Assembly (NCBI RefSeq): GCF_033473495.1
Contig: NC_088937.1
Span: forward strand, 4,175,516 to 4,239,515
DNA length: 64,000 bases
Direction: 5' to 3'
DNA from: Cercospora beticola
Taxonomy: Eukaryota; Ascomycota; Dothideomycetes; Mycosphaerellales; Mycosphaerellaceae
A model generated the notes under the pieces. That model was given only the letters and a program-made list of their open reading frames with translations, ran no database searches and was not told the origin of the DNA. Position numbers and translations under genes: made by a program. Positions 1-64,000 of the stretch are shown here, piece by piece; position 1 is the first letter of the stretch; every line of letters begins with the position of its first letter.

Positions 1-493
1 GACCAATGATGATACTGCTCCATGATCCACCGATGGTGAATATTCGACCATCTGTCAAAGTCACTTGTGACTGATATGCGCGAGCAATTTGCATTTCTGG
101 AGCTTCGTAAAACCCATTGGTCGCTTCAGCATGCATGCTGACTTTCTTCGCTGTTGATCCTCCTGTGACAATAATTGTACCATCGAACCCCGTACTGATA
201 CCAGGACAGAACATGTCATGGTGAGTGTTGTTCACTAATAGCTCGCTGATCTCTCCAGTCTTGGGGTCCCAAGTGGCTGACCATGTTAGGCCAAATTGTC
301 CGATGCTATGTGTATGTTTTCGTCCGGAAGCCCAGGCAAGTAACTTCCCACTTGGCAGAACCGCTATTGCTGTCGGTACAAGCGGAAATGGTATGCTGCT
401 ACTCCAGGTTCCGAGGTTTTCTGCTGTGACTGTGGTACTGAGGCTTGCTATTGTCGCCAAGGCGAATCCTGTTATGCTGTTGAGCCGAAACAT
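1..493 (-). CDS. Galactose oxidase-like copper radical oxidase, N-terminal part (gene runs off left edge)
   Basis: The reverse strand from 493 encodes 164 residues before the window ends. It opens with a signal peptide (MFRLNSITGF... cut near TVTA), so the protein is secreted. The motif HDMFCPGIS (about residues 92-100) matches the galactose oxidase segment whose Cys forms the Tyr-Cys cofactor, and GGSW near residue 158 matches the stacking-Trp position. GDGR/TIGG-type kelch strands follow the family pattern. Family knowledge: CAZy AA5 enzymes oxidise primary alcohols or sugars to aldehydes with release of hydrogen peroxide. The copper-ligand C-terminal half lies outside the window, so activity and AA5 subfamily cannot be judged. 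The start was chosen because it gives the signal peptide; no in-frame ATG lies just upstream. Confidence 0.85.
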   Translation of the reverse strand, partial: MFRLNSITGFALATIASLSTTVTAENLGTWSSSIPFPLVPTAIAVLPSGKLLAWASGRKHTHSIGQFGLTWSATWDPKTGEISELLVNNTHHDMFCPGISTGFDGTIIVTGGSTAKKVSMHAEATNGFYEAPEMQIARAYQSQVTLTDGRIFTIGGSWSSIIIG

Positions 494-1406
494 CCTGCTA
501 ACAGGAAGAGAAAGAGAACAAGAGAAACGTTGCGAGCAAACGAGGGCCTTTCTGTAGGGTCATGAAAGTGATACAGCGCTATGCCCTCTCGTCAAGCTGG
601 TGAAGTGCTCGAACTTTGAATGAGACATGCTCTCCTGGATCGCCAAGCCACGTTGTCCAGACCGTTTGTGCAGTTCTGGCACGCTAATGGTTATCCGGAC
701 GCCACCCAAACCGATAGGCGGCGATGGTCACGGAGTTGCCGCATCTGTCACTTAAACCGTAGATGGCATCTCATCCACGAGTTGGTAGATGCAAAGCCGA
801 TTGAGGGACTATCATGGGTAGGTATTCGATTCGGACGTTAGCGAGCTTCATATAAGACTGCATGTTCGACAAAATTGTCTCCTCTTATAGACTATGGCCG
901 GTGGCTTCGGCCACGGAGAAGTGCGTAACGCCAGTCGATAAAACGTGCGGCTAATATTCTTCGCCGAACACAAAGGCACCAGCGGGCACAGTGCGATGTG
1001 CTGCTCCAGTATGGAGCTTGCAACAGGGCGCGTAGTTCGCCGCGGCATGATACTGTCATGTTTGTGGTCGCGAGAATGCGTTCGCAGAGTGATACACGTG
1101 GCTCGGGATGAAATCGATTCATTTGGTGTTGATGATTTTGAAGTTGAGATGGTCGTTGATTCTCGGGCAGAAAACGGCAGCAACTTGCCAAGCCAAACGG
1201 CAAGAGCAGTGACACTTTGGATCGCCTTCCCGCTCCATGTTGCAAGCCCTCCTCGTCCGGCATCCAATACTACGGCGTCAAAGGCACGATCGTCCCAAGA
1301 TCATCCTAGGCCCACAAATCCTCGATATAAGAAATAGGACGCGTGACACACTGCGCATAACACCGTAAATGTACATGTCTCATTTCCCCTGCCTACTCTT
1401 CGACTA
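494..1406. other. Intergenic stretch (galactose oxidase 5' side / NEO1 3' side)
   Basis: This 0.9 kb holds the presumed promoter of the galactose-oxidase-like gene and the 3' flank of the P4-ATPase. Short overlapping open frames on both strands (for example 848-1267) resemble no family and compete with each other. I see no supported gene here. Confidence 0.5.
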
Positions 1407-4400
1407 CTATCCTCTCACCTTCCTGTAACTCTCTGGCTTCACGTACTGCCTGATAACTTTACCACCCCAAACAGGCACCAATGCAGCTCCCAGAATCGCT
1501 GCAAACCTCCACACGAAGCCCAAACTCCATATGAAGCCGAGATCGAAATATTCGCCCAAAAATGGTACACTCACCAAATAAATTACGCTTGTGCTCACGA
1601 TGCTTGCAATCATAATCCAATGCCATGTCGTGATTTCCGCAGCCACCATGCACAATTCATTAATGATGAGAACGCTGTATGACACAGCGACCATCTTCTG
1701 GAAACCGGGTGTGTTGATGGGAGTGTAATCCGGATTGGCCAAAGCGGCAGAATTGTTGGCGGAAAAGGAGGGCACGAGGAGCTCGGCGCCGCCTTGTATG
1801 ATCAGACCTTGATAAACGGATATAGCGAGCCAAATGAAGAACGTTTTATATGAGAGCGACTTTCCAAGAGTGAGTTCTTTGTAGAGTTCGGGATAGAGGT
1901 TCGCAAGACCTTCATCGACATCTTGGTCCAGTGTCAGGGAGAAGACGGGCATCATGGTGTATATTGTGGCGTAGCCGACCAGGAGCCAATCGCGGTAGAG
2001 GGCGATAGGTTCGAATTTGGAGGCGATGCTGAACACGGTTTGACAGATGCTGATGATGAGGCCACGATGCATGACGAATTGGGCCAGTTTAGCGCTGCGG
2101 CGGTAGGAGTTGCGGCCGTGCCAGACGAGGAGTTTGGTGAGGTGGGCGAATTGTTCGATGCTGAAGTCGGCCGCGAGAGAGGCTTGCTTGCCCTCCTTGC
2201 CCACAATACCCACGCCGACGTCTGCAGCTTGGATCATGGAGACATCGTTGCCACCGTCGCCGATGCAGGCGATGCGCTTCTTGGTATAGGCGCGGATGAG
2301 GTGCGCGATATCTGCCTTCTGTGTGGGAGAGCAGCGACAGGCTATGACGGCAGGAAGGCGAACAGCAATGCTGATGAAGGCATCCTTGTGGTGTTGTAGG
2401 TAAATGCCCAACGACTGTCCATCGATGAGGAGCGCAGCATTGGTCTGGTTCTGAATCGTACTCAGCGCGTCGAGAGCGGCGTCACGACGTTTGAGCCCAG
2501 CAATGGTGTGAATGGTCTGACCACGAGAAACGAGCTTGGACGAGACCGCTACGCATCGAGCTGTCTCAACCTTATCGCCCGTCAACATCCAGATCTTGAT
2601 GCCGGCATTGCGGAGAAGCTCGAGCGAAGGCTTGACTTTGGGTTGTAACTTGTCTTCCACGCCAGTCACACCAAGAAGATTGAGATTGTGTTCCAAGTGC
2701 TGCCTTACGACCAAAGCCATGGCCGCGTCTCGTCCGGCAAGACTGAGCGAGGCTTCTGCGTAGGCATCCGAGAAGGCAGAATATTGCTGCGCAGTCAGAG
2801 GCTTCCGACCAACAACAAGTGTTCGCAAGCCCTCCCGCGCCATATTGCCCGTCTCTTCCTCAAGCCAGTCGTTCGCAGCAACGATGGACGTCATGACTGT
2901 GTCAGCGCCTTTTTGGTAGAACACGATCTCGCCATCCTCGTCTTTGCTCAAGCCAGAACTGCGAATGAACCGGACAATAATGCCCATGCGTTTACTGTCG
3001 CTGGTGAATGGGAAGACATTAAGCACTTCGACACGCACCACAGTCCTGTCATCGCCAGTATACTGCAGTGTGATTGACTTGCGATCACGGTGCTGCAAGC
3101 GTAGGCCAACACTCTCAGTCCACTCCACGATCGCGATCTCGTCTGGCGAAGATGCCTGGTACGAGACCTTAGGCTGCCCATCGTCGTTTTCCTCGGTGGT
3201 TGGCGTGACGTTGTGGCATAGAGCCAAGGACAGCACGAGGTCGCGGACGCGCAATCCGATTTCTCGTCGCGTTCGTGTGGCACCACTCAAAGAATTGATG
3301 CCTGCTGAAGGACTGAACAAGGCGCCAGCGGGTGCATCCTCTGCAGCCGAGAAGGCCTGCGTGACATAGCCGACGACTTCTTCCATGGCATCTCCGCCAT
3401 AGCTGACAGTGCCAACATGAACTTTGCGCAGTTCCATCTCATTCCGGGTTAGTGTGCCGGTCTTGTCAGACAACAGATACTCTATTCGTCCGAGATCCTC
3501 AGGAATGGTGCTCGTTCGCACGACAGTGCCTGGTATGTCCGTGTCGTGATGGATGAACCAGGCATAGACGCTCTTGCCCAAGTCGAGGTTGACACGCAGA
3601 GAGATCGGCACGATCGTGCTGAACAGGATTAAAAATCGCATGGTAGCGATATACCACTTCCTGCCATCATGTTCTTTGAAGCCGTGAATGGCGACCAAGA
3701 TAAAGCTCAAGGCGGCGGTCAAAATGCAAAGGATCTTGACAAGGCTATTAATTTCCAATTCGAGGAGACCTGTTTTCGAACGCGAAGCAGAAGTCGAAAG
3801 CGCGGCACGAGTCTGTGGCCCAGTATATATGACGACGGCGTGTACCGTCGTTGATGAGGCGAGTACTGTATTTGCCCACGCTGTGTTGTCAATGTTCAAA
3901 GGAGTCGATTTGGTCTCCGTTGCCCGAACGTCTTCCGGCCCATCCTCTGGATGCGGGTCGTAAGCTCTGTGCTTCTTTGGCTCCAGTTCAATGGTGCCCA
4001 CAAAGTCATTGACTCGTTTGTCTGGTTTGCCGGCGGTCACTCGCAACCTGAGATACTCGGATGCGGGCAATGTCTGCGCAAGTGGTGTGGCCAGGCGCAG
4101 CTTCCAGTCGGTCTCTCCATCCAGCTGATCAGTACGAATGAAAGCTTCACCTCCGCCACTCGGATCGGATGAAGTGGTCTCGTTGCTCAATTGTACACCT
4201 TGAATAGACTGACGTTGTAGACGTGGGCTGACAGGTGCAGCGTTCTCGCCCATATCCACAAGCGCTTCTTCGACCGTCTCTTGTCGAGGTTCTGCCTCTG
4301 TCTGAACGGTTTCTGCCGAGAAGCTCTTCAGGATGACCACATCTGCAGGCACTCTTTGATCCTTCTCGAGCACAATCACATCACCAACCTTGAGCTGGGC

Positions 4401-5420
4401 CGATGGTTTGATGATTTCAGCAACGTTTGACGAAGGGGCGTCTACATTCTGTGTGCTGTACTCTTCGTCCTCGGCCTGCTGTAGCCTTGCATCTTCTGCT
4501 GACACTCTTCTGCGCTTCCCTTTCTTCTTTTTCTCTGTTATGCTCTTGATCTTCCTTTTCTTGCTGCTAGCGTCCGTATCGGAGAAGCCAGGACTGTCGA
4601 ATCGCAGCACTCTGTAAGGCTCACTGTTGGCTTCTCTGTCCCGTTTCCTCCTACTCAGATCGTCGAACGCCTCTTTACTAAGGGTGATCATGAGTACAAA
4701 GGCAAGAGGCGCGATGTACGTCGAAAGGTAGCCGATTCGGAGTGCGGGAATGATTTGCGATAATGCGACGAGTAGGAAGTACATGTTGAAGAAGAACTTG
4801 AACTCATTGAAGAGTGTTCTCGGCAAGAACGACCAGGGCGTGTATTTTGCATTCGATATGGCATTCGCTGGGAACCGCGCCGGTTGCTTCTGCCCCACAG
4901 CAATATTTCTGGCGCTCGCTGGATCATGATCATCTTCGGCCTCGTCTTCACTTATTGCCGGCAGCTGTATGGAGGTTGATCGGTTCATGAAAGGCACATA
5001 TTGCCAGATGCCTTTTGGTCGGCGATTGTCGCCAAAACGGTTGGATCCGAGCTGCGAGAACTTCCGCGTGCCTCCATTCTGCTGTGAAAGCAGCGGCGCA
5101 TCATCGTATGCAGACGCTCCTGAGCTGGCGGTCGACGGCTTCGGTCCATCTTCATCGTCCCCTACCAGCGCTTCCAGATCTTCTGTATCTTCGTTGCGCG
5201 GTCTCCGTCGCCCTCCAAAGCGCAAATTTCGCAAAGGTATTCGCGCAGCAAAGTCATGGCTGATGCGACCAGAACTCGGCTGGCGCGAATGAGATGGTGT
5301 ACGGTCGGTGACAGGATGCGGATCAAGCTCATTCAGGTCGAGGTCCAAATCCGAATCGCGATCGTCATCATGGAGGCCGTCCTGTTCGTGAGGCTTGTGG
5401 TATCCGTTCGGCGTGGTCAT
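1407..5420 (-). CDS. NEO1: Neo1-type phospholipid-transporting P4-ATPase (flippase)
   Basis: One uninterrupted frame encodes 1337 residues. It has the P-type ATPase order: first membrane pair about 205-245, actuator motif DGET about 434-437, phosphorylation motif DKTGT about 652-656 (Asp phosphorylated), TGDK about 947-950, hinge GDGGND about 1054-1059, then a six-helix C-terminal membrane region. Sequence around DKTGT and the C-terminus resembles Neo1/ATP9 rather than Drs2/Dnf flippases. Family role: moves phosphatidylserine/ethanolamine to the cytosolic leaflet in endosome/Golgi and needs no Cdc50 partner. It is longer than yeast Neo1 because of an acidic, low-complexity N-terminus (about 1-180) and a Lys/Arg-rich insertion (about 255-345) before the actuator domain. 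It is divergent from SEC16, another Golgi-trafficking gene. Confidence 0.93.
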   Translation of the reverse strand: MTTPNGYHKPHEQDGLHDDDRDSDLDLDLNELDPHPVTDRTPSHSRQPSSGRISHDFAARIPLRNLRFGGRRRPRNEDTEDLEALVGDDEDGPKPSTASSGASAYDDAPLLSQQNGGTRKFSQLGSNRFGDNRRPKGIWQYVPFMNRSTSIQLPAISEDEAEDDHDPASARNIAVGQKQPARFPANAISNAKYTPWSFLPRTLFNEFKFFFNMYFLLVALSQIIPALRIGYLSTYIAPLAFVLMITLSKEAFDDLSRRKRDREANSEPYRVLRFDSPGFSDTDASSKKRKIKSITEKKKKGKRRRVSAEDARLQQAEDEEYSTQNVDAPSSNVAEIIKPSAQLKVGDVIVLEKDQRVPADVVILKSFSAETVQTEAEPRQETVEEALVDMGENAAPVSPRLQRQSIQGVQLSNETTSSDPSGGGEAFIRTDQLDGETDWKLRLATPLAQTLPASEYLRLRVTAGKPDKRVNDFVGTIELEPKKHRAYDPHPEDGPEDVRATETKSTPLNIDNTAWANTVLASSTTVHAVVIYTGPQTRAALSTSASRSKTGLLELEINSLVKILCILTAALSFILVAIHGFKEHDGRKWYIATMRFLILFSTIVPISLRVNLDLGKSVYAWFIHHDTDIPGTVVRTSTIPEDLGRIEYLLSDKTGTLTRNEMELRKVHVGTVSYGGDAMEEVVGYVTQAFSAAEDAPAGALFSPSAGINSLSGATRTRREIGLRVRDLVLSLALCHNVTPTTEENDDGQPKVSYQASSPDEIAIVEWTESVGLRLQHRDRKSITLQYTGDDRTVVRVEVLNVFPFTSDSKRMGIIVRFIRSSGLSKDEDGEIVFYQKGADTVMTSIVAANDWLEEETGNMAREGLRTLVVGRKPLTAQQYSAFSDAYAEASLSLAGRDAAMALVVRQHLEHNLNLLGVTGVEDKLQPKVKPSLELLRNAGIKIWMLTGDKVETARCVAVSSKLVSRGQTIHTIAGLKRRDAALDALSTIQNQTNAALLIDGQSLGIYLQHHKDAFISIAVRLPAVIACRCSPTQKADIAHLIRAYTKKRIACIGDGGNDVSMIQAADVGVGIVGKEGKQASLAADFSIEQFAHLTKLLVWHGRNSYRRSAKLAQFVMHRGLIISICQTVFSIASKFEPIALYRDWLLVGYATIYTMMPVFSLTLDQDVDEGLANLYPELYKELTLGKSLSYKTFFIWLAISVYQGLIIQGGAELLVPSFSANNSAALANPDYTPINTPGFQKMVAVSYSVLIINELCMVAAEITTWHWIMIASIVSTSVIYLVSVPFLGEYFDLGFIWSLGFVWRFAAILGAALVPVWGGKVIRQYVKPESYRKVRG

Positions 5421-6056
5421 GCCTCATTGCATAGGGTGAGGATGGTTCGGGGAATTCGCGAGAGAACGATGGTGAAAGACGGTGTTGGGCGCGGGACGCG
5501 TGGCTATTTGTTCAGTGCTTCTCTGTGGTCATGTGCTCGTCGGCCGTTCCCGTTCGTGAACACGTCGCTCGTATAGGAAATGGCTACAGGAGAGAGGAGG
5601 AATAGTGCTGCCTCTGTTGGAGCCCTATCGTGCTGCGCTGCACATGCTTTGGGGAATGGCGCGTTGGCGGACCGGCCGATCATCCACATGCACAGCTTAC
5701 CACCACCAAAGAAAGCACACCACGCTCGTCGGCCTCTCCTATTCTGCCTGTTCTATTCTTCATCCCCTTCTCCGCCAGCTCGACGATATTCGCATCACCG
5801 CCATTATGACCTTTATGTATGAGTAGACTTCTTTCGACTTCGATTTCGCGTGGGCGCATTCTTGCTTTGGTACGTCAGACTTTCCGCTTCCAGAACGTGG
5901 CCTCGGAGCTCGGGGCCTGTTCAGAGACACGCTTCCTCAGCCCGGACGCGATGCGCACCACCCGCACCACCTCCATTGTACCACCGCCCCTCCCCATCTA
6001 ACGCCATGCGCTACAGTAATTCCATCGTCGTGACCGTGAGCACGTGCTAGTCCGCC
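5421..6056. promoter_or_regulatory. Shared promoter region between NEO1 and SEC16
   Basis: The two trafficking genes are transcribed away from each other with 636 bp between start codons. Pyrimidine-rich runs typical of fungal promoters are visible on the SEC16 side (about 5700-5790 and 5930-6000). I do not see a convincing TATA box. Co-regulation is only an inference from the head-to-head layout. Confidence 0.5.
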
Positions 6057-9000
6057 ATGACCGACGACGACTACCCCAACTTCGGCAATGCCTGGACCAG
6101 CACGGCCTCCAACACGGCCTCAGCTGGACCACCCCCGGGCGAGTCAGCATGGAATCCAGCGCATCGTCCCGACTCAGACCAGCGACACGCGAGAACAACT
6201 TCGACTGTAGACGCCGATTTCTTCCATCAATTATCCGAGCCCGCAACCGAGCAGACGACGGAGGAAGTGGCAATGGACGAGGTCGCGGACAAAGCACAGC
6301 ATGGGTCGGAGCAGAAGGCGCCGAGCATAACTGTGGACACACGGAGCGTAGAGCTCGGTGGGTCTGAGGAAGTGGTGGACTCTACAGGACCATCAGCGAA
6401 TGCCGGGGAGCCCATAAGACGAGGAGAAGCGGACGGCGGGAGTGAGCCGAGTCCTCCAAGCACGGCCATCGAAGAGATTTTGGGAGACGACGAGGCGCCG
6501 ATATACAGTTCGAAGCAGACTGCGCAGAAGCAGGAGGAGGAGCTCGAGCAACATATGTCTGTACCTGACCGTGAACCCCTTTACATCAGCTCGCCGGGAG
6601 ATCAAACACCCATCTCCCACGAAGCCGAGATCGAGAGTGAGCTGGCCAGATACCATGAGCAGAGCGAGTCATACGAGCATCAAGGCGATTTGACACAGAT
6701 GGAAGAGGCCGTAGACGAAGCTCCCACCGCATCCCTACTGGCCGACGAAGAAGCGCCGCCGACAGTGGATGAGGTGCAGGACGAGAGGACACCACACATG
6801 CAGGCAGTGCAAGAGGACTCTGTACTCGAAGACTTCGACGGGACACCAGCATTCGGATCACCTCTTCCCAAAGCAAAGGCCAGCGTTGGCCAGATTGACC
6901 GGAGCTTCACCACCAATTTCACTGAGATTCCGGCAGCAGAGGAGGAACAAGAGCAAGAGCAAGAAGAAGATCGGCCGGACAGCTCAGAGTGGCCATCAGC
7001 AGGAGACGACAAGACGTTTGGTGAATTGCTGGATAACGAACAAAGCGGAATTATACACGTGAGGGGCTTCTCAGTGGACCCAGTATCGAAACCTGAATCA
7101 GACCCGTGGGGCGGCACCGACGACGATGACAGCTTCAATGAGCTTTTAGGGAGCTCGCACGGCCAGTTCGCGCAGGACGTGCCAGTCGCGCAGGCCGAAG
7201 AAGTGTCTTCCGTAGAGGCTCCAGTGACTGCGCCTGAGGACAAGACGGAGGATGACTTGGCAGCTGCCTTTGCCTCAGTACTGCTGGACGACGACCTGCT
7301 GGAGGATCCGAAGGATATGGACATGTCTGCTATTTTCGGGGACGACGATCCTGGGTTTTTGGACGACGAGCTGCTCACAGACTCGCAGCCTTCCGCACCA
7401 GCGCCAATCCTTCCTCCGGCACAATCGACACAAACGCAACGAGGGCAAAGCCCGTACGTACCTGCGACAACACAACAAATGGGGGCCCAACCAAACTCGT
7501 ATGCTGCACCTGGTGCTCAATTTGTGCAGCAAAATCATGGCAGATCAGCTGGGACACCGTCGACCGGCCTCTACGATGTCTATGGACATGGCTCTGTGCA
7601 ATCGCAGCAACAACAGCGTCCTGCCAGCCATTCAGCTCAAAGTTTCGTCGACAAGGCAAAGGGAGGATATCAGTCGCCTTACGATCTGCCCATGGAGGTA
7701 GTAAAGCCGAAACAACGCCCACGGCAATCACCTGCCCAAAACCAAGCTGCTCCTGTGGCTCCTCCGAGAAGCAGCAGTATTTCTTCATACCAAGGACAAC
7801 CGTCGCTCCAAAGAGTGCCCACTGGCCCACCACTAAGCGGTTCCACACCACCACCACCAAATGCCGGAGTTGCTCCCCCAGCATCGACAGGCAGTTCGCA
7901 ACCTCAAAAGCCTTCAGCATCCGGCAATGGTTTTTTCGAAGACCTGCCGATTGTCCCAAAGACAAAAGCACGGCACTCTGGAGCATACACTCCTCAGCTG
8001 TCTTCAACGTCCACTCCGCCAGCTAACCAGATGGCCCCTCGTGGACCATCTGCGCCGCAGATGCAAAGACCACAAGGTCCCCCGACGCCCGCTCATCATT
8101 CCTCTTATGGCAATCTGCGGCAGCCAGAAAAGTTGCCATTGCATCCTGACCAAGTCGCGGGACCAACACCCGCACAAACTCCATCTATGCCTCCGGCGAG
8201 CCAGCGTTACTCCCCAAGCTCGTTACCCGCACCCGCACAAAATCAGAATCGATTCTCTCCCGCGCCTCCCTCGCAAGCGCCACCTACAGCCGGAACTCGA
8301 TATTCGCCTGCGCCCGCAGCGCAGGTGACTGCAAAGAAGTATGCGCCTGCATCCACAACAGCTCAAGGGATTCAAAGCACTCACGCATTTGCACCTCGAA
8401 CAAGCAGTCCTCTGGCGTTCCATGGCAGGCCGCAGGCAGACTCACAGGGCCCTCCGTCGATATCTTCATCGCCGCCAAAGTCAAACGGCAGGGCCTCTCC
8501 AGCAATCCTATCACCGCCCAGGTCTGGCAGCATGGCATACTCTCCGAGCGAGTCGAGGGCTACATCACTCAGCAATTTTGCCTCGCCACCACAGAATATC
8601 TCGATGCAGCCTCCTCCAGTGCAAACGAGGGTTTCAAAATACGCTGCAAAAGTACCCACGGAGATGCCCACTTCTGTCATAGCACCAGCCGCAGCAACAT
8701 CATCTTCGCAAAAGCGTGCATTCTTGGCGCATCGCAGACAGTTTTCACGCGACCTGGATTTTGTGGCACCGCAAGATGAGCATGCTCATGATCCGTTGCA
8801 GAGGTGGAAAGGACATCCGATCTTCACCTGGGGCGAATCTGGTATCGTGATCAGCAGTTTCCCGAAACAGACGCCCTTCTATGCGGCTGGTCAAGGGGTG
8901 CCCAGCATCAAGAGTACGCCAGGTTCGATTACTGTACAGCAAGCTACAACTTTTATGCCCATGGACGAATTGAGTGCGAAGTTCCCAGGACCATTGCCAA

Positions 9001-11735
9001 CCAAGGGCAAGAAGAAGAAAGATGTCCTAGCATGGATGACGAGCAAGATTGAAACTCTTCAGCAACACGCAGAGGCTGTACGCATGGACTTTGACATCGA
9101 ACCAGATTTGAAGAAAAGAGTGCAGGAGAAACTCGTTTTGTGGCAAATCATGAAAATCTTTGTTCAGCATGACGGAAAACTGGAGGGCGACAAGAAGATC
9201 GAGGAAGAAATCCGAGCTGTGCTTCTACCGAATTTGGCACAGATGGGCCAAGCGATGGAACTGCAAAGCCCCGTCAACACGCCTGGAGCTGGTCCTCAGG
9301 CTGAGCCTCTGGACAGAGTCGTCATTTTACAACTTCGACAAGCACTTCTTGAAGGTCAGCGAGAACGCGCCGTGTGGCTTGCTGAGGAGAAGAAGTTGTG
9401 GGGGCATGCCATGCTCATCGCCTCCACCATGGGCCCCGAGACATGGCAGCAAATCACCCAGTCATTCGTTCGCTCGCAAGTGAAGACCGCTGGCAGCGAT
9501 GCACGCAGTCTTGCTGCACTATACCAGGTGTTCGCGAACAACGTTGAGGAGTGTGTGGACGAGCTCGTTCCACCCTCTGCTCGTGCGGGCTTCCAGATGA
9601 TGTCAAAGACCGAAGGTGCGGTGTCCAGAAATCCTCTCGAGGGTCTCGATCAATGGCAAGAAACTCTTGGCCTTATCGCTGGCAATCGTACGCCTGCAGA
9701 TGGCAACTCATTACTGGCTCTCGGCAAGCTGCTGAGCAGCTACGGGCGTGCAGAGGCTGCGCATACGTGCTTCTTGTTCGCGCGCGTATTGACAAAGCAC
9801 ACTGGGGCCGATGATCCAGAAGCCACTTTCGTACTACTTGGCGCGAACCATCAACGGCAAGACGAGAGCTTTGGCAATGATCTTGACTCCATCATACTCA
9901 CAGAAATCTACGAATGGGCAAGCTCGTTCTCACAGCAGCGAGCTGAGTACACGCCACACCTACAGCCCTTCAAGCTGAAGCACGCGCAGGAACTTGCTGC
10001 AGCAGGCCTGAAAAACCAGGCCCAGGCATATTGCGACCACATTGCCAAGGCGTATCAGTCTACGACGAAGCCATCTCAGTACTATCATCCGACCTTCACA
10101 CAGACCGTCGCCGACCTCAGCGCTTTCCTGTCGCAGACGCCCCAGAGCGGTCCGCAAGGCCTGCTGTCCAAAGTGTCAAGCGCCAAGGTGTCCTCTAGCG
10201 CATCAAGCTGGTTCACCAAGTTTGTGGCAGGCGACGATGACCAGGCCTCGAATGCATCTGGTGCCGGTAGCGACACAGCAGGACCATTTGGCGGCGTGAC
10301 TGGCGATTCCCCTGACATCAGTCGTGTTGGCTCCTCGTCAGATATCAACCAGATGTACAACCCGATGATGGGAGGCATGCCAGCTTATGGTCAACCAGGC
10401 ATTTCTGCGCTCACACAGCAGTTCCAGCCTTCGTCCGCGCCCATGCAGCAATTCCAGCCATCCTCGGCGCCAAACAACAGCAGATACGCACCTGGGGCTG
10501 CCAGCAAATACGCCCCCATGTCAGCAGGTAGCATGGGCTCCAATGACCAAAGACCTGGTACGTCTTCATCACGGTCGTACGCGCCATCTCCTCAACCTTT
10601 GGCTGTTCCGCGACCGGAACTTCAGAAAGCTGCATCTGATTACAGCAACGACTCGCGACCAGGATCCTCACATTTCTCGAGTGGTAGCTACGAGCCGAGG
10701 CCTTTACTGAGCGAGCAGCCCATCTCGCACTCATATTCACCACTGGTGCAGCATCAAGAAGCGTCGTCTTACAGCCCACAGCCACCTTTGGACGACAGGT
10801 CAAACGGAGACTCACCACAATCGGGCATGCCTGATGCCGAGGGCGGTGGCTACATGCCGCCCGCTGCCAACAGCTATGACCCGGGCAACGGATATGGGTA
10901 TGAACCACCTGCCTACGTGCCTTACGAGCCTGAACCAGATAATGAAGACGAAGGTGAGAAGCCCAAGTCTAAGCCCAGACGGAGCATTATGAATGACGAT
11001 GACGACGATTTGGCCACACGCGCTGCAGCACTCAAGATCTCTTCGCCAGCTCCGTCATCATCAATTTCGAAGTCGGAGGCGGATCGCATCGCGGACGAGG
11101 CGTTCAAGAAAGCTGCCGAAGCTGACGCAGCACGAGACGCGCAGAAAAAGGCAGAGAAGAAGGGCTGGGGCATCGGACTTGGAGGCTGGTTCGGTGGCAA
11201 GAAGGGCGATCAAGGCATCCCGCAACAACAGTCCGGACCCATCAAAGCCAAGCTTGGAGAGGAGAACTCGTTCTACTTTGACAAGGACCTTGGCAAATGG
11301 GTCAACAGGAAAGACCCTAAGGGCTCAGATAGCGCCGCAGCTGCCACACCTCCTCCGCCAAAGGGACCTCCCAGCAGAGCAACTAGTGGCGTGATGGGTC
11401 CTCCTTCTGGTCCACCCAGTCGTGTCAGTTCAGGGTCCGGTATGCCTCCACCACCCGCGAAAATGCCACCTACGCCTTCAATCCCGGGATCGGGTCCTCC
11501 TTCGCGAGTCGGTACCCCAGCGGATGGAACTGGGGCTTCTCTTATGAACCCTGCGGTTAGCGCGCTGAATGGTGGGCTTCCGGGCTCGACACCACCGAGT
11601 CGACCGGGCACGAGTTTGAGCAATGCTAGCAGTATTGATGATTTGCTTGGTGGACCACCGGGTCCGCGAAAAGCTGGTGGGACTGTCAAGAAGGGGAAGA
11701 AGGCGAATCGGTATGTGGATGTTATGGCGAAGTGA
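6057..11735 (+). CDS. SEC16: COPII coat assembly protein Sec16
   Basis: A single exon encodes 1892 residues. The first 880 or so are disordered: acidic (about 60-430), then Pro/Gln/Ser-rich. The conserved central domain begins near residue 900 (HDPLQRWKGHPIFTWG) and runs into the alpha-helical ACE1-like region to about 1350. A second disordered stretch follows, and the C-terminal conserved piece (NSFYFDKDLGKWVNRKDP) sits near 1735. This order is that of Sec16, the peripheral ER-membrane scaffold that organises ER exit sites and binds Sec23/24 and Sec13/31. Length is normal for filamentous fungi. The first ATG follows a C-rich leader and is taken as the start. No introns are needed. Confidence 0.93.
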   Translation: MTDDDYPNFGNAWTSTASNTASAGPPPGESAWNPAHRPDSDQRHARTTSTVDADFFHQLSEPATEQTTEEVAMDEVADKAQHGSEQKAPSITVDTRSVELGGSEEVVDSTGPSANAGEPIRRGEADGGSEPSPPSTAIEEILGDDEAPIYSSKQTAQKQEEELEQHMSVPDREPLYISSPGDQTPISHEAEIESELARYHEQSESYEHQGDLTQMEEAVDEAPTASLLADEEAPPTVDEVQDERTPHMQAVQEDSVLEDFDGTPAFGSPLPKAKASVGQIDRSFTTNFTEIPAAEEEQEQEQEEDRPDSSEWPSAGDDKTFGELLDNEQSGIIHVRGFSVDPVSKPESDPWGGTDDDDSFNELLGSSHGQFAQDVPVAQAEEVSSVEAPVTAPEDKTEDDLAAAFASVLLDDDLLEDPKDMDMSAIFGDDDPGFLDDELLTDSQPSAPAPILPPAQSTQTQRGQSPYVPATTQQMGAQPNSYAAPGAQFVQQNHGRSAGTPSTGLYDVYGHGSVQSQQQQRPASHSAQSFVDKAKGGYQSPYDLPMEVVKPKQRPRQSPAQNQAAPVAPPRSSSISSYQGQPSLQRVPTGPPLSGSTPPPPNAGVAPPASTGSSQPQKPSASGNGFFEDLPIVPKTKARHSGAYTPQLSSTSTPPANQMAPRGPSAPQMQRPQGPPTPAHHSSYGNLRQPEKLPLHPDQVAGPTPAQTPSMPPASQRYSPSSLPAPAQNQNRFSPAPPSQAPPTAGTRYSPAPAAQVTAKKYAPASTTAQGIQSTHAFAPRTSSPLAFHGRPQADSQGPPSISSSPPKSNGRASPAILSPPRSGSMAYSPSESRATSLSNFASPPQNISMQPPPVQTRVSKYAAKVPTEMPTSVIAPAAATSSSQKRAFLAHRRQFSRDLDFVAPQDEHAHDPLQRWKGHPIFTWGESGIVISSFPKQTPFYAAGQGVPSIKSTPGSITVQQATTFMPMDELSAKFPGPLPTKGKKKKDVLAWMTSKIETLQQHAEAVRMDFDIEPDLKKRVQEKLVLWQIMKIFVQHDGKLEGDKKIEEEIRAVLLPNLAQMGQAMELQSPVNTPGAGPQAEPLDRVVILQLRQALLEGQRERAVWLAEEKKLWGHAMLIASTMGPETWQQITQSFVRSQVKTAGSDARSLAALYQVFANNVEECVDELVPPSARAGFQMMSKTEGAVSRNPLEGLDQWQETLGLIAGNRTPADGNSLLALGKLLSSYGRAEAAHTCFLFARVLTKHTGADDPEATFVLLGANHQRQDESFGNDLDSIILTEIYEWASSFSQQRAEYTPHLQPFKLKHAQELAAAGLKNQAQAYCDHIAKAYQSTTKPSQYYHPTFTQTVADLSAFLSQTPQSGPQGLLSKVSSAKVSSSASSWFTKFVAGDDDQASNASGAGSDTAGPFGGVTGDSPDISRVGSSSDINQMYNPMMGGMPAYGQPGISALTQQFQPSSAPMQQFQPSSAPNNSRYAPGAASKYAPMSAGSMGSNDQRPGTSSSRSYAPSPQPLAVPRPELQKAASDYSNDSRPGSSHFSSGSYEPRPLLSEQPISHSYSPLVQHQEASSYSPQPPLDDRSNGDSPQSGMPDAEGGGYMPPAANSYDPGNGYGYEPPAYVPYEPEPDNEDEGEKPKSKPRRSIMNDDDDDLATRAAALKISSPAPSSSISKSEADRIADEAFKKAAEADAARDAQKKAEKKGWGIGLGGWFGGKKGDQGIPQQQSGPIKAKLGEENSFYFDKDLGKWVNRKDPKGSDSAAAATPPPPKGPPSRATSGVMGPPSGPPSRVSSGSGMPPPPAKMPPTPSIPGSGPPSRVGTPADGTGASLMNPAVSALNGGLPGSTPPSRPGTSLSNASSIDDLLGGPPGPRKAGGTVKKGKKANRYVDVMAK

Positions 11736-14439
11736 AAAGGAAGAGATGGTTGTGTCAGGTGATCATGGTGATGAAAGAGGCTTGGAGTCATGAGATGTCA
11801 TGTCTCGAGACCTCATTTTTGTGGATGCTTGAATGAGACATGTGTGGAATGTTGTGAGCATGGGACTTGGGCGCAAAATTGGGTCGCTTTTGCAATGTCT
11901 GGCATATCTATATGGTGTCTCGTTTTGGGGAGTCAGAGTCTGTGTAGGATACGACTGGGCGTTTCTTGGGAAAGCATGGGCTGCGTCATGAGAGATGGAC
12001 GTGAGAGAAAGAGACCGTGTTGTAGAATAGATGAGCGCATTATTTGTCGGCGGTGGCTCGCAAACGCATATACTACATACTACTACTACTAATTGTTACG
12101 CACATGAGAACTGAGTATCATGAGTGTCTCCTCCGATCTCAGGCGCGAGGCGAGGAACGGGTTCTCTAACTTGCTGCCTTGAATGAGAGACGGGTCAAAG
12201 GCACTGTGTCTCTGAAGAAGTGATAAGGTTAAGGGTCTTTTTCTCACTGCCACGTTTGAGAATGTCAAGTGTCGCGCGACGCGGTTACGGGTGGATGGTG
12301 ATGGCGACAGGCACGGGAAATGACGTTCTCCACCTTTTTTCTTTCCTGAAGGTGTGCGATATTTGGTGATGAGGATCAGCTTCAAGTCTTCCTTGACGTT
12401 ACATCTCCGCCATAAGCGCCAAGTTCCTTTTCAGACATGTTAAGCAGAATTGCTACGCGGCATCTTACACTTGGCTGTACATAGAGTTGAATTTCTGTGG
12501 CAGTGTAGCATAAAGCATGAATCATGAATGCTTTTGTCAGTCGGCACTCGGCTCATGTCTACGTGGTAGCCGTTCTAGGCCTTTGGTTACAGGGCGGTGT
12601 GACTGGGTTGGACTTGTTGAAAGCCCTGACTGGGTCAACTTTAATGTCCGCTTTGAGATGTGGTTTTTCGTTGGCCTAACTAGCGCTTGGTCAATAATCA
12701 GCTGGCTGGCGGGTGTTGGCGGCTGAAGTTGGGTTGGGCTTTGGAAGGGATACTTGAGCGAGGTGGAAATTTTTGACAGAGCAGGTGATTTTGCATATGG
12801 TCTTGTGATGATGATGTGTATAGGACGTTTCGCCTACTGTACAGCAGTATCGCTATAGGCGTTAAACGAAATGTGCTGAGTGGCTGCTTTCTTCAAGTAT
12901 AGTGACGTCGATCATCAGTCGAGGGATGCCGATCCTGGTCGCGTGAGCATGGTCGTCTTCTGTATAGTGCTGTATACTACTACTTATGCAGCTACTCAGG
13001 TTGTCGTTGGCAGCCTTGTGACCAGTCGTTGCGGACTGGCTGACTTGAACTTCGGCTCTCCACATCTTGGCTCTCAGCTAGGCTACGATTCTCACCCGAG
13101 TTGGTACGACATGGCGTGAAGCGAAGTCGCCTTGTAGACGACTAAGACTATGGGCGTGCAGTCAAGCAGCAGCGTGGCTGATGGTTTGGCTGGCGGATCG
13201 TGGAGTGCCGGCAGGAGGCTGCAGATCTCTCCGACGTCTCTTCTCGCGCATGTGTTCGATATGACGACAGTGGACTCTTCTGAGCGAGCGAGAGAAGACG
13301 GTCTGGAGAGGGCCAACTGGTTCGCAGCGAGTGGTTGGTCGGAGTGCGCTGCCGTCCTTTGACGTGGACATGCCCGTTTGACAATTTGACAACGCATCTC
13401 TTTCTGGCACCGGGGATGCAACTCAGTTGATTCCGACCTCGGCAGGCTCTTGTGCAAGCGCCGTGTCAGAATGATTCAAGCGGCCTCCACTCGCCGGAGA
13501 ACAGCCAAGCTTCTCGCCCGACTTCACTCTCTTCCTCACGAATGGTCAGCTTCTGTACGGCTCCTGATGCTGCATGACGATCGCAACAAGACGAAGTGTC
13601 CGCTCAGCTGGGCCGCGAGCCGCTCTCCCATTCCACGCAAGTCCTCCTTTCGCTGCCGCGCCTGCACAGCTGACTGCCGATCTGCCTCCCTACTAACGGC
13701 CTACAGCCACATCCTTCCACCGCAGCACTCTACAGTACCCTCGAACAGCACACCAGCAATGACGCCCGCTCTCCTACGCTCCTCCAGGCGCCTGGCGCGG
13801 GCCAAGCCCTCCACGCCTGGCTTGACTGCTACGAAAGGGATGTCAAGACGGACATCTCGGAAAGTTGTCCAACCTGTTCCCGCATTCGATACCCTGGTGC
13901 CGAGCAAAACTCAGCCTGCTCAGGTGGTATTCGTAGGGGATCCTTGTGACAACACCGACGTCAGTGCTCCCCATTCCCACACTCACGCCCAGCCCAGCAA
14001 CAATTCTGGCCCTGGTGCATCATGCGTGCAAACATGCTCGGCGAATGTGGAGAGACACCACCTTCACCAACCGGATCTACGCTGCTGATGCTGCCGTGAC
14101 CGTTTCTCGTCGTGTGCTGTACATCTGGTATAAAGACGCCCAGCCGTTTACCCAAACCGCCCGTTCCAGTCCAAACTTCACTGAAGATCAATCAATTTTT
14201 AGCCTCGCTCGTATACCACCCTAGCGGAGAATATCTCCTTGGCTCAGAGTTTCTACTACCCGCTGCTGCTGCGCAATCTTACCTATACTGGCAGTTTCAC
14301 CACACACCTTATTACCACGAGGCCGGCCCTTCCCACAACTGCCTCTGGCCAGAACCTGATCTTTTGCTTTCTGAGTGTTTGCCTCCTACCGAGATTTCTT
14401 TTCAACGACAGTCAACGGACAACAGGACGGCCCTTTGCG
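11736..14439. other. Long intergenic stretch between SEC16 and the GH43 gene
   Basis: This 2.7 kb has no recognisable gene. The best candidate is a frame on + from an ATG at 13759 to 14088 (109 codons, starting MTPALLRSSRRLARA, basic then Pro/Ser/His-rich). It could be a small basic protein or chance, and I would not call it. A short (TAC)n-like run sits at about 12065-12090. The region about 12100-13400 is plain intergenic sequence as far as I can see. Confidence 0.4.
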
Positions 14440-15498
14440 ATGCATTCCAGTATAGCGAGAGTGGCCTTGGCTGGCCTGAGCGTGTTTGCGAGCATTGCAT
14501 CTGCTGCACCTCTGGAGCAACGACAAGCGAATCTTAGACCGGTCATATCAACAGACGTGTGTTGCGTTGTACCTTGCTGGAAGTGCACATGTAGCTGACC
14601 AATGTACCAGTTCCCCGATCCATCGATAATAAAAGATGGCGACACATGGTATGCTTTCGCATCCCAATCTCTATACGACTTCCGAGACATCAAGATCCAA
14701 GTCGCAACCTCAAAAGACTTTGCCACATGGACACTCATGGAAGGCTACGATGCCCTCGGCACAATGGCTCCCTGGTCCCGATCCGACGTCTGGGCACCTT
14801 CCGTCCACCGACGAGACGACGGCAAATACCTCATGTACTACTCCGGCGTAACCACAACCGGCGGTGACGGACGCTTCCACTGCGTAGGCACAGCAGTTTC
14901 CGACACCATCCTCGGACCCTACCAGTCCAACACCGATGAACCCTTCGCCTGCCCCATCGACCAAGGCGGCGCTTTGGATGCATCTTACTTCAAAGACGGA
15001 GACCGACACTACGCTCTCTACAAAATCGACGCCAATGCCCTCGGAAATGGCGGTTCGTGCGGAAATACCGTCGAACCTATCCTCACCACCCCGATCGTCA
15101 TTCAAGAAGTCCAAGCAGATGGTACAACCAAAATCGGAGAACCTACTACCATCCTCACGAACTCCGTCTACGATGGTCCACTCGTCGAAGCACCCTACAT
15201 GATCCGCAACGCAGATGGCGTTTACGTCTTATTCTTTTCATCGTGGTGCTACACCACCGACAAGTACAGCGTCTCCACTGCCTACTCGAATAGTCCTACA
15301 GGACCATTTGAGAAGGCTAAACTTCCGTTGTTTGTTACGGGGACGCAGGGGTTGATTGGGCCGGGTGGAGGCAGTATTGCGGATGATGGGACGAGTTGGG
15401 CGATGCATGGTTATGAGTCGAGGGACAGAGTTGGTGGGAGGAGGAGTATGTATGTTACGCAGTTGAGGTTGGAGGGACGGGAGACGATTTCGACTTGA
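14440..15498 (+). CDS. Secreted glycoside hydrolase family 43 (arabinanase/xylosidase type)
   Basis: The model is join(14440..14556,14611..15498), 334 residues, with one 54-bp intron (GTGTGT...TACCAG) and frame kept. Exon 1 encodes a signal peptide (MHSSIARVALAGLSVFASIASA) followed by a short pro-region ending near QRQ. The mature part is a five-bladed beta-propeller of GH43 type: DPSIIKDGDTWY (Asp about 42, predicted base), GGALDASYF (Asp about 162, pKa modulator) and GPLVEAPYM (Glu about 232, acid). Likely role: release of arabinose or xylose from plant hemicellulose outside the cell. The exact substrate cannot be read from the sequence. Codon choice changes abruptly near 15290, from C-ending to G/T-ending. 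Confidence 0.88.
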
Positions 15499-16728
15499 GG
15501 AGGATATGCCTAGAGAGGACTTGAGAGGAAGGATTTTCGTTGTGTGTAGACCTTGTAAGGAGATGAGAATGATACCCCATACCTTGTTTTGTGAGTCTGT
15601 TCTCATGAGATACGATGAAGAAGAACAATGTGACGAGCACGATCGGATTGTGTATTGGTGGAGGAGATAGCTGGAGAGGCTCGATTTGAGAAGAGAGTGG
15701 TTTAGGCATCTATTTTCGATTTGATGGAATCCGTGGCAAATGGCTCCGTTCAACATATTTGGGTCGGATGAATCCTTCAGCAAGACGACAACAAATGCTG
15801 CAACCGAAACAAATTCGAAGGACATGGTTACGAACTTCACGATCGACATTTCGCGTACCATTAAGAGCTGAAACTGGCCTGCAAGATGGAAGGTTCAGCT
15901 ACGTTGGGCGGCATGTTTTTGCACACACAAGGCAGCAGCTCTGCAATAGTTCTGGTATAAGCAGCTATCCCGAATGTCCTAGGATGAAGACATCGAATGA
16001 GTTCGAAGCCGATTCAATAAGTCTTCGTGAGAGTAAGCATTGAGATAGAGGAGTCTATGCGCAGAGATGAATTCGTTAGTGCCCCGGCTAGTGGAAGTAC
16101 TTGTCCCAGAGAATAGATCACTTTATTTGGTGATCAGTTTGGGGTTCAAGAGATGGGTTGAGGATTGCTCCGGGGCGATGAGGCTGGTTGACAAGTACTT
16201 CTCAGGAGGAGACCGAGGCAAACGGATTGTCATTGAGAGACACTTTTCAGAGATGCGCCGGAAGGACATGCTCTCTCTTCCAGACGATGTGCAAAAATGC
16301 ATACACTTCACCCTCAACACTACCTCCTTCTCAGATCCGACGCTTGCGCGTTCGCTTCCTTCCAGTCACCTGAAGGCGGCTTCCATTCTCATTTCGCGAT
16401 GAGCCTGACCTACCTGCCTAACACGCGTCGGAATCAGCAGTGGAAGCTGCCCTTACACAGCGGGCAGTCACACCCCAAGGGGACGGCACGTTCGAAGCGG
16501 CTGAGAGGGAAGTAGCCTCAACAGGCACTCATTGCCCTCTAAGCAGGAGACCATAAGCACTGATTGAGGATTGTCCTAACACCTCAGTCACCGCAGACAA
16601 GCACATCAGCAAGCAGGATGCATACTCAGAATAATAAACAACCATGGCGTCTCTCTCCCGATCCAGATGTATCACCAAGAAAACAGGACCCAGTGCTAAC
16701 GAAGCCTCACACGAACACTCAAATCACC
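15499..16728. other. Intergenic stretch, no supported gene
   Basis: This 1.2 kb lies between the GH43 gene and a hypothetical gene. A 111-codon frame at 16067-16402 (+) has normal composition but no recognisable motif and no support from neighbours. I leave it uncalled. Confidence 0.4.
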
Positions 16729-17286
16729 ATGCCCTCCACAATCTCACACATCATCGACGACCCCACAGCAACCTACCACGTCATCCACTTCCAAGTCCTC
16801 AATGACCCCTCCCAACCCGACTTCAGAATCGCTTTTTATCATCTCATCGGCAACCACATGCAAAATTTCTACCACATCTCCGAAAAAGACCCTTTCAAAG
16901 CCGCCGCCGACGGCCTCACAATCTCCCGGGACTGGATCTGGGACGACCTCATGCAATACCTCACAGATAACCCCGCCAAAGTCGCAGTCAAACGTGTTCG
17001 CCTGTATCTGGTCAAATTGAGTATTCCGGAAACGAATGAAGCTCACAGGATTTTTTGGATTGCTGGAAGGCCCGGTGTGACGGAAGGGGATGATAAGTTT
17101 CAGGAGTGTGGGTTTGCGATTGATCCGGATTATGTCGGGAGGGGGACGTTGCAGAGTCATCCGTTGGCGGCTTGGGATTGGGATTTTTTGTTTCAGAGTT
17201 ATGAGGGGGTTAAGCCGTGGGTTCAGAGGTGGGAGAGGGATAAGACTTGTCCGAGGGAGGTGGATCCTTGGGTTTGGGATGGGTAG
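16729..17286 (+). CDS. Hypothetical protein, 185 residues
   Basis: An intronless frame starts at MPSTISHIIDD. An upstream in-frame ATG at 16564 would add 55 low-complexity residues, so I prefer the downstream start, which follows an A/C-rich leader ending in CACC. I see no signal peptide and no membrane segment. The protein is aromatic-rich, with Trp pairs (DWIWDD, AAWDWDF, PWVWDG at the C-terminus) and a hydrophobic core VIHFQVL. I do not recognise the family. Codon usage flips near 17030, from C-rich to G-rich third positions, within one frame. The stop lies about 320 bp from the convergent small secreted protein gene. Confidence 0.6.
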   Translation: MPSTISHIIDDPTATYHVIHFQVLNDPSQPDFRIAFYHLIGNHMQNFYHISEKDPFKAAADGLTISRDWIWDDLMQYLTDNPAKVAVKRVRLYLVKLSIPETNEAHRIFWIAGRPGVTEGDDKFQECGFAIDPDYVGRGTLQSHPLAAWDWDFLFQSYEGVKPWVQRWERDKTCPREVDPWVWDG

Positions 17287-17608
17287 AATGGGGGAGAGAG
17301 GAGTGGTGGAGGGGAATTGGAGAGTTGCTGGACATGAACTGGATTGAAGCATGAGTTCGCATCGATGGAGAGGCTCGCATGTTAGCACAAAGGTGCCATT
17401 TTCGGCTTTCGAAAGATTGTGTCTGGAAGATCTTGGTTCATCTTGTGGAAGTAGAATTCTCTACTGCAAGCTTTTGAATGAGCTCCGGATTCAACTGAGA
17501 CTGGTGCTTCCTGCTGCCCAATTCATTTTTCATCACCATTCGCGCATCGCTCGGCTTCGGTCAAAGACTGTTGACGACAATTTAATTCATCAAGAGTAAA
17601 CATTGCAC

Positions 17609-18357
17609 TCAGCAATCGGCACGTTCCACAGCGACATTCCAGCCTGTGTTATGGAATACGCGGCCTCCAATATCCGTGTCAGTAGGAGATCTCAATTTGC
17701 AATTGTTTACAAGGAACTGGGCGCCGTCGGCGATAGAGCCGAATGAGAACAAGGTCTTGGGCTCTGGGTTCTAGAAAGAGTCAGTGGGAAGGCTTCCATT
17801 GTCACTGTGCCACTCACATCGTTGCACCAGACGATAGCTCCATTGTAGCTGCAACTGACTCTTGCACAACTGGCTGAAGAATTGTTAGAGAATCATCTCG
17901 ACTACGGACAGGCTTCAGGAGCTTACCTGGACCCGGTCCGGCGTTAGGAACGCCACCTACTTTTCGAAGATAGGTTATACCATCCTCAACTATGTCCCTG
18001 TAGCCAGAATTCCAGGGTTGATGACAGTGGTAAATAGCACCAGTGAAGTCAAGCCTTTTCTGTAGAGTGTCGTGGCCAGACTCAGACGACTCGTCAAAGT
18101 GAGGGTTCAACTCGCGAAGTTGTGCAATGACCTCCTGCACCGTGCCATTCATCTTCACAAGGGGACCTCCAGGAGATGCTGGAACCTTCCATTGCAAGGG
18201 CTCGAAACTGTATGCCTTGAATTCTTCGATGCCGTCAGCACCAGCAGGCAAAGCTACCTGCATACGTGTCAGTGGCGAGCCTATCGAAAGAGACCGGACA
18301 ACCTACTGTCAAAGGAAGTATTGCCAGCAAAGCATGAGTGAGCTGAATTGGAAGCAT
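17609..18357 (-). CDS. Small secreted protein with Cys-rich C-terminal domain (effector-like)
   Basis: The model is complement(join(17609..17770,17818..17873,17927..18257,18307..18357)), 199 residues, four exons. Introns are 49, 53 and 47 bp with good GT-AG ends, and each join keeps frame. The signal peptide MLPIQLTHALLAILPLT is followed by a mature start near VALPAG. The middle (about residues 20-125) is not recognised. The tail contains CARVSCSYNGAIVWCND, NNCKLR and a terminal ERADC, giving six or more cysteines that can pair. Proteins ending in this RVSC...AI.WCN pattern are common among fungal secreted proteins of unknown function. A host-interaction role is possible but is only inferred from size, secretion and cysteines. 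Confidence 0.75.
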
Positions 18358-19434
18358 GATTGCGGGAGCCTGTTTGTATGTGTGGTACTGAGCTGGAGGT
18401 GCTGAATTCGAAGTGCCGATAACGAGATGATGAGCGACTGGCACATCAATGCCGACCGACATTGGCACCCCTTCTTATACATATGCTCGGCGTCGTGGGC
18501 AGGACTGGTTCGAAGCTGCGCGTGAGCGAAATCGAGGTCATGAGGTTCTCCATCTTCGTTGGTGCAACCATGGCTTCTGCTGAGTAACCTGGCGTACGGA
18601 GAGTATGCAGCTCCAGACAGGAAAAACTGCCGAAGTGCTGCAAAAACTCTGATTCGATGCTCTTACCCGTGGTGCACAGCGGAATCTTCGAGACGTGTGG
18701 CAAAAGTGGCTCTAATGGGGAGATTGCTTTCGTCAAGGGTCAGGCCTTTCGCTCAACGAATGCAAAAGGAATAGTCCGTCGAGATCGTTATTAAGGCTTG
18801 ATCACAAACGGACCGCAAGGCAACCACGGAGCACAAGAGGATTGCTTCTTCGACCAATATGACCACTTCATACCTTCCAGCTTCCGTTGTGATCGGACTT
18901 TCCCTTTCCTGGGGTATTCGTAGAGTTCGTTTTGGCAAGCCAGGCAGGATTGTTCTTCAAGTCTTGCTGGGTCGCTCTCTCAAGTGATAGTCGTCGATGA
19001 ACAAGCGGCGGCAGCTCCGATAGATTCGACACCCTGGTCGTAGTCATTGTTCAGAGCAACCTGATCAGAACGAGCCTGGGGTGAATTAAAACGTCTTGAT
19101 CGAACCCAGCCTGAATCGAGCCCAGCAGCCCATATAGCTTTGAACTCGACGACCGCTTGCACCTCAAAGTCCAAATCGTCAAAAGCGAAAAGAGGCACAG
19201 CCCACAAGCGAGATATAAAGGTGAAGTTGACTCCACCCAATGTCTCGCCAAGGGCGTCAAGTGGCTTGGCGTCCATATCATCTATTCTTGAACAATGCTG
19301 TGCCGCAGACCTGCTTTCCAAGCGCTTTGCTGAAACACCAGTCTAGATGATCGTCAGCTCAGTAAATAGTTATACAAACATGACCGCCAAGTCTATCAAC
19401 CACCTCCCTTTCACACAATCCAAAGCCAATCACA
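18358..19434. other. Divergent intergenic region
   Basis: About 1.08 kb lies between the divergent secreted-protein and membrane-protein genes and should hold both promoters. A 113-codon frame on the minus strand (18980-19321) has protein-like composition but no start context or motif that I can defend. Nothing else was seen. Confidence 0.4.
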
Positions 19435-20289
19435 ATGATGAAACAACAATCCACAACATCCAAAGCCCTCTTCGGCCTCTCAATCCTAATCTTCGTTTTC
19501 GGAATAATACAACTATCGCTCTCCCTCTCAGTAGCACACAAGATTCCAGCCGAGAAAGCGAAAGCTCAAATTGAAGTGACTTATCCTTGGCCATACGATG
19601 GAAGCAATTCGACGAGCCCGTACAATCCCAGGAATTACTATCCATATAGTTTCCTCACCAGTGTATCCGACGCCATCACGGCTATAGCAGCATTAGCTCT
19701 CGCGAGTGGAGCGCTGGGGCTATTATTCACGTTCAAGCCAGAGTTTGGTTGGGTATGTGGCACGAGAATGCCAGAGCGAGAACGAGAAGAAGCTGATAGA
19801 TATCGACACAGCTCCCGCTTGGTTTCTGGCCGTTCTTGCATACAGCTCTTCAATCTGTTGCAGCGCTGACAGTCTTCGTGCTGCTCATCGCGTCATGGGA
19901 GAAGCATTATTCGAGTTCGTGATTGGTGTTAGATGAACGTGGTCACCTTGATGGCGATTACAGCTATGAGTCTTATACGTGCCAGATGCGTCGTGGGTTT
20001 GATGGAATAGGATCGCGTGACTGGATGGGAAAGTATTGCGGGATGGCGGTAAGTCGATTCAAGCTTTGCAATCTTCATTTGTCGAATGCTTGCTGATCCT
20101 AAGACTCCATAGGTGGCAGCTAGGGCGTTCACAGTGCCAGTGTGCTTGCTACTCATGGCTATAGCGGCAATGAGTGGGATCCAGATGAAGAAGGCCAATG
20201 CTTCGGCGAAAGCCATCGAGATGGGAGACTTGCGGGCCACGGAGAAGCAAGCCAACCTCGAGCGACGAAGTTTACAAGGCGATTTGTAG
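19435..20289 (+). CDS. Four-helix membrane protein of unknown function
   Basis: The model is join(19435..19752,19812..19918,19964..20048,20113..20289), 228 residues. Predicted helices lie at about 12-33 (LFGLSILIFVFGIIQLS...), 72-95 (ITAIAALALASGALGLL), 115-135 (SVAALTVFVLLIAS) and 172-192 (FTVPVCLLLMAIAAMSG). A first loop has YPWPYDGSNST (possible N-glycosylation), and the C-tail is charged. Introns 1 (59 bp) and 3 (64 bp) have good signals. Intron 2 (45 bp, GTGATT...TTACAG) is inferred because reading straight through meets a TGA at 19919-19921; removing it restores frame. If that intron is wrong, the gene carries an in-frame stop. The topology resembles tetraspan/MARVEL-like fungal proteins, but I do not recognise a family. 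Confidence 0.6.
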
Positions 20290-20352
20290 CGTACGAGCTG
20301 TAGTCTCGTAGTGCTGCATCCTGTGGTCTGAAACATCATGTACTCCCCTGCT

Positions 20353-21795
20353 TCACATGTAATTCGCGGGATTGAGCCCTTCGACCTTTGCACTCTTGGC
20401 TTTGCCGTCGAAGACGAACTCACTCATCAATTTTCCGGTGCCTGGACCATTCTGGATTCCCCAACACGTATGGCCTGCTGCTATCCACAAGCCCTTCGCG
20501 CCTGGAACGGCGCCAAGCAAGGGAGCCGAACTGCCGTTGACCTGAGGCAAGTAGCAAGCTTGTCTCGCAGTGACCTCTCCATCTCGCAGCTCATCAGAGA
20601 TGGAAGAGACAAAGTCAACAATATCCTGACACCGCGACTGGTCGACCTCGACGTCATCTGAAGTGGGAGGGAGAGGAACCTCATGATCGCCTTCGCCGCA
20701 AGCGTAGACTTCGTTGTTGGGGCGAGCGTATATTTCGGGACTGACAATTTGACCGCTGTGAGGGCCTTTAGATGCTGAGTTGGGAAACTTGGAGGGAAGC
20801 TTGATTTGTGTGAAGAGAGCGTAGGGTGAGACGTTAGCCTGAATAGTAACGGAGTGGGCGCGAAGGGCACCGATGGGAGCGGAAGGATACACGCTCTTGG
20901 TCCACGGTCCAGCGGCTATGATGATATCCGTTGCGGGTATCGTGTGGTCCTTTCCGGAGGTCTTGTCCGTGTATGTCACGCTCTCCACCTGAGACGTGTT
21001 GGCGTAGTTAATACTCTTGACAGGCGACTGAGTCTTGACTTCGACGCCTTTCTCCTTTGCCAACTCAATCATGCTCTCCGTGAACTGTCTTGGATGCACC
21101 TGCGCTGTTGTGCTGGGATCACCCATCTCGTCGTATGCTCTCAGCGCGTCTTGCGCCACCCAGTCCATGTCCTCAGGTATACCCATCGCGCCTCTCTTCG
21201 CACTGCTCTTCTTTGGCGGATTCTTCTCCAGACTCACATCGTCAGCCTTTGCGCCAGCTCCCATCTTTCCGTTCGCATTTGTGCCGTTTGCAGAACTCTC
21301 GTCCTTGCTCTTCTTCTCGGGCAGCACTCGCCCTACGCAGTCCACCTGTCCACAGTGCACCGCTCGATAGCCCCATCTCTGCGCTCCGCCATGCTCTTCC
21401 GCAAGCTCTTTGTGTAGCCCGTAGCTCAGAGGCACGATGCTCTTAGGATATGCCCATAAAGCCAACAATCCGCCTGCCTTGCCCGATGCGCCGCCTGCGA
21501 TCTTGCTCGCTTCCAGAAGTGTAATCTTGTGCTTGCTTGGGTCGTACGAAGGATGCCTCGTCAGGTAGTACGCGCTCGTGGAGCCAATAATTCCGCCGCC
21601 CACGATCACGATGTTCTGCTCAGTCGAGGCAGCCATGGTGGCGAAGGTGCGGCAACGCTCTGCTGTCAAAAGGTGCAAGTCCGTCCGAATGGCCCTGTGT
21701 ATCAGCGATTTTGAAGCCACAGTGAAAGAAAGGAGAGTGCGAAAATAGTCGTTCGAGAAGAATGAGTGGTGGTCAGAAAAGGCAGCAGCTACCAT
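20353..21795 (-). CDS. FAD-dependent oxidoreductase, Tda3/DAO family
   Basis: The open frame is 480 codons. The dinucleotide-binding motif IVIVGGGIIGSTSAYYL starts about 10 residues after an internal Met at 21636 (MAASTEQN...). I think 21636 is the likelier start (427 residues); the longer form would add an amphipathic, possibly mitochondrial leader. The next landmark, ASKIAGGASGKAGGLLA, is typical of the Tda3-like branch of D-amino-acid-oxidase-fold proteins, and the C-terminal GLWIAAGHTCWGIQNGPGTGKL is the second FAD contact. A low-complexity Lys/Ser/Asn insertion lies at about 165-205. Family members act in the cytosol or late endosome with poorly known substrates. It is convergent with the membrane-protein gene (64 bp apart). 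Confidence 0.85.
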   Translation of the reverse strand: MVAAAFSDHHSFFSNDYFRTLLSFTVASKSLIHRAIRTDLHLLTAERCRTFATMAASTEQNIVIVGGGIIGSTSAYYLTRHPSYDPSKHKITLLEASKIAGGASGKAGGLLALWAYPKSIVPLSYGLHKELAEEHGGAQRWGYRAVHCGQVDCVGRVLPEKKSKDESSANGTNANGKMGAGAKADDVSLEKNPPKKSSAKRGAMGIPEDMDWVAQDALRAYDEMGDPSTTAQVHPRQFTESMIELAKEKGVEVKTQSPVKSINYANTSQVESVTYTDKTSGKDHTIPATDIIIAAGPWTKSVYPSAPIGALRAHSVTIQANVSPYALFTQIKLPSKFPNSASKGPHSGQIVSPEIYARPNNEVYACGEGDHEVPLPPTSDDVEVDQSRCQDIVDFVSSISDELRDGEVTARQACYLPQVNGSSAPLLGAVPGAKGLWIAAGHTCWGIQNGPGTGKLMSEFVFDGKAKSAKVEGLNPANYM

Positions 21796-22348
21796 ATTCT
21801 ATGAACCAGATTTACGTCACCGTGTTCGCAATGCAGATCGAGGCGCACCCCACAATGCCTACCTGTGCATCTGAAGCAAGCATTGGGTGCACAGCAGCAT
21901 GTCGATAGAGCACGTTGTCGCGCATGTTGTTGGGGATGAAGCAGTGAGAGTTTGAAGACTAGAGACCCCAAGTTGGTGCGCGGAAGCACAGACATTTTTG
22001 GGAGCGATAACGAATGTTGAAGCTTCGTGCAATACACATACAAAAGGAAAGGAGTACATTTCTTTTGTCATCTCGCCATCATAGGCCGTACATCAGGCAT
22101 AACAAAGCAGTAGTCTAGTAGCAAATGCTCAATCCAGGCGAGCAACAAGACGACGCCCTGCGCGGGCGAGTAGCTTCACTATCGTCCTGCCACATTCGCT
22201 GCGCAAACACTCCACTTTGCCATGCTTTTTCGTAGCATCTGACATGCTACAAAGTGAGGCCAGATGCCTGCTGCCATGTCTTGCCCTCGCTCATAACACT
22301 GCCAGTACCATGCGCACAATGATCTCCAATATCCCATGCAAGACGCGC
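21796..22348. other. Intergenic: oxidoreductase promoter and actin 3' flank
   Basis: About 0.55 kb holds the upstream region of the FAD oxidoreductase and the actin 3' untranslated/terminator region. No gene is visible. Confidence 0.4.
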
Positions 22349-23901
<1,553 letters not shown>

Positions 23902-24974
23902 GGCGGCGGTGTTTGTGGTGTGGTGACGTCGAAAATGGGTGCGGGCGTGCTCTGATGGACCTCACAGCGGTAATGCGTGAGGAAGCAGGCAGTGGCAAGG
24001 GTGGACAGTGTTTGTGGTATGTGGAGTTGAGTACAAGCTGAAGCGCCTCTGGGTGCGGTGAAGAAGTCTTGGGAGAGAGGTGTTGACCGACAGCCTCCAG
24101 TTAGCGGCAGGCACGGGCCAGGACAGTCGATTTTCGGAGAGAGCAGCGCGAATCGCCGGCGAGATCGAAAACACTTCCAACTTGCTGCAACTTGGCCTTG
24201 CGGGCGCAGCGCGGGCTATCTACGTTCGCCGCGCGGTGCTTTATTTCGCTGCCTGATGCCATTTCATCTCCATTGCCGCTGCTGCGAGCACCTGTTGCCT
24301 CCGTACGCGTGTCCTGGCTGATATGCCAAGCCCGATTCTCCCAACATTACACGTAGCCGTCATCAGGCAGACCTTTAAGGATCGCCGCCGCCTGGCCGAT
24401 TTGCATTGCATTCATTCCACACGGTGCGCGCTCATGTCAGCAGCGCACGCAGAATTTTGCACGAGCTGCGAGCTGTGTCCCGCCACCTGCTGCTCCTCCC
24501 ACGCGCTCCAGAAGCACAACCACCACTACTGCCCTGCCGCCGCATGTTTTAGCGAGCTCGAGCCGCATTAGCGGGGTCGCTTTGGTGGGGCGCAGGCCAA
24601 ACACCACAGCACAGCCTCCGAAACGCTCTCACGACTCGGACGTTGCCAATACCATCAAATGCAACGCTCGTAACCGGCGGAGTACGTTCCTCGTGCTGTA
24701 CAGAATAAGACACCACGTCCAAAACGGCCCTCCAGCGTTGCGCTGGCCGCAAAAGGCAAGAAGAAGGTGAGCGAAGCCGCTCGAAGTGGCTAGTGCTGTT
24801 CAGAATTTCTGTCATCACAGCCAAAACCATCCTTGACTAAGTGCAGTTGCGACAACACATTTCATTCTCGCACTCCCTGCCCACAACTCACACGTCAAAC
24901 AGGCTGCGTAATTCCGAGCTATACATACACGTTACACTCGCAACAGCCGAATACGCTCAACGAATCTCGCAAAC
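23902..24974. promoter_or_regulatory. Divergent promoter region, actin and FES1
   Basis: Two housekeeping genes start on either side of 1.07 kb. The segment is GC-rich near actin and has C-rich runs (about 24440-24560 and 24840-24960) before FES1, as expected for strong fungal promoters. No open frame here is credible. Confidence 0.5.
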
Positions 24975-25631
24975 ATGACAGACCAAGCAGCGCTCAATTC
25001 ACTACTACAATGGGGCATCGAGAATAGTGCCGCAGCGAATGGCGACGCACCAGAAGGGCAGCGACGTGATCCAAGCAGGGGACTGAACCCGGAAATGCTT
25101 GCGCAATTACTCGGCGGGCCATCAGACGCGGATCGCATGAAAGACGCAATGCACGCCATTGTTGCGCCCATGGATAAAGTCGACCTGGAAAACAAATTGA
25201 TCGCGTGGGACAACTTCGAGCAGCTGATTGAGCAAATCGATAACGCGAACAACATGGACCCGCTGAAGTTATGGGAGCCACTCATACGGCAATTGGATCA
25301 TGAAGAGCCGGAGATGAGGAAGAACGCAGCTCTGTGCATCAGCACTGCAGTACAGAACAATGTGAAATCGCAAGAGCATGCGAATAGCTTGGGAGTTGTG
25401 CCGAAACTGGCAAAGTTGGCAACAGACGACACAAATCAAGCTGTGCGGAAGAAAGCAATTGGAGCATTGAGCAGCCAGGTCAGAAATTTCCAGCCCGGCA
25501 TGGACGAGCTGGAGAAGGCGTTGCCTGATAGCGTCTGGAAGAGCTCGAAAGGAGGGCAAGACGCAGCCGATATGGATTCATGCGATGCCATCATCCAGAA
25601 GTTGAGGGATCTTTCTGCTACAAAGGCGTAG
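24975..25631 (+). CDS. FES1: Hsp70 nucleotide exchange factor Fes1
   Basis: An intronless frame encodes 218 residues. The N-terminal helix NSLLQWGIENS matches the Fes1 N-terminal signature. The following alpha-helical repeats (LWEPLIRQLDHEEPEMRKNA, then ...VPKLAKLATDDTNQAVRKKAIGAL) are armadillo-like and typical of Fes1/HspBP1. Family role: cytosolic exchange factor that releases ADP from Hsp70 (Ssa1) and helps target misfolded proteins for degradation. Length and start agree with the family. The neighbour is actin, divergent. Confidence 0.93.
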   Translation: MTDQAALNSLLQWGIENSAAANGDAPEGQRRDPSRGLNPEMLAQLLGGPSDADRMKDAMHAIVAPMDKVDLENKLIAWDNFEQLIEQIDNANNMDPLKLWEPLIRQLDHEEPEMRKNAALCISTAVQNNVKSQEHANSLGVVPKLAKLATDDTNQAVRKKAIGALSSQVRNFQPGMDELEKALPDSVWKSSKGGQDAADMDSCDAIIQKLRDLSATKA

Positions 25632-25868
25632 GCTCACGGCACTACATGTACGATAGGGATGATCAGCAGATGTCACGCAGGTGAAGATGAAATCACCTGA
25701 TTCGATACCATAGAACGCACGAGGTGCGAATGAGACACGACTCAAAATATCACAAACACTGCGTTTGTCACATCTTCATTCCATTCTGTACAAAAGTCAT
25801 TGTCATGATCGCCATCGCTGGCTCAGCTATTTGTCAAACGCCCGATTCCTGGATATCGTTCCTGCAAG

Positions 25869-27241
25869 CTACACAACCGGTTTCCTCCCGTATACAAAAT
25901 GAAATATCGTCAATAAATGCAACTTGGGATCTTTGAACTCATTCCTGACTCCCGCCATCAAAACCTGCGCCTCTTCCATTCTCCAACCCAATATCCGCGT
26001 CAAAGGCGCCAACGTGAAAGCTTCGACACAAGCAATCATGTGTTCTCGTTGGTATCGTCCGACTTCCTTGAGTTTTGGATTCTTCGCCCAATGGCCAATA
26101 GGAATCTGTGCAACAAATCATACGTCAGCGAAACTTTCAAACGACCTCACGCAGCCATGGAAACAAAAGAAAAGAAGAAAGACTGTGAACCCACCTTAAC
26201 AACATCCTCCCTCACATCCACAAACCCCGCCTCCTCAATCCACCTCTTCTGCTCCCTCGCAACATTCATCCTCTTCCCAAACTTCGTACTCGCCTCATCG
26301 ACCAGTTCCTGCCAAAGTTTCGTATTCGGCGCTTTCGTCAGTTCCGGATCATCGTCTGAAGAAATCCAAGCTTCGTATTCTTGCATTTCGACCCAGCCGC
26401 CGGGTTTCAAATTTTCGTAAATGGAAGTGTAGAGTTGGGGCCAGTCGGCGACGGAACCGCCCATGCCGCGGCCGTGAATGTAGTCGAAGGCTTCGTGGGG
26501 GGACCAGGTCCAGGGGGATTCGATGTCGTCGACGTAGAATTTGCAGTTGGCGGGGAGCCAGTCTGTGGGAGGTGTTAGTTTTCAACAAGGATGAAAAATG
26601 GTACTGTGATGAGAGAACGCTAGTAGAACTGATCTCATGGTCGTCCAATCGCTTCCAGTCAGTTTTCACGGGGGAAGAGGATATGATTCTGCTCGGAATA
26701 GAACCAAAAACAACACCACAGCACAGAAAAATCACAGGGAAGCAGAACTCAACTCACCAGGCTGAATCGGACTCAAATCCACCCCCACAACCTCCGCCTC
26801 GGGATACTCATCCGCCATATCAATTGCCCAAATTCCCGTCCCGGTTCCAAAATCCAATACGCGTCGAAAATTCGGTCCCAGCGGTGCACGATGTAAAGCT
26901 CCATTTAACGCTAACCGGTAAATATGGTGATGTAAATCTAGTCGATCTTGTTCTTCGGCGTCGTTGGGCATGAGGTAGGCGCCATCGCGATAGGCGTGGT
27001 AGCGGCGGCCATTTTCGTACTTGTAGCCGTAGATGGAGGAGGCGAGAGAGGTGCTTTCTATGGAGGCTATGTCGGAGCCGATGCCGGAGTCGGCGGACTG
27101 TTTTGTGATTAGTATGTGAGTTTTGTTGGGTGTGGAATGATGTACATCTGTATCGACTTCGACATCGTGAGCGAAGTTCTGGTTGGCGATTACGGGCTGC
27201 TGTGGTTGTGGTGGTGGTGCAGGCGGTGTAGCGTCCGCCAT
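25869..27241 (-). CDS. LaeA-like SAM-dependent methyltransferase
   Basis: The model is complement(join(25869..26105,26195..26562,26758..27241)), 362 residues. Introns are 195 bp and 89 bp; both joins keep frame and give family-like sequence. Class I motifs: [20 protein letters not shown] (SAM-binding motif I), [26 protein letters not shown], then [13 protein letters not shown] and [11 protein letters not shown]. The C-terminal part ([19 protein letters not shown]...) is the usual end of this fungal group. Relatives include LaeA, a nuclear regulator of secondary metabolism, and many uncharacterised paralogs; this one is more likely a paralog than LaeA itself. An ATG at 27289 would add 16 residues; 27241 (MADATPP) is preferred. 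It is divergent from a cytochrome P450. Third-position composition changes from C to G within both long exons. Confidence 0.85.
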
Positions 27242-28077
27242 GGCAGTAGCGATGTGGACACACGCAATATAGTATCCCGTGTCGTACAAGGCCTTCTGTG
27301 GGACCCACGAGTGAAGCGGGTGATAGTCAAGAGCCGAGAGTTACAGGATGGTTACGGTCCTACTACATATCTTCTTGCTTCGCAAAACTTCGTTTGGCGG
27401 GCGCGGTGTGCTCACATATTCGGTTTAGTCACTCGCGGGCAGTTGCGGCCGTTCCGTTTGGGTGTCGTGGGTGCACGACTACCGACAGAATGGTTCTGGA
27501 GGGATGAATTCGCAGGAGCAAAGCAGGATGATCGCGGTGTGTACAATTGGTTGACGTCTTTGAGACCAAGCTTCGCCGGCGGGCGTGCGTTCGGCTGAAC
27601 ACTCCCAATTCGACCCTTTGCCGTGTGGTGTGCTTCCTTCCTGGCGCATGTCCGCCCGATAACATGACCTCGCTTTCCTTCACGAGCCTGCACTCCTGCG
27701 GCGTGGACTGGAGACGGCGCACATGTCGAATCAAACAGACTTCCACGGCACAGTAGTGTGGTGGTGACAGCTCACGACCGGGCACATTTCTCATGCAGGC
27801 CAGCTCCAAGAACTAGTTACCGAAGATACTGCAGGCATCGGCACCGCGGACCGTGAGCTTAGGCGTTCGCCCGAGCACTTCGCATTCGTTCGAGCATCCA
27901 TGCGCAGCGGCATGTGCATGGATGGCGCGAGAGTCCAACTGCAAGCGATGAGCTGGCGGAGCAGCCCGTCGCCATGCCCTTCAGAAGCGCTGGCAAATGT
28001 CTCTGCTACTGTAGCATTGCTTCCTGGTCCGCAGCAGCAGAAGCAGCAGCAGCAGCAGCAGGATCTGCTCGCACAAC
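27242..28077. promoter_or_regulatory. Divergent promoter region, methyltransferase and P450
   Basis: 836 bp separate the two start codons. A CAG trinucleotide run occupies about 28030-28062, directly before the P450 ATG, and would be transcribed in its leader. No credible gene lies inside. Confidence 0.5.
28030..28062 (+). repeat. (CAG)n microsatellite in the P450 leader
   Basis: Near-perfect GCA/CAG repeats (interrupted by one AAG) end about 15 bases before the P450 start codon. Such runs are length-variable and could serve as a marker; no function is claimed. Confidence 0.8.
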
Positions 28078-29853
28078 ATGGCCCTCTCTTCGTTGCCTTC
28101 GACGCCGGTGCTGGCATTGCTCGTGTTCGTTGGCTACCTTGCCTCACTCGCCATCTATCGTCTCTACCTGAGTCCACTTGCGAAATTCCCTGGTCCCAAG
28201 CTCGCCGCTCTGACCAAGTGGTATGAAGCTTACTATGAGATTGTCCTGAATGGCCAGTTCTCCTTCCACATTGAAGACTTGCATAGGCAATATGGTAGGG
28301 CAGGACTGAATCCTACTTACCTGAAAGACGCTGATCAGCCCATCAATAATGCAGGCCCGATTGTGCGAATCACACCCGAAGAGGTGCATATTCAAGATCC
28401 GCCATTCTGGGAAACACTCTATGTTAAGCACAACAGGACGGCGAAGTACGAATGGACTTCTGGCCGCTTCGGCAACAGCAGCTCTGTCTTCACGACATCT
28501 GACCCTACCTTGCACAAGGTCCGAAGAGCTCCGCTAAACTACATGTTCTCGCGCAAAGCCATCATCAATTTCGAGCCAGTCGTGCGAAAGAAGCTAGACA
28601 TTTTCTGTCGAGGATTGGAAAAGTTCCGCGAGACTGGCAGTGTCTGTAATATGACAGAAGCCTTCTCTGCTTATGCTGGTGATGTCGTGACGAATTACTG
28701 CTTTGGCTACGATTATGATCACTTGTCCCTGGATGGATTTACTGATTCTTTCCACGATGCCTTCATGGCTGTTTCCGCTTTTGGCCATGTGGCACTTCAG
28801 TTTCCGTGGATGCATTCTGTAAGTAGTTTTGCAAGACAGGCTCACCCATGCCCAATACTGATGGAAATGGAACAGCTTCTCAATAGATTACCAGACAGCT
28901 GGAACGCTGCTATGAACCCGCCATTGGCGAAGCTACTCGTCCTTCAAAAGGTAACCGCGTTGGAGTCGTCGCTCTCCGACCACGATTGACCCATATCGCA
29001 GGACCTCCAAGCCAAAATCGCCTCCGAGCGAACCAAAGTAGAAAAAGGCGAAAAAGAGCAAGAATACCCAACAATCTTCCACACACTCTTCGTCGACAAA
29101 AACCTCCCCGAATCCGAGAAAACCAACCTCCGCTTCGCCGAAGAAGCACAGCTCTTCCTCGGAGCAGGCATTGAAACCACCTCCTGGTCCCTCTCCCAAA
29201 CCTTCTACTACGTCCTTTCCAACCCCGAAATCTACGCGAAACTGAAAGCTGAACTCCGCGAAGCCATTCCAGATGTCACAGCTCCAGACGCGTTCAGCTA
29301 TGCTCGACTTGAGACTCTGCCTTACCTTCGTGGATGTCTGAAAGAGGGTGTTCGCCTTTCATTGTCGGTTTCTGCTCGCAATCCTCGGGTTTTGTCGCAG
29401 CCTTTGCCATGGAAGGATTGGGTGATACCAGCTGGGACGCCCATTTCGATGACGATTGCGGATGTTCAGTTGAATGATGACTACTTTGTCGAAGCTGCGG
29501 AATTCAAGCCAGAGCGCTGGCTTGGCGAGTCTCCGAAAGCGCCAGATGGAAGTCCGTTGGAGAGGTATTTTGTTGCTTTTGGAAAGGGTCCAAGGAGTTG
29601 TTTGGGGATTAAGTAAGTTTGCCTCCAAGTCACCAGCTTTGTCCTTGACTGCGCGGAGTACTGACACATTCGCCATCACAGTCTCGCATGGATGGAACTC
29701 TTCCTCGCCGCTGGCACGATTCTTCGAAAGTTCGATTTGGAGCTTTATGAGACGAATATCTCGGACGTTCTTCTTGCTCATGACTTTTTCTTGCCGAGTC
29801 CGAAGTTGGATTCGAAGGGTATCAGGATTAAGGTTGTGGGATTGGATTCTTGA
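28078..29853 (+). CDS. Cytochrome P450 monooxygenase (microsomal, CYP65-like)
   Basis: The model is join(28078..28294,28355..28818,28876..28950,29002..29612,29682..29853), 512 residues, introns 60, 57, 51 and 69 bp, frame kept throughout. An N-terminal membrane anchor (residues about 8-30) and a Pro-rich hinge (KFPGPK) place it in the ER. Core motifs: GAGIETTS (I-helix oxygen-binding), KEGVR (ExxR, K-helix), FKPERW, and the heme loop FGKGPRSCLGI with the axial Cys. The layout resembles the trichodiene-oxygenase/CYP65 type, but the clan call is from memory and uncertain. Substrate is unknown. It is head-to-head with a LaeA-like methyltransferase. The third-position bias changes from C-rich to G/T-rich near 29330. 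Confidence 0.9.
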
Positions 29854-31846
29854 TGACTGCGAGAAGAGTGAAGAGGTGGAGTAGATATTTGATTCGAAGA
29901 AAAGCATGTAGATACGAGATGAATGACGGCCATGACTTCAACAACCCCAGGTTTTTCCTTTTGTTGTTTCCATCGACCGTCCCATTTGACAAATCCGATG
30001 AATTCCTTCGAAAAGCTACCTCGTCGAATTTGGTGATTATTCAGTCATCCGCGTTGAGTTGCTGCAATTTGGGTGATTATCTTCAAGCCGCCGCGTTGGC
30101 AAGAAGAGCCCACTCAAGTTTATGGCCTGCTTTCCCTATGCCGACTGTCATTTGCCGTTTCAAGAAAGCCCACGTTACAGAGACCGAGAAAGCGCATCCT
30201 CCCACTTGTTCTTCATCTCGAATATTGTCCTTCCACTCCTGTGTCATGTGAGTGCTGAGAGGATCCCAGATACTGGCAGTGTCTATTCTTATCCGCCTAA
30301 GGCGTGCTGGAGATGATCAGTCCATTCTGGCATGCATTCTAACTTAGCGGCGTTCAGCCATAATAGCAAATGCTTCCCACGACGGCGTTGTTGCCGTCCG
30401 TGCCAGACGTCCCGGATATCGTAGTCAGAAAGGGTGCCCCGGTTGAGGACTCTCAGTTCCGTTTCGAGGCCCAGAAATGTAGCTGCCGCAACAGAGTCTC
30501 TCAAGGGGTTTGGGGTTCTGAAGAAGCAGCTTTTGTAGTCTGAGAGGGTGCACTCTGTGCTCGTCATCCTCTCAAGACCCTGTAACCCATATCACTTTCT
30601 ATCCCCAGCTCGACAGAGTTTAACAAGATTACCCAGACCTTCCGGACAAGATTACGCTTTGCCATAGCGGAATTGCACTGCTCTTTGATCGTGAGTAGAA
30701 GCGGATGGGCTAGGACTTGTTATGGTTTGAGTATGCCCCAAGTCCTTACTACCGATTGAATGGCTCAGTGAGATCGGCGGCGGTGATCGGAATCGCAGCT
30801 CTCTGAGCTAGGTACCGTTTCCGCCAGGAGGCCCAGGTGACCAATCGTCTGCCGCCCCGGAGGCCTTAATGGTTCGGAAATCCAGAGCAGCAGAGGTTGT
30901 AGTCTGACAGTGTGCGCTCACCCTGTTGTAATCGGAAAGGGTGCGCGCTACACTGTCACACCAAAAAAGCGCAAAGCAAAACGAACAACACTGGGGATTC
31001 CCACGTGATCACTCATCAGAGGTAATCGTGGTCTGCAGGTCAAAGGGAAGTTCTTGTGTCGTGAAAATTGTTTCTTCGAAGGGGTTGGTAGTGTCAGTGA
31101 CACTATTTCCTTCGTCAGCGAGGGCAGAGGATGGCTTCGCCATGTTTTGGTTGTTGGTGTTGAGTGAAGAGGAGAAGGAGAGAAGAGAGGAAGCGAGACC
31201 AAGATATGCTTGGAAAGTCGGGAAGTGGCCTCAATGGTGATCTATTTTGAGCTCACATTCGTCCTCAAAACTGAAAACCTAATCCTGATGGTTCAGTTGA
31301 GGCCTCGGAAAAATTGGAAGATGAGAGTGAGCCTACGCACTTGCAATTCTGATGATCATGTACCATCGTGGAGCCGTCTTGGAGTTTAAAGATGTTTTGG
31401 GTAGCATCGAATGGACTGCCAAAGCCGATACATTCCGTCCTCAAACTCTGTTGGAAGCGGCAGAATTCTTCATTGCATTTCAATTCGGATTGCTTGTCTG
31501 GTGGTATGATAGACGTGAAGCGAGCAAGTGGCTCAGTTGTCTGGTCTGAGCAGGGCGGACATACTGAGGTGATGGGAGGCCCACTTCTGAAATCTTCTCT
31601 ACTTAAATGAGAGACGCGCAGGAATTAGTTCATGGTGCTTGATTTTCTGCGATCAACCCGAGATCTTGACAGTAGTAGACCAAGGGAGTAGCAGATAGAG
31701 AAGGTGCTTTCGCAAGAGCTGCGCATCTGGCATCAGTTCATCACATCGCAGGCGGGTAGAACCAGATCTCAAGACCCTTCCCACCTCCCAGAAAGTAAGC
31801 TGTTACTTCTCTGAACGCCCACGTCCTCCTAGACACGATGCCCCGG
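29854..31846. other. Two-kilobase gene-poor stretch with short degenerate repeats
   Basis: No gene was recognised between the P450 and YVC1. It contains four copies of a 22-bp motif (separate entry). A 92-codon minus-strand frame (30289-30567) crosses two of these copies, so TLSDY appears twice in its translation. That frame is as likely a by-product of the repeats as a gene. The rest looks like ordinary intergenic sequence. Confidence 0.4.
30421..30949 (+). repeat. Four dispersed copies of a degenerate ~22-bp motif
   Basis: Copies begin at 30421 (GTAGTCAGAAAGGGTGC), 30535 (GTAGTCTGAGAGGGTGC), 30899 (GTAGTCTGACAGTGTGC) and 30928 (GTAATCGGAAAGGGTGC). They share a core GTAGTCNGANAGGGTGC. Flanks of the second and third copies also look related (GGTTC...GCAG...TTGT), suggesting an old local duplication. 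Confidence 0.65.
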
Positions 31847-33831
31847 CTAGGATCCATTCGCTTGCCCGTCCGCTCCACTGCTACTCCCTTGGCTTTGAGG
31901 CTCTGGCGTCAGTTCTCGAATCATCTTCTTCAGCTCGTCAATCTCATCTCTGAGCTTCCTGACCTCCAACAATGTCCCGTCAACCACAACATCTGGCGAC
32001 GTCTCCTCCACTCTCTTCGACCAGCCCGTTCCCTCAACATCCAGCTCAGGCTCCAGTTGCTCCCACTCCTCAATCGTGTCATCGTCGCTTTCATGCCTGC
32101 TGCGATTGAAGCGGACCAGACGCGCAGTTCGTGTCTCCAATAGAGCCGTGATGAGCAACAGAGGAGAATATATGACTCCCATGACCAGGTCATTGAGCTG
32201 CTCGTATCGCTTTCTCGACATCCACCATTCGAAGGGTAGGATCAGGAAAACAATTTCGATGAGATTAAAAGGTGCGATGAAGACATTCTCGTCAGGCGCG
32301 CGGACGAACTGCATAGTCTTCTGTGCAAAGAGAGCCAGGTATTCATCTGTCGCATTTCCGGTGATGTCTTCGTATGCGCTGTTATACAAAGCGATCAAGA
32401 TGTTCAGCAAAATGACAATAATGACGAAGTTGTAGATGTAGTAAAGCGTGATGCCGAATGGAGGAGCGAAGTCTTCCCAGCCATCGAACTCTGGCGAGCC
32501 CATGATGGCGTTGAGCATCATCTTGACGATGAAGTTCGAAGCGCTAATCTCTCCGTCGGTTTGGTCCATTCCTATGAAGCCTTGGAAGAAGCCTGCCAGC
32601 ACGGCAATGAGGAGAGCGAAGAAGATCAGAGATTCGCGCATCATGACCTTCAGCACGACAAGCATGGCGCCGAAGAAACGGAAACTGTCAAGATAGAGCA
32701 TAAGCCGGGTCCAGAACATCGGAGAGCTGAACGCGAGGAAGTTGTAGGACAGAGTATTGAGGTGAACCCGGCGTGGAGAATGCCAATCGTAGCCGAGAGC
32801 TATCATGCGGAGCACGAAGGACACGGTCAGGAGGGAATACAAGGTTAGGTTGAAGACGTTCCAGAAGCCAAAATAGTATCTGCCAATTTTGAGAAATTTG
32901 GAGATCTCGTCGCAGAGGAAACCAGCTGTGAAGAGATAGAGTAAGCCTTCGACTATGTCGAGCTCACCACCTGCGTTAATGGTATTGATGGCGCCCGTGT
33001 AGAGGCCGAGGAAAGCAACCGTGATCCCGATCTGCAGGGCATTCTGGTATTGCGGTACACGCATACGGTCGGGATCGAAGTGGTCCCAGTAATTCGTGCT
33101 CGTCTTGAGCTTGTAATCGGTGAATCTGCTCGGGTCATCTTCGTCCTGCACCAGCCAGCCTCGCCACAAGTGAGATATGCACTTTTGATAGCCTGAGCTG
33201 CCTATTACGCGAACAGCATGCAAGTCGACGGCCTTTTCTATGGCATTCGCAGGGTGTGTATCCTCGCCATCGACAACAATGCTGTAGCGCTTCAGCAGCA
33301 CTTCTTGCATGAGGTAGTTCATATCGTCCTCTTCCTCAATGATGTGCTTAGCGATCATCTCACAAGCTGTTGCGCGCAGCTCGTGTAGATCGGCATCCCA
33401 TAGCTCGAGAATGGCCTGTCTCTTGAACCAGTGCTTGACGATCAGCAAGCAGTATACCACACATGAGCCATAGTCTTCGTCTGAGCCGGAAACTTTGCCG
33501 GCAGACTTGGCAGTCTTGATCACGGCGGGCGTGATGACATTGCTGTGAGGGGCGATGATGCGCTCTTCGGGGAGTTCACATGGAATCACTTGTTCGAGCT
33601 GGTACTTGAGGCGGAGCGCGACGAAGGTCACTGCCTTGGCGGGGAAGGCGGAGGGAATGTTGGTCTCGCGGTGAGTGGGGAGTAGGCGCGATAGCTCGTC
33701 GGTGAGGCCATGATGTCGGTCATGGTGTCGGTCCGAGTCGAAGATGCTGTTGGTTCAGTCCGTCAGCTCGGAAGCGAGGCTCTTCAGGCACGCTTTGTGC
33801 TACCTTGCGCATACCGGTCGAAGAAGCCCAT
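31847..33831 (-). CDS. YVC1: Vacuolar cation channel Yvc1 (TRP-like)
   Basis: The model is complement(join(31847..33746,33815..33831)), 638 residues. The first exon (MGFFDR) is 17 nt and joins across a 68-bp intron (GTATGC...CAACAG) to IFDSDRHHDRHHG; this recovers the start, since the long frame itself begins on GTG. A cytosolic N-terminal domain (to about 240) precedes six membrane helices (about 245-510), with a pore segment near NAIMGSPEFDGWEDF. A C-terminal coiled-coil-like tail follows (LLEVRKLRDEIDELKKMI). Family role: vacuolar-membrane, calcium-permeable channel releasing vacuolar calcium on osmotic shock. It is divergent from EAF7 with only 288 bp between starts. Confidence 0.92.
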
Positions 33832-34119
33832 CGCAGGGTGTCGCTGGCGATTTCTGGTTCCTATTGCAGAATGTCTAACGGTCCCACGCAGCTACAGGAG
33901 TGCGAATCGTAGGAATGGAGTCGTCTCAGGTGGTGCCACCCTCTTGCCAGCCTCTTTGTCTCGCGAACCAAGATGCGCGCGTTGGCGGCGGTGGAGCTTG
34001 GAAGCTCTCGCCAATGACGACGATCAACAGCAGGGATCCGTCGCGTGGCATCGCGTCCACCACACGTCCCAGCTGCATCAATTGTTCACTTCATCTCTTT
34101 CACATGCGCCAATCCCGCC

Positions 34120-35079
34120 ATGCCTCCCAGGAAAAAGGCTCGCCATTCCCAGGCCACCTCTCCCTCGCCCTCCGCCTCCCGCCAAAAGACTCCCGAAACC
34201 GCACCCTCCCAACACTCGAATTCTTCCCCAAACAAGCCTCCCGAAGCAACCGCCTCAGATGACCCATGGAGCGACCACGAAGAGATCGGCCTATTCAAAG
34301 GCTTGATGATATGGAAGCCTACGGGTATCCACAAGCATTTTCGCTTACTCGCGCTCCACAATTGGCTGCTGGAGAACAACTACATCCACCCTCGCAATGA
34401 GCATACGAAGCCCAAAGGAATTCGCGCGAAGCTTGAGACATTGTACAATATGGACGCACTAGACGCCAGAGAAGATGCACGGCAACTGCCGGCTGTGGAG
34501 CTTCTCGACGCAGAGCAAACAGATGCCAAGGGAACAGTATTGGACGATGACATCTACAGCGAGGCCGATAATCGCATCGAGCAAGATGACTTTGCTTTGC
34601 CGCCCGAAGAAGGCTTCGAAAAAGACATGTGGGACCGCAGACTGCCAAACAAGAAGCAGAAGACGGAAGACGAAGACAGCGATCTTGAACTTCCCGACCT
34701 GAACCTCGCAGAAGAACCACCTGTGCGATTCGTCGCTACAGTCTCCATCGAGCCAAGTGACAATGCTACGCCAGGCTCGCGAAGAGGCAGAGGCGGTGGT
34801 GCTGGTTCGAGAAGAAAAAGTCTGCCAAAAGTCGCTGCTGCTGCTACGAGGAGGAGCGCGAGACAGGCGGAAAGCACGGCTGATGAGGAGGAAGGTACTG
34901 CCGAGGAAGAGAAGAATGAAGACGAGGATGAAGAGGAAGAGGAGATTGAGAACAGTGATAGCGAGGATCGGAGTGAAGCGAGTACACCGGCACCAAGGGC
35001 GACCAGAACGAAAGGCGCAAGAGGGAGGACAAGAGGCAGGGCTGGAGGACAAGCCGGTGCGAAGAGGAAGGCACGTTGA
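34120..35079 (+). CDS. EAF7: NuA4 histone acetyltransferase subunit Eaf7 (CT20/MRGBP family)
   Basis: From MPPRKKARHSQ the protein has 319 residues. An in-frame ATG at 34045 would add 25 hydrophobic-looking residues from the leader and is less likely. The conserved Eaf7 domain spans about 45-125: WSDHEEIGLFKGLMIWKPTG, then HFRLLALHNWLLENNY and IRAKLETLYNMDALDARED. The rest is acidic and Arg/Gly/Lys-rich (runs of E/D at about 265-290; GRTRGRAGG near the end). Family role: with Eaf3 and Eaf5 forms a NuA4 submodule in the nucleus linked to transcription elongation. The start lies close to divergent YVC1. Confidence 0.9.
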   Translation: MPPRKKARHSQATSPSPSASRQKTPETAPSQHSNSSPNKPPEATASDDPWSDHEEIGLFKGLMIWKPTGIHKHFRLLALHNWLLENNYIHPRNEHTKPKGIRAKLETLYNMDALDAREDARQLPAVELLDAEQTDAKGTVLDDDIYSEADNRIEQDDFALPPEEGFEKDMWDRRLPNKKQKTEDEDSDLELPDLNLAEEPPVRFVATVSIEPSDNATPGSRRGRGGGAGSRRKSLPKVAAAATRRSARQAESTADEEEGTAEEEKNEDEDEEEEEIENSDSEDRSEASTPAPRATRTKGARGRTRGRAGGQAGAKRKAR

Positions 35080-35220
35080 GGAGTAATCGATGAAAGAGAC
35101 CTCGCGGTCGACGCGTCTCGCACTATCCAAGCACTTTTGCGCATCATGATACATGATTCGACCCGGCACAGCTGAAGCTCACGCTCTTCACGGCGACTAA
35201 GCCTCCGGATCCTTCTGTGC

Positions 35221-35708
35221 TCACATTCTTGTCGAAGACTTCGAGTAACCTCCGGCCTGGCCTCTATCTGGTTGAAGTCAGCACAGCATCCATCCCCTTT
35301 CGGAAAATATGACTTACCTGGCATCCATCTGGTGTCCCATGGCAGAGGTCCAGCCACCGGCTGTGGGAGCTGTTGCTTCCGCTGTGCATTCGAGGAAGTC
35401 TTGGTGTTCAGAATGGAGTCGACGTACTGGTTGAAGTCTTGAGAGTTGGCTCGTGCTGGATTCCCTTGGTACCAGCTGCCCATGTCCTTGAATTGGCTGT
35501 TCGCTGCTGGGTTCGCCGCGGACAGTGGTCTCGGAGGAGAGTTCGCATTCCAGTTCCCTTGGGTGCTGGGTCGGCCAGAGGCTGCATTGACGCTGGAGCC
35601 CCACGCACTTGCGTATTGAGTCGGAACTTGTGACCCTCGAGACTGGTATTGACTTGGTCCCGGCAGCGCATTGCCGCTGTTGTACTGAGAAATCTGTTGA
35701 TCCGGCAT
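35221..35708 (-). CDS. Hypothetical Gln/Ser/Asn-rich protein, 145 residues
   Basis: The model is complement(join(35221..35267,35318..35708)). A 50-bp intron with a strong donor (GTAAGT) and acceptor (AACCAG) gives the end ...DTRWMPDRGQAGGYSKSSTRM. Without splicing the frame would run 384 codons antisense through EAF7, which I reject. The protein is Q/S/N/P-rich and probably disordered, with one conserved-looking block (FNQYVDSILNTK...PLPWDTRWMP, about residues 88-131). No family is recognised. It converges on EAF7 with 141 bp between stops. Confidence 0.6.
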
Positions 35709-36664
35709 GCTGAGAGTGGTTGGCTTTCGTCTTCTTTCCGGACCTTCTTGCGACGTGGTCTGGCTCAGATCACCGTCCTAGATTCTGGTCATCGGCAGAA
35801 TGTCTCGCATCCAGAGATGGCTCGAGAGAACTGCTTTATGGGTCTCATACTGCTGCGCAACGAACGCTGCGCAGTTTGCGAGCCATCGAAAACTCGCTAC
35901 CACGACTAATATACGACTTGCCATCTTCTCTTGAATTATGCAGAGCTCATGGGGCGTGTGCAAGTCGACAGGTCGACTTCTTGTAACGTCCGTGCTGTTG
36001 CTGCCTGACAAGTGCCTGGCGCGGTGGATTGCATATCAGGCATAGCAGGAGGCATCTCCCAACCTTCGCCTTTGAGCGTGATGGAAAGCAACATACATTC
36101 CTGGCTCGAGGTCACGGTTGCCAGAATCAGCGAAGTGCCAGAAGATTGCGAAATCACCTCATTTCATGGAGCCTCGCGAGTACCAACGTCGTTTTCTTTC
36201 TTGTCAAAATCTCGAGGGGCCATGCCTCAACGAAATCCAGCTGATTCATGTGTTGTCGTTTCGCAGACTAACAGCAAGTCTCTGCAGACAAACAATTTGG
36301 AGTTACCTACTTGTTCACACGACTCCGGGATGCCGGAACGTGCAAGAATCCAGAGTGCGACCAATCGCTTGCGAAAGAGGCCGCACCTTGAGCATGCTGT
36401 GACCCGACGTCGACTTGTTCGCTTGTAAGCTTGCAATCCTTCAACGCCTGCGGTTCGCATGCACGTGACGTCTGCCGCAGCACCTCAGCCTTGTCTCAAC
36501 CTCGAACCGCCGACGGCGTCTCTGCAGTCCATTAACTTCAAGCTAAGCAAACGCTTTGGACCGGACGTATAGGAGCTACCCTTGGAGCCGTGACCGCTGT
36601 TCTCAACTCGTTGCATGATCCAAGCCAGATTGCCCAATAGACAGGGCTTGCAGATCAGTACGAT
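35709..36664. other. Intergenic stretch
   Basis: About 0.95 kb lies between two divergent genes. Only small, mutually overlapping frames occur. It is presumed promoter sequence for both sides; no motif stands out. Confidence 0.4.
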
Positions 36665-39064
36665 ATGGAGGCACAAATAGCTGACTTGCCAGCAGCGATC
36701 CGGCGAAACAGTCGCGATGAGAGCGGCTTGCACCGACAAACCTCTGATGTGGCCATGAACAATGTTGGAGAATCGACAACATCAGAGAGCCCTCCTCCAG
36801 CGTCAGGAGTAGCACCCGGTGCTACGCCTATTGAGTGGCGGTGCCCTTTTGGATTCCTGGGATGCGTTCACGTTGCAGACGGCCTTCCGCAATGGGATGA
36901 GCATTATCAATGGCACACCGTGGGTCAGCTGCCACGCTATCTCGAGTGTCCATTCATCGGCTGCAGCTGGTCTTGCAGAACTGATGCTATCGGACATGAG
37001 ACATGGGAGAAACGGCTGTATCACATTATGGGTGCCCACAAGTCTGGCGGCATTGTTCGTACGCACCCTAGCAGAGGAATGGCCGAATATCTTTCAGGGG
37101 AAGGTATGCTCTCTGATGAGCAGGCACGGGATTTGAGGTAGAATCTTTTCCTTCAACGCCAGCGTTTTGAACTAACGGATGTAGGCAACAAGGCTATCTT
37201 GACCAGGACATGGCAGACCAAGCTCCTCAACATCAAATCAACCAGGCCCAAGACAGAGCCATACAAATCTCGATTCGTCCGCTTCCAGCAGCGCAGCCTG
37301 ATGACAGTCATGACAAGTCCCAGCCTAGTCAGAACGACACAGAGCCCGTCGCCATCAGCACGTCCAATATGACCGTCACACCAACGACAAGCCTGGAAAA
37401 GCCAAGCTCTGAGCATGACAGTTCGGGCAGTAATGTCTTGTGCTGCTCTGCTGCTCAAGATGATTCAACTATGCCTGCCTGGAGTCCAACTGCATTTAGC
37501 GAGCAACACCACGCGGAAGTTGCCGACCTCTTTGCACTGCGTGCTGCAGTCTGGCATATGACGCGAAGAGCGACAGATCTGTCAAACGCGACCAATCTGC
37601 AGAGTATTGACATAGGCACACTAAGTCTGCCGCCATTGAGTCTGTCACCAAGCATTGCGAACAACGAAGTCGACCTGGATACTCTGATGAACGTACCACA
37701 GACCGCAACTCTGCAACGACGTAAGTCCTGGACAGGTCCGTCCGACAGAGACGAGCAGCCAGATGCTTTGATTAGGCCCAGCTCGGCGCCTCCCAATAGC
37801 TCTCATCAATGGCTGGAAGAGGGTGAGTATATTGCATATGCTCAAGGGTCCGGTTCAGGAGACGGCTCACGACGGACGACTGGTACACATCTTTGCTCGC
37901 TGTCAAGCAATGCTCGCACAATCGGCAATGCTCGTCGAAGGGCGGCCGATGATGAGGATGAAGGGAATGCAGACCGAGATCAAGACGGTCGGGGGAAACG
38001 GCGGCGGCTCGATGAGTCGGTTCACAAACCTTCAGCACGAATCCGATTACCTTGCATTTTCAACATGGGCGAGCCCGACGCTTTCCCCAAACACACTGCG
38101 ACGTATGAACATATCTCAGAATTGCTGTAAGTCATTCCCCTCGCTACGAGTGCGCTGAACATGCCTAATGCCCGCTTTCAGGCGCCACCTCACAACGCAC
38201 GACTTCTACGCCTGTCAGAAATGCTTTACAAGGTTCAACAACACTGCGGAAATTCTTGACCACATATGCAAGAAGACGTGCGAAAACACTGCCTGCAGAA
38301 GGACGGTATTACTCAACACTGCGCAGCCGTTTGACTGCGATTGTGTAACCACTGCTGTGGAGCAATGGGAACAGCTCTTCTCTTTGCAATATCCTGGACA
38401 GCATGTGCCAGCTTTGCGACCAAATACGTACGATGACCCGTCCATGACGCCCTCTCTGCAACCTCGTACACCATTCCTGTTGAGCGTCCCACAAAGCGCC
38501 GTTCCAGCATTCGACAACAACGTTTTGGACACGCCAAACACGAACTTATGGGCTCACGAAGCTTTCGACCTTAGCATGACGCAAGTGCACGCGCCACGAA
38601 CTGTACTACCCGCCATGAGAACCAATCTGGGCCATGCCTTCCAGAAAGAATATCAACAGCTATCCGAGCGCCTCGCTCAGCTCGAACGCCGAAAAGATGA
38701 TGCTAGCAGCAAGCGTGAGGAGGCTCGGGGAACGCTGCTCTTGTCCCTTTGGGAGGCGCTCTGCGAGACAGGCAGTCCCAAAGCACGAATCGATGGCCCT
38801 CTCTGGAGAATGATGCAACGCGATGCTCCAGAAGTCTTGAGGCAGAGCATGGTTGCTACAACTCTTACGAGTGGATCCTCCTCAGTGCTGCATAGTCAGT
38901 TGTTACAGAATGGTGTCGTGGGACAGCACTTTGAGCGTCATCATACGTCCACAAACGGTAATTTTGGGACCAACGGCAATTCTGATTGGATGATGAATCT
39001 TACGGCAACGGGGGATTTCTCCAACGCTTCTGCACAACCAAATGCGGGCTATGAGGGAATGTGA
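36665..39064 (+). CDS. Zinc-finger protein A (C2H2-like modules at both ends)
   Basis: The model is join(36665..37137,37185..38126,38182..39064), 765 residues. Intron 1 (47 bp) has a CTAAC branch site; intron 2 (55 bp) splits the codon in LL|RHL. An N-terminal module (about 57-125) has paired Cys and His: RCPFGFLGC...HYQWH and ECPFIGCSW...HIMGAHK. The middle is Gln/Ser-rich with a basic run (GRGKRRR) usable as a nuclear signal. The C-terminal module is LPCIFNMGEPDAFPKH...YEHISELLRHL, then FYACQKCFTRF...HICKKTC...CRR. A coiled-coil-like stretch follows (EYQQLSERLAQLERRKDD). Likely a nuclear regulator, fungal-specific. The same C-terminal module and intron position recur in the gene 1.2 kb downstream. 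Confidence 0.75.
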
Positions 39065-40244
39065 GAAGCTGAACTGGGAGTCATGAGTTTCGACATCATC
39101 CACTGAAGGCTTTTCTGGCTACGAACGAATCACTTCAGAGTACTTCCGGCGGCATTTGCGCAATGCTGCAGTCCAGCAAAGTTATCAGACTGCCAAAACA
39201 TTTCGAGCCCCTCCTTCATTGGATCTACTCCGCGCGATCCATATCTCCTTCTTCAGAATTCGCACGACAGGTGCTCTCACAACCATTTGCGTCGCTGTCA
39301 TGGTCATTCGATCTCTCCCAATCGTTGGTATCTTCACTCTTCAGAGCTGCCGAGTCTTCTGAAGCCTCCATCTCCCTGACAGGGTCAGCCCGAGTTAATA
39401 ACAGAGCGACACGATGTTGAAGACGAACATTGCTGTGGTGGCTGTGACGTGCAGCATTCTTGGTCCACTGTGGCGCAGCCATTCTTTGACGCGGTCTCGC
39501 TTTGAGTTTGAAGCTCGATTTTGCTTCTGGTATGCAGCTTGAAGGGTAATCTGCTCGTCCTGGGGTCGATCACTGATCGAAGGCTGGGGCGCCTGGCGAG
39601 GGGAGTACGAATCGATGTCTTCTTCGAATATCTCTGCGGACGCTATAGAAACTGCGGTCGACGCCCAGGTTCCGGCATGCTTGGTGACCGACTCGGAGCC
39701 TCGAGGGGGCGCATCAGTATTCTCATCACTCGCCACAGGAAAGAGATTCCAATTCTCCTTGGCGGCATTGGTGTTTGTAACACGTGGAGATGCTTGAGAT
39801 CGAGGCTCCACGATGTTGGATCCTGAGATGCCGACCATCGTACTCTGTCAATCAAGGTGGTGCATTGAGATGGTCAAGGTACTCGTTCTGCGCAGGGTTG
39901 TTGGCATTTGATATAATCGCATTGCTTCGGCTACAGGGTGACAAGCCAGCAAGCAGGGCAGAGCGCAAGCTGACTGCGAAGCGTTATAGGTGCCTACTCT
40001 GTAACCGCTTGACCTCTGCACATGCGGTCTGTTTACCCTGCACTGCGGTATTGATCGTGTACAACGTCTGTGGCAGCACTGTCTGCGATTCGGGCTGCGG
40101 TGAGCAGATTGGCTCCTTAGAGCGCCACCTCGATCCCTCACTTGCCCGCTTGCGCGCTTGCAAACGCTATGCCTATCATAGCTAGTTGCTGCACAAATCC
40201 AAACGGGCGGGCCAACCACGTGATTTGCCCGCTCAATATCAGCC
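39065..40244. other. Intergenic stretch with one uncertain minus-strand frame
   Basis: A minus-strand frame at 39395-39838 encodes 147 residues (MVGISGSNIVEPRSQ...), acidic and polar with a hydrophobic C-terminal end (MLHVTATTAMFVFNIV), like a small tail-anchored protein. I cannot support it further; it may equally be chance. The remainder should include the promoter of the downstream Zn2Cys6 gene. Confidence 0.3.
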
Positions 40245-43200
40245 TTGCTGAGGAAGGCTTCATCAGTCTGTTCTGCAAACGCATCGGTTCGGGCTCTCGT
40301 GAGCCCGACAGACATGACGCGTCGAGACGCGAACCTTCGTGTCGCCAGCCTCCGAGCCTTTGCCAGCGACGATGAGGATCTACACGACATTCATGGCGGT
40401 GCAAGACCAGATCTCGAGAGACTGGATTATTCGTCAAGGGTCCCCGAAACGATACCCTACATGACAGATGTGGATGAAAATGTTGAGGATCTCGTGGACG
40501 ACGAGGCATACGTAGAAGAGCCATGCATTCCGGCCAGAGATGGACAGCGTGATCCATCGGCGAATGGCTTGTCTACTGAGGAAGCCATACAATGGGGTTC
40601 AGTGGGGCCGGCGCTTGATGTTGACAGACATCCTAAATTCACCGAACCCGTATCAAGCTCGAACCAATATGGGAATAGTCGCCCGCACGGGAAGCTGAAG
40701 AAGTCGCTGGAAATAGAGACGAGGAATATGATCGCAGAACCCGGCTTTGAGCCACGGCGACGGGACACCGATGCATTGAAGTCAGATCTTGATAAGAAGA
40801 GGAACAAGCTTGGTTATGAAAGAATATCCATTGACTGCGGTATGTTACGTGTTTCCGTCATATGAGCTCCATCATTCAGCCTTTCACGCTTGCACCTTTA
40901 CCACACTGACAACGAGGCAGCTCACTGCCGCCGTCGTAGAATCCGATGCGTTGTCCCAGAAGATGACCCCGAGCAGAGATGCAACAATTGTATCCGCTCA
41001 AAGAGGGAATGCGTGTTTTACCCCGTCGGCCAGCAAGCTATTATTGATGCAAGGATGGACAAGTCTAATAACACATTGGAACTTTCGGACGAGCAGTCAT
41101 CGGTAGCATCGTACTTTTCACTCGGGATCAGCGACTCGAGTAGCAGTCAGCCAGAAGCGACTCATTACAACCCGACTCTGCAAGTGACGGTCTACAGCGA
41201 GCCGAGAATGACCGGTTACCATCAACACCGGGTCAAGCCTATCCCCACGCGACCAGATTCCCAGAAACCCAGGCATTCAATGGAGGTATCTCCTTGGACC
41301 ACTTCAACGCCTATGAGTAAACCGGCACCATACGCCTTTCACTCCGAGAGCAGTGTACCCACTGTCTCATCAAAGGTACCCAAGCACATGTCATTCTCAG
41401 ATGACCTTGGATCATCTGTGTATATGCCAAACGGAACATCCACTACTCCGCCACTTTTGGCACGGCGATCTGACGCGCACTCTCCAGGGGAAAGTCCTCT
41501 CGATGAGGTCCATGATCCAGCTTACTTGGATATCTCACTAGCAGAGGTTATAACGCAAGCCGCAGGCGCAGCGGATTCCAATGAGCAGTTGCCCGCACGG
41601 CGCCAACACAGGTTGCCTCATCTGGCGAATTACTGGGAGCGTCCCTATGAGCAGCAGACGACGGAGGCCCAGACCGAGCAAGCCGGAGCACGCACCGTAG
41701 CGCCGCAGAACTTACCAAGCTTACAATCGGTGGCGCAGCAGCGGCAGGACATCCCCCAGGCATATCCTGCATACCAGAATCAGCAGAATGCAATGCCAGG
41801 CTGGCACCGCACCCTGTCTAAGCCTGAAAACCCGCGGACAGAGAACCTGCATAATCCACATGTGTCGAGCTCTCCAGTCCCAAGAGTACCAGGGATAGGT
41901 CAAGAACATGCAAGTGTGGCACCGAATTCAGGTCTTCTTCCTGACTTCCAACCGATACCAGAACAAGTCAATCCTGTTCCATCTACGAACAGGCCTGCTC
42001 CCTCAATGCCAGAGACTCCGGATATTGCTCAGTTTCACGTGCATGGCGAAACCAACGAAGAGAGCCGTGATTTCGCCATGCCGCACAGGTACGAGTTGAT
42101 CAGTAGCGATGATATAACGGACCCGAAGACAGTATGTCCGGAGCCATCCCACTCAAGCAGTGAGTGCAGATCAGACCGAGAAAGCAGGTTATGAACCGAC
42201 AAAGAGCGGAACAATGTTGTTATGACGCTCTTTCGCGACCTGAAGGTGAGAGTCTTGAATCTGCTGTACATCACCAGGCTGGACGTCCCACGCCCGGATA
42301 ATGATTCTCGAACTAGCAGGCGTAGGTCGCTTTCGAGCGATTGTTTCGCACGTTCGGCAAGACTGCTGGCCAACGCGAAGTCCAGCGATGATCAACCGTC
42401 CAGCGGTCTCAGCAGGCGTGCCAGGAGTCTGCCTCCCTATCGATCTTGTGCGGATCATGACGGCCGTGATACCAACTGCTATCCCGAGCCAACTTCCACC
42501 AGGACTAGCGGCGGCACAGACTCACCCACACGCACTAACAATAAACGAGCACTCTCGTCGGGGGAAGGTGACCATGAGCAAAGACCAAGTCAGCGTGCAA
42601 GATACGCCGAGAACGGAGCGCATACAAAATCGAAACTCCCCTGCATTTTCCACATTGGCGAGCCGCTTGTATTCCCTGATCATTTGCAGAAATATGATCA
42701 CATTTCGCAATTGCTGTAAGTGAGAAAGCTCTTCTGAAACTTGACCATTTCTAGTGAAGATAGGCGGCACTTAGGTGGATCCCACCATTTTCATGCTTGC
42801 CAGAAATGCTTCCAGCTGTTCTCGGCTGCCTCAATGATAAAGGAACATCGTTGCTACAAGTCATGCAGTAATGGACTGTGCAGAAGGCATGTCGCGGACA
42901 TCGCCAACCGAGTGACAACCTGTCAATGCATCACGACTGCTACGGAGCAGTGGCAAGGGCTCTATCGTTTGCAGTATCCACTTCATCAGCCAGTCCTCTT
43001 ACATGAGGCAGTAGCCTCAGCTGGACTCTCTGGTGTCGAGCCTCCTCAGTTGCCGACAACATACTTGACAGGTCAAGGTCAAGATTCAGAAGCGGTCGGT
43101 CTGCTGCTTTCGAGCTCGAGTGTGCACAATGCACCGGAGACCGAGGACGCACCTGCGGAAACACAGAATCATACGATCCCAATCGTACAGGACATACCTC

Positions 43201-43568
43201 AGCTTCATTCAGAGATTTACACGCTGCAACAACAGTTCCTTCTTCTGGAGCAACGCATAATATCACGACCAACGCCGCGTGAAGAGGACCTTGAACTGAC
43301 AGTCGGGTTTCTATGGAGAGCACTCTGTCGTTCGGGGTGTGCGGAGAGTCAGCCTGAGACGCTTGAGTGGCGTATGGTCAAACGTCATGCTCCAAATGTA
43401 TTGAGTTCTGCTTCCACAGTAATGCCGTCTACCGCGCCACTAGGTGTAGCCCACAGCACCAACGACCTGAACATCAACGATTGGAGTGATGTACATTGGG
43501 ATGACTTCACGGCAAAAGGCACTGAAGCCTTTACAGACTCTGGTTACGGCAGTCTTCATCAACTATGA
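40245..43568 (+). CDS. Zn2Cys6 regulator fused to a C2H2-like module (paralog of zinc-finger protein A)
   Basis: The preferred model is join(40245..40839,40921..42187,42278..42715,42764..43568), 1034 residues (an ATG at 40314 is also possible). The first intron (81 bp) joins DC|AHC and completes a fungal Zn2Cys6 cluster: CAHCRRRRIRC, 11-residue spacer, CNNCIRSKREC. A long disordered middle follows. The last two exons carry LPCIFHIGEPLVFPDHLQKYDHISQLLRHL and FHACQKCFQLF...HRCYKSC...CRR, matching zinc-finger protein A with the same intron position in LL|RHL. The third intron (90 bp, GTTATG...CACCAG) is the weak link. Without it the first gene stops at 42194 and a second would start at 42222, only 27 bp later, too close for a separate promoter. 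Likely a nuclear transcription factor. Confidence 0.65.
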
Positions 43569-43737
43569 TGAGGGGCAATAACACGCAAGCGAATCGAACA
43601 GTACGCATTTCTCTGCGAAATAGCGTACCAAGACGGAATGGTCGACACCTCCGAGACGGTCACTGTAATGCCGCGACATTCGCTTGTCACCAATGAAACA
43701 ATTTCCATGAAATCATACGATCAATAGATTACCACTT

Positions 43738-44886
43738 CTACAATTTGCTCTTGCTGTCCTCAGGTGAGATCTCAATCACCAACTTGCCAAGCTGCGAGCC
43801 CTTGTTCATATCATCAAACAGACTGTCGATATCCTTGAGGTTGTCAATGCCCTTCACGGATCGTGACACCAATGGCTTGAGGCCCTTCTCGTTGACGAAT
43901 TTGACAAGCTCTGCAAACTCCTTCCTTGAGCCCATCGTAGACCCACGAAGTTCGATGTTCTTCAAAACTGCAGGCATTGTCCATGTCATCTTTGGCCCGA
44001 CTGTCATTCCGTATTGCGAGATGATGCCGCCGTCCTGCACTCATGTTAGTTGATTCGCGAACGACTTCGAATTGGGACGTGAAGTTGAACTTACCCGCAA
44101 AAGCTTGGCGCCTCGTTGCACTACATCGCCACCAGCACCATCAATGATGGCATCAAGTTTCTTCCTGTCCTTTGGCAGCATTTCCTTGAGCTTCTTGTCC
44201 CAATCCGCATCCTTGTAGTTGATTCCTCCTTTCGCGCCCAGCTTCTTCGCAACCTCTATCTTTTCCGCGCTGCCTGAGCTGACGTATACATTCGCGCCCG
44301 CAGCAACGGCATACAATAATGCCATGACTGCCACTCCACCGCCAATACCAGTGATCAAGATATTCCTGCCTGGCTTCGCTTGTCCACTCTTCGTCATCAA
44401 TGCTCTCCATGCTGTCAGGCCAGCCAAAGGCAGCGCTGCAGCTTCATTGCTGGTCAAATGCTTTGGTGCCTCCTCAACCTCGCTCGCAGCGATCGCGATC
44501 AACTCTTGTGCTGTTCCGAGAGGGTTCAGCTTTGTGCCGCCTAAGATGGCATAGCCCTTTGCGGATTCTGGTCCATCGGGATCAGAGTCCCAGCCATGTC
44601 CTGGATTCAAAATCACACGCTTTCCTTGCCATTTCTTTGCTTCTGCTGAGTTGCCTGTCTTGATCACTACACCACAGCCATCTGCGAGGAGCGGGACGCC
44701 GAAGCCGATTGCGCCGTAGAGTGCTTGACGGATGAAGAGGTCGCGGTGGTTGAGAGCGGCGGAGGTGATTCGGACGAGGAGTTCGTTGTCCTTGGGTTCG
44801 GGAGTAGGTTGTTCGATATTCTTCAGAGGGTAGTAGACTTTGCCGGGCTTGCCATCAATCTTCTCGATTACTAGTACTTTGGGCAT
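43738..44886 (-). CDS. Zinc-type alcohol dehydrogenase / quinone oxidoreductase family (MDR) enzyme
   Basis: The model is complement(join(43738..44034,44095..44886)), 362 residues, one 60-bp intron (GTAAGT...GTGCAG) with frame kept. An N-terminal GroES-like fold contains ITSAALNHRDLFIRQ and LLADGCGVV. The Rossmann domain has ILITGIGGGVAVMALLYAVAAGANVYVSSGS (glycine-rich NAD(P) motif) and IIDGAGGDVVQRGAKLLR. The catalytic-zinc cysteine of classical ADHs is not at its usual place, so a reductase without catalytic zinc is likelier. Cytosolic; substrate unknown. Its 3' end faces the zinc-finger gene with about 170 bp between stops. Confidence 0.88.
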
Positions 44887-45463
44887 TGTGGATTGTTGCT
44901 GGACGGTGAGAGGGGAGATATGCTATGAGAATAGGAAATGGAACGGAGTCGATTTGAGTCGTGAAGAGTTGAAAGAACTGCCAATAGACAATGCAGAACT
45001 TACGATCGAAGCCGTGATTTACAAGCAACTGTGCCTATGATGTCGCCAGAGCAATGTCGAGCTTCACGGCGGAGATCCCACTGGACCGAGGCCATTGCCG
45101 GAGGAGCAGGGTGAGCAATACCGGTGCGCAGAAGTCGTGGCTTGGTCAGCTGCTGTTGCCCCAGGAATTCTGGCATTCTGAACTTCACCTCCTGTTCTTG
45201 CAGGTGTACACACTACTCCTATTCTTTAAGTACTGGGATGAACAACGATCTCTCCATCTTTTGGCCTTCTTGACTCACTGAAAGCGCCATCATGCCAATA
45301 GCGACGCCATTCGCGACGAGGACAATAGGCTTCAGGATGTCGTCGCATCATCAGCATCCGAGCGGCACAGTGCAGCATTACGCGCCCTGCTGAGCGCTGG
45401 TACCTACACGTCTCTCTAAGCTGCACAACGCTATAATCTCCACGAGAGCAGCGTATCTCTGTC
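44887..45463. promoter_or_regulatory. Divergent promoter region, MDR enzyme and F-box gene
   Basis: 577 bp lie between the two start codons. No gene or distinct motif was recognised. Confidence 0.4.
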
Positions 45464-47350
45464 ATGTCTCCCATACACAAGCTCAATGCTGACCTTTTGC
45501 ATCAACTCTTCGCTTTTCTCGATAGGCCGAATCTGCTTGTTGCGACCAGAGTGTGCTTCGAGTGGCATGATGCTGCACAGACCAGGATCGATGGCACTTT
45601 GGATCTGATTGCCACTACTACGATGCAGACAGCTAATTTGAACATACTGGGCCGTCTAGAAACGGACATTGCGCTACAGCACAGGGTGTCGGGTATCGAA
45701 ATCCTTGAATGGCACCTTGAACCTCCGCCGGGTTTTGCTGGAGCAGCCTCAGACGATTCAAATGGACCTTGGGAAAAGGATGGATACTTCTCCAGCACAT
45801 ATCCGGGTGCGAAGCCCTCGTCTCCAGCTGCATCTGCTTTCCTCAATGCGCTTGCGATTGCACTGGCTTTAACGCGGTTGAGAAAGTTCACATGGTCCGC
45901 TATCTCGCCTTTGCCCGAGAAGCTCGTCTCCGTCTTAGCAGCGCTTCCGGCCTGCGGTGTTCATATCAGTCGTAACTCCAACGCACTTGAGACAAGTTTT
46001 TGGAGCTATTTCCCTCAGCTCAATTTGCGCCAAGTGGCAAGACTAGGAGCCATTCGCCACAATCTGAAAACAATGGAGGTTATTGTACCGACTCGCGACT
46101 TACTTGTATTGACTGCGCTGGGAAGACTGGCTAGCTTGACGAAGCTCGATTCACTGAGTGTCTACACGCTCGGCCGGCGATCATGTCCCGCAGTCGCAGG
46201 TGAGCCATTGAGGCCAACCACCGACATGTCCTGGATCCTCGACCACATGCTCCATTCTGGTCACAAACTCTCCTTAAGAAGGCTGCGGCTGGACAACTTC
46301 TGTGTCTGTGGGAGCGAGATACCATTTCAGCTACATCAGCTCACAGACATCGCAAGACTTGACCATCTGGCAGTCAGTTGCTTCAGCATCGTTTCTGGCT
46401 GCAACAATACGCTTCAACCACACAGCTTCCACCTGTCATGTTCGCAAATCAAGCAGCTTGATGATACAGCCAAATTTTGTGCCAGGGAATGGTCCGCGGA
46501 AGCAGTGCGCCAATTCTTGTCAGAGTGCATCCGGCTGAAAGAACTTGTCATCACGGACAATCAAGAGATTCTGACAGAGGAAGTCGTGCGCCACCTTGGA
46601 CCACAACTCCAAGACTTGCAATACCATAGCATTAGTTTGCTCTCAAGCCGGAGCGATTTGAAAATCCTGGATCCTATGGTTACTCTTCCCTCGTCCTGGC
46701 TGGCACATTGTCGAAATCTTCTTAAACTCACCATCGACACTCCTATACCGCGTGCGAAAGCTTTTGTGCCATACGTATCATCTTACCTGGAAAGCTTGCC
46801 TAGCCTGGATCGACTCACTTGTTACTGTGTTGGCGAGCCCTGGGTATACGCCACGCACGACGAAATCGTTCCGGATGACCGCAAAAGCATCATTTGCGAT
46901 GCAGTCTCAGGACTGCACGAACAATTGCTTCGCCGTCAACACCGGCTTACTGCATTTTGTATCGCCTTTGAGCCTCGCCCACATTGGGATCGTGATCCCA
47001 TGGTAACTCGCATAGGCCGGCGCCCGACAACCCAATCAAGGACATTCAATTCAGAAATACGAGCTCCGCTAGTCTTCGGTTGCCCACCTACTGTGCAGGC
47101 ACAATGCATGGAGCTCCAAGAAGTGCGTCGAGCGCAGAGACATCTGTTTTGGGAAGTTCACCCTCACTATTGGGCCTTCGCTCTCGCGAGATACTCCAAG
47201 TTGGCTTTGGAAGAATCGGCAGTGGTCCGACGAACACATTCAGGGCTGATAGAGACTCAGGTAAGTTCGCTATCTCGAAGATATAGATCCCCATTTTGTT
47301 TTGTCTGCATTGGATTTTGCCTGATCATGCACATATTCTGGTATAAATGA
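45464..47350 (+). CDS. F-box protein
   Basis: The open frame is 628 codons. Residues 1-45 form an F-box (MSPIHKLNADLLHQLFAFLDRPNLL... RVCFEWHDAA), the Skp1-binding motif of SCF ubiquitin ligases. The rest is Leu-rich with irregular repeats (about 190-460) that could present substrates. A strong donor (GTAAGT) at 47261, after IETQ, suggests that the last 30 codons are intronic and that the true C-terminus lies in a further exon between about 47408 and 47662; I could not fix the acceptor. A decayed relative of the N-terminal part lies at 50050-50320. Its 3' end overlaps the convergent metalloprotease gene. Confidence 0.75.
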   Translation: MSPIHKLNADLLHQLFAFLDRPNLLVATRVCFEWHDAAQTRIDGTLDLIATTTMQTANLNILGRLETDIALQHRVSGIEILEWHLEPPPGFAGAASDDSNGPWEKDGYFSSTYPGAKPSSPAASAFLNALAIALALTRLRKFTWSAISPLPEKLVSVLAALPACGVHISRNSNALETSFWSYFPQLNLRQVARLGAIRHNLKTMEVIVPTRDLLVLTALGRLASLTKLDSLSVYTLGRRSCPAVAGEPLRPTTDMSWILDHMLHSGHKLSLRRLRLDNFCVCGSEIPFQLHQLTDIARLDHLAVSCFSIVSGCNNTLQPHSFHLSCSQIKQLDDTAKFCAREWSAEAVRQFLSECIRLKELVITDNQEILTEEVVRHLGPQLQDLQYHSISLLSSRSDLKILDPMVTLPSSWLAHCRNLLKLTIDTPIPRAKAFVPYVSSYLESLPSLDRLTCYCVGEPWVYATHDEIVPDDRKSIICDAVSGLHEQLLRRQHRLTAFCIAFEPRPHWDRDPMVTRIGRRPTTQSRTFNSEIRAPLVFGCPPTVQAQCMELQEVRRAQRHLFWEVHPHYWAFALARYSKLALEESAVVRRTHSGLIETQVSSLSRRYRSPFCFVCIGFCLIMHIFWYK

Positions 47351-47485
47351 CAAAAGCTCGCTTAGTTCGAAGGACTCCCGCTCAATTTATCAAATCTCTG
47401 ACAACTCATGTGTTCAGGTACAAAGCTGTTCAAGGTAAATTGGCAAGCATCACGTTTCTCCCGGACGAGACACTCTGGCTGCTCA

Positions 47486-48567
47486 CTATGGATGACGGTC
47501 GTTTGGCGAGTCTTTCGGCCGGTTCGAAACAGGATGTCGGCGGCCGAACTTGCCCCCAGTGCCACTGATTGTGTGACGCTTCATCCACAACGCTGTGCAA
47601 GGATTACAACAAGCCATCTTGCACGGGTTCTCAGGAACATACCTGTTGCTAGCATGCAATAATTGTCCGCGTTACTTTGTTTGTCGGCGTTGTTCAAGGC
47701 GTTAATATCATGCCATCCGTACGCTTCACCTCTGCCGGAAGCGAGAGTATGGCCCACTGCAGTCGAGGTTAACGGCATCCTTCTGCATTTCTTCGGCACT
47801 TACAGCCCGGATTCGCAACATGCATTATTTCGTGCAGCAGCGAATAGGATAAGTAGCGATCGAAGTCGAGGAATTCTACGCCAGTCCAGTCTCTGGTTCT
47901 CCAGGTGGTACCTATGCCCGTAACTTTGTTCCTTGCGGCATCTGTCGGCCCAGCACAAATGACGATTACATGCGATGGCCCTACCGCGGCATTCTGTGGA
48001 CCCGGTTGACGCACAAGGCCGGTCTCATAGGTGAAAGCAACTGTTTGCATGCCGTTGGGTGTTGGCTGGCAGAATAGTGAGTTCGGTACCATATGCGGCA
48101 TGTTTGGGAATTCAGGATCGATCCAAGTACCGAATTGACCAGGAGCGCGCTGGAAATGATTTGCATTGCACTTTATGACCACAGTCGGATCATTAAGCAA
48201 TCCCGAGATCCAAGGACCCGTGAACGGACCAAAGCCAGCATCGACAGTGTTCATATTTTCTGGAGCTAATCAGAACACAGATCGCTTGCATGTTGTTGCG
48301 TGGCTTGCCCGGAGCACGCTGCAAGACATGCTTACCTCTGAATTTCCTCCGATCCTCGCGATTATTGCCCATCGTTTGCTTCACGATTTCGCCCAGTGCA
48401 GGATCATTGTCTGCCATGCGAAATGCGGCGTACTCTGCTATGGCCTTAGCTTCGTCGACGCCGGCGTGAACATCGAAGCCTCCGTTCCAGAAACAACTCA
48501 TGTCTATCTGGTAGGCAGATGTGGTTGATAGGATGGCGAACAGGAGAAGACTGGTCTGAAAATGCAT
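47486..48567 (-). CDS. Secreted zinc metalloprotease, M35/deuterolysin-like
   Basis: The model is complement(join(47486..47592,47643..47756,47804..48265,48336..48567)), 304 residues, introns 70, 47 and 50 bp, each with good GT-AG ends and frame kept. The signal peptide MHFQTSLLLFAILSTTSA precedes a region with few cysteines. The zinc site LLHEIMHVANPG (HExxH, about residues 222-226) is followed by GEAYGWHDI, where aspzincins carry the third-ligand Asp, then NADNYCMLATALW, matching the family's NADSY-like helix. The last short exon is the least certain part. Family role: extracellular peptidase. It overlaps the 3' part of the F-box gene on the other strand. Confidence 0.75.
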
Positions 48568-48706
48568 CTTGAAGTGTGCTGCTTCATCGGCAGCTTCAGC
48601 GGCGTTTGACTTTATACAAAACTCAGCTTCCATCACTTTCCTGAACGCAGACTCTATTATTGTGTTTCGTGCTGCCCGCGATGGACAGCGGCAATTGAAA
48701 CAGACG

Positions 48707-49137
48707 ATGGATGAACGAATTCAGAACATTTTCAACATCCTCGCCAATGGCAATGCTGTTCTTGAAGCCACTTTCCAAGTTGTATCGGTCTTCTGTGCGG
48801 CATATCAGGAGCCCACATCTTGGCAGCGGTTCACAGAGCACACTTGCAGCGAAGTCGAAGGTGAGAGAACACGTTTCCTTCGAGTATTGGTTTACAATAT
48901 TCTACAACTGGACAGAGTTCGATGCTGCATGCAGAACAGGCAGTGCCTACTGTGCCGCGGCGGTTAAGTACAAGATCCAACATGCGGCGAACCGCCCGCT
49001 GTGCCACACAGAAGACCAAGATAGCAACATATCGACACAACTTCAACGACTATTTGGACTTCATGGTCTGGCAAGATGTTTCAGGTCAGAGATATAGTCG
49101 GGAAGCACTCCAACACATCGAATTTCACAAGTCCTAA
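48707..49137 (+). CDS. Possible small protein, 118 residues (weak)
   Basis: The tentative model is join(48707..48860,48935..49137): ATG, a 74-bp intron with GTGAGA...ATGCAG, frame kept. The first exon reads as ordinary protein (MDERIQNIFNILANGNAVLE...) and the second ends YLDFMVWQDVSGQRYS...FHKS. A competing frame across the same bases is also open, so this may be wrong. No family is recognised. It lies between a protease gene and a small secreted-protein gene. Confidence 0.3.
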
Positions 49138-49152
49138 CCACATTTTGCAACA

Positions 49153-49711
49153 ATGGCTCAACTCATTCTTGTCCTAGCCTATGCTACCATCTCTCTGTGC
49201 TCAGTTATTCGAACTTCACTCGAACGAAGAGAGGTCTCTGCTCCATGTCAGATTGTCAAAGATGCAACCTCATGTGGCAATGCGGAGTCTTTTCTTTGAC
49301 ACCTCAGCGCAATGAACGTACGGGATGCGGAGGCCGCGAAGGTTCATCTCTGCCGATGAAGCGTGATGATGCACTCAAAGCCATCAATGCTTACTGCGAT
49401 CGAGACTTATCGCTCGATCCCGCATTCAATCCGGGTGACCAATTCTTCCAAGAACCCCCCGATGGGGCTTCGTGGGATCTTTTCATGGAAGGACTGGACG
49501 GGTATGTGATCAAGATGGATGCCAAATTTGGCGACGGAGGCCGCAGACGGGATGTCTCCCAGGCAAACGTTTCAGCACCAAGGGCGAGGAGTGTAAGCGG
49601 AAATTGACCAATGTTGTGGATGCTTGTGGTGAGGAGGGTGGAATCCAATTCGACAACACACAGAACGGATGTGTTATGTGGTCGATATATGGCAGCAAGG
49701 GAGCTCCTTAG
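49153..49711 (+). CDS. Small secreted protein of unknown function
   Basis: The model is join(49153..49254,49308..49501,49576..49711), 143 residues. The signal peptide MAQLILVLAYATISLCS is clear. The mature part contains MKRDDALKAINAYCDRDLSLDP and ECKRKLTNVVDACG...NGCVMWSIYGSKG, a Cys-paired arrangement seen in many fungal secreted proteins. The second intron (74 bp, GTATGT...TTTCAG) is good. The first (53 bp) has a poor donor (GTCAAA) and is proposed only because the unspliced frame stops at 49297. It could be an effector or a cell-wall-associated protein; function unknown. Confidence 0.5.
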
Positions 49712-50025
49712 TAGCGATTGGAGTACTGGAGACGGTCAGGCGTAAACAAAGAGCAGCAATTTTTCGAATTCAATGCAGCATCAGGTCAAAGTCATCTGAC
49801 AATGCAGAATTGTTTGCTATTCCGACGCATCTTTCATGTATTGCAAAACGGTTCAGCGTCTACTGCTTTGAGCATCTCATCACCCATGTTTCCAGATCTT
49901 ATCGCTTGATCGATGCCGCCATGGTATTCTTCCTGGTCCTCTACGTAGGCGTCTTGCTCGTTTCACGTCTTGCGCCTGCTTAGCCCGAAATCCCAATATC
50001 TTCCCAGCTCTTGCCTTACTGTAGT
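49712..50025. other. Short intergenic gap
   Basis: This 314 bp holds no recognisable gene or repeat. Confidence 0.4.
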
Positions 50026-50320
50026 CGGTATGGAATCGCATTGCATGCTTCACCTAGACCTCGATCCTATGGCTCCTGTGCGTAAACTCAGCCCCAGCCT
50101 CCTGTATCTCGTCTTCACCTTTCTCGACAAAGCAGATCTGAGTTTGCCTCTCTACGGCACAGAGCAGGATTGACCGCACCCCAGATACTATTGCCACCAC
50201 AACGTCGTGGAGAATCGTTATGGGCGTGTTGCAAGGCTCGTAAACTAACGCGCAACTCCAGTGCAGAGTGACGAGTGTCGAATCTTCGATGGCATCTTCG
50301 CCTGCGACAAAGTATTGGAC
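50026..50320 (+). pseudogene. Decayed F-box gene relic
   Basis: From the ATG near 50068 the text MAPVRKLSPSLLYLVFTFL aligns with the start of the F-box protein at 45464. A frame change follows; then in another frame STAQSRIDRTPDTIATTTS matches its DAAQTRIDGTLDLIATTTM. After a stop, LQCRVTSVESS resembles LQHRVSGIEI. Frame breaks, a small deletion and stops mark it as a dead, truncated copy of the same family rather than a gene. Confidence 0.7.
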
Positions 50321-50461
50321 GTCACGAAGTCGTATTGATGTTACACAGAAAACTCGTAAACTTGCAGGGATGTACATCTCAGTACGCAGGTGCTACTTGC
50401 CTTTCCATCACAGAACTTACTGCCATCCAGCAACAACTACTTGAGATCAACAATCATCATC

Positions 50462-51117
50462 ATGGAAAGCACAGTACTTGGGCCTCGAGCGCAAAGATTC
50501 CTTGGCTTCCTGTGTGCACACTCTGCACAGGGGCTGCGCATCAACGCCGAGACCGCAGCTACACGCCTCTTCGTTTTGAAAAGCAATCCCTCCATGACCA
50601 CTCCTCCATCGCGCGCCAAGTTGCAGTCATGGCTGGAGACTGAAATCGAAACAAACTCTGAGGCACTCCGGCGCACCAAGCAGTTTTCATAACGTCAAAG
50701 CCCAAGGAAGCCAGCGAAATTGGCTGTCGCGTGCAGCGAGCGAGAACGGATATCTTTGACGCAGCTTTACAGGAAGTCAAGTGTCTACCACGAAATCCCG
50801 AGGACCTTGATGCGCAAGGACGCCAAGACTGTCGGGATGCAGTGGAACTGATGCACAATGTGTTCCAATTCGGACAGGTCACCGAGCGAAGAGCCCGAGA
50901 GCAGGTTCGCGCTGAACTGTACAGTGCTTGCAGCCGGGACTCTGAGATCCATACGGGGCGCTGGTGGTGGTACTTTCTGTTTCCCAGAGTCTGGCCCCGC
51001 ATGCTTAGCCCATTTCAGGTCAGAGTTATGTTCGAGAAATGGTCCAACGATCGTATCTGCATCGAGTTGAACAGGAAATACCGGCTGAATGCAAACCTGG
51101 ATCCTTGGGACATGTAG
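50462..51117 (+). pseudogene. Unrecognised gene-like region split by a frame change
   Basis: An ATG at 50462 opens a frame of 76 codons (MESTVLGPRAQRFLGFL...) that stops at 50692. A second frame then runs to 51117 with protein-like content (TDIFDAALQEVKCLPRNPEDL...; a WWWYFLFPRVWPRM segment). No short GT-AG intron joins them in frame, so I read it as a broken gene or two chance frames. No family is recognised. Confidence 0.3.
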
Positions 51118-52386
51118 ATGTGAACAAAGGCTGTGCACAATATTCCTCGCCGGTCATGTCTGCGGAACTTGGCCAGAAATAGGAATACCGTTGGCTTTGA
51201 CACGAGATCCAGTCTGCAAAATCTCCTCGACAAGCTGATTCCTCTGGATTTGCTATCTCGAAGGACTTTCAAGGAGTGGAGCTATCAGATCAGCGGAATA
51301 TCTGCCATAGCTCTTCTCGACTATGGACGATGTGCAGTAGCTGCGACTATCTACTGGATGTGAGAGGGCGATGCTGAACGGTCAAAAAGTGGTATCCAGG
51401 GATGGAGTTCTGCAAATTTAGGCCGGATCGCAATAGGCTTCCCTCTCCTGTACGGCGTTCCGCGGCTGCCAGAACGAGGTTGTCCTCGAGCGATTGAAGG
51501 AGTCCGCGAATGACAGCAAACGATATGATCCAGGCAACACGAGTGCTGCAAATTTAATTTCCGTTGCTACTATACTGCATCACTTCCACTCAAGGCATGA
51601 GCTTAGTCCGGCTTTGGAAACGTCCTCGGTGAGTGAGGTCCCCAGCTTAAAGTTTGGCATCAATTCATGTCCAGTTGGCATGAACCCCAACCAGAGCGAA
51701 GACTTGCCAGAGTCCTTTCGACCAGGAAAACGATATGAATCAACACCTGCACTCGTTTACTTCCCCGGTCGACGTGTTGTTGGCACAAGCCGATGTCATC
51801 GACCCTTTGGCCTTTCGCCATTACTGCACCAAAGAGACCAGTGGAAGTGACCTTACCGTATGAGTGAACGACTCGTTGGGAATTGGGTGTCGATTCGCCC
51901 ATTTTGTTGATTGTCTTCGACACAAGCCGCTGGGTGCTAGCTTGAAAGACCACACGCTTCTCATCTCTTGATTCACCGTCGACAACACTTTGCAGCACCG
52001 GTGCCGCCCCAGCATAAGACGGTCACTCGGTGTTCTCTCCGAGGTACCAGTGGCTGAAACCGGCTGTTCCGATCACGATCATGTTGACTCTCTGGGCACT
52101 GCTCAGCGACGCGGAGATCACTGCTATCTGACATAGCCTCAGACAGCGCCGCGACGATGCGCGATGACCCTAGCTGATGAGTGATCATGGAGAATCCGAC
52201 TCCTGATCCAAAACTCAACGATGAGGAGTCTTCCTCTGCACGAATTTTCGCCAACCTGTATACATGAGCAATGTTGCGAAGTCCGCCACTAAGAATACAC
52301 AATATCTAAGATGCTTTTCTGGTGCTACAATCTCCCATTTACCGGGCTCTCTCCGCATCAATAACAGCAACGCGTCTAGCTCACAA
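51118..52386. other. Gene-poor stretch
   Basis: About 1.27 kb holds only unrecognised short frames on both strands (for example 51494-51850 +, 51660-51998 -), none with motif or splice support. It may include further decayed gene remains, but I cannot identify any. Confidence 0.4.
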
Positions 52387-54448
52387 CTAGTCACCATTGA
52401 TGATCACATCGGCCGCCTTCTCGCTGATCATGTAGATTGGCAAGGCGATGAACGTTCCTGGAATCTTTGGAAACGCTGATGCGTCCACGACTCTCAACCC
52501 ATCGACGCCACGAACACGGAAGTTGGTGTCTAGAACGGCCATCGGATCGCCATCCGCACCAATTGCAGCGGAGCAACAGGCATGGTGACCCCAGGCATTG
52601 TCCCTTGCCCATTCCTTGAGTCCGTCCTCCCCAGTCACATTCCGGCCTGGCTGAATTTCGGTGAAGGTGCCGTCCAAGGGGATGAGCTTGTCGAACGCCT
52701 CCCGTCCGAACATGAGTCCTTCTGTGGCGGCTTGCAGATCCTTCTCATCACCTCCGTCAGTGGTGTTTCCGGTGTCGAAAGAGTTGAAGTCGATCTGCGG
52801 AACGTCATGCGGGTCAGCAGAGCGCAGAGTGACTGTGCCCGCATTGTTGTGGGAGTGGGCTTTGAGAGCGAGCCAGCTCCAGATATTGCCTGGACGAACT
52901 GCGTCGTACGCGAAACCTGGGTAGTATCCTCCAAAGAGACCGGGCGCTCCGATGATGAAGAGATCTGGATCCTCGTCTTCGCTCGCACCAGATGACTTCT
53001 TGGTCACACCGACAGCCACACCGCCAGTGGCGTATGGGCCTCGTGCGAAAGCGCTGTTGCCCTCTTGCCAGCGGTCCAAGCATGGGTCGGTACTTTCGTA
53101 TCCAAAAGTGCAGTCCTTGGAGATTGAGAGTTTGGTCTCTGCCTGCCCGACAATGGCAATCTCGTAACGATCTTGCATGTTGGTGCCCACTCCTGGCAAG
53201 TCGTGAACGACTGGGATCCCGAACCTCTCAAGCTCTTCTCGAGGCCCGACACCACTGAGCTTGAGCAGCTGTGGGGTGTTGAAGGTACCGCCAGCAATGA
53301 TGACTTCCTTGCCTGCAGCGACGTATCCAGGTCTACCACCACTCGTGGGGTAGGCGCTTGCGCCATAGAGCTGTTTGCCCTCGAGGTATTCGACACCAAT
53401 CGCGCGAGGCTTGGTGCTGTTGTCGAAGCGGACCTTCGTCGCGAGAGTGTTGAGCTTGATGTCGAGCACGTACTTGCGAGAGCCATCCTCGTTGACAGCG
53501 TTTGCCGTGTCCAAGATCAACTTGCGAGGAGTACTACGAGTGGAGCTGCCAGCATCGATGCCTTGGGGAATCTGGAACAGGTCTTCCTGCTGGTCACGGT
53601 CGGGAGTGTCGGCATTGAGATCGGTGAGAAGGACGTTGGCAAGGCCAGTGACAGTGTTCAAGACGGTGCTGATGAGGTCCGACTGTGAGCAATGTTAGTA
53701 CGGGGCATGAGACAATGCGGACTGAGCCTCCAAGGCCTACCTTGCCAAGTGCCGAAGCGGCTGAAAGGACAATCGAGAGGACTTTGAAGTCCGCGGCGAC
53801 CAAAGTCAACTCCGTGAGACTGGTGTGGAACCAGCCGTCTTTTCCGTGGCCAGGACCAACTGGGTACTGTGCATGCTCGAGCTTCTTGAAGTATTCCCGC
53901 ATCTTCTCTGGCGCCCAGGAGTCGTCTCCGGTCAATGTCTGGAGATAGGTCCAGTCGCTCTTGTGGGGGTAGGTGGTAACGACCGCATTGTGTTCAGCAC
54001 AGCCGCCCAAAGCGCTGGCACGAGGATAGAGGATTCCGAGTGGCTCGGCCCCCTCTGGAGGGTAGAGTCCGTGGTAGAAGCTGCCATCGCTCAGGCGGTA
54101 CGTCATCTTGATATCCTTCTTTTGACGCTCGACATCTTTGTAATGGGTAACATAGTAGTCCCATTTGATGTTTGGATCTTCACCTGATTGGAGGTTCCGG
54201 GCTGGCACGGTCTGGTTCACGTTGTCTCCAAAGTCACCTCCAGCTTCGATTAGTAGAACCCGGTGTCCTGCAATGGCCAGGCGTGCTGCAAGGGGACCTC
54301 CTCCTGGTCCGGACCCAACAATCACATATTCGTAGTCGGTGTCGTTTCCTGCTTGTCTGCGATGCACATGTGAGTCGCCATGGACGCGTGGGAATGCAGC
54401 TCCCAATGTCGCCAAGGACAGGGCTGCTGTGAAGTAACCCAGAAACAT
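52387..54448 (-). CDS. Secreted GMC oxidoreductase (glucose oxidase / aryl-alcohol oxidase family)
   Basis: The model is complement(join(52387..53682,53741..54448)), 667 residues, one 58-bp intron (GTAGGC...TCACAG). The signal peptide MFLGYFTAALSLATLGAAFP is followed by a basic site (HRRQ). FAD motif: YVIVGSGPGGGPLAARLA with LLIEAGG. GMC signature 2 is NTPQLLKLSGVG. The active-site segment is WGHHACCSAAIG, followed by DGLRVVDASAFP...PIYMISEKAAD. The flavin enzyme probably oxidises an alcohol or sugar outside the cell with hydrogen peroxide release (CAZy AA3). Substrate cannot be assigned. An ATG at 54505 would add 19 residues before the signal peptide and is not preferred. Confidence 0.9.
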
Positions 54449-55137
54449 CTCAAAAGTGGTTGAGAGGCTCGCCGATGTCACACGATGGAAGCGAAGGCCA
54501 TGCACCGCGAGACATTAAATCCGCCTTGAGAAGTGCATAGACTATCGCCCCTGTATGATGATCTACATAAGGGACCCCCTCCTTCATCTCAATTATCAGA
54601 CAGCAGTTGGGCAACTAAGTGCGATGATGTGGCGGACTAAGTGCGGTGAATCTTGCGGGGCGTTCTCGGGACGCGTATAGTTACCGGCACTTGCTAGTTT
54701 GGCCAAGTTTGGTAGTCTGGCTCGTAGGCGATCGCCAGGATTATAAGACAAGCGTCTAAGCTAACAAGCCCGATGGAGTCCAAAAGGCGCTTTCACATCT
54801 CCTTGGAATGACAGCTCGGTTGTCACCGAAAACGGAGCCTCATGTGGCAGTGCAGCAGTAGGCATACTCATGCAGCTCAGGCTGAATGGCCACGAGTATG
54901 AGTGAGACTAGCTGCTTTTCCGCAAAGCCGGATGCTCACTAGGAAGAGCGTTGACACTGGACGTGCAATACCAAGAAAGTCATCTTCACATGCCTACGCA
55001 AATCTTGCGACGCATTTCCTTGGTACATAGTTGAGCACGAATGGAGCTCTTTCCCCAGGCGGTTTCTTCACACTTTGTAGCACTGACTACGACTTCCACG
55101 TGCGCAGTCGACACGGACTGGCATTCTGTCTGCGACC
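54449..55137. promoter_or_regulatory. Divergent promoter region, GMC oxidoreductase and CFEM receptor
   Basis: 689 bp lie between two genes for secreted or surface proteins read in opposite directions. No distinct motif or gene was seen. Confidence 0.4.
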
Positions 55138-56806
55138 ATGAAGCTCTTCTGGGTGCTTTTCGTGCACCTTTCCGCTCTGGTCGCCAGTCAGCAGGATGCC
55201 ACCAAGGAGGAACAGCTTGCCCGGGCGCTGCAGCTGCTGCAGACGATGCCACAATGTGCGGTGGGTTTCGTTCCCGGGGTACTGGTTGCTGGGTGCATTG
55301 TACTAACATTTCGCAGCGTGTTTGCTTGGCACAGGCTGTTGCTGCCTCTGGTGTCTCGCTCGGTAACCTCGATCTGACTGCCAGTTGCACCAATGCGACG
55401 AATACTGCCATCGTCGAGGGATGTGTTCGAGAGACGTGCCTGCCGCGCGAGCAACTTAGTAAGTTGGAGATCTTGTGGCCTTCTGAAAGTAATGCTGACT
55501 ATGGACCACAATCAGCTGCGAAGAATGTTACCGAGACGCTCTGCCAAAGGCCCGTTCGTGAGGTGTCTGATATCCCTATCGGGACCTACATTGGAGCTGC
55601 GCTTGCCACAACAGCCTTCTTCATGCGCATGCTCTCGAAGGTGACCTTTCCTTGCGAAAGAGGCGCTCGCATCGACAATGATCTTTGGTGGGACGATGCT
55701 GTGATAACGTTCGCCTGGATCCTGATGATTCCCATCTCAGTACTGTCTGGCTATCTGGCCAAACTCGGTATGGGTCGAGATGTATGGACCATCCATCCTG
55801 ACAATATCACGCAGCTCCTCAAGGTAAGTGTATCTTGGGCCGGGACATGAACGAGTATGCTGATACTAGCGCAGGTTTACTATTTCGACGAGATGATGTA
55901 CGTGGTGGCGTTGCCAGTCATCAAGATTTCAATGCTGCTCACGTATTTGCGCATCTTCCAGTCGAAGCGATTCCGCTGGTTGGTGTTTGGAGCGCTGGGA
56001 CTCAACATTGCTTACCTTATTACCTTTCTGTTGATCACCATGATCCAATGCAGACCTTTGAGTTTGGTGAGTGTTGCTTTGAGGTGGATTTGTTTGGAGC
56101 ATTCAGTGCTGACATTCACCTCCCAGGCATGGCTCCGATGGACGAAAGAGTACCCGGGAACGTGTAACAACATCAACGCCCAGTCGTGGGCGGCGGCAGC
56201 ACTGAATATTGTGCTCGATGTCATCGTTGTCGGGCTTCCTATTCCCATGCTGTGGAGGATGGACCTCAACATTCGCAAGAAGTTGCTAGTGATGCTCATG
56301 TTTGGTATGACTGCCCGGCTCAGACTCAACTCGTTGTTCTTCTGCTGACTTTGCCGTGCGAACAGGCGTCGGATTCTTCGTCACCATTGTCAGTATCTTG
56401 CGGCTTCGATTGCTGGTTAGGTTTGGCGACTCAGAGAACCTTACACGTGAGTTCGCTGCCTTCAATGACGTTCGCAGCTGTGCTGACAACTTTTGCAGAT
56501 GACTACAAACAAGCCGGGTTCTGGACGATCGTGGAATTGCATACGGCCATCGTTTGTGCTTGTATGCCTGGCATCCGAAACCTCCTGCGTCGCGCCTGGC
56601 CGAAACTCATGGGCCAAACTGTGGCATCGACAGGTGCAAGTACGGCTCCATCGACTGGGCTCTCTGGCCGCACTGCAGTCAGCAGCGGGGTTGACAAATC
56701 AGGTACTCAGGTCTTTACCCGCCCACGACACAGCGATGATGGAGACTTTATTCCGCTGGAAGAAAGGCACAGCCAGAGGGACTTGAAAGCAGTGTCGCCG
56801 GCTTGA
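55138..56806 (+). CDS. CFEM-domain PTH11-like G-protein-coupled receptor
   Basis: The model is join(55138..55260,55317..55458,55516..55823,55875..56066,56127..56304,56366..56446,56499..56806), 443 residues, seven exons, six introns of 51-61 bp, all frame-consistent; intron 1 has a perfect TACTAAC branch site. The signal peptide (MKLFWVLFVHLSALVAS) precedes an extracellular CFEM-like domain (about 37-105) and then seven membrane helices of the fungal rhodopsin/PTH11 type (IGTYIGAALATTAFFMRM ... DDAVITFAWIL ... YVVALPVIKISMLLTYLRIF ... GFWTIVELHTAIVCACMPGI). The C-tail is Ser/Thr-rich and cytosolic. Pth11-type receptors sense surface cues in plant pathogens. Only six of the usual eight CFEM cysteines are present. 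Confidence 0.88.
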
Positions 56807-58509
56807 GAAGCTCGAGGAGTGGGACAATTGAGGCAATTGAAGGGGAGGAACAAGTCGTGACGGAACTCGAAGATGAAGCAAGATGGTGAGACACGCTGTG
56901 TGCCCGCTTGGCCACAAAGAATGGCATCGACATCTCAGCGCACGGCGAGGCCAGACCTTTACTGGATCCACCGATGTAAATCGATCTCTGTTCGACCTTG
57001 GAAAAGGATGTGAGGAGTCTGCAATCGGGAAAGACAGGCGTGGTGGGAGTGCAACGATGAGACGGCCGCGATTGCAATTGGCGACACCAGGCGGATTGGC
57101 TGTAGGATGAACAGGACTTCCAGCCGGGCGGGACGGCGGCGAAGAGCTCCCACCATGTGCGGCTGCTGCGATGCGTGTGAGTTCCTCGAGCAGTATGTGA
57201 GCACAGCAGTAGCCGCAACTCTCTCCAGGAGTCAACACCGCTGCGAAAACTTTGTCCCGGTGGAAGGGCATTTGTATCTTGATAATTAGCTTCTAATGAG
57301 CGACAAGTATGTATGCAGACAATGCTGCTAACATGCCATTCGAAAAATTGTGTTCCACGGCTCTGCAACAGTTTGGTCTGCGAACATGCCGCGAGCATAG
57401 GTACTCTCGATGGCTTATGGGTCGCATCGACTCTACGATTTCCCCGTCACATGCGCAGTGACCATGCTTTCTTGCCTGGGGTGTTATGAAAGCACGTATT
57501 GCAGAAGTGTCAGACGTGCGTGTGGGATCCTAAGCCACTGGTGAAGGCGTTCGGCGCAGTGATAGGTCTCCGTTTTCCTAATTGGGGACGCCGTCCGTGC
57601 TCCATGGTGCTCGTGTTCAGTGCTGATCTCCCTACATGGATGTCGTATTGCACTCCTACGCGAAATGGCTTGAAAATGCTTGTCTTCGATCCTGTTTCAC
57701 GAATGGATGCAGTGACGTTGCTCTCCGACGCGTCGCAAATGGGACCTGGCAGCTGAATGAGATGCCTTGCATAAAAGGAGGGAAGTTCAGCTTCAGAGCT
57801 CTCGGGCAACGTAGCCTGTCGTGAGTCCAGGCACACGGTCTGCATGATGACACTGGCTGCTGGAAGGGAGCCACAATCGAGCTGTATTGACGAGTAGCCT
57901 GCGCAAAGATCAGGATTGCGTTGCGCCCAGTATCCTTCGTCCACGGCTTCCGCGCTGAGAGGAGGGCCATCTTGGTAGGGATGCTGGGTCGAGGTGAGCT
58001 TGAAGTTTGAACGGCAGTGCAGTCGGGCACGGATCTTCTCCTAACCTGATCAATTTCCACGAAGACCAAGTAGCAATCTGACCACTGTCGGCTTCCTGGT
58101 TCTTGCTTCGGCTTGGGACGAGTGCGGTGTACTGCAGCATTTGGGCTCGAGCTTTCAGGTCGCGAAGACTGTAGTCGTGCCAACTGCACATCTGTAGACA
58201 TGATATAGCCAAGGGATAGCACAGAGAGCGGCGCCTCCGTCGTGGAGCCTCTCGATGCTCGATAGACCGTCTGTTGATGCTCCTGATGCCCATCTTGGCC
58301 CCGGCTCGATGCTGGCGAACGCTGAGGGGATCAGCGATGTGCTGGTCTTGACGGAGTTCAGACGCCCCTGCATATCGTGTAGCAGATACGTGCTGGGTAT
58401 ATGGTCTCGCACGAGAGCAGGATAAGATCCGTCCATGTGGTGTAGTTTGACTTGATTGAAGCCCGTGCCAAGACCTAGCTGGATGTGTTCTCGCCACAAA
58501 AATGGCATC
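56807..58509. other. Gene-poor stretch before the satellite
   Basis: About 1.7 kb holds several long but unconvincing minus-strand frames (56748-57398, 57656-58222, 57910-58587). They overlap each other, are Ser/Arg/His-rich and match no family. The last one even runs into the satellite. No gene is called. Confidence 0.4.
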
Positions 58510-60535
58510 CAAACACACAGCCTGCGGCTTGATGGAAGATTTCTCGTCATGTTCTATGTCGTTCCTGGTTTCGCTGCCATCAATCAAGCGTACTGGTGCT
58601 CAGTGAAGTGTCGATTAAGTGTCTTCTGACCGGAAATGCGGTTTTCTCACATATCTGCTTGTCCATCGCACATTCTGTAGCTTAATTGGGGCTGCCCCAT
58701 CATGTTCTGTAGTGTCTTCAGCTTTGCTGATATCGATTAAGTGTGGTGCTGCCCGATGAAGTGTCGATTAAGTGTCTTTTGACCAAAGATGCGATTTTCT
58801 CACTCACACAATCACCACTTCATCGCGCACCCTATGGCTTGATTGGAGGTTCGTCGTCGTGTTCCGTGGTGACTCCAGCTTTGCAGCTGTCAATCAAGTG
58901 TGCTGGTGCCCGGTGAAGTGTCGATTAAGTGGGTTCTGGCCAGAAATACGGATATTCTTCGCATGTCACATAATCGTCGTCTAATCACGCACCCCGCGGC
59001 TTGATTGAAGCTACCTTATCATGTTCTGTGGTGTTTCCAGCTTTTCTGCTGTCAATCAAGTGTGCTGCTGCCCGGAGAAGTGTCGATTAAGTGTATCCTG
59101 GCCAGGAATTCGTCCTATGGCACATCATTATCGTCTAATTTCGCGCCCCGCGGCTTGATCGGGACTTTCTCGTAATGTTCCATGTTGGTCCTGGTTTGGC
59201 AGGCCCCGATCAAATGTGCTGCTGCCTGTTGAAGGCTCGATTAAGTCTCCTCTCGCCGGAAATGCGATTTTCTTCGCCGATTACCTAATCGTCGGTTAAT
59301 CAGGCATAAGGCGGCTTGATTGAAGGCGATCCAGCACGTACTATGTTGCTGGAGACTCCGCCGCCACCAATCAAGTGTGCTCCTCCCCGGTGAAGACCCG
59401 ATTAAGCGTCATCTGGCCGGAAATCCGATTTCTTGCGCATGTCGCACACACCACGAAGCAAGCGGCGCTCTTGGGGCTGCGTCAATAGCGTCAATGCTTC
59501 CAAGAGTTCTCTCCATCAGATGGGATCCCTCTTTCCCCTGGGAAAGTGCCGATCAAGTCTTCTCGCCTAGAGTACGCCTTGCCCGGCATGTCGCATAAAC
59601 GTTCCTTCATTCGAGTGCCACCGACTTGATTCATAGCTTCCAGAAGTCTTTGGGGTTAGAGTATGTTGCTCCTGGCTCAATCAAGTGCGCTGTGGTCCAA
59701 TGAAGCGCCGATCAAGTGTCCTCTGGCCCGGAATACGCCTTTCCCGGCATGTCGCATAATCACCGGTTGATTCCAGTGCCACCGACTTGATTCATGGCTT
59801 CCAGAAGTATATAATGCTCGAGAATGTTGTTTTTCGTTCGATTAAGTACGCTGCTGCCCAATTAAGTGCTAATTGAGTGTTGTCTGGCTTGGAGCGCCCT
59901 TTTTGCACATGTCGCATAATCATCGCTTGATCCGGGTACCGCCAACTTGATTCATGGCCTCTCCAAGTCTCTGAGCTTCAGAAATGTTGCCATGCCATCA
60001 ATCAAGTGTGCTGTTGACCGGTGAAGTGCCGATTAAGTGTCGTCTGGCTTGGAGCCCGCTTTTTCCGCATGTCGCATAATCGTCGCACGATTGACGTACT
60101 GCCAACTTCATTCATAGTCTCTCGCAGTTTCATGGAGTCGGTGATGTTGCCTTTTCATCTATCAACCATGCTGCTGCTCGATTAAGTGTCGATTAAGCGT
60201 GTTCTAGCGTAAGGCGATTTTGGGCCGCAGATCGCAAGATTTTCATCAGAGCACGCTGGCACCGACTTGATCCATGGCGTCCGGCCGTCTTTGAAGATCG
60301 AATTCGCTCCTTTTTAACCGATTAAGTATGCTGCTGCCCAATAAAGTGTCGATTATGTGTCTGCTAGTTTCAGCTTAGTCCGCATACCGCGTCGTTGTCG
60401 TTCAAGGAGGACGCCACCCGCTTGATTCATAGCACCCTATAGTCTCTGAATGTCCAAAATGTTCCTCTAATATTAATAAAGTGTGTCGCAGCTGAATTAA
60501 AAGCCGATAAGTCCTTTCCGGCTAGGACTACGCTT
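58510..60535 (+). repeat. Subtelomeric satellite, ~160-bp unit, about 13 intact copies
   Basis: A recurring element (T/C)CGATTAAG or close variants is found at about 58611, 58764, 58921, 59083, 59237, 59399, 59549, 59709, 59869, 60029, 60189, 60349 and 60503. Spacing is 150-163 bp, and several intervals are exactly 160. Each unit also contains CATGTCGCATAATC-like, GGCTTGATT and TCAATCAAGTGTGCTGCTG-like blocks in fixed order. Units differ by many substitutions. No open frame persists through it, so it is non-coding satellite DNA. Confidence 0.9.
58838..59060. repeat. Inverted dyads inside satellite units
   Basis: Each unit carries CTTGATTG(A) and, 43-45 bases later, its reverse complement (T)CAATCAAG. 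Two clear pairs are 58838-58845 with 58891-58898, and 59000-59008 with 59052-59060 (9 of 9 bases). Later units keep degraded versions (for example ACTTGATTCAT). The arms could form hairpins or be symmetrical protein sites. Confidence 0.7.
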
Positions 60536-60760
60536 CTGCTATATATCGTATAATCGATATAAAGATAGCGTTAGACTTACTTTATTAATAATCGATCGAA
60601 GTCTTAATACTCCGAGAGTACGTCTCTACTATTAATTATATATACTAGTATGCAATAAAGTATCGTTATAGCGCTTAGCGCGTAGAGTAAGACTTCGTTT
60701 CCTATATATCGTACGAGTACGGATCTCTAGGTACTACTATATATCGAGTATAAAAGGCGA
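60536..60760 (+). repeat. Two RIP-mutated satellite units continuing the array
   Basis: The satellite block CATGTCGCATAATC of intact units appears at 60542 as TATATCGTATAATC. All three differences are CA to TA or TG to TA. A second TATATCG lies at 60705, 163 bp further, the satellite spacing. Other blocks of the unit are recognisable but altered in the same way. Confidence 0.7.
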
Positions 60761-61590
60761 CGATCGTACGAGCCTTAGAGATACTTAAGAGTTACGTCGG
60801 AGGTCTCTTCGTAAGAGTAGTTCTAATTCCTCTCCTAGATCGGTTAGATATACTAGCTTATCCGGTACTCTAGACTAGTTAAAGTATATTATAGAGATAC
60901 GAATTAGGACAAGACGGATATAAGAGGGAAATATTAAGTCGGCGTATAGTGCTATATATAGTATTATATAGAGTACTCCGGATACTAGTAGAATATAGGA
61001 TCTTAGGCGAATAGGTAGATTTTAGAGCAAATAGATAGATTTTAGTACGAAAGAGCTATATTTTATAATAGTATTATAGACTCCTCTATTTTATTATATA
61101 TAAGCGATAGGCTTTCTTAAGTTACTCTAGTAAATAATATCGAGGTTAGTCTAGTACTCGGTATAACTAGATTACTCTAGTAAAAAATATTAAAGTTAGA
61201 AATTACTTTTTCTTTCTATCTTTTTTTTAAAAGTATTTAAAGAGAAATTCTTTAGTTTTTTATTTTTCTATAATACTTTAAACTATTCTCTATTAAAGAA
61301 AATTTAAAAAAAAAATATTTAATTCTTATTTTATTAATAAATAAAGAATAGAATTTATATTTTTAACTATATTTCTAGTAGAGTAATTTCTATTTCCTAG
61401 TTTCTATTCTAGTAGTATTTAACTCTAGTCTTTAATAAGTAATTCTATAAGCTTTAAGAACTATAGTATTCTAATAAATTAATATACTAACTAATTTAAG
61501 TTCTTATTATTTTAAATATAAACTAATCTAGTTTCTTATTATTTTAGATACTTTTCTAAGCTTACTAAAAGTCGTAGAAGAGCCTAGCTC

Positions 61591-61598
61591 TATATAAG
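61591..61598 (+). promoter_or_regulatory. Possible TATA box for the AT-rich frame
   Basis: TATATAAG stands about 120 bp before the apparent start position at 61717. A pyrimidine-rich tract (CCTTTTTCTT, 61621-61630) lies between, as in fungal promoters. In such AT-rich DNA this could be coincidence. Confidence 0.3.
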
Positions 61599-61716
61599 AC
61601 TAATATTCTTCCTTTTAATTCCTTTTTCTTAGAGTTATATTTCTATATCTATTCTAGAAAAACTACTAAACTATTTATTCTATACTACTTAAGTATACTA
61701 CTTAAACTACTTTAAA

Positions 61717-62973
61717 ATACCTTCCTCTACTATTAGTAACTATAATAGACTTAGTAATTATACTCTAGAAAAGTTTAATAAGCTCTTAGAAAATAATAAA
61801 CTTTATACTAATAAAGACTTTAAAAATATTAAATCTAATATTATAGAAACTCTAGAAAATACTACTTTAGATTATAATAAAAATCTTAAACTACTAGTTT
61901 ACTCTAACTACTCTACTACTATAGCTAATAGTACTTCTACTATAGTAAAATATTTAAAAGTAAGTATTCTAAAAAATATTTTAAACTAATTTACTAATTA
62001 AGTATTATAGAAATATTTATATACTAAAGAAGAAAAGAAGTACTATAATAGTAAAGAATTTACTAATAAAGTAGAACTATTTTTAAAAAATAAAGATATA
62101 CTAAATAGTAGTAATTATTCTAGTCTAAAATTTATAAAATATAATATTTATTTTTATTCTAACTTAGAACTAAACTTAGAAGCTTTTAAGTACTACCTTT
62201 ATAATTTTATTAATTCTACTAGAAAGAATATATCTAAATACTTAGTAGAAAAATATAATTATAAAAGTTCTAATATAAAAAATATTAATATAATAGAAGA
62301 TATTCCTATTCTTATTATTAAAAGTTTCTTTAATAATTCTAAGTACTTATTTATACCTCGAGGTTTTATTAAGAATAGACTCTCTTCTAAGAGTTCTAGT
62401 AGTATTTTAAATAATAACTCTTCTAATAAAAGTAGTATTTCTAATTATAATAATACTTATAACTCTATTAAAGCTAGTACTATTTCTAAGCTACTTAACT
62501 ACTCTAATATAAATAAAGACAAAGATTATTTTAATAGAACTACTAAGTACTATCGGTATCTAGAAAATAAAGATCTATTTCTACTTTATAAAACTATAAA
62601 TCTAAAAACTATTCTAGAAGATTCTTTTCTAGAATTCTTATATAATACTACTTTAAATCTAGATTTAGAATATTCTCTATTTATTAAAGATCTATTTCTA
62701 AGTACTAGAGTAGCTATTAATACTTACTATACTAGTAAAAATATTATAGAAATTAAACTTTTTAAAGAATTAAATATAGCTACTAGAAGAAACGATTTTA
62801 AATCGATTAGTATATTTATAGTCTATATTTATACTATTTATAAAGAAGATACTATTACTTTAGAAGATAAGAGTAGTCTAATAACTACTAGTTTAGAAAA
62901 GCTTCTAATAGAAATAAAAAAGTTAGAAGACTACTATATTATTAATAGAAAAGAAGCTATATTTAGAATCTAA
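61717..62973 (+). pseudogene. Long AT-rich open frame with an intact intron, lacking any ATG (RIP-altered gene)
   Basis: Frame: 61717..61959, intron 61960..62010, 62011..62973 (stop TAA), 401 codons. The 51-bp intron starts GTAAGT, contains CTAAT-type branch sequences and ends TATTATAG. It holds the only three in-frame stops, and both sides are in the same phase. The second exon alone is 320 codons without a stop, although random DNA of this AT content should stop every 10-15 codons. No codon for Met, Trp, Cys, His or Gln occurs. Tyr, Ile, Leu, Asn, Ser and Lys dominate. An ATA (61717) in good context (TTTAAAATACC) stands where a start would be expected. No family is recognised; a recurrent charged/hydrophobic pattern continues to FRI at the end. 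Normal translation is doubtful without an ATG. Confidence 0.6.
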
Positions 62974-63109
62974 GTAGTAAGACCTCGATACTTAGAATTA
63001 AATAAGTATAGTACTTTCTCTAGCTCTAGATAATACTTTACTATATAGTATTTTACTACTTAGCTTAATTAGCTATATTAACTTATTATATACTATATAT
63101 TTATATCTA

Positions 63110-63545
63110 TTATATATTACTATATATTTATATATTATATATTCGCTTATTATATATTATTATATATTCGCTCGTTATATACTACTTATTATATATTCGC
63201 TTATTATATATCGTTATATATTTACTTATTATATATTCGCTTATTATATATTTTATTATCGTATACTACTTATTATATTACTACTTATTATATACTACTC
63301 GTTATATACTACTTATTATATACTACTTATTATATTACTACTTATCGTATTACTACTTATTATATTACTACTTATTATATTACTACTTATTATATTACTA
63401 CTTATTATATTACTACTCGTTATATTACTACTTATTATATTACTACTTATTATATTACTACTTATTATATTATTATATACTACTTATTATATACTATATA
63501 TTATATATTATATACTATATATTATATATTATATATTATATATTG
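63110..63545 (+). repeat. AT-rich minisatellite (15-bp unit TACTACTTATTATAT and variants)
   Basis: Tandem copies of TACTACTTATTATAT run from about 63262 to 63480, with some units carrying TCG for TTA. They are flanked by related TATATATTCGCTTAT units (about 63136-63245) and a pure TATA-type end. It is typical low-complexity chromosome-end sequence. Confidence 0.8.
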
Positions 63546-63796
63546 CCTACTCTATATAAAACTTCTATATACTATCGAGATACTTTTACTACTATTAAAG
63601 TAGATATTATCTACTTACTAAGCTCTCTATAAACTAGATATCTTTACTTTAAAGTCTATCTAAGAATATAGTATTAATTACTATAGTAGACTATATAGGT
63701 ACTTAAGTAAATAACTAGAAACTCTATTAGTAGAGTTTATAGTTTTATTCTTATTAAGTCTATTAGTCTACTAACGATAATATAATTAATCTTACT

Positions 63797-64000
63797 AAGG
63801 GTTAGGGTTAGGGTTAGGGTTAGGGTTAGGGTTAGGGTTAGGGTTAGGGTTAGGGTTAGGGTTAGGGTTAGGGTTAGGGTTAGGGTTAGGGTTAGGGTTA
63901 GGGTTAGGGTTAGGGTTAGGGTTAGGGTTAGGGTTAGGGTTAGGGTTAGGGTTAGGGTTAGGGTTAGGGTTAGGGTTAGGGTTAGGGTTAGGGTTAGGGT
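63797..64000 (+). repeat. Telomere, (TTAGGG)n, right chromosome end
   Basis: About 34 perfect TTAGGG repeats run to the window edge. The G-rich strand reads 5' to 3' outward, so this is a true right-hand chromosome terminus and not an internal telomere-like tract. The junction sequence is TTACTAAGGG, with no recognisable subtelomeric gene between the minisatellite and the telomere. Confidence 0.98.

What the first reader, a model, noticed from the sequence alone, without database searches (positions are those of the whole stretch)
61717..62973. A 401-codon open frame with a spliceable intron, inside DNA stripped of CpA and TpG
Seen directly: one frame stays open for 81 + 320 codons, interrupted only by a 51-bp segment with GTAAGT and TATTATAG ends, phase 0, which contains the only stops. 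The frame has no Met, Trp, Cys, His or Gln codon, exactly the residues whose codons need CA or TG. Established: RIP turns CAA/CAG and TGG into stops, so a normal gene hit this hard should be full of stops. Inference: either the family was already purged of Gln/Trp/Cys by long exposure to RIP while under selection (a RIP-hardened gene), or it is still translated from a non-ATG start. The likely start site is now ATA. Either option would be unusual, and I know of no described family matching it.
Basis: partly seen in the sequence, partly recalled or inferred. Interest (0 to 1): 0.9.

Follow-up and report, generated by a model that had tools for sequence, protein, structure and literature searches.

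The report
Fossil gene purged of RIP targets
Beside a fungal telomere lies a 400-codon reading frame that kept no internal stop codon in DNA where a genome-defence mutator has erased nearly every CA and TG, which suggests a gene that evolved to withstand that mutator and later lost its start codon.

Summary
Window 61717-62973 carries an 81 + 320 codon frame split by a 51-bp GT-AG intron-like segment, with no M, W, C, H or Q, in a block with 8 CA/TG in 3.3 kb. It is not chance: 0 of 15,000 simulated blocks had a frame of 200 codons, and the frame holds 39 TAY codons but no TAR. Thirteen long frames of this window, CA/TG-saturated in silico, gain 3.7 or more stops per 100 codons. Exon-2 coding phase also appears in exon 1.

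A 118-bp relative of the 5' end sits in ordinary DNA on contig C1. Its one CA/TG is exactly an ATG aligned with the window's ATA. So the start was ATG and its source was already purged. The window copy's three coding differences (M to I, T to I, E to K) are all C-to-T type, and a telomere-oriented subtelomeric repeat overwrites its 3' end. I read it as a once-functional, RIP-purged gene, now dead, in a Cercospora-like genome. "RIP-hardened" is supported for the past; non-ATG translation is not. No protein relative was found; function and selection remain inferred.

The parts
60500..61050 (.). Inner edge of the CA/TG-depleted block; 35-41% GC with CpG kept from 60500 to 60999; partly the mutated end of a diverged ~160-bp tandem array
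   Evidence: 100-bp profile; 60531-60673 matches the neighbouring array (68% over 147 bp, E 2.6e-7) only after the array is CA/TG-saturated in silico, with no hit at E 1e-3 without that
61060..61716 (+). Very AT-rich upstream region; its last ~55 bp match the C1 relative
61717..61719 (+). ATA at the site where the relative on C1 has ATG: former start codon
   Evidence: alignment; the 24 bp just before it score -4.7 bits in frame
61717..61959 (+). Exon 1, 81 codons
   Evidence: +21.8 bits of exon-2 phase signal in frame; reached by 1 of 1218 windows of other depleted blocks
61960..62010 (+). 51-bp intron-like segment: GTAAGT donor, TACTAAT branch-like site, TATTATAG acceptor, phase 0; holds the only 3 in-frame stops
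   Evidence: splicing not shown
62011..62956 (+). Exon 2 up to the repeat boundary, 315 codons and one base, with a Ser/Asn-rich stretch in the middle
62957..63798 (+). Subtelomeric repeat, proximal boundary at 'CTATATTT'; supplies the last codons and the stop of the frame; cut by the telomere
   Evidence: 21 of 21 matches with E <= 1e-30 (this copy included; matches, not copies) point toward their nearest telomere; 9 of 9 copies fetched share the boundary motif (one, L061, by motif only), have other 5' flanks and run on past the point matching 63798
63799..64000 (+). TTAGGG telomere array

Best explanation
It is the remnant of a protein-coding gene with one small intron that lived in subtelomeric DNA exposed to RIP (CpA-to-TpA mutation on both strands) while selection kept its frame open. 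Copies that gained a TAA or TAG were lost, so Gln and Trp codons were replaced by other routes; Met, Cys and His codons were converted or replaced. The end state has no CA or TG except the one that cannot be replaced, the ATG start. The C1 fragment preserves that state. In the copy at C3R the ATG was then hit (ATA) and the 3' end was replaced by a telomere-oriented repeat, so the gene is probably dead. The frame stays open because nothing is left in it for CpA mutation to turn into a stop. Shown: the frame, coding phase, intron form, CA/TG loss, ATG in the relative, and the repeat boundary. Inferred: RIP as the agent, the selection, the order of events, and loss of function.
For: Open frame far beyond chance. 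39 TAY against 0 TAR. Zero stops against 23.9 expected at the pooled rate of 13 CA/TG-saturated window frames (Poisson P0 about 4e-11); the lowest rate of the 13, 3.68 per 100, still predicts about 15, and the longest stop-free run among them was 173 codons. Exon-2 phase signal in exon 1, negative in frame just upstream of the ATA, and negative in all six frames in the intron, two upstream windows and the repeat window tested. The five top-scoring coding-like windows in other depleted blocks carry 2-4 in-frame stops per 80-81 codons. C1 fragment: 118 bp, one CA/TG, at the ATG; the 10 kb around it has about 17 per 118 bp and none of 958 windows has fewer than 7. All three coding differences from it are C-to-T or G-to-A in the window copy.
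Against: No homologous intact gene was found, so purifying selection is not measured. Coding sequence is not significantly better conserved than upstream between the two copies (3/63 against 8/55 mismatches, p = 0.11). GC is about 19%, far below the 39% reached by saturating the window frames, so CA/TG mutation alone does not make this sequence; it was natively AT-rich or also mutated elsewhere. Scarce G-starting codons (12.6%) are what plain mutation would leave too. Two windows on C5L score higher for coding phase than exon 1 in a finer rescan (26.7 and 25.5, trained on both exons), so the phase signal is not unique. If one original target site had survived by luck, it would fall on the ATG about 1 time in 17 (my estimate). 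The gene is single copy today, while RIP needs repeats or spread from them.
Confidence: 0.6

Rival explanations
1. The frame is the coding region of a mobile or selfish subtelomeric element, not of a host gene, and shed its RIP targets in an arms race with the host; the C1 fragment is a scrap of another copy.
For: Telomere-adjacent, AT-rich together with its upstream region, a second partial copy elsewhere, no protein relative.
Against: No full second copy found in the genome; no Pfam family at E <= 10, transposase or reverse transcriptase included; the neighbouring repeat is a separate unit with other 5' flanks elsewhere.
Confidence: 0.22
2. The gene is still expressed, from a non-ATG start or an unrecognised upstream exon.
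For: Frame intact and intron well formed.
Against: The relative places ATG exactly at the ATA; the only ATG on the + strand of 60501-63800 is at 60650, with a stop one codon later; the only ACG within 61693-62973 is at 62792; the 3' end is overwritten by a repeat.
Confidence: 0.07
3. A neutral pseudogene whose ancestor happened to contain almost no Gln or Trp, saturated by RIP after death.
For: Only Gln and Trp loss is informative, since Met, Cys and His vanish without stops in saturated frames. G-starting codons are scarce and 49 of 50 follow an A-ending codon, as plain CA/TG mutation could also leave.
Against: 13 of 13 window frames of 300 or more codons gain at least 3.68 stops per 100 codons when saturated; about 15-24 are expected here and 0 are seen.
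Confidence: 0.1
4. A chance open frame in AT-rich DNA.
For: Low-complexity frames of up to 187 codons occur in the neighbouring repeat.
Against: 0 of 15,000 simulations reach 200 codons; coding-phase signal; no TAR among 396 codons.
Confidence: 0.005

Closest known systems
RIP-degraded genes and transposons in ascomycete AT-rich blocks (established knowledge)
   Same: CpA/TpG loss on both strands, subtelomeric setting, TA enrichment
   Different: Those carry TAA/TAG stops, as the top coding-like remnants in other ends of this genome do; here there are none.
Transposon variants proposed to have shed RIP target sites (Microbotryum Gypsy elements, PMC5381629; listing and two passages seen)
   Same: The proposed principle: selection for copies that lack RIP targets
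   Different: There a suggestion for retrotransposons; here a single-copy frame with near-complete loss of targets and no retrotransposon domain found.
RT domains without stop codons among RIP-hit non-LTR elements of Mycosphaerella graminicola (PMC4522978; three passages seen)
   Same: Open frames surviving amid RIP-type transitions (11 of at least 119 RT sequences, as the paper says)
   Different: Those are multi-copy elements; here the targets themselves are gone from a 396-codon frame.
Effector genes hit by RIP leakage in AT-isochores, as in Leptosphaeria (recalled; only listings seen)
   Same: A gene beside repeats exposed to RIP
   Different: No Cys, and nothing found that marks it as an effector; near-total purge of CA/TG.

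Membership tests
RIP-mutated DNA | CpA and TpG depletion with TpA excess on both strands | tested here: met
   CA/TG near zero; TA observed/expected 1.1-1.9 in 250-bp steps from 60500 to 63749
RIP-mutated DNA | Target is or was repeated, or lies beside repeats | tested here: inconclusive
   Adjacent to a multi-copy subtelomeric repeat, but the frame and its upstream region are single copy apart from the C1 fragment and a 63-bp inverted self-match
RIP-mutated DNA | Sexual cycle, RID/Dim-2 dependence | not testable with these tools
   needs genetics
Ordinary RIP-killed gene | In-frame TAA/TAG at former Gln/Trp codons | tested here: not met
   0 of 396 codons; about 15-24 expected
Functional protein-coding gene | ATG start | tested here: not met
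   ATA at 61717; ATG in the C1 relative
Functional protein-coding gene | Expression and splicing | not testable with these tools
   no RNA data
Known protein family | Match to Pfam, PDB sequences or public proteins | tested here: not met
   Pfam 0 families at E <= 10; PDB, exon 2 only, best E 0.13; proteins none at E <= 1 among 7994 candidates scored (capped) and 689; the database does hold Cercospora proteins

The most novel reading that the evidence does not exclude
A gene or selfish element that evolved coding-level immunity to RIP by discarding every codon and codon junction that contains CA or TG, leaving the ATG start codon as its only vulnerable site; working copies may exist in related strains.
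Probability: 0.35. Interest if true: 0.85.

Novelty: new variant of a known kind. Interest (0 to 1): 0.62.

Why it matters
Whether genes or transposons can escape RIP by shedding its target sites has been suggested (PMC5381629, passage seen). In the listings of the searches made here I saw no case carried to near-complete loss. A frame without any stop-prone codon, plus a captured fragment whose single remaining target is its start codon, would show both that such escape is possible and what its limit is: ATG contains a RIP target and cannot be recoded. It also gives annotators a signature to look for: long frames without M, W, C, H or Q in depleted blocks, which gene finders that need an ATG would miss.

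Tried and rejected
Protein relatives: Pfam, PDB sequences, two protein searches, viral and prokaryotic contigs (23 and 90 stretches matched a pattern, none confirmed): nothing. A control search with a window enzyme found Cercospora proteins (96% identity to C. kikuchii), so the database covers the group. AlphaFold2 on exon 2 alone gave mean pLDDT 35.8 and was not used. tblastn of the protein against the 20 contig ends gave a best hit of 34.7 bits outside the frame; 20 of 30 shuffled proteins did better (29.3-61.2 bits), while the reversed protein reached 41.2 bits only at the frame's own place and 30.8 elsewhere: rejected as composition. The idea that the downstream repeat is a solo LTR was dropped, because the nine copies fetched continue past the point matching 63798 and the 21 strong matches point to the telomere. 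Better coding than upstream conservation between the two copies is not significant.

Full report
What the window is. The window is the right end of contig C3 (4,239,515 bp) of a 36.07 Mb, 10-contig genome. All 20 contig ends carry TTAGGG arrays. A window enzyme is 96% identical to a Cercospora kikuchii protein and 86% to one of C. zeina, so the fungus is Cercospora-like; this rests on one protein. 17 of the 20 ends, sampled for 10 kb each, hold a block of at least 500 bp almost free of CA and TG (105,000 bp in all, 121 CA+TG; blocks were chosen as stretches of 200-bp windows with at most 3). This is the signature of repeat-induced point mutation (RIP) of the CpA type; that RIP is the agent is inference from established knowledge.

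The observation. Between 60500 and 63790 there are four CA and four TG. One frame runs open from 61693 to 61989 and from 62011 to the stop at 62971-62973. Taking 61717 as start and 61960-62010 as intron gives 81 + 320 codons without M, W, C, H or Q. The segment left out is 51 bp, begins GTAAGT, ends TATTATAG, has a TACTAAT branch-like site, keeps phase 0 and contains the only three in-frame stops.

More than chance. Ten Markov settings trained on other ends or on the block itself, 1500 simulated blocks each, gave no frame of 200 codons; the longest was 142. In 101,750 bp of real depleted sequence from 16 other ends the longest frame is 146 codons; the eight frames of 110 or more listed there fall in stretches that match the subtelomeric repeat. 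The window's own repeat copy carries low-complexity frames of 173, 185 and 187 codons, so such repeats do exceed the simulations, but not near 320. Within the frame, TAT/TAC occur 39 times and TAA/TAG never, while other NAY and NAR codons are 67 and 74 (p = 5.8e-11); frame 1 shows no such bias (p = 0.69) and frame 2 a weaker one with many stops (64:89 against 11:43, p = 0.005). Position-specific base composition alone predicts 17 stops (P of none 2.7e-8).

A coding signal. Base composition by codon position, trained on exon 2 alone, gives exon 1 +21.8 bits in the predicted frame. It gives -4.7 bits in frame for the 24 bp just before the ATA, and negative values in all six frames for the intron, for each of two upstream windows and for the downstream window tested. 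Of 1218 windows from other depleted blocks, one scores as high. In a finer rescan trained on both exons, two windows on C5L scored above exon 1's figure (26.7 and 25.5), so the signal is not unique; but the top five windows elsewhere (two on C5L, then C4L, C10L, C7R) each carry 2-4 in-frame stops in 80-81 codons, which is what RIP-hit coding DNA is expected to look like.

What other frames would become. Saturating 13 stop-to-stop window frames of 300 codons or more (not all need be genes) with CA-to-TA and TG-to-TA yields 3.68 stops per 100 codons at least and 6.0 pooled, with a longest stop-free run of 173 codons. For 396 codons that is about 15 to 24; the frame has none. Absence of Met, Cys and His is expected from CA/TG mutation with or without selection; only the absence of Gln and Trp, which turn into stops, speaks for selection. 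The frame's GC (about 19%) is well below the 39% reached by saturating those frames, and the inner edge of the block (60500-60999) stands at 35-41% GC. So the gene region was either AT-rich from the start or mutated for much longer and beyond CA/TG.

The relative with an ATG. One partial relative was found in the genome: C1:702933-703050, 118 bp, in ordinary DNA. It aligns over about 55 bp upstream and 63 bp of coding sequence and has ATG where the window has ATA. Its only CA or TG is that ATG, while the 10 kb around it has about 17 per 118 bp and none of 958 windows below 7. Its source was therefore already depleted, noncoding part included, with the start codon kept. In the coding part the window copy differs at three of 63 sites, all in the C-to-T or G-to-A direction: M to I, T to I, E to K. 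Read from the sequence, one is a CpA change and two are CpT changes. Upstream the differences are mixed (8 of 55 plus a gap); the contrast in divergence is not significant (p = 0.11).

The 3' end. From about 62957 the sequence is a subtelomeric repeat. Of 40 matches listed for it, all 21 with E <= 1e-30, the window's own included, point toward their nearest telomere; among the 19 weaker ones a single 37-bp match points away (the list is a lower bound). The nine copies fetched share the boundary motif (L061 by motif only), have other 5' flanks and run on past the point where the window's copy meets the telomere. Of the four further copies seen in the sampled ends, C5L, C9R and C10R also run on; C4R does not in the stretch compared. 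The last four codons and the stop of the frame are the repeat's. The gene probably lost its own 3' end there.

Reading. The best explanation is a gene whose frame was kept open by selection while RIP acted on it, until no target was left but the start codon; then the start was hit and the end was overwritten. The frame is still open because CpA mutation can no longer make a stop in it. Whether the gene served the host or a mobile element cannot be told: no protein relative turned up by Pfam, PDB sequence or public protein search, the single-sequence fold of exon 2 is unreliable, and no full second copy was found in the genome. Selection is inferred from absent stops, not from dN/dS.

Against known things. 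Selection for transposon variants that shed RIP targets has been suggested for Microbotryum (PMC5381629, two passages). RT domains without stops amid RIP-type mutations are reported in Mycosphaerella graminicola (PMC4522978, three passages). The crapaud paper considers that RIP-diverged copies could stay functional and so escape, but says its data do not show the pattern expected (PMC10787394, two passages). Passages of PMC7882544 and PMC12543289 did not bear on such a frame. In the listed rows (the listings are capped) I saw no title or abstract start that describes a frame purged of all CA and TG; the library holds open-licence papers only.

Noticed in passing
window 58521-60197 and 60531-60673: Diverged ~160-bp tandem array; a CA/TG-stripped piece at 60531-60673 matches it, so the sharp edge of depletion near 60500 appears to lie at or inside the array.
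   Followed up: partly
window 62957-63798; ends of C1, C2, C3, C4, C5, C7, C9, C10: Subtelomeric repeat family with a fixed proximal boundary; its 21 strongest matches all point toward the nearest telomere. The window copy joins the telomere at a CTAA shared with the repeat, which suggests telomere healing.
   Followed up: partly
17 of 20 contig ends of G000: Very complete CA/TG loss: 121 CA+TG in 105,000 bp of blocks chosen for depletion. Block GC runs from 20% to 35% and may reflect older and younger classes.
   Followed up: partly
window 61717-62970: All 24 Glu codons are GAA although 14 of 50 Lys codons are AAG, all 30 Thr codons are ACT, and 49 of 50 G-starting codons follow an A-ending codon; not fully explained by CA/TG loss.
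   Followed up: no
C5 left end (L041), about 5.7-6.3 kb in the telomere-right orientation: Coding-like but stop-bearing depleted stretches with a phase signal as strong as exon 1's: perhaps a RIP-killed gene or element.
   Followed up: no
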